Below are positions 1-49,593 of a stretch of DNA of 49,593 nucleotides, piece by piece (within the stretch, counting starts at the first letter, position 1; each line of letters starts with the position of its first letter). The position numbers and the translations under genes are program-made. Origin of the DNA: Bacteroidaceae bacterium (GTDB lineage: Bacteria; Bacteroidota; Bacteroidia; Bacteroidales; Bacteroidaceae). The stretch spans positions 1 to 49,593 of the forward strand of contig JAGBTN010000013.1 of the NCBI GenBank assembly GCA_017631315.1, in the 5' to 3' direction. The notes beneath the pieces were generated by a model that was given only the letters and a program-made list of their open reading frames with translations, ran no database searches and was not told the DNA's origin.

Positions 1-451
1 GAGGGTCGCGGAAGATGTTGATGTTGGGTGTCCAAAACGACAAATGATGATACATCTCCCGTTGCGTTCCAAGGCGGCGTGCCTGATTATACTTGACGCG
101 AGCCTCATCGCTCACAGCAGTAAAAATGCGCTCCACAAGCACGGTGTCGAACGTCGCAGCCATACCCATCGTAATGGGAAACACTGTGGCATGACCATTT
201 CGCCCCACGCCATGCAACGCCTCGTTCCACCATTGGAACACAGGAACATCGAGACGTTCCACCGGATGCGAGTAGTTCATCATCAAGCCCACCTTCTCCT
301 CCAGAGTCAATCGTCGGCAGAGATCCTTTGCACGCTCCTTCGGAGTAAGCTGAGGGTTCTGATAAGGATAACGCCGTGCCTGCGCTGCACAACAACAAAT
401 TACAACAACTCCGGCCAGCAAAAAGCGGAAAGAACAACATAATCTTGTCAT
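1..451 (-). CDS. Glycoside hydrolase family 3 protein, 3' part beyond window
   Basis: The frame opens with ATG at 449-451 on the minus strand and runs off the left edge, giving about 150 residues. A hydrophobic, cysteine-rich signal sequence (about residues 1-25) is followed by YPYQNPQLTPKERAKDL, the usual start of secreted Bacteroidales GH3 enzymes. The segment WWNEALHGVGRNG near residue 75 and the following FPITMGMAATFD are GH3 N-terminal-domain signatures, most like the beta-xylosidase/beta-glucosidase branch. The catalytic Asp region lies beyond the edge, so substrate cannot be assigned. The expected role is trimming of beta-linked xylo- or gluco-oligosaccharides in the periplasm or outside the cell. 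A TATATTTG box sits 19 bp upstream, and the gene is divergent from the TonB-receptor-like gene. Confidence 0.85.
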   Translation of the reverse strand, partial: MTRLCCSFRFLLAGVVVICCCAAQARRYPYQNPQLTPKERAKDLCRRLTLEEKVGLMMNYSHPVERLDVPVFQWWNEALHGVGRNGHATVFPITMGMAATFDTVLVERIFTAVSDEARVKYNQARRLGTQREMYHHLSFWTPNINIFRDP

Positions 452-469
452 AATAATCAATTTTTACTA

Positions 470-477
470 CAAATATA
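470..477 (-). promoter_or_regulatory. -7 promoter box for the GH3 gene
   Basis: Read on the minus strand this is TATATTTG, matching the Bacteroidetes consensus TAnnTTTG, 19 bp before the GH3 ATG. No clear TTTG was seen at -33. Confidence 0.5.
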
Positions 478-521
478 CAGATTAATAATCAAATAACTGA
501 TGTTATCGTTACAGAAAAATA

Positions 522-529
522 TAACTTTG
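522..529 (+). promoter_or_regulatory. -7 promoter box for the outer-membrane barrel gene
   Basis: TAACTTTG matches TAnnTTTG and lies 27 bp before the ATG at 557. Because it lies downstream of the alternative ATG at 500, it supports 557 as the true start. Confidence 0.55.
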
Positions 530-556
530 CACTACAAAAAGAAAAAATATCCTGTC

Positions 557-2725
557 ATGTCACACATACAACCACGGCTGATGTTCCTGCTCCTATGCCT
601 GAACGCCATAAGCCTGCAGGCACAGAACAAATCTGAACTCGCCGACTCCACAATGATGCAAGAAGTGAGCATCAACGGGCAAAGGCAACGCATCTCCTAT
701 CGCCTCGACCGGCAGAAGATAGATGCCGGCCAAGTGCTTACGGCACAAGGAGGAACAGCTCTCGATGTCCTGCGAGCAGTAGCGGGCGTCGTTGTCGATG
801 CCGACGGCAACCTGTCCTACCGCGGAAGCCAGAACTTCATGGTCTATGTGGACGGCAAGCCATCTCCCCTCTCGGGCACAGAAGCCCTGCAAATGGTTGG
901 CGCAGCCAGCATCAAAGACATCGAAATACTGACCACCCCTTCTGCCAAATACAAGACAGACGGCGATGTGGGCATCATCAACATCGTCACCCGGCGCAGC
1001 GAAACCGACGGATGGGACATTGCCCTCAACGGAGCAGCCTCAACCTGGGGAACACTTTCGCTCGACACAAAGGTCAACTACCGCACCGGGCACCATAATT
1101 TCTATGTGGGCGGCCAGGGCTCCGACATACACAACAAGAGCCAGTTCGAACAAGAAAAAACCACTTCGGTCAAAGGCACAACCGTCACATCCTTTGCCGA
1201 CGGCACACGCTTCCGCGACTTCCGTACCTTCATCGGACAAGGCGGTTATGAGTTCAGCAACGGCCGCCACTATCTGAACATCGACCTGCAAGGGGGCAGT
1301 ACCATCAACCCTCGAGGTGGCGACATGGTGTATAATACCCTCACAACAACAGATGGATTGCCTCCTGTGAGCAACGTTCTCGACAGTCGCGACCGCTATA
1401 AACTGACAAAGAAACTCTTCCAGACCTCCATCGACTACTCCTGGAAACTCAACGAACGAGGCGACGAAATCAGCCTGTCCAGCCGTTTCCGATACGACCG
1501 CTTCTCGGAAGAATACACCGAAAGCAACATGTACGACCAAAACGGCGATCGACAGGAAGGCACTCGAGGCTATGAGAGGGAGCACCACTGGGACTGCGAT
1601 GGCGCACTTGCCTACAAACTCCATTACCGCCCCACAGGCACACTCGAGGTCGGCTACCAGTACACAACCTACAGCGAGCATGGCGACTACAATATCTGCT
1701 ACTGGGATTTGGCGCTGCAGGACTTTGTCTGGCCAAAGGAACTCTATGCTCCTTTCTACTACCGCAGGCAGACACACAGCGAATATGCTCAGGTGAACGA
1801 CCGTATCGGCCCTCTGCAATTCGATGCAGGACTGCGCATTGACCATGTCATCGACGACATGGACCTGCCCACCATTACCAGCCGTCACCGAAAATACACC
1901 GAGTTCTATCCATCGACACATCTTGCCTACACAACCGAAAAGGCAGGAACCTTCACACTCGGCTATTCTCGAAGAACGAACCGACCAGGCATCTGGAAAC
2001 TGGAGCCCTACATCACATACGAAGACTACCACACCCGCATCGTGGGCAACCCCGATTTGAAGTCGGAGTACATCCATTCGATGGACTTCTCCTGGCGCAA
2101 GACATTCGGCAAGACAAATGTAACGGCAACCATCTATGCACGTCGCCGAAAGGGGGCAGTGGACTATGTCCGCCGTGCTTATGATGCCGGTGTGACGCTC
2201 GACAGCATTGTCAATGCAGGCAATGGCTGGCGCAAAGGTCTTGAACTTCAAGTGACCACCAAGCCCACCAAGTGGTGGCAACTTACGGCAAACGGCGACC
2301 TTTCGCTCCACAACTTCCGAGCCAAATGCGAAGGCTGCATCAGTGTGCACTCCACAACAGGCACCGTTGGTTTGATTAACAACTTCCGTCTGGCAAAGAA
2401 TACCTCCTTGCAGTTCGATGGCCACTATGTCGGCCCGAAGCATATCTCACAAGGTTGGGAGACGGCCTATGTCTATTTCGACCTTGCCGCCCGCCAGTCG
2501 TTGCTCAAAGGCAAACTGCAGTTGGGAGTGGTTGCTCACGACATCTTCCACACTGCCCGCTACCATAGTCTTCGCTCTATGGCGTTCATGGACAGCGAGA
2601 CATGGGTGCGCCCCACCTACCCCAACATCGCCTTCAGCGTCTCCTATCGCTTCCGCCAACCTACGGCAAAGGCAAAGGCCGGGGCGCTGAGCAGCGATGC
2701 CGAGTTCGTAGGCAAAGACTTCTGA
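557..2725 (+). CDS. TonB-receptor-like outer membrane beta-barrel protein
   Basis: The protein has 722 residues from ATG 557. A signal peptide (residues 1-22, ending LQAQ) is followed by a plug-like domain at roughly 40-145, recognisable by VVDADGNLSYRGSQNFMVYV, the VYVDGKPSP loop and IKDIEILTTPSAKY...GIINIVT. The rest is a long barrel with alternating aromatic strands ending in SVSYRF, as in the outer-membrane beta-barrel family related to TonB-dependent receptors (the OMP_b-brl_3 type). The usual N-terminal carboxypeptidase-regulatory-like domain is absent; the plug follows the signal directly. The likely role is uptake or sensing of an unknown ligand across the outer membrane. There is no SusD partner beside it, so a SusC role is unlikely. 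The frame is open further up to ATG 500, but the promoter box lies between the two starts. Confidence 0.85.
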   Translation: MSHIQPRLMFLLLCLNAISLQAQNKSELADSTMMQEVSINGQRQRISYRLDRQKIDAGQVLTAQGGTALDVLRAVAGVVVDADGNLSYRGSQNFMVYVDGKPSPLSGTEALQMVGAASIKDIEILTTPSAKYKTDGDVGIINIVTRRSETDGWDIALNGAASTWGTLSLDTKVNYRTGHHNFYVGGQGSDIHNKSQFEQEKTTSVKGTTVTSFADGTRFRDFRTFIGQGGYEFSNGRHYLNIDLQGGSTINPRGGDMVYNTLTTTDGLPPVSNVLDSRDRYKLTKKLFQTSIDYSWKLNERGDEISLSSRFRYDRFSEEYTESNMYDQNGDRQEGTRGYEREHHWDCDGALAYKLHYRPTGTLEVGYQYTTYSEHGDYNICYWDLALQDFVWPKELYAPFYYRRQTHSEYAQVNDRIGPLQFDAGLRIDHVIDDMDLPTITSRHRKYTEFYPSTHLAYTTEKAGTFTLGYSRRTNRPGIWKLEPYITYEDYHTRIVGNPDLKSEYIHSMDFSWRKTFGKTNVTATIYARRRKGAVDYVRRAYDAGVTLDSIVNAGNGWRKGLELQVTTKPTKWWQLTANGDLSLHNFRAKCEGCISVHSTTGTVGLINNFRLAKNTSLQFDGHYVGPKHISQGWETAYVYFDLAARQSLLKGKLQLGVVAHDIFHTARYHSLRSMAFMDSETWVRPTYPNIAFSVSYRFRQPTAKAKAGALSSDAEFVGKDF

Positions 2726-2768
2726 TTGACGATTTAACAATTTACGATTTTATATTTTGTTCTTGATT

Positions 2769-3848
2769 ATGAAAAGAGTAACGCTTCTGTTTGTATGTCT
2801 GCTTGTGTCGTTGATTGCGATGGCAGATAGTCCCCTGCGAATTGGTGTGTCGGGTGTGGCACACGGACATCTTTGGAACCTCATCAATGCCATGCATCGC
2901 GGCGACTTCGTCATCGTCGGAGTGGCAGAAGAGAACGACGACTTCCGTGCTCACAACAATCTCGTCGGCCGTCTGCCAAAGGAGAAGTTCTATGCTTCTG
3001 TAGAGGAGATGCTCGACAAGGAGAAGCCCGAAGTGGTGGTTGACTACGGAAGCATTCTGCACCACATGACCACCGTCGAAGCCTGTGCCCGTCGTGGCAT
3101 CCACGTCATGGTGGAGAAACCTTTGGCCACAACCTACAAGCAAGCCCTCCGGATGCAGGAACTCGCAAAGAAGTATGGCATAAAGATTATGACCAACTAC
3201 GAGACGACCTGGTATGCCACAAACCATCATCTCAAGAGTCTTGCCGACCGCGGACAGTTCGGCAAAGTGCACCGCATCGATGTTTACGACGGACACCAGG
3301 GACCCAAAGAGATTGGCTGCGACAGAATGTTCCTCTCGTGGCTGACCGAGCCTGTTGAGAATGGCGGCGGTGCAGTCATCGACTTCGGCTGCTATGGTGT
3401 CAACCTCGCCACCTGGCTGCTCGACGGAAAGAAACCGAAGAGCGTCTATGCCGTCCTGCAACAAAACAAACCGGAGGTCTATCCGAAGGTAGATGACGAT
3501 GCCACCATCATTCTCGAATACGACGACTGCACCGTCCAGGTGATGGGTTCATGGTGCTGGCCGATGAACAGAAAGGACATGTATGTCTATGGCTCAAGAG
3601 GCTATGCCTACCAGAAGAACGGCAACAAGATGCAACTCCTTGTCGATGGCAAACGCGGACGCGAATTCAGTGCGCCCAAACTTCCTGCGCCCTACGACGA
3701 CTCCTATCGCTACCTGAAAGCCCTCGTCAGAGGCGAGATAGAGGAACAGCCCTCCGACCTCTCCGCATTGGAAAACAACGTCCTCGTTGTCCAAATACTC
3801 GAAGCAGCCAAACAAAGCGCAAAGAAAGGTAAAGCGGTGAAGTTGTAA
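2769..3848 (+). CDS. Secreted Gfo/Idh/MocA-family oxidoreductase
   Basis: The product has 359 residues from ATG 2769; a TTG at 2757 extends the frame by four codons but is a poorer start. A short signal-like segment (MKRVTLLFVCLLVSLIAMA) precedes a Rossmann fold beginning LRIGVSGVAHGH, where the usual GxGxxG is altered. VMVEKPLATT near residue 115 is the EKP motif of NAD(P)-dependent Gfo/Idh/MocA dehydrogenases, and the C-terminal half has the family's substrate domain (GGGAVIDFGCYGVNLATWLL). Such proteins oxidise, reduce or epimerise sugars and their derivatives; the substrate is not evident. It follows the barrel gene by 43 bp and may share its transcript. Confidence 0.85.
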   Translation: MKRVTLLFVCLLVSLIAMADSPLRIGVSGVAHGHLWNLINAMHRGDFVIVGVAEENDDFRAHNNLVGRLPKEKFYASVEEMLDKEKPEVVVDYGSILHHMTTVEACARRGIHVMVEKPLATTYKQALRMQELAKKYGIKIMTNYETTWYATNHHLKSLADRGQFGKVHRIDVYDGHQGPKEIGCDRMFLSWLTEPVENGGGAVIDFGCYGVNLATWLLDGKKPKSVYAVLQQNKPEVYPKVDDDATIILEYDDCTVQVMGSWCWPMNRKDMYVYGSRGYAYQKNGNKMQLLVDGKRGREFSAPKLPAPYDDSYRYLKALVRGEIEEQPSDLSALENNVLVVQILEAAKQSAKKGKAVKL

Positions 3849-3854
3849 TAACCC

Positions 3855-3883
3855 CTGCAGTCCACTTGGCAAAATGGACGCGT
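3855..3883 (+). repeat. Dispersed 29-nt repeat ending in GGACGCGT, copy 1
   Basis: The element runs from CTGCAGTCCACTTGG to AAATGGACGCGT. It recurs in reverse orientation at 33571-33599 with 27 of 29 positions identical. Its GGACGCGT half is repeated at 3897-3904 and is shared with the hairpin at 45786-45813. It lies just after the oxidoreductase stop codon. Confidence 0.7.
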
Positions 3884-3936
3884 CCTTCAAGGCAAGAGGA
3901 CGCGTGGACCTGCACGCCCCCACGAATTTGCCAGAA

Positions 3937-4021
3937 AACTACTCCAGAGTAATTGACAAACTTCTGCAGAGAACTTGCCCGACTTCACTGCAGAAGTCGG
4001 CAAAGTTCTCTTGTGTGTTTT
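3937..4021 (+). repeat. Dispersed 85-nt palindromic repeat, copy 1
   Basis: The element runs from AACTACTC to TGTGTTTT and aligns without gaps to 33631-33715, with 9 differences by eye. It holds the inverted pair AACTTCTGCAG and CTGCAGAAGT. The inner stem that is nearly perfect in the other copy is degraded here. Both copies sit with the 29-nt element in the gap between two plus-strand genes. Confidence 0.8.
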
Positions 4022-4057
4022 TCATACCTTTTGCATTGAGGTTATTTTTTCTTGCTT

Positions 4058-4091
4058 TTTGTTCGTTATTCCCAACTATTTTATAACTTTG
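4058..4091 (+). promoter_or_regulatory. Promoter in the 3849-4619 gap
   Basis: TTTG at 4058-4061 and TAACTTTG at 4084-4091, 22 bp apart, resemble a Bacteroidetes -33/-7 promoter. It lies 528 bp before the protease gene and directly before the candidate structured RNA. Confidence 0.5.
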
Positions 4092-4097
4092 CAAGGC

Positions 4098-4364
4098 GAA
4101 AGGTTATCAAACAGCCTCGGTGGAGGCACTTTCGTGCTTTATCGGAAACAAACGAAGCGTTATGCTCTTCTCTTGCAAGTCGAAAACCTGAGAAATTTTC
4201 ATCATTGCAAAGATCCCCGGAGACCTGTAATAATGGCTCTGTAATAGATGAAGGCAGACATGACGGCTTCACGCGTTAGCGTGGAACTGCTGCTATATCT
4301 TATCTATTACGGGCTTTCTCAGGGCCTTCGACTTGAAGATGGTACATACAGTTCCACGCTTTTT
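4098..4364 (+). ncRNA. Candidate structured RNA or long leader
   Basis: No convincing protein is encoded here. The stretch begins just after a good -7 box and ends in a T run (4360-4364). GTAATAGAT (4241-4249) pairs with ATCTATTAC (4302-4310). Inside that loop GCGTGGAACTG (4279-4289) is perfectly complementary to CAGTTCCACGC (4349-4359), directly before the T run, which would make a pseudoknot or alternative fold. Its first bases can also close a small CACGC/GCGTG hairpin at 4270-4283. It could be a small RNA with its own terminator or a leader for the downstream protease. It does not resemble tmRNA, RNase P RNA or SRP RNA. A 65-codon frame (4248-4445) overlaps it but has no recognisable features. 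Confidence 0.35.
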
Positions 4365-4619
4365 GCATATATTAACCGTCCTTTGTGGAATTGGAGGGAC
4401 AAGGCAAAAAAGGAGTCCTACACATATCTGGGGCAAAACCGGTGACATCTACATGATCAGAAACACGTGCCATTGAAGGCATGGCAGGAACAACGATTGT
4501 GGCAACTGGCACAGAGCCGGACACATCGGTGGATGTTGTCGATAAAGGCTTGGTTTTTGTAGCACTTTTTCAGCAGAAAAGATAAACGTACATTATAAAC
4601 CTTAGTAAAGAAAAATCTT
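4365..4619 (+). other. Remaining gap before the protease gene, no firm feature
   Basis: No known gene is seen. A 34-codon frame with ATG at 4481 and stop at 4583-4585 (MAGTTIVATGTEPDTSVDVV...) reads like protein but matches nothing I recognise; it could be the tail of a decayed gene. No clear -7 box was found immediately before 4620. Confidence 0.3.
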
Positions 4620-7600
4620 ATGAGAAGCAATTATCTATCGCGTATTATTTTCTCGCTTTTTCTTGGAGTAATGGCAATGCCGACATTCTCGCAGGTCTCG
4701 AACGACAACGAGGATGAAGTGAACAAAGTGGACCATCGTTCAGCGCACGACTATGTGCCTGGCCAGGTGCTGGTAAAGATGAAGGATGGCTCGCCAGCCA
4801 ACGTGCAACGCGTGAAGGGCAAATTCAAGAGTGCCGGCATTGGCCAACTCGATGCGGTGCTCCGCGAGTTTGGCGTGGAGGGCATGGAACAATTGCTTCC
4901 GCACGAGAAGCCCGGACGCACACTGCGCAAGGCAAAGGCATTCAATGGCGATGTCATTCAGGAGCGCGACCTCTCGCAACTCTACCTCTTGCAGATGAAC
5001 GCAGAGAAGGCGATGGAGACACAGCAACTCATCGAACGCCTCTCGGCACTGCCCGAAGTGGAATTTGCAGAGCCCAACTACAAGGCATACATCACGGCAG
5101 ACGCAAACAGTTTTGGCTACGAACCTCTGTTCAGTCAACTTTGGGGGCTTTCTGCCATCAATATGCCCCAACTCTGGGGCGTTAAGAAGATTTCGCAGAA
5201 GCGTCCTGTCATTGCCATTCTGGACACCGGCATCGACATCGCTCATCCCGACCTCGCTGCAAACGTCTGGACCAATGCTGCCGAGGCAGAGGGCGAGGAA
5301 GGCTACGACAATGACAACAACGGCTTCAAGAACGACATTCACGGCTGGGACTTCATCAACCAGACGGGCACCATTCGCGACTTCAACGGCCACGGCACCC
5401 ATTGTGCCGGCATTGCCGCTGCCATTGGCGACAACCGTTTGGGTGTGGTCGGTGCCAACCCCGATGCCCTCATCATGCCCATCACCATCATGCAGAGCGA
5501 TGGCACAGGCGACCTCGCCACCATCATCCGCGGCATAGACTATGCCATTGCCATGGGGGCCGACGTCCTGAGCATGAGTATTGGCACGTATGCCACCTCT
5601 TTGGCCTTCGAGCAGGCGCTGGGCAGAGCCTATCAGAACGCCATCCTCGTGGCTGCTGCCGGCAATGATGGCTACTGCTTAAATCACGACCATCCCGAAA
5701 GAGGTCAAAAGGAACCCATGCCCATGTTTCCTGCTGCCTACAACTTTGTGCTGGGCGTGCAGGCATCTGCTGCTTCCGGAGCAATGGCAGGTTTCTCTAA
5801 CTACGACGACAATGGTGCATTCTTCACCGATTGGGGCGAGGACAAACTCTACAACTACGAGTTGCGTGCCCCTGGTGCCAGCATCATGAGCATTTGGCCC
5901 GGTGGCAAATACCGTTCGCTAAACGGCACATCTATGGCTTGCCCATTGGTGGCAGGTGCTTTGTCGCGACTGATTCAATGCAAGGAAATCGGCAGCAAGG
6001 AAGAATTGTTTGGCGACCTCATCCACTCCACAACACGCGTTGGCGACCTCGACATCTATAAAGCCTACCAGTGGAACGACACGAACCGCCGGCCTTCGCT
6101 GTCGTTTGTCACCTACACCATCGACGACAGCGATGGCGACGGACGTCTGGATGCAGGAGAAACCATAGCCATCTATCCCACCTTGCGCAACGACTGGGGA
6201 ACGGCTGCAAACATACAGATAAGCATTGAACCGGACGAACCCGAAGACCCGAATATCGTGGAATTTCTGGATGCCAATGTGGCTTTTGGCTCAGACCTGA
6301 GCAGTTATGCCAAGAACACCGCAAGCACACCGCTCCGCATCAAAATCAGCGAGGCCTGTGCAGACAACCGCCACATCAAACTCCTGCTCAAGGCAAAATG
6401 CGACAATATCACTTCCGACATGGAACAGCCCATTGTCCTGGTTGCAAATAATATGGTTGAAATAGGAGGCGTGATAAGCGAAAATACCACCCTTACTGCC
6501 GACCAGGTTTACTATGTGGCTAACGACCTTGCCATTATGGAAGGTGCAACACTCACCATCGAGCCGGGTACACGCCTGGAATTTGCTGCCGGCAAATCTC
6601 TTTCTTCCTTTGGAAAACTTCAGGCAAAAGGCACTCCCGAGAAACCAATCATTTTCACTGGACACGCAGGAGAAGGCCCATGGGGGTATATAAATAGTCA
6701 CAAACCAACGGGAGTGTTAAGAAACGGTAGCTATATATGGACCAATAGTGACCAAACACTGTTTACTCTTGTAGAAACCAACGAAACACCAATACAAATA
6801 CTTAGCAAACGTACTGCTTATCGATATTATAATCCGAACGAAGAAAATAGCCCTGGAAGAACATTCCCTTTATATTATTATATGAAGGACTTTCAAGATT
6901 ATTTGAACACTTCTAGTACTAATCAGATGGATATCCCTTATTGTAAATTAGCAGATCCATCCTTTTTGACACCCTATGTTCTGAAGGCATTGGAGGCTTT
7001 TAATAATTATATAGGTCAATGGCCATCAGAACCGGATGAATTACATACTAAAAGTTTTATTTGTGAATTTTCGCCTGAAATTTTTTGGAAAAGTTATGCC
7101 TATCCGCGCGATACCATTTCATATTGCAAGATGGATGGAGGTAAGATTGTCGGAAGTCCGATTCGTAGTGTACCGCCTATTATGAATGACTGCGTGTTAG
7201 AGCCGTGTTCAGGTGACGACATTACGACTGGCATAGTGACTGTTAACGGAGAACGTAATGTGATTCAAAATATGATAGAAACAAGCGGATATGGTCAAAT
7301 AAAACCAGGCACAGAGGACCGCAAAAGTTATATTAACATGAGATTTACTAACATTGTTAATAATGACTATTGTAGACACACAATGAATTTGCCACAGTAC
7401 GCAAAAATGCCTTTTAACAATTATTTTAATAACAAAACAACAGACCCCAGATATGGCACTTATATGCTAAAGGCTTTAAGTGACGTCCCTTCCGTTTCTC
7501 GTGCAGAGCATCCGTCTTATTTAGGCACAGCACGCGAGGATTTGGTGCGACCATATATAATTGAGTTTGGGAACACGGGTAATCTCTCCGAAACCACCTA

Positions 7601-9011
7601 TGCAACTGTAGACTTAAGTAATATGCCCGACCGCCCCTATGCAGAAGCACATGGCATTGTCTGGAAAGTGGTGGTCAACGGTTACGACGCCCAGGATGAG
7701 TTCGAACAACTGCCACCGCTTGGCGTGGGACGCCACAAGTTCGAGGTCTATTTCAATCGCCCCATGAACAAGGAGGTGGCACCACAGATTTCCTTTGGTG
7801 TGCGTGAACCCTACACACAACAACCTGTTGCCGAAGACGGCAGTTGGAACGAAGAGGGAACCATCTACACCGCATACAAGACCATCACGGGCAAGACAAA
7901 GAGCGACGGCCTGAACCGCATCTACGTCTATGGCGCAGAAGACAACGAGTTCTTCGAGATTCCATACGAGAAGTCACGCTTCAACATCAACATCCAGGCT
8001 GCCGGCTCTATGGCAACAGGCTTTATGGCAGAAGCAGGACTGGGCCGTGTGAACCTGACCTGGAACAACGAAGAGAACAACTTCGACGACGCCATGGGAT
8101 TCAACATCTATCGCTACAACTACGTAGAGAAAGACTCACTCGACAGATATGGAAAGCCCACCGGCGTGAAGATTGTTGTCCCGGACACCATTCGCATCAA
8201 TCAGGAAATAGTTGATGTGGAAGCCACAGAATACACCGACTACGAAGTCATTCCCGGCGAGACCTACTACTATTATTACAAGGTGCTCTCGACCGACCTG
8301 AAGGAATACGACATCTCGAATGTTGTGACCGTTACGCCCCAGACAAGCGAGCTGGGCGATGCCAACGGCAGTGGCGATGTGGATGTGGCAGACGTCATCA
8401 CCACCGTCAACTATGCTGCAGGACAGCAACCCAAGCCATTCATCTTCGAGGCAGCCGACATGAATGCCGACCTCGGCATAGACATCCTCGACGTCATAGG
8501 CATCATCAAGAAGATTATGAACCCCGGTGCAGACGCTCAAGCACTTGCAGAAGCAACAGCCACCTATACCATAGAGAACGGCACACTCTATGTGGAAAGC
8601 CCCGTAGCACTGGCCGGTGTGCAAGTGCAATTGGCAATGGACGAAGGCGAGAACGAAGTGAGAGTGGCAGAAGGGCTGAATGGCTTTGAACATACATCGG
8701 CATGGCTCAGCGAGAACGACTATCTGTTCCTTGCCTACAACATGAACAGCAAGACTCTGCCTGCAGGCAAACACGCTCTGCTGCACATAGGCAATGGCTT
8801 GGTTGCACAAATGCGCCTGGCCGATAGCGCAGGTCGCAACGTTGAGGCAATCGGCGACGATGCAACAAAGATTAACCGCATGGCAACCGACGTGATGACT
8901 GTTCCGGGCATATACGACCTGCAAGGCCGAAAGATTACCAACGACAGCCAGTGGCAAGGCCAATTGCCAAAGGGTGTATACATCGTCAACGGCAAGAAGG
9001 TGGTACGCTAA
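4620..9011 (+). CDS. Large exported subtilisin-family (S8) serine protease with dockerin-like module and C-terminal tail
   Basis: The protein has 1463 residues. It starts with a signal peptide (1-24) and a propeptide-like region (YVPGQVLVKMKD, about 45-155). The S8 catalytic domain spans about 170-475 with Asp202 (LDTG), His258 (GHGTHCAG), oxyanion Asn349 (AAAGND) and Ser438 (NGTSMACP). Beta-rich regions follow, then a dockerin-like pair of calcium loops at about 1245-1303 (GDANGSGDVDVADV and ADMNADLGIDILDV). A cohesin-like stretch follows, then a Prevotella tail (IYDLQGRK...KGVYIVNGKKVV) that probably directs secretion or surface attachment. Residues about 691-1002 (DNA 6690-7625) are clearly more AT-rich than both flanks. 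The gene is 15 bp ahead of the multi-cohesin gene. The substrate is unknown; the active site looks intact. Confidence 0.9.
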   Translation: MRSNYLSRIIFSLFLGVMAMPTFSQVSNDNEDEVNKVDHRSAHDYVPGQVLVKMKDGSPANVQRVKGKFKSAGIGQLDAVLREFGVEGMEQLLPHEKPGRTLRKAKAFNGDVIQERDLSQLYLLQMNAEKAMETQQLIERLSALPEVEFAEPNYKAYITADANSFGYEPLFSQLWGLSAINMPQLWGVKKISQKRPVIAILDTGIDIAHPDLAANVWTNAAEAEGEEGYDNDNNGFKNDIHGWDFINQTGTIRDFNGHGTHCAGIAAAIGDNRLGVVGANPDALIMPITIMQSDGTGDLATIIRGIDYAIAMGADVLSMSIGTYATSLAFEQALGRAYQNAILVAAAGNDGYCLNHDHPERGQKEPMPMFPAAYNFVLGVQASAASGAMAGFSNYDDNGAFFTDWGEDKLYNYELRAPGASIMSIWPGGKYRSLNGTSMACPLVAGALSRLIQCKEIGSKEELFGDLIHSTTRVGDLDIYKAYQWNDTNRRPSLSFVTYTIDDSDGDGRLDAGETIAIYPTLRNDWGTAANIQISIEPDEPEDPNIVEFLDANVAFGSDLSSYAKNTASTPLRIKISEACADNRHIKLLLKAKCDNITSDMEQPIVLVANNMVEIGGVISENTTLTADQVYYVANDLAIMEGATLTIEPGTRLEFAAGKSLSSFGKLQAKGTPEKPIIFTGHAGEGPWGYINSHKPTGVLRNGSYIWTNSDQTLFTLVETNETPIQILSKRTAYRYYNPNEENSPGRTFPLYYYMKDFQDYLNTSSTNQMDIPYCKLADPSFLTPYVLKALEAFNNYIGQWPSEPDELHTKSFICEFSPEIFWKSYAYPRDTISYCKMDGGKIVGSPIRSVPPIMNDCVLEPCSGDDITTGIVTVNGERNVIQNMIETSGYGQIKPGTEDRKSYINMRFTNIVNNDYCRHTMNLPQYAKMPFNNYFNNKTTDPRYGTYMLKALSDVPSVSRAEHPSYLGTAREDLVRPYIIEFGNTGNLSETTYATVDLSNMPDRPYAEAHGIVWKVVVNGYDAQDEFEQLPPLGVGRHKFEVYFNRPMNKEVAPQISFGVREPYTQQPVAEDGSWNEEGTIYTAYKTITGKTKSDGLNRIYVYGAEDNEFFEIPYEKSRFNINIQAAGSMATGFMAEAGLGRVNLTWNNEENNFDDAMGFNIYRYNYVEKDSLDRYGKPTGVKIVVPDTIRINQEIVDVEATEYTDYEVIPGETYYYYYKVLSTDLKEYDISNVVTVTPQTSELGDANGSGDVDVADVITTVNYAAGQQPKPFIFEAADMNADLGIDILDVIGIIKKIMNPGADAQALAEATATYTIENGTLYVESPVALAGVQVQLAMDEGENEVRVAEGLNGFEHTSAWLSENDYLFLAYNMNSKTLPAGKHALLHIGNGLVAQMRLADSAGRNVEAIGDDATKINRMATDVMTVPGIYDLQGRKITNDSQWQGQLPKGVYIVNGKKVVR

Positions 9012-9026
9012 AACATTAAGAGAGAA

Positions 9027-11096
9027 ATGAAAAGTAACATAATTTCTATATTGACAGCCCTGCTTCTGTGCTTTGGCATGGGAGCAAGGGCCGACAATGT
9101 GGTGACCATAGGCACAGCAAGCGGTGCACCCGGAGAAGAGGTAACGGTAAGCGTCGGCCTTGCCAATACAGATGCCGTCTCGTCGCTGCAGTTGAGCATC
9201 CCCATGAATGAGGAACTGACGTTCGTCAATGGCTCGGCAGTGCTCGGCAGCCGCTGTACGGACCATAGCGTAACGGCAGGCGTGAAGGACAACATGCTGA
9301 ACATCATGGTCTATTCGATGAACCTTGGTGCCATTAGTGGCAACGACGGAGAAGTGGTGTCGTTTCGTCTGAAGTTGGGCAACCAGCCAACAACGATTGC
9401 GCTGACGGGCTCGAAACTCATCCTGACCGACACAGACGGTGAGAATGTTGCAGGAAGCACACAAAATGGCAGTGTCGGCATTCGGTGTGCAAAAGCACAA
9501 TACAGTTCAATGTCTGTTGACTTTGGCAGTGTTCCCATTCGCAGCACATACACACGAACCTTTTCTGTAACAAACGTCGGCAACGAGCCATTGGAGATAA
9601 CAGGACTGCAGTTCAATACTTATCCAACCGACTTCTCCTCGACAACCTCATTCCCGTTGACAATTGCTGCCGGTGGAAATGCAAGTATCAACATTACTTA
9701 TGCTCCGCAGGAACGTGGCACAATCAACGAAACAGTAAAGGTGGTATGCAACAGCATCTCCAAACTGAACAACATTGCCCTGAAGGCTCAGCCTTTTGCT
9801 GTGAACGAATTGCATGTGCAACCCACATCGGGCATTGCAGATGAAGTGGTTACCGTAAGTCTGACAATGAACAACATGGATGCCATCAGTGGCTTCCAGT
9901 TTGAATTCGCTTTGCCACCGGCATTGACTTACATGGAGAACAGTTTCCAGTTGTCCGACCGAAAGCAAGGACATTCTGTCGTGCAGACACTGAAGGATGG
10001 CGTCTTACGTATCATCGGATATTCGTCGAGCGACACTCCCTTCAGTGGTAATGACGGCGAATTGGCAACCATGCAGTTCCGCCTGAGCGGTCGTAACAGC
10101 GTAACATTGAAGGCCAGCAAGGCTATCTTGACAGCCACCATCAACAACCAGGCAGAAAATGTATGTTCGGCCCATTATGGTGCAACCGTTACCATCAAAA
10201 GTCCGCGCATCAATGCTGGAAGTACGCTGAACATGAACTCCACACCCGTTACGCAAGATGCCATTAGCAACTTTGTGGTTCGTAACTATGGCAATGCACC
10301 ATTGACCATCAGCCGAATAGTCTTCGACAAGGACGACTTATACATCGGGCAGGAATTGCCGTTGACAATAGCAGCAAACAAAAATGTTACGCTCAATGTT
10401 GTCAATCCGAGCATTGCAGAAGGCGACTTCAGTGCCCTCATGCAAATCTATTCGAACGACCCGGAACAACGTCTCTGGAATGTGTCAATAACAGGCAATC
10501 GTTTTGCTCCGAACTACCTGTCGTTCTCAACTCCGGACATCTATGCAGACCAAAACTTGTCTGTAAATGTCTCGATGAGCAACTATGATGCCATCAATGG
10601 TTTGCAGTTCGATGTGGAATATCCGTCTGCCTACTTTGAGCCGACAGATGAACTTATAACCACAGCCCGCTCGGCTGGACTGAGTGTATCGCAACGCAAT
10701 ATCAATGCAAACACAGTACGACTGTTCTTTTACTCACTCTCCGATGCAGAGATAGCATCAGGCGATGGAGAAGTGCTGACATTCAAACTTCGAGCAAAAG
10801 GCGAGACGCCGGCAGGAAACTATTCGCTGCGCATCACAAACATCAAACTGGGTACGGCTAACATGCAGGACAAGTATGCAGGCACAAACATCACCAGTAA
10901 TTTCAACGTAAAAAACTCTATTGTTGGAGATGTCAACCGAGATGGACTCGTTGATAGTGGAGATGTAATGGCCATATATTCGTCAATGGCAGGAAACAGT
11001 GACCCTGAAATACAGACAAGGTCCGACGTGAACAGCGATGGTTTGGTGGATAGCGGAGATATAATGGCTATATACAGCATTATGGCAGGTAACTAA
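9027..11096 (+). CDS. Secreted protein with three cohesin-like domains, two Hydin-like spacers and a dockerin
   Basis: The protein has 689 residues with a signal peptide at 1-22 (ending ARA). Three repeats of one beta-sandwich type start near residues 23, 257 and 494. Each has an APGEEVTVSV-like opening, a DA(V/I)SxLQ segment and an SGNDGE or SGDGE turn, as in cohesin domains. Between them lie two spacers (about 155-255 and 395-490) of the choice-of-anchor-D/Hydin type (VDFGSVPI...TNVGNEPL). Residues 633-689 form a dockerin with two calcium loops (GDVNRDGLVDSGDVMAIY and SDVNSDGLVDSGDIMAIY). No sorting tail follows. Cohesins bind dockerins in cellulosomes, so it could link the upstream protease and other dockerin proteins. 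That role is inferred from domain content. Confidence 0.8.
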   Translation: MKSNIISILTALLLCFGMGARADNVVTIGTASGAPGEEVTVSVGLANTDAVSSLQLSIPMNEELTFVNGSAVLGSRCTDHSVTAGVKDNMLNIMVYSMNLGAISGNDGEVVSFRLKLGNQPTTIALTGSKLILTDTDGENVAGSTQNGSVGIRCAKAQYSSMSVDFGSVPIRSTYTRTFSVTNVGNEPLEITGLQFNTYPTDFSSTTSFPLTIAAGGNASINITYAPQERGTINETVKVVCNSISKLNNIALKAQPFAVNELHVQPTSGIADEVVTVSLTMNNMDAISGFQFEFALPPALTYMENSFQLSDRKQGHSVVQTLKDGVLRIIGYSSSDTPFSGNDGELATMQFRLSGRNSVTLKASKAILTATINNQAENVCSAHYGATVTIKSPRINAGSTLNMNSTPVTQDAISNFVVRNYGNAPLTISRIVFDKDDLYIGQELPLTIAANKNVTLNVVNPSIAEGDFSALMQIYSNDPEQRLWNVSITGNRFAPNYLSFSTPDIYADQNLSVNVSMSNYDAINGLQFDVEYPSAYFEPTDELITTARSAGLSVSQRNINANTVRLFFYSLSDAEIASGDGEVLTFKLRAKGETPAGNYSLRITNIKLGTANMQDKYAGTNITSNFNVKNSIVGDVNRDGLVDSGDVMAIYSSMAGNSDPEIQTRSDVNSDGLVDSGDIMAIYSIMAGN

Positions 11097-11137
11097 ATGA
11101 AGGAAACAAACAATAGCAATTGAAACTATTAGTAAAT

Positions 11138-12337
11138 ATGAAAGAAAAGATTTTATTATTGTCACTCTCTTTCTTAATTGCATGGAACATTGGACTACAT
11201 GCTGACAACATAATCTCAGTTAATCCAATAAGCATCAGGCCAGGAAGCACCGCAGAACTTGTAGTAAGTCTGGAGAATGATGCTGATTTTAAGGTCTATG
11301 CTTATGACTTTCGTTTGTATCTGCCTGATGGAATAGAGGTTGATACAAAAGCCAATGGCTCATTCAACTTTACACTTAAGGAACGCAATGCTGACCATTC
11401 CACGAATGTGCAGAAGACTTCGGATGGTGCCATACAGTTCGGTGTCAATAGTCCAACACTCTATCTGACAGGCGAATCCGGTCCAGTCTTGGGCATTGTG
11501 CTGAAAGCATCTGCAGAGTTGGCAGAAGGTTCTTATCAGGCAACTATTGAACGTATCACCTATGCCAACAAGGAGGCACAGACAGTGCATCCTGCAAACA
11601 TTTCCTTCAACATCGAAGTGAAAAACTTGGTTGTTCTCGACGAGAACTCTACAGAAATGCCTGTAGCCACCAATGGAACAGTGGATGTCAATGTCCTGCG
11701 AACAATCAAGGGTGGAAATTGGCAAACAATCGTCCTGCCTTTTGACATGACTGAAGAACAAGTAAAAGATGCTTTTGGAGCGGATGCAGAACTGGCAGAC
11801 TTCGCTGGATATGAGGCTCAAAAGAATGTAGAAGATGTTGTCGGCATAAAAGTTAAGTTCAATACTATTACTTCAATAGAAGCAAATCATCCCTGTATTA
11901 TAAAAATCAGTCAAGACATTACGTCATTCTCCGTTAAAGGTGTAACAATTGAAGAACCGGAAGAAGAACCAACAGTGGCAACCGTCAAGAGAACCCGAAA
12001 ACAGTGGAGTGAACTGATTGGAACCTATGTGGCACAGACAGAGGTCCCAGAGTACACCTTGTTTATAAATGGCAACAAATTCTATTACTCCGATGGTACC
12101 ATTAAAATGAAAGGCTATCGTGCGTATTTTGATTTCTATGATGTACTAACAAAAATAGAAGGAGGTTCGGGAGTGAAGATGTTCTTTGATTCTGATGATG
12201 AAGAAGATGGCATTAAAGGAATAGATCAAGAGGTACGGACAAAGGATGATATTTATGACCTCAGTGGCCGAAAGATATCTCAACGCCTACAGCAAGGTAT
12301 CTATATTGTTAATGGGAAGAAAGTAATCGTTAAATAA
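11138..12337 (+). CDS. Secreted protein with N-terminal cohesin-like domain and Prevotella C-terminal tail
   Basis: The protein has 399 residues from ATG 11138; a TTG at 11120 extends the frame but sits before the better start. The signal peptide ends at LHA (about residue 22). Residues 23-165 (ISVNPISIRPGSTAELVVSL... to ISFNIEVKN) resemble the cohesin-like repeats of the upstream protein. The middle (VDVNVLRTIKGGNWQTIVLPFDM...) is of a type common in secreted Prevotella proteins and has no known function. The end, DIYDLSGRKIS...GIYIVNGKKVIV, is the same tail type as in the S8 protease. It lies 41 bp after the multi-cohesin gene on the same strand and is probably co-transcribed. It may be a surface-anchored binding partner. 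Confidence 0.7.
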   Translation: MKEKILLLSLSFLIAWNIGLHADNIISVNPISIRPGSTAELVVSLENDADFKVYAYDFRLYLPDGIEVDTKANGSFNFTLKERNADHSTNVQKTSDGAIQFGVNSPTLYLTGESGPVLGIVLKASAELAEGSYQATIERITYANKEAQTVHPANISFNIEVKNLVVLDENSTEMPVATNGTVDVNVLRTIKGGNWQTIVLPFDMTEEQVKDAFGADAELADFAGYEAQKNVEDVVGIKVKFNTITSIEANHPCIIKISQDITSFSVKGVTIEEPEEEPTVATVKRTRKQWSELIGTYVAQTEVPEYTLFINGNKFYYSDGTIKMKGYRAYFDFYDVLTKIEGGSGVKMFFDSDDEEDGIKGIDQEVRTKDDIYDLSGRKISQRLQQGIYIVNGKKVIVK

Positions 12338-12347
12338 AGGAACAAAC

Positions 12348-12527
12348 ATGAGAAGGAAATATATCATGCCCTCAATAATGGTCGTTCATGTGCAGAGCGA
12401 GAGATTAATAGCAGAAAGCGGCGTGTCCTCAGACATCGGCATAGATTATGGTGGCAAGGTTGGCGAAGAAGATAATATTAATCCCGAGGTTAAATCAACT
12501 CATAATATTTGGGACGATAACTGGTAG
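12348..12527 (+). CDS. 59-residue peptide of unknown function
   Basis: ATG at 12348 follows the preceding stop by 10 bp with AGGAACAAAC before it; the stop TAG is at 12525-12527. The N-terminal part (MRRKYIMPSIMVVHVQSERL) is basic then hydrophobic, followed by a small-residue stretch (IAESGVSSDIGIDYGG) and an acidic end (HNIWDDNW). Similar short proteins with a YIxPxI-type opening and a tryptophan/aspartate end are, as far as I recall, common after secreted-protein genes in Prevotella, but no function is known to me. It is too short to be caught by a 60-residue cut-off. It is the last gene before the terminator at 12577. Confidence 0.65.
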   Translation: MRRKYIMPSIMVVHVQSERLIAESGVSSDIGIDYGGKVGEEDNINPEVKSTHNIWDDNW

Positions 12528-12576
12528 GACATTATTCTATTAGGTATATACAACCAGGACACTAATAATATTAAAC

Positions 12577-12606
12577 GAAAGAAGGGGCCTTCCGGCTCCT
12601 TCTTTC
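12577..12606. terminator. Strong hairpin between convergent genes
   Basis: GAAAGAAGGGGCC and GGCTCCTTCTTTC form a 13-bp stem (one G-T pair) with a TTCC loop. It separates the plus-strand secreted cluster from the convergent GH43 gene and could stop transcription from both sides. Confidence 0.8.
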
Positions 12607-12672
12607 TTGTCTTGAAAACAGTATCGCTTCCTTCGATTTCTTCCCATTTCATCGCAAGAAACGGGTCGTGCG

Positions 12673-13617
12673 TCATTTCTTCTGCTCCACGATGTCGGGG
12701 CGGTTGCTGCGGGGGCGGATAAAACCTTTGTCGGTCATCTGCATCACGCCTTCGGGAGTGAACTTCATGGTGCCGATATACATTGTGCGGGGATGGATGT
12801 GCTTCGCAGACTGGTGTGCATGGAAAGCGATGCGCAATCTGCCGCGCTTGTCTCTGAACAAAGTGTGATGACCCACTCCGACCAGGTCCTTATAGCGATG
12901 CAGAATTGGGTTCCCCTCATACTTTGTCCATTCCCCGGTGATTGAATCGGCAGTGGCATATCCTATGGCATAATCCTGACTCTCGTAACTGTTTGCAGAG
13001 TAGGTGAGGTAGTATCTGCCGTTGTGTTTCACCACGTTTGGTCCTTCGTTCACTCGAGGCCATATATTCTCCCACTTGGCACTGCTCACGCTGATGCACT
13101 TCTTCAGTGTGGATGGTATGGGAGTCACATAATCCTTGTCCAACTGCACCTGCCAGATGCAGAGGCCATCGTCGATAAGCACGCAGAACATCCATGCCGA
13201 GCCATCGTCGTCGAAGAAGATATGAGAGTCGATAGAGAACTTGTCGCCAATCACATCCTTCATCATCTGTCCTCCCTGTTGACGGAACGGACCGACAGGC
13301 GAGTCAGCCGTAGCGAGATAGAGCCGCTCGTTTGCAGAATAATACATATAGTATTTGTCGCCCAAACGATACACCTCCGGCGCCCAGAACCAACGCGACT
13401 GTGTGGTGTTGCTCTTGTGAAGGGCAAGGCCTTCGTACTTCCACTGCTTGAGGTTGCGCGAACTATATACCTCAATGCCATCGTCGGCATGCGTGCCATA
13501 AGCATAATACACACCGTTCTCCAGAAGAATATACGGATCGGCAAAAGGCACCTGGCTAACCTGCGCAAACGTAATCTGCACAAAAAGAACGAAAAGAACG
13601 CTGAACAGTTTTCTCAT
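12673..13617 (-). CDS. Glycoside hydrolase family 43 protein
   Basis: The protein has 314 residues with a signal peptide (1-18, ending TFA). The five-bladed propeller motifs of GH43 are visible. FADPYI holds the catalytic base (Asp27), FSIDSHIFFDDDG holds the pKa-modulating Asp130, and VNEGPNVVKHNGRYYLTYSAN holds the acid Glu191. GH43 enzymes are inverting beta-xylosidases, alpha-L-arabinofuranosidases or arabinanases; the single short domain does not fix which. It is exported. It is convergent with the cohesin cluster and has its own -7 box upstream. Confidence 0.9.
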   Translation of the reverse strand: MRKLFSVLFVLFVQITFAQVSQVPFADPYILLENGVYYAYGTHADDGIEVYSSRNLKQWKYEGLALHKSNTTQSRWFWAPEVYRLGDKYYMYYSANERLYLATADSPVGPFRQQGGQMMKDVIGDKFSIDSHIFFDDDGSAWMFCVLIDDGLCIWQVQLDKDYVTPIPSTLKKCISVSSAKWENIWPRVNEGPNVVKHNGRYYLTYSANSYESQDYAIGYATADSITGEWTKYEGNPILHRYKDLVGVGHHTLFRDKRGRLRIAFHAHQSAKHIHPRTMYIGTMKFTPEGVMQMTDKGFIRPRSNRPDIVEQKK

Positions 13618-13649
13618 AAGTATTGTCTTGATTTTACGGTTTTACGATG

Positions 13650-13657
13650 CAAATCTA
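13650..13657 (-). promoter_or_regulatory. -7 promoter box for the GH43 gene
   Basis: Reads TAGATTTG on the minus strand (consensus TAnnTTTG), 33 bp before the ATG. Confidence 0.55.
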
Positions 13658-13698
13658 TAAAATTCCCTCCATTATGCAACCATTAGTAGCGGAAAAAC

Positions 13699-13726
13699 AA
13701 AAGGGAAAGACGGCCTCTTCCCTTTT
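13699..13726 (-). terminator. Hairpin after the tRNA-Lys remnant
   Basis: AAAAGGGAA and TTCCCTTTT form a 9-bp stem with a 10-nt loop; on the minus strand it ends in GTTTTT. Its place relative to the tRNA remnant mirrors the terminator at 13813-13836 relative to the intact tRNA. Confidence 0.6.
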
Positions 13727-13731
13727 TCTAA

Positions 13732-13755
13732 TAACCCGCTTGGAGGCTCGCTCCG
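13732..13755 (-). pseudogene. Decayed 3' end of a tRNA-Lys
   Basis: On the minus strand CGAGCCTCCAAGCGGGTTA matches the 3' end of the tRNA at 13841-13916 (CGAGCCCCAAGCGGGTTA) with one extra base. The rest of a tRNA cannot be recognised upstream. Like the intact gene it is followed by a T-rich terminator hairpin, which suggests a degraded tandem tRNA or an old integration scar. Confidence 0.55.
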
Positions 13756-13812
13756 GCATTGCCGCTTGAGCCGAAGGCGAAAAACCCTTGGGTGAGAGCC
13801 ACACTAAAAAGA

Positions 13813-13836
13813 AAAGAGAGGACAAAGCCTCTCTTT
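13813..13836 (-). terminator. tRNA-Lys terminator
   Basis: AAAGAGAGG and CCTCTCTTT form a 9-bp stem with a 6-nt loop, followed on the minus strand by TTCTTTTTAG. It lies directly after the encoded CCA of the tRNA. Confidence 0.75.
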
Positions 13837-13840
13837 CTTT

Positions 13841-13916
13841 TGGTAACCCGCTTGGGGCTCGAACCCAAGACCCCCACATTAAAAGTGTGATGCTCTACCA
13901 ACTGAGCTAGCGAGTC
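13841..13916 (-). tRNA. tRNA-Lys (anticodon TTT)
   Basis: The minus strand folds as a full cloverleaf. The acceptor GACTCGC pairs with GCGGGTT, the D-arm is GCTCAGTTGGTAGAGC, the anticodon loop CTTTTAA carries TTT within the stem TCACA/TGTGG, and the T arm is TTGGG/CCCAA with loop TTCGAGC. CCA is encoded. A TACCTTTG box lies 30 bp upstream and a terminator follows. Confidence 0.95.
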
Positions 13917-13946
13917 AACCTATGGGCAAACTTTCATTTGCGGGTG

Positions 13947-13954
13947 CAAAGGTA
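13947..13954 (-). promoter_or_regulatory. -7 promoter box for tRNA-Lys
   Basis: Reads TACCTTTG on the minus strand, 30 bp before the tRNA 5' end. Confidence 0.5.
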
Positions 13955-14014
13955 TAACATATATTTGAAAATACAAAATTATTAAAATTAAATTTGCTGT
14001 TTTTTCTTTACTTT

Positions 14015-15121
14015 TTATTCTTTATCCGCTTGTTTGGGAGTTTCTTCGTCTGTTTCCTTGATGACAAATCGTCTGTAATAAGAAATGAGCAAAGTGGTGA
14101 GTGGGAGGGCAATGATGAGTCCGATGATGCCCAACAGACTGCCCCAGACAGAAAGGCTCAGCAAGATGATGGCAGGATTGAGCCCCATGGCACTGCCCAT
14201 GATGCGAGGTGTAAGGATGAGATCCTGAATAGCTTGCACCACGATAAAGACTGCCAGCACACACAACAATACAATCCAGAAGTTCTGCCCCGAGTCGTTG
14301 GCCTTGACGAAAGCAAGAATAAGAGTGGGAATGAACCCAACCACCTGCATGTATGGAATCAAGTTGAGCACACCGATGAAGAGGCCCAGACCTATTGCCA
14401 TGGGGAAGTCTATGATAAGGAAGCCTATGCAGAAAAGGATTCCTACAAGCAGAGCAATTAGCGACTGGCCACGGAAATATGCGTTCATTCCGCTCTTGAC
14501 ATCGTTGGCCACCATGTTGGCGAAATCCCTTTTCCCGACAGGAATCAAGTGAATCCACCCGTCGGAAATCTTCTCATAGTCCATCAAAATGAAGAACAGG
14601 TAGAGCAGGACTACCAAGCTACCCAACAGACCGATGGCAAAATTGATGGTGCCTGCAAAGAACTGCCATGCCCGCAGCACCAGACTCTCTGCCACATCGA
14701 CGAAATCGCGATGCTGTATCAGTCGCGCTAAAGAATCGTTGTTGGCATAGTCCAGCAACATGCTACGCAGACTGCCAAAGAGTTCGGACGACGTAAGGGT
14801 GTCGTGGAAATAGACGGCAATTAGGCCAGACATACGGATGCTTTCCTCTATGATGGGCGGCACAATGAGGCATGCCAGGGAAACAAATGCTGTGATGACA
14901 ACAAGCAGAGCAACCACAATGCTCAAGGCACGATACTTCAGGCGACACTTGTTCTGCAAGAAAACAACGAACGGATAAATCATATACGCCAAAATCCACG
15001 CAATGAAGAACGGCAACAAGACATTGGAAAGGCGGTTGATGAACAACACAAGCGCCACTGCCACAAGTGTAACAAGGAGCCAGCGAACAACGCGGTCGAA
15101 GGTAATCTCTTTCTCGAACAT
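14015..15121 (-). CDS. AI-2E family membrane transporter
   Basis: The protein has 368 residues and about eight hydrophobic segments. Two lie at the N terminus (LLVTLVAVALVLFINRL and FFIAWILAYMIYPF), one follows (VVALLVVITAFVSLACLIV), then a soluble stretch, a hydrophobic pair near GSLVVLLYLFFILMDYE, and a C-terminal bundle with GLGLFIGVLNLIPYMQVVGFI and the glycine-rich end. This layout is typical of the AI-2E/PerM (UPF0118) family. Members have been linked to autoinducer-2 export and ion/proton exchange, but most are uncharacterised, so the substrate is open. It is divergent from rsmI and has its own -7 box. Confidence 0.85.
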   Translation of the reverse strand: MFEKEITFDRVVRWLLVTLVAVALVLFINRLSNVLLPFFIAWILAYMIYPFVVFLQNKCRLKYRALSIVVALLVVITAFVSLACLIVPPIIEESIRMSGLIAVYFHDTLTSSELFGSLRSMLLDYANNDSLARLIQHRDFVDVAESLVLRAWQFFAGTINFAIGLLGSLVVLLYLFFILMDYEKISDGWIHLIPVGKRDFANMVANDVKSGMNAYFRGQSLIALLVGILFCIGFLIIDFPMAIGLGLFIGVLNLIPYMQVVGFIPTLILAFVKANDSGQNFWIVLLCVLAVFIVVQAIQDLILTPRIMGSAMGLNPAIILLSLSVWGSLLGIIGLIIALPLTTLLISYYRRFVIKETDEETPKQADKE

Positions 15122-15161
15122 GACTTTTTGCTTTTAGTATGTCTGACTTGTTTTCTGGTGG

Positions 15162-15169
15162 CAAATATA
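15162..15169 (-). promoter_or_regulatory. -7 promoter box for the AI-2E family gene
   Basis: Reads TATATTTG on the minus strand, 41 bp before the ATG. Confidence 0.45.
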
Positions 15170-15263
15170 CTATTTCCCTTTGATTTCCATGCAGAGGCAG
15201 GCAGAAAAACATCAAAAAATAAAAACTATATACTGCAAACCACATACTATAAACTATTTTTCG

Positions 15264-15271
15264 TATCTTTG
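15264..15271 (+). promoter_or_regulatory. -7 promoter box for rsmI
   Basis: TATCTTTG lies 29 bp before the ATG at 15301. Confidence 0.55.
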
Positions 15272-15300
15272 CACACGATATATTATACATTTATTCAAGC

Positions 15301-15975
15301 ATGGGGACACTCTATTTGGTACCCACTCCGGTGGGCAATCTGGAAGACATCACAACGCGAGCACTCAAGGTGTTGCACGAGGCTGACCTTATCCTTGCCG
15401 AAGATACCCGAACGAGTGGAAACCTGCTCCGTCACTTCGACATCAAGAACGCAATGCTCTCGTACCACAAGTTCAACGAGCACCAGACGGTACAAAGTGT
15501 TGTGGAACGGCTGCTGGCAGGACAGACCATTGCCGTCGTCAGCGATGCCGGCACACCGGGCATCAGCGACCCTGGTTTCCTCGTTGCACGCGAAGCCATC
15601 AAAGCCGGCATTGAAGTCATCACACTGCCCGGAGCAACGGCTTTCGTTCCGGCATTGGTAAGCAGTGGCTTGCCTTGCGACAGATTTTGCTTTGAAGGTT
15701 TCCTGCCACAGAAGAAAGGCAGACAGACACGCATTGCCGCACTTGCAGAAGAGACGAGGACTATGATTTTCTACGAATCGCCACACCGCATCGTGAAGGC
15801 ACTTACGCAATTCATTGAAGTATTCGGAGCAGAACGACAAGTCAGCGTCTGTCGAGAAATAAGCAAGATGCACGAGGAAAGCGTACGAGGCACACTCGAG
15901 GAAGTACTTCGCCACTTCACAGAAACAGAGCCAAGAGGCGAATTCGTCATCGTACTGGCAGGAAAAGACTCATAA
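15301..15975 (+). CDS. rsmI: 16S rRNA (cytidine-1402-2'-O)-methyltransferase RsmI
   Basis: The enzyme adds the 2'-O-methyl group to C1402 in the decoding centre of 16S rRNA using S-adenosylmethionine. The 224 residues show the tetrapyrrole-methylase fold: LYLVPTPVGNLEDITTRAL at the start, ILAEDTRTSGNLL, YHKFNEH, VVSDAGTPGISDPG (near residue 80) and LPGATAFVPALVSSGLP. Length fits the shorter Bacteroidetes form, which lacks the C-terminal extension of the E. coli protein. The gene has its own promoter and is followed by the lipoprotein gene after 47 bp. Confidence 0.95.
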   Translation: MGTLYLVPTPVGNLEDITTRALKVLHEADLILAEDTRTSGNLLRHFDIKNAMLSYHKFNEHQTVQSVVERLLAGQTIAVVSDAGTPGISDPGFLVAREAIKAGIEVITLPGATAFVPALVSSGLPCDRFCFEGFLPQKKGRQTRIAALAEETRTMIFYESPHRIVKALTQFIEVFGAERQVSVCREISKMHEESVRGTLEEVLRHFTETEPRGEFVIVLAGKDS

Positions 15976-16022
15976 GTATTTACAGACAGAACAGAATCTA
16001 CTAACTCATAAACATTACGATT

Positions 16023-16874
16023 ATGAAGAAACTATTAGTATTCGTTGCTTGCGTCATCGGACTGAGCGCATGCAATATGACAGGAGAAAAGCAAGACGCC
16101 CTTATGCAGGAACGCGATTCGCTGCAGCGCATCATCAATGAGAAAGACATAGAACTGGACGACATCCTGACCACCTTCAACGAGGTGCAGGAAGGCATCC
16201 GCCGCATCAACGAAGCCGAAGGCCGTGTCACCATTGCCGACGGCAACCCCGAAAGTGCCAGCAGCAAAGAAGTCATCCGCGAAAACATGGACTTCATAAA
16301 GCAAACCATGCAGCAGAACCGCGAAATGATTGCCATGCTCCAGGAAAAACTTAAGAACAGTAGCATCAAGAACTCGCAGATGCAGAATACCATCGCAAGC
16401 CTTCAGGCACAGATTGATGCACAGACAGCCCGCATACAGGAACTTGAGGCAGCCCTTGCCGAGAAAGACGCCCTCATCGAAGCACAAGGCGAAGCCATTG
16501 CCGGACTGAGCAACGATGTGGCTTCTCTGACAGAAGAAAACCGCATCAAAGCAGAGAAGATGCAAGAGCAAGACAAGGAACTCAACAGCGCATGGTTCGT
16601 GTTCGGCACCAAGAGCGAACTGAAAGAACAGAAGATTCTCTCTAGCGGCGACGTACTCAAGAACGAAGAATTCAACAAAAACTACTTCACCAAAATCGAC
16701 ATCCGCTACGACAAAGAGATTCGCTTCTACAGCAAGAACGCTAAACTGCTCTCAACACACCCCGCAGGAAGTTACAAACTCGAAAAAGACAAACAAGGTC
16801 AGTACGAACTGCATATCACCAGTCCGCAGAAGTTCTGGAGCGTAAGCAAATACCTCGTCGTACTGGTTAAATAG
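16023..16874 (+). CDS. Coiled-coil lipoprotein (Cbp1-like)
   Basis: The protein has 283 residues with a lipoprotein signal (MKKLLVFVACVIGLSAC, lipidated Cys17). Residues about 25-200 are rich in Glu, Gln, Lys and Asp with heptad-like spacing, so a long coiled coil is expected. The C-terminal 80 residues are a small globular domain (AWFVFGTKSELKEQKIL... to LVVLVK). It resembles a conserved Bacteroidales lipoprotein family; the Bacteroides fragilis collagen-binding protein Cbp1 is, from memory, a member, but collagen binding cannot be read from this sequence. It sits between rsmI and hflX on the same strand, 30 bp ahead of hflX. Confidence 0.7.
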   Translation: MKKLLVFVACVIGLSACNMTGEKQDALMQERDSLQRIINEKDIELDDILTTFNEVQEGIRRINEAEGRVTIADGNPESASSKEVIRENMDFIKQTMQQNREMIAMLQEKLKNSSIKNSQMQNTIASLQAQIDAQTARIQELEAALAEKDALIEAQGEAIAGLSNDVASLTEENRIKAEKMQEQDKELNSAWFVFGTKSELKEQKILSSGDVLKNEEFNKNYFTKIDIRYDKEIRFYSKNAKLLSTHPAGSYKLEKDKQGQYELHITSPQKFWSVSKYLVVLVK

Positions 16875-16904
16875 GAAACACCACTCGTAGGAAGTGATTA
16901 TTGA

Positions 16905-18239
16905 ATGAAAACAACCCGAAGCAAATACTATAACTCATCACGCTCGTCGCTCCCCTTTGAAGACGGAATGACGAGCGTCAAATACCACAACATCGTCGAC
17001 GACTCACCCGAAACGGCCATACTGGTAGGTCTCATCACACCCAATCAGAATGAGCGTAAGACAACGGAATACCTCGACGAACTTGAATTCCTCGCCGAGA
17101 CCGCAGGAGCAAAGACCGTGCGCCGCTTCACACAACGCATGAACGGCCCCAGCAGTGTCACCTATCTCGGTATAGGCAAACTGCAGGAAATCCGTGCCTA
17201 TATACAGGCAGAAGAAGATGCCGAACGTGAAATATCGATGGTCATCTTCGACGACGAACTCTCTGCCAAACAACTCCGCAACATAGAAAGCGAACTGAAA
17301 GTTAAAGTCCTGGACCGCACAACGCTCATCCTCGACATCTTCGCCATGCGGGCACAAACCGCCAATGCCAAGACACAAGTCGAACTGGCACAGTATCGCT
17401 ATATGCTGCCACGACTGCAACGACTCTGGACACACCTCGAGCGACAAGGTGGCGGCTCAGGCAGTGGCGGCGGCAAAGGCTCGGTGGGACTTCGCGGACC
17501 TGGTGAAACACAGCTCGAAATGGACCGTCGAATCATCCTCAACCGCATGAGCCTGCTCAAACAACGCCTTGCTGAAATCGACAGACAAAAGACAACGCAG
17601 CGAGGAAATCGCGGTCGAATGATTCGTGTGGCACTCGTAGGTTATACCAACGTAGGCAAGAGCACCCTAATGAATCTCCTTGCCAAAAGCGAAGTCTTTG
17701 CAGAAAACAAACTCTTCGCCACACTCGACACAACCGTCCGCAAAGTCATTGTCGACAACCTGCCCTTCCTGCTTTCCGACACCGTGGGTTTCATTCGCAA
17801 GCTACCCACCGACCTTGTCGACTCCTTCAAGAGCACGCTGGACGAGGTGCGAGAGGCAGACCTCCTGCTTCATGTCGTGGATATCAGTCATCCCGACTTC
17901 GAGGACCAAATAAAAGTCGTTGACAAAACACTTGCCGACCTTGATTGCAGCGACAAGCCGCAAATGATAATCTTCAACAAGATTGATGCCTACACCTGGG
18001 AAGAAAAAGATGCCGACGACCTGACACCTGCCACCGCACGCAATGTTTCGCTTCAGGAACTCATACACACATGGATGGCACGACTCGACGGGCAGTGTCT
18101 CTTCATCTCTGCCCAAGAACGCACAAATCTCGATACCTTGAAACAAGTACTATATAATAAGGTAAGAGAAATGCACGTGCAAAAGTACCCCTACAACGAC
18201 TTCCTTTTCCAACACTACGAAGAAGAGGAAACCCAATAA
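16905..18239 (+). CDS. hflX: GTPase HflX
   Basis: HflX binds the large ribosomal subunit and helps split stalled or stress-damaged 70S ribosomes. The protein has 444 residues. The N-terminal HflX domain (ETAILVGLITPNQNERKTTEYLDEL, VTYLGIGKLQEI) is followed by the glycine-rich linker with LRGPGETQLEMDRR (about 196-209). The G domain has G1 GYTNVGKST (246-254), G3 DTVGF (292-296) and G4 NKID (358-361). About 35 residues precede the conserved start, so ATG 16968 is an alternative. It lies 33 bp before the fumarase gene. Confidence 0.95.
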   Translation: MKTTRSKYYNSSRSSLPFEDGMTSVKYHNIVDDSPETAILVGLITPNQNERKTTEYLDELEFLAETAGAKTVRRFTQRMNGPSSVTYLGIGKLQEIRAYIQAEEDAEREISMVIFDDELSAKQLRNIESELKVKVLDRTTLILDIFAMRAQTANAKTQVELAQYRYMLPRLQRLWTHLERQGGGSGSGGGKGSVGLRGPGETQLEMDRRIILNRMSLLKQRLAEIDRQKTTQRGNRGRMIRVALVGYTNVGKSTLMNLLAKSEVFAENKLFATLDTTVRKVIVDNLPFLLSDTVGFIRKLPTDLVDSFKSTLDEVREADLLLHVVDISHPDFEDQIKVVDKTLADLDCSDKPQMIIFNKIDAYTWEEKDADDLTPATARNVSLQELIHTWMARLDGQCLFISAQERTNLDTLKQVLYNKVREMHVQKYPYNDFLFQHYEEEETQ

Positions 18240-18272
18240 GTCAAGAACCAATAAACTCATAAACTAAAGATA

Positions 18273-19913
18273 ATGGCTGAATTCAAGTATGCCCCAATGT
18301 TCCAGATGGGCGAGGACAAGACAGAATACCGCCTCCTGACAAAAGAAGGCGTCACTGTCAGCGAGTTCGAAGGCAAGGAGATTGTCAAAGTCTCCCCCGA
18401 AGCACTGACTTTGCTGGCTCAACAGGCTTTCCACGATGTGGAGTTCATGCTTCGCAGAGAACACAACCTGCAGGTGGCTCAAATCCTGAACGACCCCGAT
18501 GCTAGCGAGAATGACAAGTATGTTGCCCTCCAGTTCCTGCGTAATGCCGAAACTGCCTGCAAGGGAATCCTGCCCTTCTGCCAGGACACTGGTACTGCCA
18601 TCATTCATGGCGAGAAGGGTCAGCAGATTTGGACTGGCTTCGAGGACGAGGAAGCACTCTCTCGTGGCGTGTTTAACACCTTCACACAAGACAACCTTCG
18701 CTACTCGCAGAATGCTCCTCTCAATATGTACGACGAGGTAAACACCAAATGCAACCTGCCGGCACAGATTGACATCGAAGCCTGCGAGGGTGCAGAATAC
18801 CGTTTCGTTATGGTGGCTAAAGGTGGCGGTTCTGCCAACAAGACCTACTTCTACCCCATGACCAAGGCAACCATCCAGAACGAAAGCACACTGCTTCCCT
18901 TCCTTGTTGAAGAAATGAAGCACTTGGGAACGGCTGCCTGCCCGCCTTACCATATTGCCTTCGTCATTGGTGGCACTTCAGCAGAAAAGAACTTGCTCAC
19001 AGTCAAATTGGCGTCCATCAAGTACTATGACTCTCTGCCCACCACTGGCGACGAGACTGGTCGCGCTTTCCGCGACATTGACCTCGAACAGAAACTCCTC
19101 GAAGAGGCCCATAAGATTGGTCTCGGTGCACAGTTCGGAGGCAAATATCTGGCTCACGATATCCGTGTAATCCGCCTGCCTCGCCACGGTGCAAGTTGCC
19201 CCATCGGCATGGGTGTAAGTTGCTCTGCCGACCGCAACATCAAGGCAAAAATCAACCGCGACGGCATTTGGCTGGAGAAGATGGACGATTGTCCTGGCGA
19301 ACTTATTCCCGAAGAACTGCGTCAGCCCGGTGAGGGTGGCAAGGGAATAGACATCGACCTCGATAAGGGCATTGATGCCGTTCGTGCAGAACTCAGCAAA
19401 TATCCCGTTTCTACTCGTGTTAATCTTCGTGGCACCATCATCGTGGCTCGCGACATTGCCCACGCGAAACTCAAGGCGCGTCTCGATGCTGGAGAAGGTA
19501 TGCCGCAGTACTTCAAGGATCATCCCGTACTCTATGCCGGTCCGGCCAAGACTCCGGAAGGCTATCCCTGTGGCTCCATGGGACCGACTACCGCAGGCCG
19601 CATGGACCCCTACGTTGATGAATTCCAGGCGAATGGTGGCAGCCTTGTGATGATTGCAAAGGGCAATCGCACACAACAGGTAACAGATGCTTGCAAGAAA
19701 CACGGCGGCTTCTACCTCGGCACCATTGGTGGCGTGGCTGCAGTTCTGTCGCAGAGCAGCATCAAGAGCATCGAATGTGTGGAGTATCCCGAACTCGGCA
19801 TGGAAGCCATCTGGAAGATAACTGTGGAGGACTTCCCCGCCTTCATCCTTGTTGACGACAAGGGCAACGATTTCTTCAAGCAACTCAAGCCCTGGTGCTC
19901 CGGTTGCAAGTAA
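18273..19913 (+). CDS. Class I fumarate hydratase (iron-sulfur, FumA/FumB type)
   Basis: The enzyme interconverts fumarate and malate, here probably in the reductive branch leading to succinate in an anaerobe. The 546 residues contain the fused alpha and beta parts. The likely 4Fe-4S ligands are Cys103 ([10 protein letters not shown]), Cys223 (TAACPPYH) and Cys317 ([12 protein letters not shown]), at spacings close to E. coli FumA. The beta part ends with [16 protein letters not shown]...[13 protein letters not shown] and a final LKPWCSGCK. Oxygen sensitivity is expected for this class. Two hairpins follow the stop codon. Confidence 0.95.
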
Positions 19914-19941
19914 TAAAACATCTACTGTCGAATCTACAAAA

Positions 19942-19975
19942 TAGGTGTGCCTTTCTGGTCGGAAAGGTACACCTA
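19942..19975 (+). terminator. First hairpin after the fumarase gene
   Basis: TAGGTGTGCCTTTC pairs with GGAAAGGTACACCTA with one mismatch across a TGGTC loop. It is followed by AATTC rather than a T run, so it may protect the 3' end more than terminate. Confidence 0.55.
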
Positions 19976-19982
19976 ATTCAAC

Positions 19983-20022
19983 AACAAGGGCTGTTAAGTT
20001 TGACGACTTAGCAGCCCTTGTT
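19983..20022. terminator. Second, strong hairpin between convergent genes
   Basis: AACAAGGGCTGTTAAGT and ACTTAGCAGCCCTTGTT form a 17-bp stem with one mismatch, followed by TTATCTG on the plus strand. It separates the fumarase gene from the convergent Gly/Arg-rich protein gene. Confidence 0.75.
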
Positions 20023-20031
20023 TTATCTGTA

Positions 20032-21000
20032 CTATCTGCGGCCCGAACGACCACCGCCTCCGCCACGGCTACCTCCGCCACTGACACCGCCTCCTCGGGA
20101 AGAACCTCTGAAACCGGAAACACCGCCGCTGCGGTTGGCATTGCTATGGCTTGGGCGCGCAACCATCTGGTTGCTTCTTGCAGGAGACTGACGCATGACG
20201 CTTCCACTCATTCTCGAACTGCTGCCATCGAAGGAGTTGCCCCGCCTCATGCCTTCACCTCTGTTCATGCTGCCACGGTTGCTCCCTATACCTCGATTCC
20301 TGCCATTATCACCACGATCCACCGCGTCTCCGGACGGACGGGTTGTTCCGGAATGCACGCCGGAACCTGGTCGGCCGCCATTCGGGCGATGGTCGTTGCC
20401 GCGCTGCCCGTTGAAGTCGATGTGATAACCTCTGCCATTGATGCGATGGCCGCCATTGTGACCACCTGCACCAGGACGGTGACCGCCACCATGTCCAACA
20501 GCAGGACGGTGCCTGTCGTGGCCTCTCAAACCGCCATTCCAAACAGGACGACGATGCGCATAAAAGCCGTCACGGAAATGAATTCTGCCATGTCCGCCAC
20601 GATAGGAAAGACATACATGAGGACGAGCATAGTAGAAGTGACTACGATTGTAATAACTGTAGACCGGGAAGAACCAACCGCTCGAACGCCATATCACGGG
20701 ACGAAGGAAATAGTCGGCAGCAGAGAAAAGAGCATACTGCCAATCGTGCAAGATGCAACGCAAGTCGTGAAGACGGTATGTGTAATAGTTTCCGTAGAGG
20801 TCGGATGGAGAATCTACACGAAGGAAATAGTCGAAATTTATTTCGTAAGCATCGTTGTACTGCTGCTCATTAAGATTGAGTTCGTACGCCATCTTGTCCG
20901 TCAGATAGAACGCCTCTGCCTGTGCACGTTCGAAACTCATTGCCCTGGCACCCATCCAGGCTGCCATCAAAAGCATTGCGGAGAGAATAAACCTTTTCAT
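20032..21000 (-). CDS. Exported protein with Gly/Arg/His-rich low-complexity tail
   Basis: The protein has 322 residues with a signal peptide (1-20, ending ARA). Residues 21-140 are folded-looking and aromatic (FYLTDKMAYELNLNEQQYNDAYEIN, then ILHDWQYALFSAADYFLRPVIW and many Tyr/His/Trp). From about residue 140 the protein is a His/Gly/Arg/Asn/Ser-rich tail ending in runs of SRGGG-type repeats. I recall similar N-terminal regions in Bacteroidales hypothetical proteins but no function. The opposite-strand frame of similar length (19945-21060) is rejected because it lacks a signal and reads as a low-complexity shadow. A -7 box lies just upstream. Confidence 0.8.
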   Translation of the reverse strand: MKRFILSAMLLMAAWMGARAMSFERAQAEAFYLTDKMAYELNLNEQQYNDAYEINFDYFLRVDSPSDLYGNYYTYRLHDLRCILHDWQYALFSAADYFLRPVIWRSSGWFFPVYSYYNRSHFYYARPHVCLSYRGGHGRIHFRDGFYAHRRPVWNGGLRGHDRHRPAVGHGGGHRPGAGGHNGGHRINGRGYHIDFNGQRGNDHRPNGGRPGSGVHSGTTRPSGDAVDRGDNGRNRGIGSNRGSMNRGEGMRRGNSFDGSSSRMSGSVMRQSPARSNQMVARPSHSNANRSGGVSGFRGSSRGGGVSGGGSRGGGGGRSGRR

Positions 21001-21028
21001 AACTCTGTCGTTTTAATTGTTTCTGATG

Positions 21029-21036
21029 CAAAGATA
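21029..21036 (-). promoter_or_regulatory. -7 promoter box for the Gly/Arg-rich protein
   Basis: Reads TATCTTTG on the minus strand, 29 bp before the ATG. Confidence 0.55.
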
Positions 21037-21096
21037 CGGCAAAAACGACAGGTCTTGTGAGGATTTTCCCTAAAGAAGAGGGGAAAATGCCTATGC

Positions 21097-22245
21097 TTAA
21101 TCCATACGGTCTCTGTAGTCCTCGTAGGTGTAACGACGGAGTTCCTCGCGCGTTCCGTCTTCATGCTCCAAGACAATGGACGGGTGCATGATGCCATTGA
21201 ACATGGTAGTCTTGACCGTTGTATAGTGTATCATGTCCTCAAAGACTATCTCCTGCCCCACTTGTAAAGGCGCAACAAAACGCCAACTGCCCATATAATC
21301 GCCACTCAAGCAACTGTTGCCACCAAGACGATATATGTTCTTCTCCTTCGCATCGGGCAACGAAGCAGCCTCGAAGGGCTGAGTCTCAGCTCCTCGTACC
21401 ACTGGCTGATAAGGCATTTCCAGGCAGTCGGGCATGTGGCAGGTAAAGGATACGTTCAGAATTGCAGTCTGTGTCCCATGATTCTCTACGATATCCACAA
21501 CCTCACTGACCAGCGGACCGGTCTGCCATGCAAAGGCACTGCCGGGTTCAAGTATGACGCGCAGATGCGGATAGCGCTGGCGTAAGCCCTTTAATATATT
21601 AATAAGGTGTTCGACATCGTAATCCTTGCGCGTCATAAGGTGTCCGCCGCCAAGGTTGAGCCACTTGAGTTGTGGGAACCAACGACTGAACTTCGCCTCG
21701 AGGTGCTCAAGGGTATGTTCCAATGCCGAAGCGGGACTTTCGCAATGACAATGACAATGGAAGCCCTCAATGCCTGCCGGAAGTTGTTCGGGCAACTGCT
21801 CTGCAAGCACTCCGAAACGACTGCCTTTGGCACAGGGGTTGTACAATTCTGTCTCTATCTCACTATATTCCGGATTGACCCGTAAGCCATAAGACACATA
21901 ATGTTCGGTGAATTGGGCAATTTTCGGCTTCATCCGCTCGTATTGCGAAAGAGAATTGAAGGTGACATGACCACTGCAATGCAGTATTTCCTCGAACTCG
22001 TCCGCCTCATACGCAGGGCTATATGTGTGAGCAAGAGAGCCAAATTCTTCGAGCGAAAGGCGTGCTTCGCAGAGACTGCTTGCGGTAGTATGCTCGATGA
22101 ATTCGCGGAAAATAGGGAAAGTACGCCATAAAGCAAAGGCTTTAAAAGCAAGTATAATCTCCACATCTGCCTCGTCTGCCACTCGTTTGATGAGTTGCAG
22201 GTTGCGACGAAGCAAGGATTCTTGAAGAAGATAATAGGGCCGCAC
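21097..22245 (-). CDS. nspC: Carboxynorspermidine decarboxylase
   Basis: The PLP enzyme decarboxylates carboxynorspermidine or carboxyspermidine, the last step of the alternative polyamine route. The 382 residues show the alanine-racemase-fold decarboxylase layout: ILAFKAFALW with the PLP lysine Lys35, the YGLRVNPEYSEIETELYNPCAKGSRFG segment typical of NspC, a HCHCHC cluster, WLNLGGGH and LEPGSAFAWQTG for phosphate binding, and the C-terminal SFTCHMPDCLEMPY with the active-site Cys/Asp. The partner dehydrogenase gene is not in this window. It lies 40 bp after the PCMD gene on the same strand and may share its transcript. Confidence 0.93.
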   Translation of the reverse strand: MRPYYLLQESLLRRNLQLIKRVADEADVEIILAFKAFALWRTFPIFREFIEHTTASSLCEARLSLEEFGSLAHTYSPAYEADEFEEILHCSGHVTFNSLSQYERMKPKIAQFTEHYVSYGLRVNPEYSEIETELYNPCAKGSRFGVLAEQLPEQLPAGIEGFHCHCHCESPASALEHTLEHLEAKFSRWFPQLKWLNLGGGHLMTRKDYDVEHLINILKGLRQRYPHLRVILEPGSAFAWQTGPLVSEVVDIVENHGTQTAILNVSFTCHMPDCLEMPYQPVVRGAETQPFEAASLPDAKEKNIYRLGGNSCLSGDYMGSWRFVAPLQVGQEIVFEDMIHYTTVKTTMFNGIMHPSIVLEHEDGTREELRRYTYEDYRDRMD

Positions 22246-22285
22246 GTTTATAGAGTCTAAGGGATTATGAAAATTGTCTTTGCTG

Positions 22286-23251
22286 TTAATACACCAACTT
22301 CACGTTGTCAATCCAAAGCGTATTGCCGATTGAGCCAACGTAAGCACCGCCATGGCTGCTGTCGAACTTGAGAACGATGTGGGTTGGCGTTTCGTCGGCC
22401 TTCGCCCAGCCTTCTTCCTGTATGGGTACGTTCTTACCTTTGCTGTTGAGGGCATAGAAGACATTGTCGCCATTCATCAGCCTCATGTCTTGGTTGTAGA
22501 AACTTTCTTTTGTTATGTCTCCGTAGTGTATGGTAAAGGTCTGCCCCTCTTTCCAGTCGGTGTTGTGGCTGAAATTATGCTTCAGCGTGCCGATTCTGAG
22601 AGCATGGATGTTGCCGTCGGCGTCTTCCCAACGCTTCTGCAGTAGGCATGTCACTTGTCCCATGTCCTTTCCGGGTATTGTCTGGCGGCGACTGAAGCCT
22701 GTTTCGCGAATGCGCTTTGTGTCTGGTGTATGGTATTTGTAGTCGAACTTGACTGCCTTGGGTCTTTTGTTGAATGGTACACCAATGCTCATCTTGCTCA
22801 TGGGGTCGTTCGAACTTGTGATTGGCTCGAGGAGTGTGCCCAGGAAGAGACTGCCGGTGGCGAGGACACTGATGTTGACGATGCCTATGGCCTTGCAGCT
22901 GACGATGTGCGTATAGAGTTTAGCGCATTGTCCGTTGTCGTGTTTGTCGGGAAAGACACTGACGTTGGTCTTGACTACACCTGCCACCTTGGCATAGACG
23001 TTGCTGCACGCCCAGGGTGAACCGCCCTGATTGGTGTAGGCACGAGCCCCGTCGAAGGTGCCTGTGGGGCCTACCTCATAGAGTGTTTGTGTCTTGCCTC
23101 CCACAAATATGCTTTCTTTGATTGTGCGAGTAATCCAGGAATTGAAGTCGCCATATTTCAGCATTTCCTCTTCCGCCGACATGGTGAAGGGGAAAAGGAG
23201 GCTTAAGGCCAAGAAAACAGATGCGTATAAAACTTTTCTTCTTTTCAACAT
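22286..23251 (-). CDS. PCMD-domain secreted protein
   Basis: The protein has 321 residues with a signal peptide (1-25, ending MSA). MLKYGDFNSWITRTIKESIFVGGKTQTLYEVGPTG is not written further here, but the start pattern GDFNSW...GGKTQTLYEVGP, then GSPWACSNVYAKVAGVVKT, GSLFLGTLLEPI and PFNKRPKAVKFDYKY, is that of the putative carbohydrate metabolism domain (PCMD) of Bacteroidetes. The ending NTLWIDNVKLVY is a jelly-roll carbohydrate-binding style strand. Its role is unknown but probably glycan-related at the cell surface. It has its own -7 box and is followed by nspC. Confidence 0.8.
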   Translation of the reverse strand: MLKRRKVLYASVFLALSLLFPFTMSAEEEMLKYGDFNSWITRTIKESIFVGGKTQTLYEVGPTGTFDGARAYTNQGGSPWACSNVYAKVAGVVKTNVSVFPDKHDNGQCAKLYTHIVSCKAIGIVNISVLATGSLFLGTLLEPITSSNDPMSKMSIGVPFNKRPKAVKFDYKYHTPDTKRIRETGFSRRQTIPGKDMGQVTCLLQKRWEDADGNIHALRIGTLKHNFSHNTDWKEGQTFTIHYGDITKESFYNQDMRLMNGDNVFYALNSKGKNVPIQEEGWAKADETPTHIVLKFDSSHGGAYVGSIGNTLWIDNVKLVY

Positions 23252-23276
23252 AAAAACATCAATTACTTTTTCTGTG

Positions 23277-23284
23277 CAAAGATA
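23277..23284 (-). promoter_or_regulatory. -7 promoter box for the PCMD gene
   Basis: Reads TATCTTTG on the minus strand, 26 bp before the ATG. Confidence 0.55.
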
Positions 23285-23367
23285 TATGCTTTTGGGGATT
23301 TAGCCAACAAATTAAGATTATTTGACAGTAAAAGGCGAATTACGGAGTAATACGGAAGACCTTTTTC

Positions 23368-23973
23368 TCAACGATAGAGGTTTTTGTCCTTTATCTCCTC
23401 CCAGACAACCGGCGGCAGCCCCTCGCCATTGTAATCGGGTTCGGAGGCTATGCGGCGGCGAATCTCGGTGCTGCTGATGTCGAGCAAAGGTGTATCGACC
23501 ACTGTGACGTTGGGCGGAACGTTGCAACACGTATAGCCCGGACGGGGATAGACTATGAGGCGATAGGCAGAGAGAATGTCGTCGCTGCGATACCAGCGAT
23601 GGAAGCGTTCCCAGTTGTCGGCGCCTATGACGAGGACAAACTCACGGTCGGGATGCTCCTGGCTCAGGGCTGTGAGTGTGTTGTACATATAGGATGGCCT
23701 GGGAAGCGTGAACTCACGGTCGCAGACCTCCACCTTCGGTTCGTGGGCCACAGCCATACGCGTCAAGCGAAGCCGCAGAGCATCGTCGAGCAGGCTGTCG
23801 TCCACCTTAAAAGGGTTCTGCGGAGAGACCAAAAGCCAGATTTCATCGACAAATTCAGTCTCTGCCAAAGCCTTCGCCAGACAGACGTGTCCTCGATGAA
23901 TCGGGTTGAAACTGCCCCCATATATGCCGGTAATGATTTTGCGCTCCGTCATACCCATAGCAGATTTCTTCAT
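23368..23973 (-). CDS. nadD: Nicotinate-nucleotide adenylyltransferase
   Basis: NadD joins nicotinate mononucleotide and ATP to form deamido-NAD in NAD synthesis. The 201 residues contain the nucleotidyltransferase signature GIYGGSFNPIHRGHVCLAKAL (T/HxGH class: GSFNPIHRGH near residues 20-29), WLLVSPQNPFK, VIGADNWERFHRWYR and the C-terminal ISSTEIRRRI motif. Three ATGs (23973, 23958, 23952) are possible starts; the last, MTERKIITG, is nearest the conserved domain. It lies 257 bp after gmk on the same strand, with the repeat array between them. Confidence 0.93.
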   Translation of the reverse strand: MKKSAMGMTERKIITGIYGGSFNPIHRGHVCLAKALAETEFVDEIWLLVSPQNPFKVDDSLLDDALRLRLTRMAVAHEPKVEVCDREFTLPRPSYMYNTLTALSQEHPDREFVLVIGADNWERFHRWYRSDDILSAYRLIVYPRPGYTCCNVPPNVTVVDTPLLDISSTEIRRRIASEPDYNGEGLPPVVWEEIKDKNLYR

Positions 23974-24128
23974 TAGTCTTAGTCGCCCAAAAAGAGACTA
24001 ATAATTTCTATTACCACCCAAACTACGAAGCAAATGAATAGTATTGTTAAGTCCATCGCAAATATTTTTTTAGTCCATCTACATTTGTGCCAAGCGTCCC
24101 CTTTCGCACATTGAGTAAGTATCCTAAA

Positions 24129-24147
24129 GCCTATTTGGGAAATAGGC
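24129..24147 (-). terminator. Perfect short hairpin after gmk
   Basis: GCCTATTT and AAATAGGC form an 8-bp stem around GGG; on the minus strand it is followed by TTTAGG. It could end the yicC-gmk transcript before nadD. Confidence 0.4.
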
Positions 24148-24234
24148 TAACGTATTTGAACAAAATGGTTAAGCATTATTGTCCGAAAGGTTAACCATTC
24201 CAGCAATAATCCTTAACCTATTTTCTGCCATCAG
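24147..24234. repeat. 22-bp-periodic array next to gmk
   Basis: TTAA cores stand at 24169, 24191 and 24213, exactly 22 bp apart; a degenerate CTAA unit stands 22 bp before the first. Units read TTAAGCATTATT, TTAACCATTCC and TTAACCTATTTT. The same period and unit occur at 30071-30158. The array abuts and slightly overlaps the gmk stop codon (24231-24233). Confidence 0.7.
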
Positions 24235-24800
24235 CCAAGGAAGCCTTCCAACAAGGCTACCGCCTCTTGTTTGGCCACCTCAAGATTGTCGTTCACGAGG
24301 ATGCGGTCGAACTGCGAAGCGAAGGACATTTCATACTCCGCCTTAGCCAGACGTTGTTCAATTTGCCCCATTTCATCGGTATTTCTGCCTATCAGGCGTT
24401 CCCGAAGAACCTCAACCGAAGGCGGCTGAATGAAGACACTTAGAGCAGCCTCGCCATAGTATTTCTTAATGTTTATGCCGCCCTTGACATCAACATCGAA
24501 CACCACATTCTTGCCGGCAGCCAGCTTTTCCTCCACCTGACTCTTGAGCGTTCCGTAGAATCGGCCTTCGTAAACCTCCTCGTACTCAAGGAAATCGTCC
24601 GCCTCAATGTGGCGTCTGAACTCTTCCGCAGAGAGGAAATAATAGTCCACCCCGTCCTGTTCCTGGCCGCGCGGCGGCCTGCTGGTGGCACTCACGCTGA
24701 AAGCCAGGCGGAACTCCGGATGCTCCTTCATCAAAAAGTTCACTATCGTACTCTTTCCGCTTCCCGAAGGCGCAGAAACAATCAAGACCTTTCCCTTCAT
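24231..24800 (-). CDS. gmk: Guanylate kinase
   Basis: Gmk phosphorylates GMP (and dGMP) to GDP with ATP. The 189 residues begin MKGKVLIVSAPSGSGKST with the P-loop (SAPSGSGKST, about 9-18), then SVSATSRPPRGQEQDGVDYYF, the GMP-binding region, and YEEVYEGRFYGT. Length is normal for the family. The start lies 1 bp after the yicC stop codon, so the two are translationally close and probably one operon. Confidence 0.96.
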   Translation of the reverse strand: MKGKVLIVSAPSGSGKSTIVNFLMKEHPEFRLAFSVSATSRPPRGQEQDGVDYYFLSAEEFRRHIEADDFLEYEEVYEGRFYGTLKSQVEEKLAAGKNVVFDVDVKGGINIKKYYGEAALSVFIQPPSVEVLRERLIGRNTDEMGQIEQRLAKAEYEMSFASQFDRILVNDNLEVAKQEAVALLEGFLG

Positions 24801-24801
24801 G

Positions 24802-25680
24802 CTACATTACGTTCAATACCTGTTCCTTAATCTGTTCCAGTTCGTCCTTCATCTTCACCACGAGGTTTTGCATCTCTGCCAAGTTGCTTTTGCTACCCGT
24901 GGTGTTAATCTCACGACCCATCTCCTGTGCGATGAAACCGAGCTTTTTGCCCTGTCCGTGACCCTCGTCCATCGTCTTGCGGAAGTAGTCCAGATGATTC
25001 GCCAGACGCTGCTTCTCCTCGTTGATGTCCAACTTCTCGATGTAGTAAATCATCTCCTGCTCCAGACGATTGCGGTCGTACTGCACCTCTGGTATGGAAG
25101 CCAGGCCCTCGGTGATGCGCTGGCGGATTTTCTCCACACGCATCTTCTCGTAAGGCTCAATGCCGGCAAGCAAAGCGGCAATGTTGTCCAACTTCTCTTC
25201 AAACTTCTTCTGCAAAGCCTCGCCCTCCTGTTGGCGGAAAGTCATGAGCTGACCAATGGCATTCTGCACCACATCCCGGGCAACCTGCCATTCCTCCTCA
25301 GAAAGCTCCTGCTGCGTCTCGCTGCGCGACAACACATCCGGCATACGCATCAGCGTTTGCCAATAGTCAGCAGGAGCAGGTATGCCATACCTCTGCGATA
25401 TTTCCTCCATCTGACAATAGTAAGCCGAAACCAACTCACCGTTTATCAAACCCGCATTCACATGATCCAGTTGTTCCACCCAAAGACAGAACTCCACCTT
25501 GCCACGCTCCAGGCTCTGCGTCAGCATTGCACGCACCTCCATCTCCTTCTCGCGATAGACAGAAGCAATACGCGTTGAAAGGTCCAGCGCCTTACTGTTA
25601 AGAGATTTCACCTCTGCTGTAATCTTCTTTCCTTGGAATTCGGCCGAGGCTTTGCCGTATCCAGTCATCGATAATATCAT
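24802..25680 (-). CDS. YicC/YloC family endoribonuclease
   Basis: Starting at ATG 25680 the protein has 292 residues and opens MILSMTGYGKASAEF, the hallmark MTGYG start of the YicC/YloC family. The middle and C terminus match the family: LNSKALDLSTRI near residue 30 and the end LGFIAQEMGREINTTGSKSN, with an acidic metal-binding set. Members act as RNases in mRNA decay. The frame is open further to 25785, but the -7 box at 25701-25708 lies inside that extension, so 25680 is the better start. It precedes gmk, as often in bacteria. Confidence 0.92.
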   Translation of the reverse strand: MILSMTGYGKASAEFQGKKITAEVKSLNSKALDLSTRIASVYREKEMEVRAMLTQSLERGKVEFCLWVEQLDHVNAGLINGELVSAYYCQMEEISQRYGIPAPADYWQTLMRMPDVLSRSETQQELSEEEWQVARDVVQNAIGQLMTFRQQEGEALQKKFEEKLDNIAALLAGIEPYEKMRVEKIRQRITEGLASIPEVQYDRNRLEQEMIYYIEKLDINEEKQRLANHLDYFRKTMDEGHGQGKKLGFIAQEMGREINTTGSKSNLAEMQNLVVKMKDELEQIKEQVLNVM

Positions 25681-25700
25681 AATTACTGAACTATTTTGTG

Positions 25701-25708
25701 CAAAAGTA
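25701..25708 (-). promoter_or_regulatory. -7 promoter box for yicC-gmk
   Basis: Reads TACTTTTG on the minus strand (TAnnTTTG), 20 bp before ATG 25680, in the divergent yicC/tsaB region. Confidence 0.55.
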
Positions 25709-25730
25709 CAGATTTTTGGCGAGAAATTAG

Positions 25731-25738
25731 TACATTTG
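25731..25738 (+). promoter_or_regulatory. -7 promoter box for the tsaB operon
   Basis: TACATTTG (TAnnTTTG) lies 29 bp before the tsaB ATG and 22 bp from the divergent yicC box. Confidence 0.55.
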
Positions 25739-25767
25739 CAGCGCAAATTATAAATAATAAGTAGCGA

Positions 25768-26460
25768 ATGGCCTGTATCCTGCATATTGAGACAAGCACA
25801 AAAGCCTGTTCCGTAGCATTAAGCGAAAACGGAAGCCTCATCTTTCACAAAGAAGACATCGAAGGACCTAACCACTCCGTCGTATGCGGCGTCTTTGTGG
25901 ACGAAGCCCTCTCATTTGCCAACTCCCACGCCATCCCCGTCGACGCCGTAGCCGTAAGCGAAGGTCCCGGCAGTTATACCGGATTGCGCATCGGCGTCTC
26001 ACTGGCAAAAGGCGTATGCTATGGGCGCGACCTCCCACTGCTGAGCGTACCCACACTGAAGCTCCTGTGCGTCCCCGTGCTGCTTGGCAAAGAAGAACTC
26101 CCGGAAGACGCCTTGCTCGTCCCCATGATAGATGCCCGACGAATGGAAGTTTACAGCGCCGTCTATAGCCGCGCCCTCCAAGAAGTACGCCCCATCGGAG
26201 CAGACATCGTGGACGCCGACACCTATCTCCCATACCTTGAAAAACACCCCGTCTACTTCTTCGGCGACGGAGCCATGAAGTGCAAAAACGTCATACAACA
26301 CACAAATGCACACTTCATCGAAGGAATCATTCCACTTGCAAAATGGATGTTCCCCCTGGCAGAACGCTCACTGCACCTCGGCGAGAAACAAGACGTAGCA
26401 TACTTCGAACCCTTCTACCTGAAGGACTTCGTAGCAGTAAAATCCAAAAGCTTACTCTAA
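25768..26460 (+). CDS. tsaB: tRNA threonylcarbamoyladenosine biosynthesis protein TsaB
   Basis: TsaB is the partner of TsaD in making the t6A modification at position 37 of ANN-decoding tRNAs. The 230 residues show the ASKHA N-lobe: ILHIETSTKACSVAL at the start, EGPNHS, VSEGPGSYTGLRIGVSLAKGVCYG (about 70-93) and VPTLKLL, then MIDARRMEVYSAVY. It begins a long co-directional run that includes murA, rimM, dxr and rseP; the next gene starts 7 bp after its stop codon. Confidence 0.95.
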   Translation: MACILHIETSTKACSVALSENGSLIFHKEDIEGPNHSVVCGVFVDEALSFANSHAIPVDAVAVSEGPGSYTGLRIGVSLAKGVCYGRDLPLLSVPTLKLLCVPVLLGKEELPEDALLVPMIDARRMEVYSAVYSRALQEVRPIGADIVDADTYLPYLEKHPVYFFGDGAMKCKNVIQHTNAHFIEGIIPLAKWMFPLAERSLHLGEKQDVAYFEPFYLKDFVAVKSKSLL

Positions 26461-26467
26461 ATCATCA

Positions 26468-27064
26468 ATGCAATACAACACACAAAGAGAACAACTCACA
26501 ATGCCAGAATACGGCCGCAGCATACAAAAAATGGTTGATATGGCTGTGCAAATGGCAGACAGGGCAGAGCGTCAGCAATGTGCCAACACAATTGTGAAGA
26601 TAATGTCGGGAATCCTTCCCGCAACAACCAACAAAGCCGACGACGAACATCGCCTTTGGAACCATTTGGCACGCATCGCCCACTACAAACTCGACATTGA
26701 TTATCCCGTTGATATCATCCCTCAAGAAGAGGCGCAAGCACATCCCGCACCAATCCCTTACCCTGCAAAGGATATCAAACGTCGGCACTATGGGCACCTT
26801 GTGGAGCAAGCCCTGGGATATGTAATGACACTCGAAGACGAGGAAAAACGCCTGTTCTTCACAGAAAACATTGCCAACCAGATGAAGCAAAACCTCTACA
26901 TCTGGAACAAGGATTCAATGGACAATGCACTCGTTGCCCAAGACATTGAACGATATTCTAACGGCAAATTGCATTTGGATTTAGACAATTTCACCTTCGA
27001 GCCCGTTGGAGAATCTCCCCTGCAACGCGCCGACAACAGCAAGAAACGCAAAAGAAGAAAGTAG
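26468..27064 (+). CDS. DUF4290 protein
   Basis: The protein has 198 residues, starts MQYNTQREQLTMPEYGR and is largely alpha-helical. It ends in a basic tail (NSKKRKRRK). It belongs to the Bacteroidetes family DUF4290, recognisable by the MPEYGRxIQ opening, the WNHLARIAHYKLDIDYP segment and the YGxxVE stretch; function is unknown. There is no signal peptide, so it is cytoplasmic. It lies 7 bp after tsaB and 3 bp before murA, an arrangement I recall from other Bacteroidales genomes, so a link to cell-wall or translation functions is possible but unproven. Confidence 0.85.
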   Translation: MQYNTQREQLTMPEYGRSIQKMVDMAVQMADRAERQQCANTIVKIMSGILPATTNKADDEHRLWNHLARIAHYKLDIDYPVDIIPQEEAQAHPAPIPYPAKDIKRRHYGHLVEQALGYVMTLEDEEKRLFFTENIANQMKQNLYIWNKDSMDNALVAQDIERYSNGKLHLDLDNFTFEPVGESPLQRADNSKKRKRRK

Positions 27065-27067
27065 AAT

Positions 27068-28375
27068 ATGGCATCATTCATCATAGAAGGCGGGCATAGA
27101 CTGAAGGGCGAGATTGCACCTCAGGGCGCAAAGAACGAGGCACTCCAAGTGCTTTGTGCTGTTTTGCTGACCGACGAACCTGTCCGCATCAAGAACATAC
27201 CCAACATTGTTGATGTAAACAATCAGATACAGTTGTTGCGCGACATGGGTGTGGAGGTGACAGAACACAACGAACACGATTATACATTCGTTGCCAAACA
27301 GTTTGATGATCTGTATCTCGGCAGCGAGGCATACACACAGCGCTGCAGGCAATTACGTGGCAGTGTGATGATGCTTGGTCCGCTTTTGGCAAGACGAGGC
27401 AAGGCAATCGTTGCTAAACCCGGTGGTGATCAAATTGGCAGACGTAGGCTCGACACACACTTTCACGGCATACAGAAACTTGGTGGCAAGTTCACGTATG
27501 ATGAGAACAAGTATCTTTACCATGTGGAAACCGAGCAGCTCAAGGGTGCTTACATGCTTTTGGACGAAGCCTCGGTTACCGGCACTGCTAACATTATCAT
27601 GACGGCAGTACTGGCAGAGGGCACGACAACCATCTACAATGCTGCTTGCGAACCATACATTCAGCAGTTGTGCCGTATGTTGTGTTCTATGGGGGCACGC
27701 ATTTCTGGCATTGGCAGCAACCTGCTTACCATTGAAGGCGTTACAAGTCTTCATGGCACGGAGCACACCATCTTGCCCGACATGATTGAGGTTGGCTCGT
27801 TTATTGGCATGGCGGCAATGGTGGGTGATGGTGTACGCATCTGCAATGCTGCCGTGAAAGAGCTGGGAATCATTCCAGATACTTTTCGCCGTTTGGGCAT
27901 CCGAATTGACCAGGACGGTGATGACCTCTTCATTCCGAAGCAGGAGCATTATGAGATAGAGAGTTTCATTGATGGTTCGTTCATGACGTTCAGCGATGCT
28001 CCGTGGCCTGGCTTTACGCCCGACCTGTTGAGTGTTTTGCTCGTGGTGAGCACACAAGCCAAGGGTTCTGTGCTTATCCATCAGAAGATGTTCGAGAGCC
28101 GACTCTTCTTTGTGGACAAGCTGATTGACATGGGTGCACAGATTATTCTCTGCGACCCTCACAGGGCGGTTGTAGTAGGCCATGACAATCAGCGACGGCT
28201 CCATGCAGGCCGCATGACGAGTCCCGACATCCGTGCGGGCATTGCCTTGCTCATTGCAGCCATGAGTGCGCAGGGCACGAGCCGGATTGACAATGTGGGA
28301 CAGATTGACCGCGGCTATGAAAACATCGAGGCACGTCTTTGTTCTCTCGGTGCAAAGATAAAGAGAGTGGAATAA
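27068..28375 (+). CDS. murA: UDP-N-acetylglucosamine 1-carboxyvinyltransferase with Asp in place of the active-site Cys
   Basis: MurA transfers enolpyruvate from PEP to UDP-GlcNAc in the first committed step of peptidoglycan synthesis, in the cytoplasm. The 435 residues show the EPT fold (EIAPQGAKNEALQVL with the catalytic Lys/Asn near 22-23, LDEASVTGTANIIM, ILPDMIEVGSFIGMAAM). The mobile loop reads AKPGGDQIGRRRLDTH, so residue 121 is Asp (GAT) where E. coli has Cys115, the residue fosfomycin alkylates. Asp variants are active in other bacteria and are not inhibited by fosfomycin. It lies 3 bp after the DUF4290 gene. Confidence 0.95.
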   Translation: MASFIIEGGHRLKGEIAPQGAKNEALQVLCAVLLTDEPVRIKNIPNIVDVNNQIQLLRDMGVEVTEHNEHDYTFVAKQFDDLYLGSEAYTQRCRQLRGSVMMLGPLLARRGKAIVAKPGGDQIGRRRLDTHFHGIQKLGGKFTYDENKYLYHVETEQLKGAYMLLDEASVTGTANIIMTAVLAEGTTTIYNAACEPYIQQLCRMLCSMGARISGIGSNLLTIEGVTSLHGTEHTILPDMIEVGSFIGMAAMVGDGVRICNAAVKELGIIPDTFRRLGIRIDQDGDDLFIPKQEHYEIESFIDGSFMTFSDAPWPGFTPDLLSVLLVVSTQAKGSVLIHQKMFESRLFFVDKLIDMGAQIILCDPHRAVVVGHDNQRRLHAGRMTSPDIRAGIALLIAAMSAQGTSRIDNVGQIDRGYENIEARLCSLGAKIKRVE

Positions 28376-28407
28376 CTTCCTTTCGAAACAGTGGTTACAG
28401 AAAGACA

Positions 28408-28917
28408 ATGATTCAGGAAGACGAAGTTTACAAGATAGGACGCATAGGGCGAACTCATGGCATCAAGGGCGAGTTGTCGTTCCATTTCACGGATGATGTG
28501 TGGGATCGTGCTGAGGGCGAATACCTTTTTCTGCGTGTGGATGGCATTCTTGTGCCGTTCTTTCTCGAGGAATATCGTTTCCGCAGTGACAGCACGGCAC
28601 TGGTGAAGTTTCTGCATTACGACTCTGCCAACGATGTTCAGTTCATGGTGGGTTGCGATGTTTTCTTCCCCCATTCGCTGACACCAGAGGCGGACGAGGA
28701 TGCGGAATACACTTGGCGATACTTCACGGGCTTTGAGCTTCACGACGAAGTGGCAGGCCTGCTTGGAACTATCGACTATGTGGACGACTCGACGCAGAAC
28801 ATTCTTTTCCACGTTGGCAACAATCTTATTCCTGCTGCCGAGGCGTGGATTACGGATATCAACCATAAGGAGCGCACCATTCGCATGGCGTTGCCCGAAG
28901 GATTGCTTGACTTGTGA
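28408..28917 (+). CDS. rimM: Ribosome maturation factor RimM
   Basis: RimM binds S19 and helps assemble the head of the 30S subunit. The 169 residues start MIQEDEVYKIGRIGRTHGIKGEL, the standard RimM opening, and contain the PRC-barrel part (YFTGFELHDEVAGLLGTIDYVDD...NILFHV). The C-terminal KERTIRMALPEGLLDL is also typical. ATG 28408 is preferred because the conserved domain begins there; upstream codons to 28339 overlap murA. The dxr ATG follows the stop codon by 2 bp. Confidence 0.93.
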   Translation: MIQEDEVYKIGRIGRTHGIKGELSFHFTDDVWDRAEGEYLFLRVDGILVPFFLEEYRFRSDSTALVKFLHYDSANDVQFMVGCDVFFPHSLTPEADEDAEYTWRYFTGFELHDEVAGLLGTIDYVDDSTQNILFHVGNNLIPAAEAWITDINHKERTIRMALPEGLLDL

Positions 28918-28919
28918 AT

Positions 28920-30074
28920 ATGAAAAAGAAGATATGTATACTTGGCTCCACGGGGAGCATCGGCACTCAGACGCTGGAGGTCATCTCCGAGCACCCTGAC
29001 CTTTTCGAGGCATACGTGCTGACGGCGAACTCAAGGGCCGACCTGCTCATACAGCAGGCAAGGCAGTATCAGCCTTGCTGCGTGGTGATTGCCGACGAGA
29101 GCAAGTACGAATATGTGCGTGAGGCATTGGCAGACGAGCCGATACAGGTGTATGCCGGGGCCGATGCCTTGTGCCAGGTGGTGCAGATGGAGCCGGTGGA
29201 TGTGGTGCTGACGGCGCTTGTGGGCTTCAGCGGACTGCGCCCTACCATCAGTGCCATCAAGGCCGGCAAGCCTATTGCCCTTGCCAACAAGGAGACGCTT
29301 GTTGTGGCCGGCGAACTCATCACCCGTCTCTGTTTGGAGAACAAGGTGCCGTTGTTGCCTGTCGACAGCGAGCATAGCGCCATCTTCCAAAGCCTTATGG
29401 GCGAGGAAAGTCCCATTGAGAAACTTATCCTCACTGCCAGCGGCGGTCCGTTCCGCACGTTCTCGCTCGATCAGCTCCGCAGGGTGACGCCGGCACAGGC
29501 ACTGCAGCACCCCAACTGGGATATGGGGGCAAAGATTACCATCGACAGTGCATCGATGATGAACAAAGGCCTTGAGGTCATCGAGGCACGATGGCTCTTC
29601 GACGTTACGCCCGACAAGATTCAGGTTGTGGTGCATCCGCAGAGCATTCTGCACAGTGCAGTTCAGTTTGAAGACGGTGCTGTGAAGGGGCAACTCGGCA
29701 TGCCCGACATGCGTGTGCCCATACAACTTGCCCTGTCCTACCCCTTCCGTCTGAAGAGTTCCTTTCCCCGCATCGACTGGTGGGGCCTGAAGGATCTCAC
29801 CTTCGAGAAGCCCGACACGGAGAAGTTCCGCTGCCTGCAGATGGCATACGAAGCACTGCACATGGGCGGCAACGCAGCCTGCATTGTCAACGCTGCCAAC
29901 GAAGTGGCCAATCTGGCCTTCCGCCAGGAGCGTTGCGGCTTTCTGCAAATGGCAGACATCATAGAGCAGACACTCGCCCGGGTGGCCCATCAGGAAAGCC
30001 TCTCCCTGCAGGACTACCTCGACTGCGACCGCGAGTCGCGCATCGTTGCAAACGAACTCATCGGAAACCCTTAA
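28920..30074 (+). CDS. dxr: 1-deoxy-D-xylulose 5-phosphate reductoisomerase
   Basis: Dxr converts DXP to MEP with NADPH, the first committed step of the MEP isoprenoid pathway, whose later enzyme IspG is also in this window. The 384 residues open KKKICILGSTGSIGTQTLEV (NADPH-binding GSTGSIG). PVDSEHSAIFQ holds the metal ligands, LTASGGPFR and GAKITIDSASMMNKGLEVIEA bind substrate and metal, and the C-terminal helical domain follows. A GTG at 28914 overlaps the rimM stop, but ATG 28920 fits the family start better. The stop codon lies inside the first unit of a 22-bp repeat array. Confidence 0.95.
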   Translation: MKKKICILGSTGSIGTQTLEVISEHPDLFEAYVLTANSRADLLIQQARQYQPCCVVIADESKYEYVREALADEPIQVYAGADALCQVVQMEPVDVVLTALVGFSGLRPTISAIKAGKPIALANKETLVVAGELITRLCLENKVPLLPVDSEHSAIFQSLMGEESPIEKLILTASGGPFRTFSLDQLRRVTPAQALQHPNWDMGAKITIDSASMMNKGLEVIEARWLFDVTPDKIQVVVHPQSILHSAVQFEDGAVKGQLGMPDMRVPIQLALSYPFRLKSSFPRIDWWGLKDLTFEKPDTEKFRCLQMAYEALHMGGNAACIVNAANEVANLAFRQERCGFLQMADIIEQTLARVAHQESLSLQDYLDCDRESRIVANELIGNP

Positions 30075-30158
30075 CCATTATTGCAATAACCCTTAACCTT
30101 TCCGCCGATAATGCTTAACCATTATCCCGGAAACCCTTAAGCATTATTCGGGCAGAAG
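30071..30158. repeat. 22-bp-periodic array between dxr and rseP
   Basis: TTAA cores stand at 30071, 30093, 30115 and 30137, exactly 22 bp apart. Units are like TTAACCATTATTGCAATAACCC with variation in the second half. A 20-nt stretch at 30063-30082 recurs at 30129-30148 with one mismatch. The first unit contains the dxr stop codon; the last ends 34 bp before the rseP ATG. Confidence 0.75.
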
Positions 30159-30192
30159 CACAGTGCCTCTGCCACAAGAGACAAACAAGACT

Positions 30193-31611
30193 ATGGAAAC
30201 AGTACTTATAAAAGCCCTGCAGCTGCTTTGCTGCCTCAGCCTGTTGGTCGTTCTGCACGAAGGCGGCCACTTCGGTTTCGCCAAACTCTTCGGCGTGAAA
30301 GTAGAGAAATTCTTCATGTTCTTCGACTACAAGTTCAAACTCTTCAGCACAAAGAGCAAGTGGTTCACCCGACTCTTCCCACGCTTCAAGAACAACGAGA
30401 CCGAGTACGGCATCGGTTGGATACCACTTGGCGGATACGTAAAGATAGCCGGCATGATAGACGAAAGCATGGACACCGAACAGATGAAACAGCCGGCACA
30501 GCCCGACGAGTTTCGCTCTAAGCCCGTGTGGCAACGCTTCTTCATCATGTTTGGCGGCGTGCTGATGAACCTCATCACCGCCTGGGTCATCTACAGCCTC
30601 GTCCTCCTCGCATGGGGACGCGACTACATTCCCATGACAAGCATAGAGAAAGGCTTCCAGTACAACGAGCAGGCACGCTCCATAGGCTTTCAGAACGGCG
30701 ACATACCCATCAGCGCCGACGGCAAAGAAATAGCAGAATTCAGCCTCGGACCAGTGATACGCACCATCTCCAACGCAAGCACCGTAACCGTACTGCGCAA
30801 CGGAGAAGAAGTAGAACTGCAAATGCCCGAAGACGGACTCTCAATGCTGCAGATGATGCAGGCACAGCCACAATTCCTCACACCCCTGGCAGGCTCCTTC
30901 ATCAAGTCAGTCGCTCCCAATTCCCCAGCAGACAAAGCAGGCATCAAAGCAGGCATGAAACTGATAGCCGTCAACGGCAAAGACATCTACACCTGGGGAG
31001 ACTTCGACAACGAAGTAACACTCCGCCGCCAGGACGTACTCGCCTCGCCCGACTGCACAGCAGCCGACAGCCTCCACTGGCGCACACTCAATGTCGTTGT
31101 TGCCTCTGCCGACATGAGCCGGAAAGACACCCTCAGCCTGCAACTCGACGAACAATACCTGATGGGCGTCACACGCCACATCCCCGACTACAAAGTAGAA
31201 CACCTCGACTACAACCTGGCAAACTGCATCCCTGCCGGTTTGGACTACGGATGGAAAATGCTTAAAAACTACGTCAGCGACCTCAAATACGTGGCAAGTG
31301 CCGAGGGCGCAAAGAGCGTAGGCTCGTTCATCACCATCGGCAACATCTTCCCCGCCACATGGGATTGGCAGCAGTTCTGGATGCTCACCGCACTCATCAG
31401 CATCATCCTTGCCGTAATGAACATCCTGCCCATTCCCGGCCTCGACGGCGGACACATCGTGCTGCTCTTCTACGAAGGCATTACAGGTCACCAACCATCG
31501 GACAAGGCGATGGAATGGATAGAACGCATAGGCATCTTCATTCTCATTGCACTCATGCTGCTTGCCATGAGCAACGATTTCCGAAACTTCATACTACCAC
31601 TCTTCTTCTGA
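30193..31611 (+). CDS. rseP: Site-2 zinc metalloprotease RseP
   Basis: RseP cleaves membrane-bound substrates, such as anti-sigma factors, inside the inner membrane. The 472 residues have the zinc motif HEGGH (22-26) in the first transmembrane helix, a second hydrophobic segment (MFGGVLMNLITAWVIYSLVLL), two PDZ-like regions (the second with PNSPADKAGIKAGMKLIAVNG), and the C-terminal NILPIPGLDGGH near residue 417 giving the third zinc ligand. The frame is open from a GTG at 30163, but METVLIKALQ is the natural first helix. An anti-sigma-like protein is encoded at 41020-41412, though no direct link can be shown. Confidence 0.93.
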   Translation: METVLIKALQLLCCLSLLVVLHEGGHFGFAKLFGVKVEKFFMFFDYKFKLFSTKSKWFTRLFPRFKNNETEYGIGWIPLGGYVKIAGMIDESMDTEQMKQPAQPDEFRSKPVWQRFFIMFGGVLMNLITAWVIYSLVLLAWGRDYIPMTSIEKGFQYNEQARSIGFQNGDIPISADGKEIAEFSLGPVIRTISNASTVTVLRNGEEVELQMPEDGLSMLQMMQAQPQFLTPLAGSFIKSVAPNSPADKAGIKAGMKLIAVNGKDIYTWGDFDNEVTLRRQDVLASPDCTAADSLHWRTLNVVVASADMSRKDTLSLQLDEQYLMGVTRHIPDYKVEHLDYNLANCIPAGLDYGWKMLKNYVSDLKYVASAEGAKSVGSFITIGNIFPATWDWQQFWMLTALISIILAVMNILPIPGLDGGHIVLLFYEGITGHQPSDKAMEWIERIGIFILIALMLLAMSNDFRNFILPLFF

Positions 31612-31615
31612 CACC

Positions 31616-31951
31616 ATGAAACATCAACTCATCCTCATTGCTGCTGCCACACTGCTGGCAGCCTGCACACAACAAACACCCGACGAGCGTGCAGCCACCA
31701 TGCTGAAAGAAGCACGCTATGCACTGCACCATCATCACTACGACGAGGCACGCGACACCATCTTCTCGCTGCGCCGCAACTGCCCCACAGCCATCGAAGC
31801 ACGCAAGCAAGCCATTCTCCTGCTCGACAGCATTGAAATGATGGCCGCCACAGACAGCCTCCGGCTCGCAACAGGCGAAGAATGGGAACGCCTCGACATA
31901 AAAAGACAATTCTTCGAACGCAAACTGCAAGAAGACCTGAAGAAAGAATGA
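31616..31951 (+). CDS. Small lipoprotein of unknown function
   Basis: The protein has 111 residues with a lipoprotein signal (MKHQLILIAAATLLAAC, Cys17). The mature part is predicted helical and charged (TPDERAATMLKEARYALHHHHYDEARDTIFSLRRNCP...), resembling a short TPR-like hairpin, and it ends KLQEDLKKE. I do not recognise a named family. It starts 4 bp after rseP and its stop codon overlaps the CCA-adding enzyme start by 4 bp (ATGA), so all three are translationally coupled. Confidence 0.75.
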   Translation: MKHQLILIAAATLLAACTQQTPDERAATMLKEARYALHHHHYDEARDTIFSLRRNCPTAIEARKQAILLLDSIEMMAATDSLRLATGEEWERLDIKRQFFERKLQEDLKKE

Positions 31952-33519
31952 CCATACAGGACGCCATACAGGAATACGACAAGTTCAGAGGACGGACACG
32001 AGAGACCGACTCGCTTCGAGCCATCGACAATCCGCTCCTGCACCGCATCGGCAAAGCGGCAGATGCGCTGGGGCTGGAGTGCTACGTCGTAGGCGGATAT
32101 GTTCGCGACATCATTCTGGAACGTCCGTCGAAGGACATCGACTGTGTGGTGGTAGACCCTAACCTCGACAAGCATCAAGACGGACCAGGCATCCGCCTGG
32201 CACATGCCTTGGCAAAAGAACTCGGACGCAGTGCCCACGTCAGCATCTTCCGCAACTTCGGCACAGCACAACTCAAGTGGCGCGACCAGGAAGTGGAGTT
32301 TGTGGGAGCACGCAAAGAGAGTTATCAGAGGAACAGCCGTAAGCCCATCGTGGAAGACGGCACACTCGACGACGACCTGCACCGCCGCGACTTCACCATC
32401 AATGCCCTTGCCGTCTGCCTCAACGAAGGACGATACGGCGAACTCATCGACCTCTTCGACGGTCTGCTCGATCTCGAAGACGGCATCATTGCCACACCAC
32501 TCGACCCCGATATCACCTTCAGCGACGACCCGCTCCGCATGATGCGCTGCATCCGTTTTGCCACACAACTGCGTTTCAAAATAGAGGAAGAGACGGCCGA
32601 TGCACTGAGTCGCAACGCCGAGCGCATCAAGATTATCTCGCAAGAGCGCATTATCGACGAACTCAACAAGATAATGATGACATCGACACCAAGCATCGGT
32701 TTCATCGAGCTGAGTCGGAGCGGACTGCTCCCCATCATATTGCCCGAGATTGCAGCACTCGAAGGAGTAGAGTCGCGCAACGGCAGAGCCCACAAAGACA
32801 ACTTCTACCATACACTCGAAGTACTGGACAACATAAGTAGACAGACCCCCCAACCCCCTTTAGGGGGAGAACAAGAATCACAATGCGACGGAAAAACTCC
32901 CCCTAAAGGGGGTTGGGGGGTCTTCTTACGCTGGGCAGCCCTCCTGCACGACATCGGCAAGCCTCGCAGCAAACGATGGGACAACCAGACCGGCTGGACG
33001 TTCCACAACCACAACTTCATCGGGCAGAAGATGGTGCCGCCACTCTTCCGCCGCATGAAGCTCCCCACTGACGAACGCATGACCTACGTGGAGAAACTCG
33101 TAGGACTGCACATGCGCCCCATAGCCATTGCCGACGACGTCGTGACCGACAGCGCCGTCCGCCGTCTGCTCTTCGAGGCAGGCGAAGACATCGACGACCT
33201 GATGCGCCTCTGCGAAGCCGACATCACCAGCAAGAACAGAGATAAGAAGAAACACTTCCTGCAGAATTTCCAACTCGTGCGAGAAAAGCTCGCCGACCTG
33301 GAGGCACGCGACAACTATCGCACCTGGCACAATCCCATCACGGGCGAGGAAATCATGGAAACCTTCGGCCTGCAGCCTTGCAGAGAGGTCGGCATCCTGA
33401 AGCAAGCCGTCAAAGACGCCATCTGGAACTCCGTCATACCCAACGACCACGATGCCGCTTTCCAGTTCATGAAAGAGAAAGCACAAGAAATGGGGCTCAG
33501 TCCCACAGCATCGAAATAA
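31948..33519 (+). CDS. cca: CCA-adding tRNA nucleotidyltransferase with HD domain and in-frame palindromic insertion
   Basis: The enzyme adds or repairs the 3' CCA of tRNAs. From ATG 31948 it has 523 residues. The head has VVGGYVRDIIL (47-57) and SKDIDCVVVD with the catalytic Asp63/Asp65, then the RDFTINA motif and RRIRFATQL-like neck (MMRCIRFATQLRF). The HD region has FYHTLEVLDNI and LLHDIGKP. Residues about 299-325 (RQTPQPPLGG...PPKGGWGVF) are encoded by a perfect inverted repeat and interrupt the HD domain between its first and second helices, where relatives have only a short loop. The frame is kept, so the gene may still work. It is the last gene of the tsaB run. Confidence 0.92.
   Translation: MTIQDAIQEYDKFRGRTRETDSLRAIDNPLLHRIGKAADALGLECYVVGGYVRDIILERPSKDIDCVVVDPNLDKHQDGPGIRLAHALAKELGRSAHVSIFRNFGTAQLKWRDQEVEFVGARKESYQRNSRKPIVEDGTLDDDLHRRDFTINALAVCLNEGRYGELIDLFDGLLDLEDGIIATPLDPDITFSDDPLRMMRCIRFATQLRFKIEEETADALSRNAERIKIISQERIIDELNKIMMTSTPSIGFIELSRSGLLPIILPEIAALEGVESRNGRAHKDNFYHTLEVLDNISRQTPQPPLGGEQESQCDGKTPPKGGWGVFLRWAALLHDIGKPRSKRWDNQTGWTFHNHNFIGQKMVPPLFRRMKLPTDERMTYVEKLVGLHMRPIAIADDVVTDSAVRRLLFEAGEDIDDLMRLCEADITSKNRDKKKHFLQNFQLVREKLADLEARDNYRTWHNPITGEEIMETFGLQPCREVGILKQAVKDAIWNSVIPNDHDAAFQFMKEKAQEMGLSPTASK
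32844..32922. repeat. Palindromic element inserted in frame in cca
   Basis: Two perfectly inverted 26-bp arms (32844-32869 and 32897-32922) flank a 27-nt spacer. Each arm holds its own small palindrome (CCCCCTTTAGGGGG or its complement). It encodes PPLGG and PPKGGWG within the HD domain. The C-run/G-run style recurs at 39902-39921 and 44482-44586. Confidence 0.85.
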
Positions 33520-33570
33520 CACAGGCAGACATACCTTTTTTTCAGCCAACCTGGAGTGGAGTCCGCAACC

Positions 33571-33599
33571 ACGCATCCATTTTCCCAAGTGGACTGCAG
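33571..33599 (-). repeat. Dispersed 29-nt repeat, copy 2 (reverse)
   Basis: Read on the minus strand it matches 3855-3883 at 27 of 29 positions (CTGCAGTCCACTTGG...GGATGCGT). It lies 52 bp after the cca stop codon. Confidence 0.7.
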
Positions 33600-33630
33600 A
33601 CGCAAAAATCAGCCACTCGTCGGCTTCTCA

Positions 33631-33715
33631 AACTACTCGTGAGTAATTGACAAACTTCTGCAGAGAAGTTGGGCAACTTCACTGCAGAAGTTGGCGAAGT
33701 TCTCTCGTGTGTTTT
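33631..33715 (+). repeat. Dispersed 85-nt palindromic repeat, copy 2
   Basis: It matches 3937-4021 with 9 differences and no gaps. Its centre is an almost perfect long palindrome: AACTTCTGCAG, GAAGTTG, CAACTTC, CTGCAGAAGTT nested around GG with one A-A mismatch. TACTCGTGAGTA at its left is a separate small palindrome. Confidence 0.85.
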
Positions 33716-33815
33716 CTTAGCCCCTCGTAAAGAGGTTGTTTTTGTCTCGTATCTTGTCTGTAAAACAAAAAAGAATAATTTCTTTTTCAATAAATTAAAA
33801 TTTCTTTTAGAAAAG

Positions 33816-33846
33816 TTTGTTTGTGTTATCTAAATTTGTAATTTTG
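33816..33846 (+). promoter_or_regulatory. Promoter of the AT-rich secreted trio
   Basis: TTTG (33816-33819), 19 bp, then TAATTTTG (33839-33846): an exact Bacteroidetes -33/-7 layout, 35 bp before the ATG at 33882. A second -7-like box, TAAATTTG, lies at 33831-33838. Confidence 0.6.
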
Positions 33847-33881
33847 GGCAGACTTTTGTATAACCTTAAAATTATCTAACT

Positions 33882-35159
33882 ATGAAAAAATTATTTCTTG
33901 CAATTAATTTTGCTATTATTACCTTAAACATCAACGCACAATTAGTTGTTGATTCATTGGGTCGTGTGGGGATTGGAACCGAAACACCTAAATCCTTCCT
34001 TTCTGTTGGAACAAGTGGCTCTGACGATGCTGCCTTGTCTTGTAGCGGTTTGGGTGATAAATTATATGGAATTAAAGTAATAAGTACTTTAAGAAATTCA
34101 AACACAATATGTGGTGGATATTTTAATCTCAAGAACCATGACGGGCATTGCTATGGTGGAAGAAATATCGCTCTCGGTGTCAACGATATGAATATTACAC
34201 AATATGCGATTGGAGTAACTGGAGAAGCCGGATGTGCGCAAACAGCAGTTGGAGTTTACGGAAAGAAAAGTACTGCCACATCATCTTATAAAAATTTCGC
34301 AGGCATATACGGTTCTGACACAAAAACGTGGCCCACATTTAAGGTTGGTTCAACAGACTACTCTGGAGTGTATGCAGGCTATTTCAATGGCATAGTTCGT
34401 GTGACTGATGGGCTTTATGCTACTATCCTTAGCCCGGCTGCCACAACTTCTTCTGTAAGGGCAAGCGAAATGACGATACTTTCCGAAGAAAGTGAAAAGG
34501 TAGTAGATAAACTCGGTCAAGTACAAACACTACAGTTCTTACGTTACAATCCGACGCAGGAGGTCAGTGCATCTGAAACAACTTTTATAGATAATGATGA
34601 ATTGTTGACAGAGGAGATTGATTCGTTGGCGGAATTTGGATCGGAAGAAGTACGAGAGCGCAAATTGTCTGCTGTTCAGTATGGTCTTGCAGCCGACCAG
34701 TTGAAGGCCGTTTATCCAGAACTTGTCTATGAGGATGCCAATGGAAATGTCAGTATCAATTACGTTGAGATGATTCCTTTGCTTGTGCAAAGCATCAACG
34801 AATTGTCCGAGGAATTAGCGGTATTGAAAGGTAGTTCTGCAAAAAAAGCATTGGCACAACCAACATCTATTAATGAAAACGTATCTGATGTAGATGTGGT
34901 CAGAATGGATCAAAATAAGCCCAATCCTTTCAGCGAGAGTACGGTTATTCCTCTTAACATCCCGAGAGAAACGCAATCTGCCAACATCTATATCTATGAT
35001 ATGAGTGGCAAGCAAGTGCAGAGCATTCCTGTCAGCGAACGTGGCGAAACAGATATTACTGTTTATGCAAGCGACTTATCAGCAGGAATGTTTATCTACG
35101 CATTAGTTGTGGATGGAAAAGTTGTAGTGACAAGAAGGATGATAGTAGGTAATGTTTGA
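33882..35159 (+). CDS. Secreted fibre-like protein with S74-type chaperone region and T9SS sorting domain
   Basis: The protein has 425 residues with a signal peptide (1-19, ending NA). RVGIGTETPKSFLSVG after it is the trimeric fibre/tail-spike style opening. The central part is glycine-rich and repetitive. Residues about 200-310 resemble the S74 intramolecular chaperone (VQYGLAADQLKAVYPELVYEDANGNVSINYVEMIPLLVQSINEL), but the SDxRxK autocleavage motif is not visible, so self-cleavage is doubtful. The C terminus (NKPNPFSESTVIPLNIP...AGMFIYALVVDGKVV) is a type IX secretion sorting domain. It starts an AT-rich block of three secreted genes; the protease gene follows after 18 bp. Confidence 0.8.
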   Translation: MKKLFLAINFAIITLNINAQLVVDSLGRVGIGTETPKSFLSVGTSGSDDAALSCSGLGDKLYGIKVISTLRNSNTICGGYFNLKNHDGHCYGGRNIALGVNDMNITQYAIGVTGEAGCAQTAVGVYGKKSTATSSYKNFAGIYGSDTKTWPTFKVGSTDYSGVYAGYFNGIVRVTDGLYATILSPAATTSSVRASEMTILSEESEKVVDKLGQVQTLQFLRYNPTQEVSASETTFIDNDELLTEEIDSLAEFGSEEVRERKLSAVQYGLAADQLKAVYPELVYEDANGNVSINYVEMIPLLVQSINELSEELAVLKGSSAKKALAQPTSINENVSDVDVVRMDQNKPNPFSESTVIPLNIPRETQSANIYIYDMSGKQVQSIPVSERGETDITVYASDLSAGMFIYALVVDGKVVVTRRMIVGNV

Positions 35160-35177
35160 TATTTAATGCCAATCACT

Positions 35178-37133
35178 ATGAAACGTCTTATCACACTTTT
35201 TTCCCTTATACCGCATTTACTATATGCTCAGTACCAATCTAAAGAGTTTATGCTTTTAGATGAGAGGAATACTGCAACATATCAGGTGATGGATCTAATA
35301 ACAACTAAGGATTCAATTGTTGGTTTAAATGCGAGTCAACCTATTTCTGGTTTCTTCATATCTGGTACTACTATTCTCGAGGATATTAATGATTGCTATG
35401 CAAGAGTTACTATACAGGACAAGAATGGTTTGGAATATCTAGTTTACGAGATTTATCAATTAATTTCAGATGAACATTCCTCACAGTTTTCCAAAGTTGG
35501 GTTGGAGACGACACTTTTAGACAATGTTGTTCCTGAAAATATGAAAATAGAAGTCTATGGTGCATCTATCCAAATAGATTCGATCTATTTCTCTGGAGCA
35601 CAAAACATGAGAAATAAATTCCCAGAAAGGTTAGAAATTATACGTCGCGAACAAACAAATAAAATAGCAGAAAAATTAAATACTCATCTTAAAGATAGGA
35701 ATCTGACATGGGTTGCAGGTCCAACTTCCATTGCTTTAAAGAGTTTTGAGGAGAAGAAAAAAATGTTTGGTCCGAATGTTCCCTGTCTATATGGATTTGA
35801 TTATTATAAAGGTGGATTATACATACAAAACCCATATAATTTGGAATCTCAAAATACAAGGCAGGATTCTACTCAAGACAACAATTTTGTAAAAGAATTC
35901 GACTGGAGGAATCGTCATGGGAAGAATTGGATTACACCAGCAAGAAAACAAGAACGCAATTCTTGTTGGGATTTTGCAACAGTAGCAACAATTGAATCAA
36001 ATTTCAACATCTATTTTAATCAAGTTTTTGAGGATAGCATAATTAACTTATCTGAAATGGAGTTAATAGCATGTCTAGATAATGATAATAAAACACCATC
36101 ATCCCGTCTCAATATAGGCGGACACGTTAGTTGTGCATTGGATTATATAAAACGAAAAGGAATAGTGAGAGATACGTGCTACACCTGGGATATAGAAGAA
36201 GAAGAAGAAATTAATTGTGATGACAAGTGCGAAGATCCTATAGAAATAATTTCATTTTCCTCTTATAGATCCATCTTTGGTTCGACTTTCACCTATACAT
36301 CGTCAAGAGAAATTGTTGACACACTAAAAAAAGCAATTATGAAATCACCTATTGCCGTAGATCGCTATCGAGTTCCAGGCCCAGGCGGACATTCTGTTTC
36401 TTGTGTTGGCTTTCAGGAAATACAGTTTGGAGATACTTTATGTAACAGTTTCAGCGTACCTTTTTTCTGTGTTGTTGACAGCACATACTCAAACTTGGTT
36501 GGTATGACAGGATGGATAATTAAAAACAGTTGGGGAAGTGATTGGGGAGAAAATGGCTTTGCCAAAATGGCCTTTGAAAATGCTAGGTATACTTTTTATG
36601 AGGTAAAAGGTCCATACACAAGTCTTGTTTATTCAGACACAGATCGGTGTGTGACAGATAACGATATGGACGGCTACTATACTTGGGGTAGTGGTTCAAA
36701 GCCAATAAACTTGCCTATTTGGATTCCAGATGAACAGGATGATGATGATACCAATCCGTACGTAGGACCGGCAGATGAATATGGAAAGTGTGACACTTTA
36801 ACTACATTTCCTGCAATTACATGGCACATCGATTCTGATATAACATATAATTATACAGATAATTATTTATATCCAAATATTTTCGTCCTGCAAAATGGAA
36901 CTTTAACGGTATCTGATTCTTCATTAGTTCTGAAGAAAAATGCAACTATCAGAGTTATGAATGGAGGTAAATTAATCGTAACAAGAGGACAAATTCATGA
37001 GGCTGATATTGTCATTGAAAGTGGAGGGACATTAATCATAGACAATGGAGGAATTATAAAACTTCGAAGTAATGGAAAATGTCATACAGAACAAGGTGCA
37101 AAAGTTATCATAAATAACGGAAAAATTATTTAA
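35178..37133 (+). CDS. Secreted papain-family (C1A) cysteine protease
   Basis: From ATG 35178 the protein has 651 residues; an ATG at 35166 adds four. The signal peptide ends at LLYA. After a propeptide-like region comes the peptidase domain starting FDWRNRHGKNWITPARKQ. The catalytic triad is Cys263 (QERNSCWDFA), His405 (GPGGHSVSC) and Asn450 (KNSWGSDWGENG), all intact with the oxyanion Gln before the Cys. An acidic patch (DEQDDDDTNPY) and a repetitive beta-rich end (NGTLTVSDSS, GGKLIVTRGQ, SGGTLIIDNGG) follow; no T9SS tail is seen. The codon usage is distinctly AT-rich. It lies between the fibre-like and the LRR genes. Confidence 0.9.
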   Translation: MKRLITLFSLIPHLLYAQYQSKEFMLLDERNTATYQVMDLITTKDSIVGLNASQPISGFFISGTTILEDINDCYARVTIQDKNGLEYLVYEIYQLISDEHSSQFSKVGLETTLLDNVVPENMKIEVYGASIQIDSIYFSGAQNMRNKFPERLEIIRREQTNKIAEKLNTHLKDRNLTWVAGPTSIALKSFEEKKKMFGPNVPCLYGFDYYKGGLYIQNPYNLESQNTRQDSTQDNNFVKEFDWRNRHGKNWITPARKQERNSCWDFATVATIESNFNIYFNQVFEDSIINLSEMELIACLDNDNKTPSSRLNIGGHVSCALDYIKRKGIVRDTCYTWDIEEEEEINCDDKCEDPIEIISFSSYRSIFGSTFTYTSSREIVDTLKKAIMKSPIAVDRYRVPGPGGHSVSCVGFQEIQFGDTLCNSFSVPFFCVVDSTYSNLVGMTGWIIKNSWGSDWGENGFAKMAFENARYTFYEVKGPYTSLVYSDTDRCVTDNDMDGYYTWGSGSKPINLPIWIPDEQDDDDTNPYVGPADEYGKCDTLTTFPAITWHIDSDITYNYTDNYLYPNIFVLQNGTLTVSDSSLVLKKNATIRVMNGGKLIVTRGQIHEADIVIESGGTLIIDNGGIIKLRSNGKCHTEQGAKVIINNGKII

Positions 37134-37200
37134 TGAACTTTATATTTCATTAAACTGAGACGTATCCCTAATACAGTTATAATTCTTAAATAATCCTAAT

Positions 37201-38316
37201 ATGAAACGCTTGGTTTTGATCATTGTAACGCTTCTTATGTTCCAATGCGGATGGGCAGAGGATATGGTAGGAGCTTGGGGATTACCGTCAAAAAACATCG
37301 GCGGTATAAATTATCTCCTTTATGAAGAGAAAGGAGGAGTTGTTGTGGATAACTATAATAGCTGGGATGGTAGGTTGGAACTTCCGTCAATGGTAAACTG
37401 GGAAGGCAAAGACTATCCCTTAATTTTCTTGTCGTCGATAGCTTTTGAGGGCTGTAAGACACTGACAAGTATTCTTATACCGGAAACGGTTCAAGACATA
37501 ATTACCAGTTATTCAGATTATTTATGTGAAAGATATGTAATAAAATCGCCCTTTATCGGTTGCACTCAATTGGAGTCTATCGAGGTGGCAGAGAACAATC
37601 GATGGCTGTCTGCTGCAGATGGTGTTCTCTACAATTATGACAAAACGAAACTCTATAATTATCCATGCGGCGCAAAGAGGACACACTACACAATCCCGGA
37701 AGGAGTCCAATTCATCGGTACATCTGCATTCAAGAAATGTGTTAACTTGGCATCGGTTTCCATTCCCAATACAGTAACCCAGATATTTAATTCTTGTTTT
37801 AGTGGATGTAGTAACCTGGAAGAGATTATCCTTCCGGACAACATTTCCATTATTTATTCAGGATGTTTTTCTGGTTGTAGTAAATTGGAGAGCATACATC
37901 TCCCCGAAAATCTAACAGAAATTGAAATCAATGCTTTCGCGAGATGTACGTCACTACGGAAAATTGTGTTCCCGGAAAAGTTGAAAACCATCGGATTGGG
38001 TGCATTTAAGGACTGTCAATTAGAAACGCTCGTAATAAAAGGGAATCTTGACGACTACAGTATAACGAAGTTGCTTCGGGATTTAGATGGGTCGACAACG
38101 ATTTATGTGCTTGAATCGGAAGTGGAGCGTTATCGTAAATTATATTCTGGGACAGTGCTGCCTTTGGATGCAACAGGAATAGATGCTGCCACAAATCTTC
38201 CTTCGAAGGCCGCAGAAACATTCGATCTGCAAGGACGTCGCATCGACAAGGCTCAAGAGGGCATCAACATCATCCGCCAGTCCGACGGAACGACAAAGAA
38301 GGTGCTTTTCAAGTAA
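37201..38316 (+). CDS. BspA-like leucine-rich-repeat surface protein
   Basis: The protein has 371 residues with a signal peptide (1-19, ending GWA). Residues about 75-310 carry BspA-type (LRR_5) repeats: IAFEGCKTLTSILIPETV, AFKKCVNLASVSIPNTVTQI, CFSGCSNLEEIILPDNI, CFSGCSKLESIHLPENL and AFARCTSLRKIVFPEKL. The C terminus (ETFDLQGRRIDKAQEGINIIRQSDGTTKKVLFK) is a Prevotella-type tail. BspA-like proteins of oral Bacteroidetes bind host matrix proteins or other cells; the ligand here is unknown. It is the third gene of the AT-rich secreted block and is followed by a strong terminator. Confidence 0.88.
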   Translation: MKRLVLIIVTLLMFQCGWAEDMVGAWGLPSKNIGGINYLLYEEKGGVVVDNYNSWDGRLELPSMVNWEGKDYPLIFLSSIAFEGCKTLTSILIPETVQDIITSYSDYLCERYVIKSPFIGCTQLESIEVAENNRWLSAADGVLYNYDKTKLYNYPCGAKRTHYTIPEGVQFIGTSAFKKCVNLASVSIPNTVTQIFNSCFSGCSNLEEIILPDNISIIYSGCFSGCSKLESIHLPENLTEIEINAFARCTSLRKIVFPEKLKTIGLGAFKDCQLETLVIKGNLDDYSITKLLRDLDGSTTIYVLESEVERYRKLYSGTVLPLDATGIDAATNLPSKAAETFDLQGRRIDKAQEGINIIRQSDGTTKKVLFK

Positions 38317-38334
38317 GATATGCCTCACAGCAAG

Positions 38335-38358
38335 GGCCTCGCAATCTTTTGCGAGGCC
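38335..38358 (+). terminator. Terminator after the LRR gene
   Basis: GGCCTCGCAA and TTGCGAGGCC form a perfect 10-bp stem with loop TCTT, followed by TTTCTTTTC. It closes the secreted trio. Confidence 0.85.
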
Positions 38359-38451
38359 TTTCTTTTCTCCAGTTGGCTGGTCTCCCCTTACGCTTTGGCA
38401 CGAAACTTGTATTCCTTTTTCTGTGAAAAAGAAAGAAAAACAGACATTTCT

Positions 38452-38482
38452 TTTGCTTTCATATTGCTAATTCGTAACTTTG
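38452..38482 (+). promoter_or_regulatory. Promoter of rpoN
   Basis: TTTG (38452-38455), 19 bp, then TAACTTTG (38475-38482), 23 bp before the rpoN ATG. This is a textbook Bacteroidetes promoter and rules out the longer frame from 38320. Confidence 0.65.
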
Positions 38483-38505
38483 CCACGCGAAGTTATCGCA
38501 AAGTC

Positions 38506-39900
38506 ATGAAACAGGGAAACATACAGACACAGCAACAAACGCAGCAGCAGGTACAGACTCAGCAACTGCTGCCACAGCAAGTACTGCTCGTCCGACTGAT
38601 GGAAATGCCCATCGAGGCTCTGCAACATCGGGTGGAACTGGAGTGTCTGGAAAACCCTTGGCTAGAGAAGAAAGAGGAAGACAACGAACAACAGACGACG
38701 GACAACAGACAAACTGACTTGGACGATGCCATTTTCGACTACCGTTCGGAAGACGACATACCCGACTTCCTGACTGGTGCCAGCCACAGCAACAACGCTG
38801 CCGCATATCTGTCCTACGACGATACGCTCTCGCTCACAGACCGTCTGAGAGAACAGATGGCAGACTTCGACCTCACCGACCACGAAAAAGAACTGATGGA
38901 ATACCTCATCGGCTCGCTCGACGAAGACGGACTCCTGAAGAAGTCGCTCTCCATTCTTGCCGACGAAGCAGAGATTTATCAAGGACTCAACACAACGGCC
39001 GAAGCCCTGGAGCAGGTGTTGCAAGTGCTGCAACAGTTCGACCCTGCCGGCATCGGAGCACGCTCCCTGCAGGAATGTCTGCTCATACAAGTCCGCCGAG
39101 ACGAACAGAATCCGCATCACGACCTGTTGGTCAAACTCTTCGACAAATACTTCGACGACTTCGTCCACAAACGGTGGAACAGAATAGAGCAACGTCTGCA
39201 CATCAACGCCACACAGGTAGAACTGCTGCAAAGAGAAATCTTGAAACTCAACCCACGTCCGGGCGGTTCAATCGGCGCAAAGAATGCCGACCGCACACAA
39301 AGCATACAGCCCGACTTCATGGTCGATACGGACGAGAACGGCACCATCACCGTCACCTTGAGCAGCGGCAATCAGCCATCGCTCATCATCAGCAACGACG
39401 CCAACGGACAGCAAGACACCTTCGTCCGACAATACGTGGAGCGCGGACAGATGTTCATCAATGCCCTGCAGCAACGCTCGGAAACCATGATGCGCACCAT
39501 GCAGAGCATCGTCAGACTGCAAAAGCCTTTCTTCCAAGAAGGCGACGAGACACAGCTTCGCCCCATGAGGCTCGAGGACGTGGCAGAACAAACGGGCTAC
39601 GACATCAGCACCATCAGCCGTGTTGCCAACAGCAAATATGTGGAAACCACCTTCGGCACCTATCCGCTGAAATGGTTCTTCACACACAAAGCAACACAAA
39701 GCAACGAGGGCACAGACATCACCGCACGCCAAATCATGGCTGCCCTGCGCCAACACATAGAACAAGAAGACAAACGCCAACCGCTCAGCGACGAACGCCT
39801 CACGCAAATGCTTCAGGCCGAAGGCTTCAACATTGCACGGCGCACCATCGCCAAATATCGCGAGCAAATGGGAATCCCCGTGGCAAGGATGAGGAAGTAA
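38506..39900 (+). CDS. rpoN: RNA polymerase sigma-54 factor
   Basis: Sigma-54 directs RNA polymerase to GG/GC promoters that need AAA+ activators. From ATG 38506 the protein has 464 residues. The Gln-rich region I (QTQQLLPQQVLLVRLMEMP...LQHRVELECLENPWLE) is followed by an acidic linker, the core-binding domain (LMEYLIGSLDEDGLL, FDPAGIGARSLQECLLIQ), the HTH (ISTISRVANSKYVETTFGTYPLKWFF) and the RpoN box ARRTIAKYREQ near residue 450. It has its own strong promoter. A C/G-run hairpin follows the stop codon, and a PAP2 membrane protein gene follows 43 bp later. Confidence 0.97.
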   Translation: MKQGNIQTQQQTQQQVQTQQLLPQQVLLVRLMEMPIEALQHRVELECLENPWLEKKEEDNEQQTTDNRQTDLDDAIFDYRSEDDIPDFLTGASHSNNAAAYLSYDDTLSLTDRLREQMADFDLTDHEKELMEYLIGSLDEDGLLKKSLSILADEAEIYQGLNTTAEALEQVLQVLQQFDPAGIGARSLQECLLIQVRRDEQNPHHDLLVKLFDKYFDDFVHKRWNRIEQRLHINATQVELLQREILKLNPRPGGSIGAKNADRTQSIQPDFMVDTDENGTITVTLSSGNQPSLIISNDANGQQDTFVRQYVERGQMFINALQQRSETMMRTMQSIVRLQKPFFQEGDETQLRPMRLEDVAEQTGYDISTISRVANSKYVETTFGTYPLKWFFTHKATQSNEGTDITARQIMAALRQHIEQEDKRQPLSDERLTQMLQAEGFNIARRTIAKYREQMGIPVARMRK

Positions 39901-39901
39901 G

Positions 39902-39921
39902 CCCCCTAAACCTTTAGGGGG
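39902..39921 (+). repeat. C-run/G-run hairpin after rpoN
   Basis: CCCCCTAAA and TTTAGGGGG pair around CC. It begins 2 bp after the rpoN stop codon and resembles the half-arms of the palindrome inside cca, so it may be a degenerate copy as well as a transcript end. Confidence 0.55.
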
Positions 39922-39943
39922 ACTGTTAAATGGTTAATGTTCA

Positions 39944-40555
39944 ATGAAACAAATCCTTTTCATAGCACGCATCTTCTCGACAGTGTTCCGACCGTCGTAC
40001 TACCCTACCGTCGGCACCTTCATTCTGCTCTGCTTCACCTATCTGAGTCTTTTCCCCTGGGTGTTCAAGCTGTGGATTCTTGCACTGGTCTATACCTTCA
40101 CCTTCTGCCTGCCGGCAATAGGCATCTACATCTATCGCCGCCTGAACGGCTGGAGCACCTACGAACTGCGGAAGCGACACAAACGTGCTGTGCCATACAT
40201 CGTCAGCATCTGTTGCTACCTCTGCCTCATGCACATATTCCACATCACACATATTCCGCACTTCCTGATGGCAATCGTCGGCATATCACTGCTCATACAA
40301 TGCACCTGCGTCACCATCAACCTGTGGTGGAAAGTCAGCACACACTCGGCCGGCTCGGGTGGAGTCATCGGTGCCATCATTGCCTATGCCGCCATCTTTG
40401 GTTTTAATCCCATCTGGTGGCTTTCGTTGGCAATACTCGTGTCGGGGTGCGTCATGACCAGCCGCATGATACTCCGTCAGCACACACTCTGGCAAGTCTT
40501 GGGCGGGACCCTCATCGGCATCGTCTGCGGCATAGTAGGAACAATACTGATGTAG
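39944..40555 (+). CDS. PAP2-family membrane phosphatase
   Basis: The protein has 203 residues and about six hydrophobic segments. The C-terminal half shows a reduced PAP2 motif set: WKVSTHSAGSGG (Ser-x-His-x-x-Gly, about 126-137) and SRMILRQHTLWQVLGG (Arg and catalytic His). Members dephosphorylate membrane lipids such as undecaprenyl diphosphate or phosphatidate; the substrate is not evident. The last codons and the stop lie inside a 28-nt sequence that recurs at 42710-42737. Confidence 0.8.
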   Translation: MKQILFIARIFSTVFRPSYYPTVGTFILLCFTYLSLFPWVFKLWILALVYTFTFCLPAIGIYIYRRLNGWSTYELRKRHKRAVPYIVSICCYLCLMHIFHITHIPHFLMAIVGISLLIQCTCVTINLWWKVSTHSAGSGGVIGAIIAYAAIFGFNPIWWLSLAILVSGCVMTSRMILRQHTLWQVLGGTLIGIVCGIVGTILM

Positions 40556-40565
40556 TAAGACTTTA
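40538..40565 (+). repeat. 28-nt direct repeat, left copy
   Basis: The stretch from GGAACAATACTGATGTAG to GACTTTA covers the 3' end of the PAP2 gene and touches the stop codon of the minus-strand DUF4252 gene. It matches 42710-42737 at 27 of 28 positions in the same orientation. Confidence 0.85.
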
Positions 40566-41018
40566 CTGCGTCATCTTCGTGACATCGTCGAGTGTGAACT
40601 TGCCGGAGAAGACCATCACGGTCGTTTCTTTTTCTGTCTCCACCAGCATCACGACGGCTGACTGCTGCTTCTGAATGCTATGGAAGATGTTCACCTTGCT
40701 GCCATCCTCATTTATCTGCATCAGCAATTCGTATTTGTCTCTGTCAATGATGGAGCGGACATCGTTCCTTAGCTTCTTCTGGACTGCATTGTTCTCCGTG
40801 CTGATAATCTGTATGCCCGACAACTTGTTCATAAGAGTCTTGATGTCAACGCCCGGCACGGTGGTCTTGTTGTCTTCCAGCATGTACTTGGAGATGAATA
40901 TGTATGTCACATTACTCATGTCGGCATACTTTTCGAATGCTTTTATCTGAGCATTTGCAGTGAGAGCACTTGCCAGAACGACAAGGCAAAGCAGTATTTT
41001 TGTGATAATCTGTTTCAT
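40563..41018 (-). CDS. DUF4252 secreted protein
   Basis: The protein has 151 residues with a signal peptide (1-23, ending TANA). It is of the DUF4252 type (IKAFEKYADMSNVTYIFISKYMLE), a small Bacteroidetes protein often encoded beside ECF sigma factors. Function is unknown. It lies 1 bp after the anti-sigma-like gene and ends the operon; its stop codon overlaps the left 28-nt repeat. Confidence 0.8.
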   Translation of the reverse strand: MKQIITKILLCLVVLASALTANAQIKAFEKYADMSNVTYIFISKYMLEDNKTTVPGVDIKTLMNKLSGIQIISTENNAVQKKLRNDVRSIIDRDKYELLMQINEDGSKVNIFHSIQKQQSAVVMLVETEKETTVMVFSGKFTLDDVTKMTQ

Positions 41019-41019
41019 G

Positions 41020-41412
41020 TCAATTAAAGATATTAAGATGTTTGTGTAATGATTGTTCTGTCTTGTCGCCCAGGGCTTTTACCTTTTCTAAATGTCTCAT
41101 ACCCTTGTTCAGGTTCGTTGCTAACAGGTTGAGTGCGCGCACTGCCTCCTGCTTTGCTTGCACAGGGTTTTGGTAGGTGTCCTGTTCGGCAAGGTTTGTG
41201 TTATTGCCTTGATTCAGCAAATGAAATCCCACGCCAAAGACAAGGACGATACTGGCAGCAACAGCAGCATATCGTAAAGCTTTTGGCAAGAGGATGGTGC
41301 GTGAGGGCTTCTTCTCCTGGCGTTCCCATTCGTCAATCTTGGCAGAAAGGCGTTCCTCCAGTCCTTCGGGAATAGGGATTTGCTCTAACGTTTCAAGATT
41401 TAGTTCGTCCAT
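41020..41412 (-). CDS. Small single-pass membrane protein, probable anti-sigma factor
   Basis: The protein has 130 residues. An acidic N-terminal region (MDELNLETLEQIPIPEGLEERLSAKIDEWERQ) precedes one transmembrane helix (YAAVAASIVLVFGVGFHLL, about 48-66) and an outer helical part. This is the layout of membrane-anchored anti-sigma factors of Bacteroidetes ECF systems, but there is no zinc motif and no sequence match I can name. The first 13 bp overlap the sigma gene, so the two are translationally coupled, which supports the assignment. Confidence 0.6.
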   Translation of the reverse strand: MDELNLETLEQIPIPEGLEERLSAKIDEWERQEKKPSRTILLPKALRYAAVAASIVLVFGVGFHLLNQGNNTNLAEQDTYQNPVQAKQEAVRALNLLATNLNKGMRHLEKVKALGDKTEQSLHKHLNIFN

Positions 41413-41942
41413 GCCTTTGTCATTTTATTAAATTGTTCTTTCAGTTTCTTCTTTGTTCGCATCACGATGATTCGGATGTTGCCCACAGAAAGTCCGGTGT
41501 CTTGCTCTATCTCGTCGTAAGAACGCTCTTCCATCATACGCATCCTGATGATTCTGGCATCTCTTTTGGACAACTCGTTAATGAGTCCCTCCAGTTGCTT
41601 CATCTCATCCCTCGCATCTATCTGGCTGTCGAGGCTTCGCTCGTCGGGTGGACTATCATAGCGTTTCAACTCCGCCGAAGTGTCGAGGCGTTTCATCCGT
41701 CGCTGGTCAACAAACAGATTCCGCATCGTCGTCACGAGATAAACTTCGTTGGGTTTCCCTTGACGTTCCTTTTGACCGTCAATCTCCAGTCCTGGCAGAC
41801 TGTCACGCTTTTGCCACAGTTTCAAGTACAGATCCTGAAGCAAGTCTTCGGCATCTTGCACATTGCCCGTCAAATGATAAGCCACCCGATAAAGCAACTT
41901 ATAGTAAGGCATGAACCGCTGCTTGAACTCCCGTGCGTCCAT
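41400..41942 (-). CDS. ECF-type RNA polymerase sigma factor
   Basis: The protein has 180 residues. Region 2 is FMPYYKLLYRVAYHLTGNVQDAEDLLQDLYLKLWQKRDSLP, with the following YLVTTMRNLFVDQRR. Region 4 is LSKRDARIIRMRMMEERSYDEIEQDTGLSVGNIRIIVMRTKKKLKE, an intact sigma-70 HTH. It would direct polymerase to a small regulon, probably under the adjacent membrane protein's control. Its ATG overlaps the stop of the preceding gene by 1 nt (TAATG). Confidence 0.93.
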   Translation of the reverse strand: MDAREFKQRFMPYYKLLYRVAYHLTGNVQDAEDLLQDLYLKLWQKRDSLPGLEIDGQKERQGKPNEVYLVTTMRNLFVDQRRMKRLDTSAELKRYDSPPDERSLDSQIDARDEMKQLEGLINELSKRDARIIRMRMMEERSYDEIEQDTGLSVGNIRIIVMRTKKKLKEQFNKMTKAWTN

Positions 41943-42445
41943 TAGAATCTAATCAAATCACCATCGAGAGTGGCCTTCACCATCAAGTCCTTCTTGACCT
42001 TGCAATCAAAATGTTGCAATACAGTCTTTCCCGAGATGTCGCAACGAACTAAGAGATCTTTGACGTTATCGCCTTTTACCTTACCATAGACGAAAATTCG
42101 ATAATTGGGAGTAGTTTCCTTGTGGTCATTCTGCACTACAAGCAATTCATAACCTTTCAACGCCTCGATGTCTTTCTGTAGATCTCTCGTCTGATTATCG
42201 TCCATAACCAGTTCTACATACTCCGACTTCATGAAGTGCTTTAGCACGAAATCATAGTCTTTCCCCGTCAAACCCAAAGCTCCTTCATTCTTGTTCTCTT
42301 CAACATACTTTCGGACTTCCTCTGTATTCTCCTCGTACTTAGCATTAGGCATTGCCTTGTACTTCTTCATCAGCCTGTCCGAAGTCTGTCCGAACGCACC
42401 GCCCACACAGAGCAGCATCGTCAATGTTAACAATAACTTTTTCAT
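41942..42445 (-). CDS. Small secreted protein, DUF4252-like, first gene of the ECF operon
   Basis: From ATG 42445 the protein has 167 residues with a signal peptide (MKKLLLTLTMLLCVGGAFG). The mature part (TSDRLMKKYKAMPNAKYEENTEEV...LTGKDYDFVLKHFMKSEYVELVMDD) is similar in layout to DUF4252 proteins, with low sequence similarity to the 40563-41018 protein. Function is unknown. The frame remains open to 42610, but MKKLLL with GGAACATG before it is the natural start. Its stop overlaps the sigma factor start (TAATG). Confidence 0.7.
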   Translation of the reverse strand: MKKLLLTLTMLLCVGGAFGQTSDRLMKKYKAMPNAKYEENTEEVRKYVEENKNEGALGLTGKDYDFVLKHFMKSEYVELVMDDNQTRDLQKDIEALKGYELLVVQNDHKETTPNYRIFVYGKVKGDNVKDLLVRCDISGKTVLQHFDCKVKKDLMVKATLDGDLIRF

Positions 42446-42709
42446 GTTCCTTGTTTTGTTGTTTTGATTGTAACTTCTGTTTGTTCTCAAAGTGCCATCG
42501 ATGAACCTTTTGCTTAAACGAGAGTAAAGTCGGTTCGCTTGTTCTCCCGAGTGTAATAATGGTCGGATGAAACCAACGCTTCTATCTATAGAAACGGGTT
42601 TTACATTCATTCTGTTACAAACTAATGCAAGATTACATGAAAAATCCTACTTTTTTATATAATCTTGCTATAAAAACGAATTCGGGTTGGAACATCACCG
42701 ACTTCGCCT
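42446..42709. other. Upstream region of the ECF operon
   Basis: No gene is supported. No TAnnTTTG box was found for the operon. The minus strand holds TGTAACAGAATG at 42611-42622, about 165 bp before the ATG, which could be part of a self-regulated ECF promoter, but there is nothing here to compare it with. Confidence 0.25.
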
Positions 42710-42737
42710 GGAACAATACTGATGTAGAAAGACTTTA
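42710..42737 (+). repeat. 28-nt direct repeat, right copy
   Basis: It matches 40538-40565 at 27 of 28 positions. It ends at the stop codon of the SDR gene, so in both copies the sequence lies at the 3' end of a minus-strand gene. Confidence 0.85.
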
Positions 42738-43442
42738 GTCCTCTTTTACGATAGGATAAAGTTCGACGAACTCGCCTTGATGGTTCTTTCCGTCACAAAT
42801 CAATTCGGCAAACTTCTGTCCTATGGTCTCAATGTCGTGAAAACCGGGAAGAGACATGTTTCCGTTGAGGTCGGTTGTTGTCGGGCCGGGATGAACAGAG
42901 AAGATTTCCAAAGGAGTGCCCGACTGCTGAAACTCGATGGCCATCACACCCATCATGGCATTCTGGGCTGCCTTGCTGGCAACGTAGGCTAACGGATGCC
43001 AGTAAGGACTGATTTCCGAAGGCACCGTAATGTTGGCAATGCGGCCACAGTTTTTGCTGAGCAGAGGGATAAGCGCTTTCGTCAGTGCAAAGGTGCCTAC
43101 GAAGTTTACATCGAGGGTCTCTTGGATAACATTTATCTCCGTATGTTCGCTGTCCACACTCATGTCGCCAGGGATGCCTGCATTGTTCACGAGCAACGAC
43201 AACTCAGGATAGCGTTCTGCAATTTCCTTTGCAGCCTTGTCGATGCCATCGAGGTCTTTCAGTTCTATATGCACCCAGCCGAGCACATCTATGCCCTGCG
43301 ACTTCAGTTCTCCGATGGCCTTTTCTGCCCGCTGTTCATTGCGAGCACCGATAATCACTTTCCAACCACACAGGCCAAGATGTTTTGCTATTCCGAAGCC
43401 GATACCCTTGTTGGCACCCGTTATAAATACTGTCTTTTCCAT
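42735..43442 (-). CDS. Short-chain dehydrogenase/reductase
   Basis: The protein has 235 residues. The cofactor motif TGANKGIG is at 8-15, NNAG at 86-89, and the catalytic Tyr153 and Lys157 (YVASK) are present; the serine position is probably Ser142. The Arg at residue 34 (GARNE) suggests NADP(H) preference. The substrate is unknown; SDRs of this type reduce small carbonyl compounds. It has its own -7 box. It is convergent with the PAP2 gene once the ECF module is discounted. Confidence 0.9.
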   Translation of the reverse strand: MEKTVFITGANKGIGFGIAKHLGLCGWKVIIGARNEQRAEKAIGELKSQGIDVLGWVHIELKDLDGIDKAAKEIAERYPELSLLVNNAGIPGDMSVDSEHTEINVIQETLDVNFVGTFALTKALIPLLSKNCGRIANITVPSEISPYWHPLAYVASKAAQNAMMGVMAIEFQQSGTPLEIFSVHPGPTTTDLNGNMSLPGFHDIETIGQKFAELICDGKNHQGEFVELYPIVKED

Positions 43443-43471
43443 TGTAATGTTTTATTTCGTGTTTTTCGGCG

Positions 43472-43479
43472 CAAAGTTA
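43472..43479 (-). promoter_or_regulatory. -7 promoter box for the SDR gene
   Basis: Reads TAACTTTG on the minus strand, 30 bp before the ATG. Confidence 0.55.
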
Positions 43480-43667
43480 CGACTTTTCCTTTAGGAAATG
43501 CCTGATATTGCAAGAAAAAAAGACACTATAATCTGTATTTGTCGCCACGCCACACAAAACCGGTGTAAAGTTTTAAGGCGCAGAAACAAACAGAAGCAGC
43601 ACAGAGGCTCCAGATTGAATCCATTACAAATAAATACCCATACATATCATTATCTCGATTTTTTTTG

Positions 43668-43675
43668 TAACTTTG
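43668..43675 (+). promoter_or_regulatory. -7 promoter box upstream of the winged-helix gene and purE
   Basis: TAACTTTG, 99 bp before the ATG at 43774. Between 43480 and 43667 nothing else is recognised. Confidence 0.5.
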
Positions 43676-43773
43676 CCAAAGAAAAACCAGACTTAATATT
43701 TTCTATGCACCACGTTGAGTGGAGCAAACAGAATTGAAGAATAACAATTACAAACATAAAAGCATAAACAAAA

Positions 43774-43947
43774 ATGAAAGAACAGATTTTACAAGCCATG
43801 CGCGAGTTTGGCGCTCCTGTGAATGCAGGCAAGATAGCAGAAATAACAGGCATCGACCGCAAAGAAGTGGACAAGGCGTTCGCCGAGTTGAAGAAAGAAG
43901 GGGCCATCGTATCGCCCGTTCGCTGCAAGTGGGAGCCTGCAAAGTAA
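43774..43947 (+). CDS. 57-residue winged-helix-like protein
   Basis: ATG at 43774, stop TAA at 43945-43947. The sequence MKEQILQAMREFGAPVNAGK, IAEITGIDRKEVDKAFAELKK, EGAIVSPVRCKWEPAK has the helix-turn-helix pattern of a winged-helix domain: helix 1, a recognition-type helix after ITGIDRKE, and a C-terminal wing. Similar very small proteins are, from memory, widespread in Bacteroidales. It could bind DNA or RNA; the target is unknown. It lies 24 bp before purE and probably shares its transcript. Confidence 0.8.
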   Translation: MKEQILQAMREFGAPVNAGKIAEITGIDRKEVDKAFAELKKEGAIVSPVRCKWEPAK

Positions 43948-43971
43948 AACAGCAAAACAACAAATAACGTT

Positions 43972-44478
43972 ATGACACCTATCGTAAGCATTATTATGGG
44001 CAGCACAAGCGACCTGCCCGTCATGGAAAAAGCAGCCAAGTTTCTCGATGAAATGGGTATTCCTTTCGAGATGAATGCTTTCTCGGCTCATCGCACACCG
44101 GCAGAGGTTGAAACCTTTGCACGCACTGCAGAAGAGCGTGGCCTAAAGGTCATCATTGCAGGTGCCGGCATGGCTGCCGCATTGCCCGGTGTTGTTGCTG
44201 CAAGCACCACACTGCCCGTCATTGGTGTGCCCATCAAGGGAATGCTCGACGGACTGGATGCCATGCTCAGCATCATACAGATGCCTCCCGGCATACCCGT
44301 GGCAACAGTCGGCGTGAACGGTGCGCAGAATGCAGCCATCCTTGCTGCCGAAATGCTCGCCTTGAGCAATGATGAACTTGCACAGAAACTCCGCAACTAC
44401 AAGTTGGGACTGAAGGAGAAGATTGTCAAGGCAAACGAGGAACTGAAAGAAGTGAAGTACAAGTGTAAGACTAACTAA
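43972..44478 (+). CDS. purE: N5-carboxyaminoimidazole ribonucleotide mutase
   Basis: PurE converts N5-CAIR to CAIR in purine synthesis. The 168 residues contain the class I signature: IIMGSTSDLPVMEKA, SAHRTP (active-site His), IIAGAGMAAALPGVVA, PVIGVPI and MPPGIPVATVGVNGAQNAAILAAEML. Length is normal. The C terminus is a lysine-rich helix. The G/C-run palindrome 44482-44586 follows directly. Confidence 0.96.
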   Translation: MTPIVSIIMGSTSDLPVMEKAAKFLDEMGIPFEMNAFSAHRTPAEVETFARTAEERGLKVIIAGAGMAAALPGVVAASTTLPVIGVPIKGMLDGLDAMLSIIQMPPGIPVATVGVNGAQNAAILAAEMLALSNDELAQKLRNYKLGLKEKIVKANEELKEVKYKCKTN

Positions 44479-44481
44479 AAA

Positions 44482-44586
44482 AAGCCCCCTCCCCGCTCCC
44501 CCTTGGGGGAGTGCCACAATTTCGCTGCATTGGGGAATCTTAACGGCAATGTAGCACTCCCCCAAGGGGGAGCGGGGAGGGGGCTT
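44482..44586. repeat. 105-nt G/C-run palindrome between purE and ispG
   Basis: Two perfectly inverted 33-bp arms (44482-44514 and 44554-44586) flank a 39-nt spacer. Each arm includes CTCCCCCTTGGGGGAG-type inner palindromes. The right arm ends 8 bp before the ispG ATG. Its style resembles the element inside cca, although the sequences differ. It could form a very stable hairpin in the purE-ispG transcript. Confidence 0.85.
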
Positions 44587-44594
44587 ATACTATT

Positions 44595-45773
44595 ATGCGA
44601 AGAAAGACACACGAAGTAAAGATAGGAAAACTGCGTATTGGTGGTGAGAACCGTGTTGCGGTGCAGAGTATGACAACATGCTCCACGCTCGACACCGAAG
44701 GTTGCATAGCGCAAGCCATCCGCATCATCGAAGCAGGCGGACAACTGGTTCGCCTTACTACCCAGGGCACTCGCGAGGCAGAGAACCTGCGCAACATCAA
44801 GGCGGGGCTCACGGAACGTGGCTATGGAGACGTTCCTCTCTGTGCCGACGTTCACTTCAACCCGAATGTGGCCGACGTTGCCGCTACAATCGTGGAGAAG
44901 GTACGCATCAATCCCGGCAACTATGTGGACCCTGCCCGCCAGTTCAAAACTCTGGAATATACCGACGAGGAGTACTGTCAGGAACTTGCCCGTCTGGACG
45001 AACGCTTTTGCCGTTTCCTTAATATCTGTCGCGAACACGGCACTGCCGTCCGCATCGGTGTGAACCATGGTTCGCTCTCCGACCGCATCATGTCGCGCTA
45101 TGGCGATACGCCCGAAGGCATTGTGGAGTCGTGCATGGAATTCCTGCGCATTGCCGAACGCGAGAAGTTCTGTGATGTGGTGGTCAGCATTAAGGCTTCG
45201 AACACCGTCGTCATGGTCGAGAGCGTCCGCCTGCTCTGCCGGCAGATGGAGAAGGAAGGCATGGACTATCCGTTGCACCTCGGCGTGACGGAAGCGGGCG
45301 AAGGCGAGGACGGCCGACTGAAGAGTGCTGTTGGCATCGGTGCGCTGCTCATCGACGGCATTGGCGACACCATTCGTGTCAGCCTCAGTGAAGAGCCCGA
45401 ATGTGAGATTCCTGTGGCACAAAGCATTCTGCAAGCGGCGCGTGTGCAGATGCACAAGACGGAATACATCTCCTGCCCCGGTTGCGGACGCACGCTCTAC
45501 GACCTGCAGGACACCATTCGTCGCATTAAAGCCGCTGTGGAAGAAAAAGCAAAGACAGACGTCCGCTACAAGACACTCAAGATAGGCATCATGGGCTGCA
45601 TCGTGAACGGCCCTGGAGAGATGGCGGATGCCGACTACGGCTATGTCGGTGCAGCACGAGGCAAAGTGTCATTATATAAGAATAAGGAATGTATCGAAAA
45701 GAACATTCCCGAAGCCGAAGCCGTAGAGCGTCTCATTGCCTTTATCGATAAAGATTTAACGTCACACGTCTAA
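44595..45773 (+). CDS. ispG: 4-hydroxy-3-methylbut-2-en-1-yl diphosphate synthase (IspG), compact form
   Basis: IspG reduces MEcPP to HMBPP in the MEP pathway using a 4Fe-4S cluster. The 392 residues have the TIM-barrel part (KIGGENR-like GKLRIGGENRVAVQSMTT, LVRLTTQGTREA, ADVHFNP, RIGVNHGSLSDR, GVTEAGEGEDGRLKSAVGIG) and the cluster domain with Cys294 and Cys297 (SCPGCGR), Cys335 (MGCIVNGPGE) and Glu342. Many Bacteroidetes IspG proteins carry a large extra domain between barrel and cluster domain; here the barrel runs straight into the cluster domain. It follows purE, separated only by the palindrome. Confidence 0.95.
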   Translation: MRRKTHEVKIGKLRIGGENRVAVQSMTTCSTLDTEGCIAQAIRIIEAGGQLVRLTTQGTREAENLRNIKAGLTERGYGDVPLCADVHFNPNVADVAATIVEKVRINPGNYVDPARQFKTLEYTDEEYCQELARLDERFCRFLNICREHGTAVRIGVNHGSLSDRIMSRYGDTPEGIVESCMEFLRIAEREKFCDVVVSIKASNTVVMVESVRLLCRQMEKEGMDYPLHLGVTEAGEGEDGRLKSAVGIGALLIDGIGDTIRVSLSEEPECEIPVAQSILQAARVQMHKTEYISCPGCGRTLYDLQDTIRRIKAAVEEKAKTDVRYKTLKIGIMGCIVNGPGEMADADYGYVGAARGKVSLYKNKECIEKNIPEAEAVERLIAFIDKDLTSHV

Positions 45774-45785
45774 ATCACAAACACC

Positions 45786-45813
45786 ACGCGTCCATTTGAT
45801 GAAATGGACGCGT
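45786..45813. repeat. GGACGCGT hairpin after ispG
   Basis: ACGCGTCCATTT and AAATGGACGCGT form a perfect 12-bp stem with loop GATG. The AAATGGACGCGT half matches the 29-nt repeats at 3855 and 33571. The TTTACTCGTGATTGG that follows partly resembles the left edge of the 85-nt repeat. It may also act as the ispG terminator. Confidence 0.7.
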
Positions 45814-45887
45814 CCGTTTTCGCATTTACTCGTGATTGGTTTGTAAACCCATACACAAATACCAAAAAAAATTAAAACTGACATACA

Positions 45888-46619
45888 ATGAAAAAAACTT
45901 TTCTTCTGGCAAGCCTTGCCGTTTTGCTTGGAGCATGTGGTGGCAACACCACACAGGAATCAAACATGGAATTCACCGACAACGTCAAGGAAGCACTTGC
46001 CAATGGCGGACAAATTGACCTGAACAGTCTTCAATGGACAAGAGAGCCGGCAGGTTTTGAAGTCAAGGGCGACACCATCGTCATTACAACGGCTCCGCAC
46101 ACAGACCTCTGGCAGCGCACATATTATCACTTCCAAAACGACAATGCACCTGTCCTTCAGATGAAGACAAAAGAGAAGTTCTTCAGTTTTGTCGTGAAGA
46201 CCGACTTCACCCAAAGTCACCAACGCTTCGACCAATGCGGCATCGTGATGTATCTCGACAGCGAAAACTGGCTGAAAGGCTCGGTGGAATATGAGAACGA
46301 AGCATTCCAGCACCTGGGAAGCGTGGCAACAAACAATGGCTATTCCGACTGGGCAACAACGGCCATTCCGGCAGACGTCAAAACAATGTGGTATCGTTTC
46401 TCACGAAGAGGAGACGACTTCTGCATAGAATGTTCTTCTGATGGCATTGAATTCAGCCAGATGCGCATTTGCCACATGTATGCAGCAGCCGACGAAATCA
46501 GTTTCGGTATCTATGCCTGCTCACCGGAGGAATCGTCCTTCACAGCCGCCTTCACCGACATGAAGATAACCGAATGTGCCTGGAAGGCTCACGACGGCCA
46601 GCAGCCCGACGAGAATTAA
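45888..46619 (+). CDS. DUF1349 lipoprotein
   Basis: The protein has 243 residues with a lipoprotein signal (MKKTFLLASLAVLLGAC, Cys17). The mature part is a concanavalin-like beta sandwich of the DUF1349 type (LQWTREPAGFEVKGDTIVITTAPHTDLWQRTYY..., FDQCGIVMYLDSENWLKGSVEYEN, FGIYACSPEESSFTAAFTDMKI). Such domains are thought to bind carbohydrates; no catalytic residues can be assigned. It is probably on the periplasmic or outer surface. It stands alone between ispG and rmuC. Confidence 0.8.
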   Translation: MKKTFLLASLAVLLGACGGNTTQESNMEFTDNVKEALANGGQIDLNSLQWTREPAGFEVKGDTIVITTAPHTDLWQRTYYHFQNDNAPVLQMKTKEKFFSFVVKTDFTQSHQRFDQCGIVMYLDSENWLKGSVEYENEAFQHLGSVATNNGYSDWATTAIPADVKTMWYRFSRRGDDFCIECSSDGIEFSQMRICHMYAAADEISFGIYACSPEESSFTAAFTDMKITECAWKAHDGQQPDEN

Positions 46620-46688
46620 CCTCGCTGCAAAGAAACACAAAGTGCATCTGAAATCCCCCAACAAAGACCTTCAAAAACCGTTCGCCTT

Positions 46689-48080
46689 ATGGAACTCTTC
46701 TTTCACCTACTCTTTCTCTTTATCGGACTTGCCATCGGTGGCATAGCCGTCTTCTATGCCATGCGTTCGCAAGTGCAGGCTGCAAAGGAACGTATCGCCT
46801 CTGCCGAACAGCAAAAGCAGCAGGAAGGTGACATGCTGCGACAACAGATGCACGACCAGCAGGAAACATTCCGCCAACAAATACAGACTCTGCAAGAATC
46901 GCAACAACAGCAGATGCGCGAACAACGCGAAGCTGTTCAGCAACAATTCCGCACGCAACAGGAGGCACAGCAACAGCAGATGGCACAACAGATGGCACTC
47001 CTCCGCGAACAAGTGAGCACCACCTCCGAACGTGTCCTCAAAGAGCGAGCCGTAGAACTCTCTGCCGTCAACAGCGAACAACTCTCCAAGATTCTCAATC
47101 CGTTGCAACAGAACCTGCAACTGATGCGCACTCAAACAGAGAAAATGCAAAAAGAACACGACGACTCGCTGCGCGAACTCAAAACCGCCATACAAGTAAA
47201 CATGGAACGCGAACGGGCAATGGGCGAACAGACGGAACGACTGGCACAAGCCCTCACCGGACAGAACAAGGTGCAAGGTAACTTCGGCGAACTGAAACTG
47301 ACACAAATCCTGGAGCAAATGGAATTGGAGCGCGGTCTGCAATACGACACACAAGAAACCATGCGCGACAAAGACGGACGCACCATCACCTCCGAAGAAG
47401 GACGACGCATGATTCCCGACGCCGTCCTCCACTTCCCCGATGGACGCGACGTCATCATCGACAGCAAGATGTCCTTCACCGCTTTCGTCGACTACCAGAA
47501 CGCCGAAGACGATGCCACACGCAACGACGCCCTTCGACGTCATCTTGCAAGCATGAGGCAACACGTTCGCGAACTCGCACAAAAGCAGTATTTCCGCTAT
47601 GCCAAAGCAGACAAAGGCAGGCTCGACTTCGTCTTGATGTACGTCTTCCAGGAAAGCGCACTACAACTCGCCTTGCAAAGCGACACCACACTCTGGAAAG
47701 AAGCCTACGACCAAGGCGTCGTCATCTCCGGCAGCCAGTCGCTCTACATGACCCTTCGTGTGCTCGAACTCACCTGGAAACAAACACGACAAGTGGAGAA
47801 CCAGGAGAAGATGATGCAGTGCGCCAACACCCTCGTCGAACGCGTACAACTCTTTGCCGAACGCTTCACAAAGGTCGGCGAACTGCTCGACAAGACACGC
47901 AAGTCCTTCGACGAGCTCAACACCGTCACCGCCACCTCTGGACAAAGCATCACCACCGCAGCCCGCAACCTCCTAAAATACGGCGCCCAGGAAAACAAGA
48001 AGAAGAAGTCGCTCTGTTCCACATCGTTCCTCGAAGAAAAAGAAGAAGAAAACAATCCTGCTTTGCCTTCAGAAAAGTGA
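46689..48080 (+). CDS. rmuC: DNA recombination protein RmuC
   Basis: The protein has 463 residues. One N-terminal transmembrane helix (LFHLLFLFIGLAIGGIAVFYAM) is followed by a long Gln/Glu-rich coiled coil (about 28-195) and the RmuC nuclease-like domain (GNFGELKLTQILEQMELERGLQYDTQE, PDGRDVIIDSKMSFTAFVDYQNA, FVLMYVFQESALQLAL, GVVISGSQSLYMTLRVLELTWKQ). RmuC restrains inversions at short inverted repeats in E. coli, which is notable in a window so rich in palindromes. It precedes rhuM by 24 bp. Confidence 0.93.
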   Translation: MELFFHLLFLFIGLAIGGIAVFYAMRSQVQAAKERIASAEQQKQQEGDMLRQQMHDQQETFRQQIQTLQESQQQQMREQREAVQQQFRTQQEAQQQQMAQQMALLREQVSTTSERVLKERAVELSAVNSEQLSKILNPLQQNLQLMRTQTEKMQKEHDDSLRELKTAIQVNMERERAMGEQTERLAQALTGQNKVQGNFGELKLTQILEQMELERGLQYDTQETMRDKDGRTITSEEGRRMIPDAVLHFPDGRDVIIDSKMSFTAFVDYQNAEDDATRNDALRRHLASMRQHVRELAQKQYFRYAKADKGRLDFVLMYVFQESALQLALQSDTTLWKEAYDQGVVISGSQSLYMTLRVLELTWKQTRQVENQEKMMQCANTLVERVQLFAERFTKVGELLDKTRKSFDELNTVTATSGQSITTAARNLLKYGAQENKKKKSLCSTSFLEEKEEENNPALPSEK

Positions 48081-48104
48081 CGTAACACAATGAGAAATGA
48101 TGCT

Positions 48105-49124
48105 ATGGCAAACGACAAAGGACAAATACTATTATATCAAACTCCTGATGGTGAGTCGCGCATTGAGGTGAGGCTGCAAGAGGAGACCGTATGGCTGAGC
48201 CTTGAACAAATGGCAGAACTGTTCCAGCGCAACAAATCCACTATCTCACGACACATCAAGAATGTATTTGAGGAGGGAGAACTACACCCAAATACAACTG
48301 TTGCATTTTTTGCAACAGTTCAAATGGAGGGTAAAAGGAAGGTGGAGCGTGACATCGCTTACTACAACCTCGACATGATTATCAGCGTCGGTTATCGTGT
48401 ACATTCCTATCGTGGCGTGCAGTTCCGCATGTGGGCAACAAGGGTTCTGAAGGAATACATCGTGAAAGGCTTCGCCCTAAACGACGACCTGCTAAAACGC
48501 GCGGGCGGCGGCAACTATTTCGACGAACTGTTGGCCCGCATTCGCGACATACGCTCATCGGAAAAGGTTTTCTATAGGAAGGTGCTCGAAATCTATGCAC
48601 TCAGTATCGACTACGACCCTCGCGTGGAAATGACGCAGGAGTTTTTCAAGACCGTGCAGAACAAGATGCACTATTCTGTGCATGGGCATACAGCAGCCGA
48701 GATTATCTACGAAAGAGCTGATGCGCAGAAGGACTTCATGGGGCTGACCACCTGGACTGGTGCAATGCCCAAAAGAACTGATGCTGAGATTGCAAAGAAC
48801 TATTTGTCGCAGGAAGAGGTCACAACGCTCAACCGCATCGTCAGCCTATATCTCGACTTCGCCGAACTCCAGGCAGAGGGGCATCGCCCAATGTACATGA
48901 AGGACTGGATTGCGATTCTCGATGACTTCCTGCGTATCTCACGAAAGGACATCTTGACTCATGCCGGACGAGTCTCAGCCCAGTTGGCGAAAGCGAAAGC
49001 AGATTCAGAGTACGACAAATTTAAGGAAAGGACAAAGAACGACTTGTCGGCCGTCGAGATTCACTTCCTTGAGCAGTTTGAAAAGGAACAGAAGAAACTG
49101 ACGAATAAGAGAGATAACGAATAA
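48105..49124 (+). CDS. RhuM family protein
   Basis: From ATG 48105 the protein has 339 residues; an ATG at 48090 adds five. The N-terminal part (QILLYQTPDGESRIEVRLQEETVWLSLEQMAELFQRNKSTISRHIKNVFEEGEL) has an HTH and is the RhuM signature. FFATVQMEGKRKVERDIAYYNLDMIISVGYRVHSYRGVQFRMWAT follows. RhuM was named from a Salmonella pathogenicity island; homologues are often found near restriction-modification or other defence genes, and the function is unknown. It follows rmuC directly. The sequence after its stop codon may hold the remnant of another gene. Confidence 0.88.
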   Translation: MANDKGQILLYQTPDGESRIEVRLQEETVWLSLEQMAELFQRNKSTISRHIKNVFEEGELHPNTTVAFFATVQMEGKRKVERDIAYYNLDMIISVGYRVHSYRGVQFRMWATRVLKEYIVKGFALNDDLLKRAGGGNYFDELLARIRDIRSSEKVFYRKVLEIYALSIDYDPRVEMTQEFFKTVQNKMHYSVHGHTAAEIIYERADAQKDFMGLTTWTGAMPKRTDAEIAKNYLSQEEVTTLNRIVSLYLDFAELQAEGHRPMYMKDWIAILDDFLRISRKDILTHAGRVSAQLAKAKADSEYDKFKERTKNDLSAVEIHFLEQFEKEQKKLTNKRDNE

Positions 49125-49125
49125 A

Positions 49126-49249
49126 CCATATCAAGATTTGGCAAAGCAGAAAGAAACTTTCCTGTTCGCTCACCTATCGCTCTCGCAACAAACTGAAGAA
49201 TATATAAAACCACTCATTACACGAATTGCACAAATTCTCATCATTTAAT
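49126..49249 (+). pseudogene. Possible gene remnant after rhuM
   Basis: A 40-codon open stretch without a start codon reads PYQDLAKQKETFLFAHLSLS, QQTEEYIKPLITRIAQILII and then a stop. It looks protein-like and could be the tail of a gene whose beginning has been lost, but I cannot name the family. Confidence 0.25.
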
Positions 49250-49258
49250 CAATTATTT

Positions 49259-49593
49259 ATGAGACTTCATTTACTTGCACTTTTGCTTGTATCAGTACTG
49301 CTGGCAAACTTACAGACAGTCAAAGCACAAAAGGTAGTGCTCCACATGACTGGCAACCAAACATTCGAATGCAGTATTTCTGAATTGGATAGCATTACTT
49401 TTGAAAAGGAAGCAGATGATTCAGACGAAAACAACAAGTACTGCAACCTTCCGGCACGTCTGAATGTCGAGAATGTCCGCCAAGCACCCGTTCTTTTTAC
49501 TGCGTGCGAGAGTTGGGGAGAATACTGCACCGCCAAGATTGACAACACAGGTCAGCGTTTCCTGTTCACCAATGCTGCCGGCCAGCAGTCGCC
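49259..49593 (+). CDS. Secreted protein of unknown function, 3' part beyond window
   Basis: ATG at 49259-49261 opens a frame that runs off the right edge (111 codons). The signal peptide is residues 1-23 (ending VKA). KVVLHMTGNQTFECSISELDSITFE after it is a pattern I recall from the N termini of Prevotella surface proteins; cysteines follow (NKYCNLP, FTACESWGEYC). No enzymatic motif is visible in the part seen. Such proteins may end in a Prevotella sorting tail, but that part lies outside the window. Confidence 0.7.
   Translation, partial: MRLHLLALLLVSVLLANLQTVKAQKVVLHMTGNQTFECSISELDSITFEKEADDSDENNKYCNLPARLNVENVRQAPVLFTACESWGEYCTAKIDNTGQRFLFTNAAGQQS

Follow-up and report, generated by a model that had tools for sequence, protein, structure and literature searches.

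The four adjacent plus-strand genes at positions 4620..12527 of the window (the whole stretch of 49,593 nucleotides that was analysed) constitute a real, conserved protease-scaffold-anchor unit. The initial annotation had read these genes as a possible surface protease assembly based on cohesin-dockerin logic, an interpretation which, overall, is partly supported by the present work: the four ORFs claimed were all recovered, with their coordinates, and the assembly is favoured by the gene order, by the co-occurrence of protease and scaffold, and by the exchange of a dockerin for a sorting tail in scaffolds that lose the anchor. In our reading, to which a probability of about 0.6 is assigned from sequence comparisons, the cluster would encode a cell-surface proteolytic complex of a rumen-type bacterium of the Prevotellaceae or Bacteroidaceae, with a dockerin-bearing scaffold on an anchor that carries a T9SS-like tail and the protease on the scaffold. 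The tail-bearing anchor is predicted to be exported and attached to the surface by the T9SS, while the scaffold, as comparison among loci supports, would be held through its C-terminal dockerin on the anchor cohesin. We infer that the S8 protease would join through its strongly conserved dockerin, with the scaffold cohesins as the most likely partners; as there are three of these, one anchored scaffold could gather up to three proteases. The scaffold might cross the outer membrane separately or be carried by a tail-bearing partner, and the complex would presumably cut extracellular proteins.

The first gene (4620..9011) encodes an S8 (subtilisin-family) protease of 1463 amino acids, in which a signal-like N-terminus is followed by the S8 domain, a middle region, a dockerin, a cohesin-like domain and a T9SS-like tail; by eye and by pattern, the N-termini resemble Sec signals without a lipobox. 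The catalytic domain (residues 166-485; 5115..6074) scored 161 bits with Peptidase_S8 (PF00082), and its Asp/His/Ser motifs, which had been described as intact, are so, with LDTG starting at residue 201, HGTH at 258 and GTSMA at 436. Among 41 S8 ORFs compared (window included, near-duplicates kept), D-T-G and HGTH are present in all 41 and the third motif reads GTSMA in 36 and GTSMS in 5. The claimed dockerin (residues 1243-1301; 8346..8522), the halves of which are asymmetric, was also confirmed, at 20.8 bits by hmmscan, just below the cut-off of 22.9, and at 27.5 bits, above it, in the genome search. Directly behind it lies the cohesin-like domain (PD; residues 1304-1412; 8529..8855), assigned by cross-hits of a cohesin HMM, which matches it in some loci, and by its fold, for which the best PDB matches are cohesins with TM-scores by target of about 0.5 or less, in a model of the region with a mean pLDDT of 69.5 and low confidence in the dockerin part. 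The protein ends in a short tail (8880..9008). Over 33 loci, the protease dockerin showed the highest mean pairwise identity of eight modules (0.66), followed by S8 (0.61), with the remaining modules at 0.31-0.48; residues 1001-1150 are as conserved as the dockerin. Moreover, the S8 domains cluster differently from the dockerin, PD and the scaffold, and heads seem to have been swapped onto a constant docking end.

The second gene (9027..11096) encodes the scaffold, of 689 amino acids, for which Pfam profiles gave the order Coh-ASH-Coh-ASH-Coh-Doc. The earlier description of a three-cohesin protein with its own dockerin was borne out, since PF00963 scored 75.2 bits (cut-off 24.1) over three stretches, cohesin 1 (9102..9482), cohesin 2 (9810..10196) and cohesin 3 (10518..10910), and PF00404 scored 36.8 bits (cut-off 22.9) with the dockerin (10917..11090), which is built of two nearly identical halves and forms the very end of the protein. 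Between the cohesins lie two ASH/DUF1573-type Ig domains (9486..9794 and 10200..10502), absent from that description, and no T9SS-like tail was found in this protein. The third gene encodes the anchor, of 399 amino acids when read from the ATG at 11138 (11138..12337), which is likely to be the start rather than the TTG at 11120. It had been presented as cohesin-like with a sorting tail, and the cohesin assignment holds by fold: its cohesin (11213..11620) reached 20.6 bits with PF00963, below the cut-off of 24.1, and in the AlphaFold2 model (mean pLDDT 81) the best PDB matches were cohesin-bearing scaffoldin chains and single cohesins, with TM-scores by target of 0.75-0.77 for several of the latter, the best fold matches of the anchor cohesin including the Clostridium perfringens structures 2jh2, 2vo8 and 2w1n. 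Profile or fold identified the modules of the cluster as cohesins and dockerins. Behind the anchor cohesin follow CTX (11624..12214), a conserved module that is also matched by numerous longer ORFs in related genomes, and a short T9SS-like tail (12221..12334). The tails of protease and anchor gave no match to the curated Pfam/NCBIfam tail models at E 1; both fit the published features of short CTDs (PMC11969387, available part). The fourth gene (12348..12527) encodes the 59-amino-acid peptide already noticed, the family of which recurs 3' of anchor genes in several other clusters and has weak relatives elsewhere in the genome. A terminator-like hairpin with a 13-bp stem (12577..12606, plus strand) lies 3' of it, although sigma-70 promoter and terminator scans of the region gave counts no higher than in shuffles. 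A tRNA-Lys (TTT) is encoded on the minus strand just past the cluster (13841-13916).

The scaffold is uncommon: whole-genome searches recovered it from 11 of the 139 genomes of the genus and, in a sample of 399 genomes of the family, from 16 (8 of 30 genera). Scanning of genome contigs yielded 28 loci, those labelled L070-L095 being clear scaffold relatives; many relatives come from ruminant guts, and among them is Prevotella sp. P6B1 (L085), which has the protease together with a tail-ended scaffold. After requiring scaffolds of more than 300 residues and dropping 5 near-duplicates (>95%), 38 loci were kept. In these, the order of the genes is conserved: the gene directly upstream of the scaffold, taken as the nearest ORF of 150 residues or more on the same strand, has a dockerin in all 37 assessable loci, and 35 of these have S8 in that ORF as well. 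As for the exceptions, L082 is cut by a contig end, L095 has its S8 immediately upstream in an ORF of its own, and L127 has a fragment only. Furthermore, the genomes of the genus in which the protease C-terminus is matched (E<1e-60) are exactly the 11 of 139 that bear the scaffold, the next-best match in the genus being at 4e-29. The closest relative is L070, from RUG606, with a scaffold identity of 85%; the three large genes give dN/dS values of about 0.10-0.14 against it, so the ORFs of the cluster are not due to chance. For RUG606, a Prevotellaceae genome, a protein with two cohesins and a potential for cellulosomes have been listed (PMC5830445, available part).

The main evidence that the job of the scaffold dockerin is to reach a tail-bearing cohesin comes from loci in which this dockerin is exchanged for a tail. 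Six of the 38 scaffolds are cut at the 3' end; the 32 complete ones comprise 21 that end in a dockerin and 11 that end in a tail or tail-like sequence, seven of these recognised by the tail HMM and four (L083, L086, L088, L091) by eye. The next same-strand ORF is a cohesin gene in 14 of 19 dockerin-ended loci and in none of 10 assessable tail-ended ones, a comparison that omits the dockerin-ended L057 and L090 and the tail-ended L091. Of these 14 genes, 11 have a tail by the HMM; the tail of L080 was recognised by eye, the gene of L081 is cut, and that of L094 is a 2528-residue cohesin-dockerin ORF and not the usual anchor. End types were mapped on a tree of the scaffolds from which the C-terminus had been removed (32 rows, made by a quick method and with some long branches); parsimony requires at least 10 changes, of which at least 7 are forced by supported branches. 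When 7 independent pairs were drawn 200 times, the anchor followed the dockerin in 6.3 pairs on average (4 to 7) and opposed it in 0.0, with a median p of 0.031 in the sign test (range 0.0156-0.125). L074 shows a direct fusion of scaffold cohesin 3 with CTX and a tail. Five dockerin-ended scaffolds have no adjacent anchor, and among the matches listed a full-length anchor was found elsewhere in three of these genomes and in none of the other two; the many partial anchor matches (15 genomes) arise because CTX is common. The tail-bearing scaffolds of relatives without a neighbouring anchor gene support a scaffold held by its dockerin, and the joint switch of dockerin, tail and anchor means that this dockerin most likely reaches a T9SS tail by way of the anchor cohesin. 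On these comparisons, docking of the scaffold dockerin on the anchor cohesin is likely.

The two dockerins of the cluster differ in their symmetry. At positions which we take to be those of recognition, the halves of 21 scaffold dockerins (20 orthologues and the paralogue L020; L057 was unparsable) agree at 0.732 within a protein versus 0.202 across loci, a difference reached in 0 of 5000 shuffles, while the halves of 37 protease dockerins agree at 0.172 within and 0.166 across, that is, they are asymmetric. Mirrored halves mark dual-binding type I dockerins (PMC12484212, available part), and such mirrored residues were found in the scaffold dockerins and not in the protease dockerins. A recent DNA duplication was rejected as the origin of the mirrored halves: 142 of 302 identical residues share their codon versus 113 expected on the basis of codon usage, somewhat above chance and far from a recent copy.

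The initial annotation had also supposed that these cohesins bind these dockerins. For the protease dockerin we infer the scaffold cohesins as partners, and a candidate rival partner lies just behind it in the same protein. The dockerin might pack on PD in cis or from one protease to another, leaving the protease self-contained or self-polymerising and the scaffold and anchor as a separate system that is merely co-expressed. The DOC-PD order does recur across the proteases, PD has cohesin-type fold matches, and the protease dockerin, besides being asymmetric, is strongly conserved even in L088, whose cohesin 1 has just 32% identity with that of the window. The cohesins of the tail-ended L083 and L085 gave no Pfam detection at E 0.1, and the protease dockerin is nonetheless kept there. 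Against a self-contained protease, its C-terminus is present in exactly those 11 of 139 genomes that have the scaffold, and the two adjoin in all assessable loci. Moreover, given ASH1, distances between protease dockerins follow those of cohesin 3 (0.54) more closely than those of PD (0.37), cohesin 2 (0.33) or cohesin 1 (0.25), a weak measure that ignores relatedness. Packing on PD appears unlikely, and docking of the protease on the scaffold is plausible.

The pairing of scaffold dockerin and anchor cohesin can be followed further through the dockerin dialects. Among the 13 loci with both modules, 5 pairs have a common dialect (agreement of 0.77 or more), and in each of them the identity of the anchor cohesins is 0.66 or more; in the other 73 pairs the dialect agreement is at most 0.50 and the anchor-cohesin identity at most 0.49. 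The corresponding partial Mantel r is 0.83-0.85 (n=13), or 0.66 without the three closest rows; with one locus per anchor-cohesin cluster the signal is gone (r 0.07, p 0.33, n=9), the correlation resting on three clusters of related loci. In 26 pairs of a cohesin-dockerin (Coh-Doc) protein and a tail-bearing partner, described below, coupling is likewise weak, at 0.195 versus 0.328 with the protein's own cohesin. The case is therefore not rested on this statistic. More telling are the switches: L077 and L078, from different supported scaffold clades, have both the dialect (0.77) and the anchor cohesin (0.66) in common, whereas neither is shared by L081, which is closely related to L077. In addition, in the genome of L071, where the scaffold has no neighbouring anchor, two other proteins with a nearly identical dockerin directly precede anchor genes on the same strand; in two other genomes with the anchor elsewhere such a dialect match was not found, so that this observation concerns L071 only.

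The same data bear on a further alternative, in which the modules would be calcium-stabilised stalks or spacers that do not bind each other, the patterns arising from a shared surface location and from exchange of neighbouring DNA. Cohesin-like folds are indeed known outside cellulosomes, the coupling statistic comes down to the three clusters just mentioned, and scaffold dockerin and anchor cohesin adjoin in the DNA. Nevertheless, the dockerin halves are mirrored within each protein at residues which differ between species, and the dockerin end and the anchor gene go together over independent pairs. The scaffold dockerin, moreover, is coupled to the anchor cohesin (0.87, given CTX) and not to the CTX of the same gene (-0.03, given the anchor cohesin; n=9, related loci uncollapsed), and the dialect match of L071 occurs in trans. 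Such inert spacers are considered quite improbable, and a scaffold docked on its anchor is the preferred reading.

The window cluster is one case of a wider system. In its genome (86.6% complete), 13 dockerin proteins were found, of which 10 end at the dockerin without a tail (one with 22 further residues) and the other 3 combine a dockerin, a cohesin-type domain and a tail. The idea of a protease-centred assembly is upheld for the window cluster but not for its paralogue in the same genome (L020:2267-10755), where a GLUG-like repeat protein with a dockerin, a cohesin-type domain and a tail takes the place of the protease (its GLUG-like motifs reach 17.4 bits against a cut-off of 20.5); CotH and other domains are found on further dockerin proteins encoded in this genome. 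The paralogous cluster also contains a Coh-BspA-LRR-Coh-Doc scaffold, an anchor and a 60-amino-acid peptide about 43% identical to that of the window. Tail-less proteins of 357-2291 residues ending in similar dockerins are encoded in the same genome at L187:4351-9456, L188:2127-3200, L191:1374-8249, L192:2254-7413 and L194:1843-8616; for the four giants among them (1701-2291 residues), Pfam at E 0.01 gave the dockerin alone, together with a sub-cut-off EF-hand on that of L191. CotH-domain proteins with dockerins are found at L187:9828-13751 and L189:1029-4613, and CotH proteins are reported from some cellulosomes (PMC12484212, available part). At L062:607-8264, a protein with Peptidase C10, a Spi inhibitor domain, leucine-rich repeats and a dockerin lies before a cohesin protein, so that a protease from another family has a comparable neighbourhood. 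A true plant-fibre cellulosome, which might be suggested by a multi-cohesin protein in a rumen-type organism, by the cellulosome potential listed for RUG606 and by one CotH dockerin protein that also has an F5/8 type C domain above cut-off (a fold that includes sugar-binding modules), is scarcely credible and, in the strict sense, was rejected, for the multi-cohesin protein is present but no CAZyme partners and no scaffold CBM were found: profile search at E up to 1 gave no carbohydrate-binding module in the cluster, and there were no glycoside hydrolase, esterase or lyase families in the 13 dockerin proteins (E limits 1, 0.1, 0.01 and 0.01).

Small gene pairs of a Coh-Doc protein and a tail-bearing partner were found in 26 of 30 loci of the genus, the partner cohesin being recognised in 22; such two-gene modules lie at L190:1181-2558 and in L195-L222, in 26 genomes of the genus. 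Sixty client dockerins were chosen from 12 genomes, and in all 60 the protein ends at the dockerin (58 parsed by script, at most 3 residues from the dockerin, and 2 by eye). Their likeness to the Coh-Doc dockerin is 0.804 in the own genome, 0.666 in other genomes and 0.747 among the other client genomes, values that ignore relatedness. Such clients suggest that a dockerin tag system may exist. A T9SS is indicated by a SprA/Sov protein in the genome (2638.6 bits, cut-off 200); the T9SS translocon has been described as binding substrates through their CTD (PMC10994853, available part). We propose, tentatively, that the C-terminal dockerin could be a portable surface-sorting tag replacing the T9SS C-terminal domain, with small adaptors of a cohesin and a T9SS tail carrying or catching tail-less clients, including those of about 1,700-2,300 residues, and with different dialects acting as distinct addresses within a cell; taken to its extreme, the idea would have clients hitch-hike through the T9SS already bound to the adaptor. 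If the overall reading is right, it describes a protease-bearing, non-cellulosomal cohesin-dockerin platform coupled to the T9SS, which would give Gram-negative bacteria a new route of protein display and offer a supply of new orthogonal cohesin-dockerin pairs.

Cohesins and dockerins are best known from cellulose-digesting clostridia. Searches of open-access literature, judged by titles and abstract openings, yielded no paper on a cohesin-dockerin system tied to the T9SS, and the available part of PMC11557425 mentions none of Bacteroidota, Bacteroidetes, Prevotella or protease. In the available parts of other papers, cohesins and dockerins are reported from Bacteroidetes bins (PMC6071333), and from Bacteroidetes genomes as a surprise in need of study (PMC12997984), and none is reported for the rumen Bacteroidetes genome of PMC5831590; in one consortium, the catalytic modules most often combined with dockerins are peptidases (PMC7480376).

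The known systems, as far as the available parts of their descriptions go, each share some features with the window. Clostridium thermocellum dDoc_0689 (PMC12484212) is likewise an S8 protease with a dockerin, and its reported preference for the cohesin of a cell-bound scaffoldin suggests surface anchoring; it differs in having two dockerins and in belonging to a clostridial cellulosome producer, and neither a T9SS tail nor adjoining scaffold and anchor genes are described there. Cellulosomes, amylosomes and the Limousia mucinolysome (PMC12997984) also combine a multi-cohesin scaffold, dockerin enzymes and a separate anchoring protein, but in Firmicutes and with carbohydrate-active clients, whereas protease and non-CAZyme clients, with T9SS-like tails as anchors, are those of the window, in Bacteroidota. 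The cohesin-dockerin enzyme complexes of Clostridium perfringens (PMC12997984) are non-cellulosomal, as here, yet they consist of secreted Gram-positive enzymes, with no tail-bearing anchor described in that text. The short-CTD T9SS cargo of Prevotella intermedia (PMC11969387) resembles the protease and anchor tails in the Tyr and Gly of motif B, in the GxY followed by Ile of motif D and in approximate length; cohesins and dockerins are undescribed in that text, and the window scaffold, unlike this cargo, has no such tail. Finally, in the single-cohesin anchoring proposed for Ruminococcus albus (PMC6118326), a Firmicute with glycan-cleaving enzymes, few surface-anchor cohesins face many dockerin proteins, as they do here.
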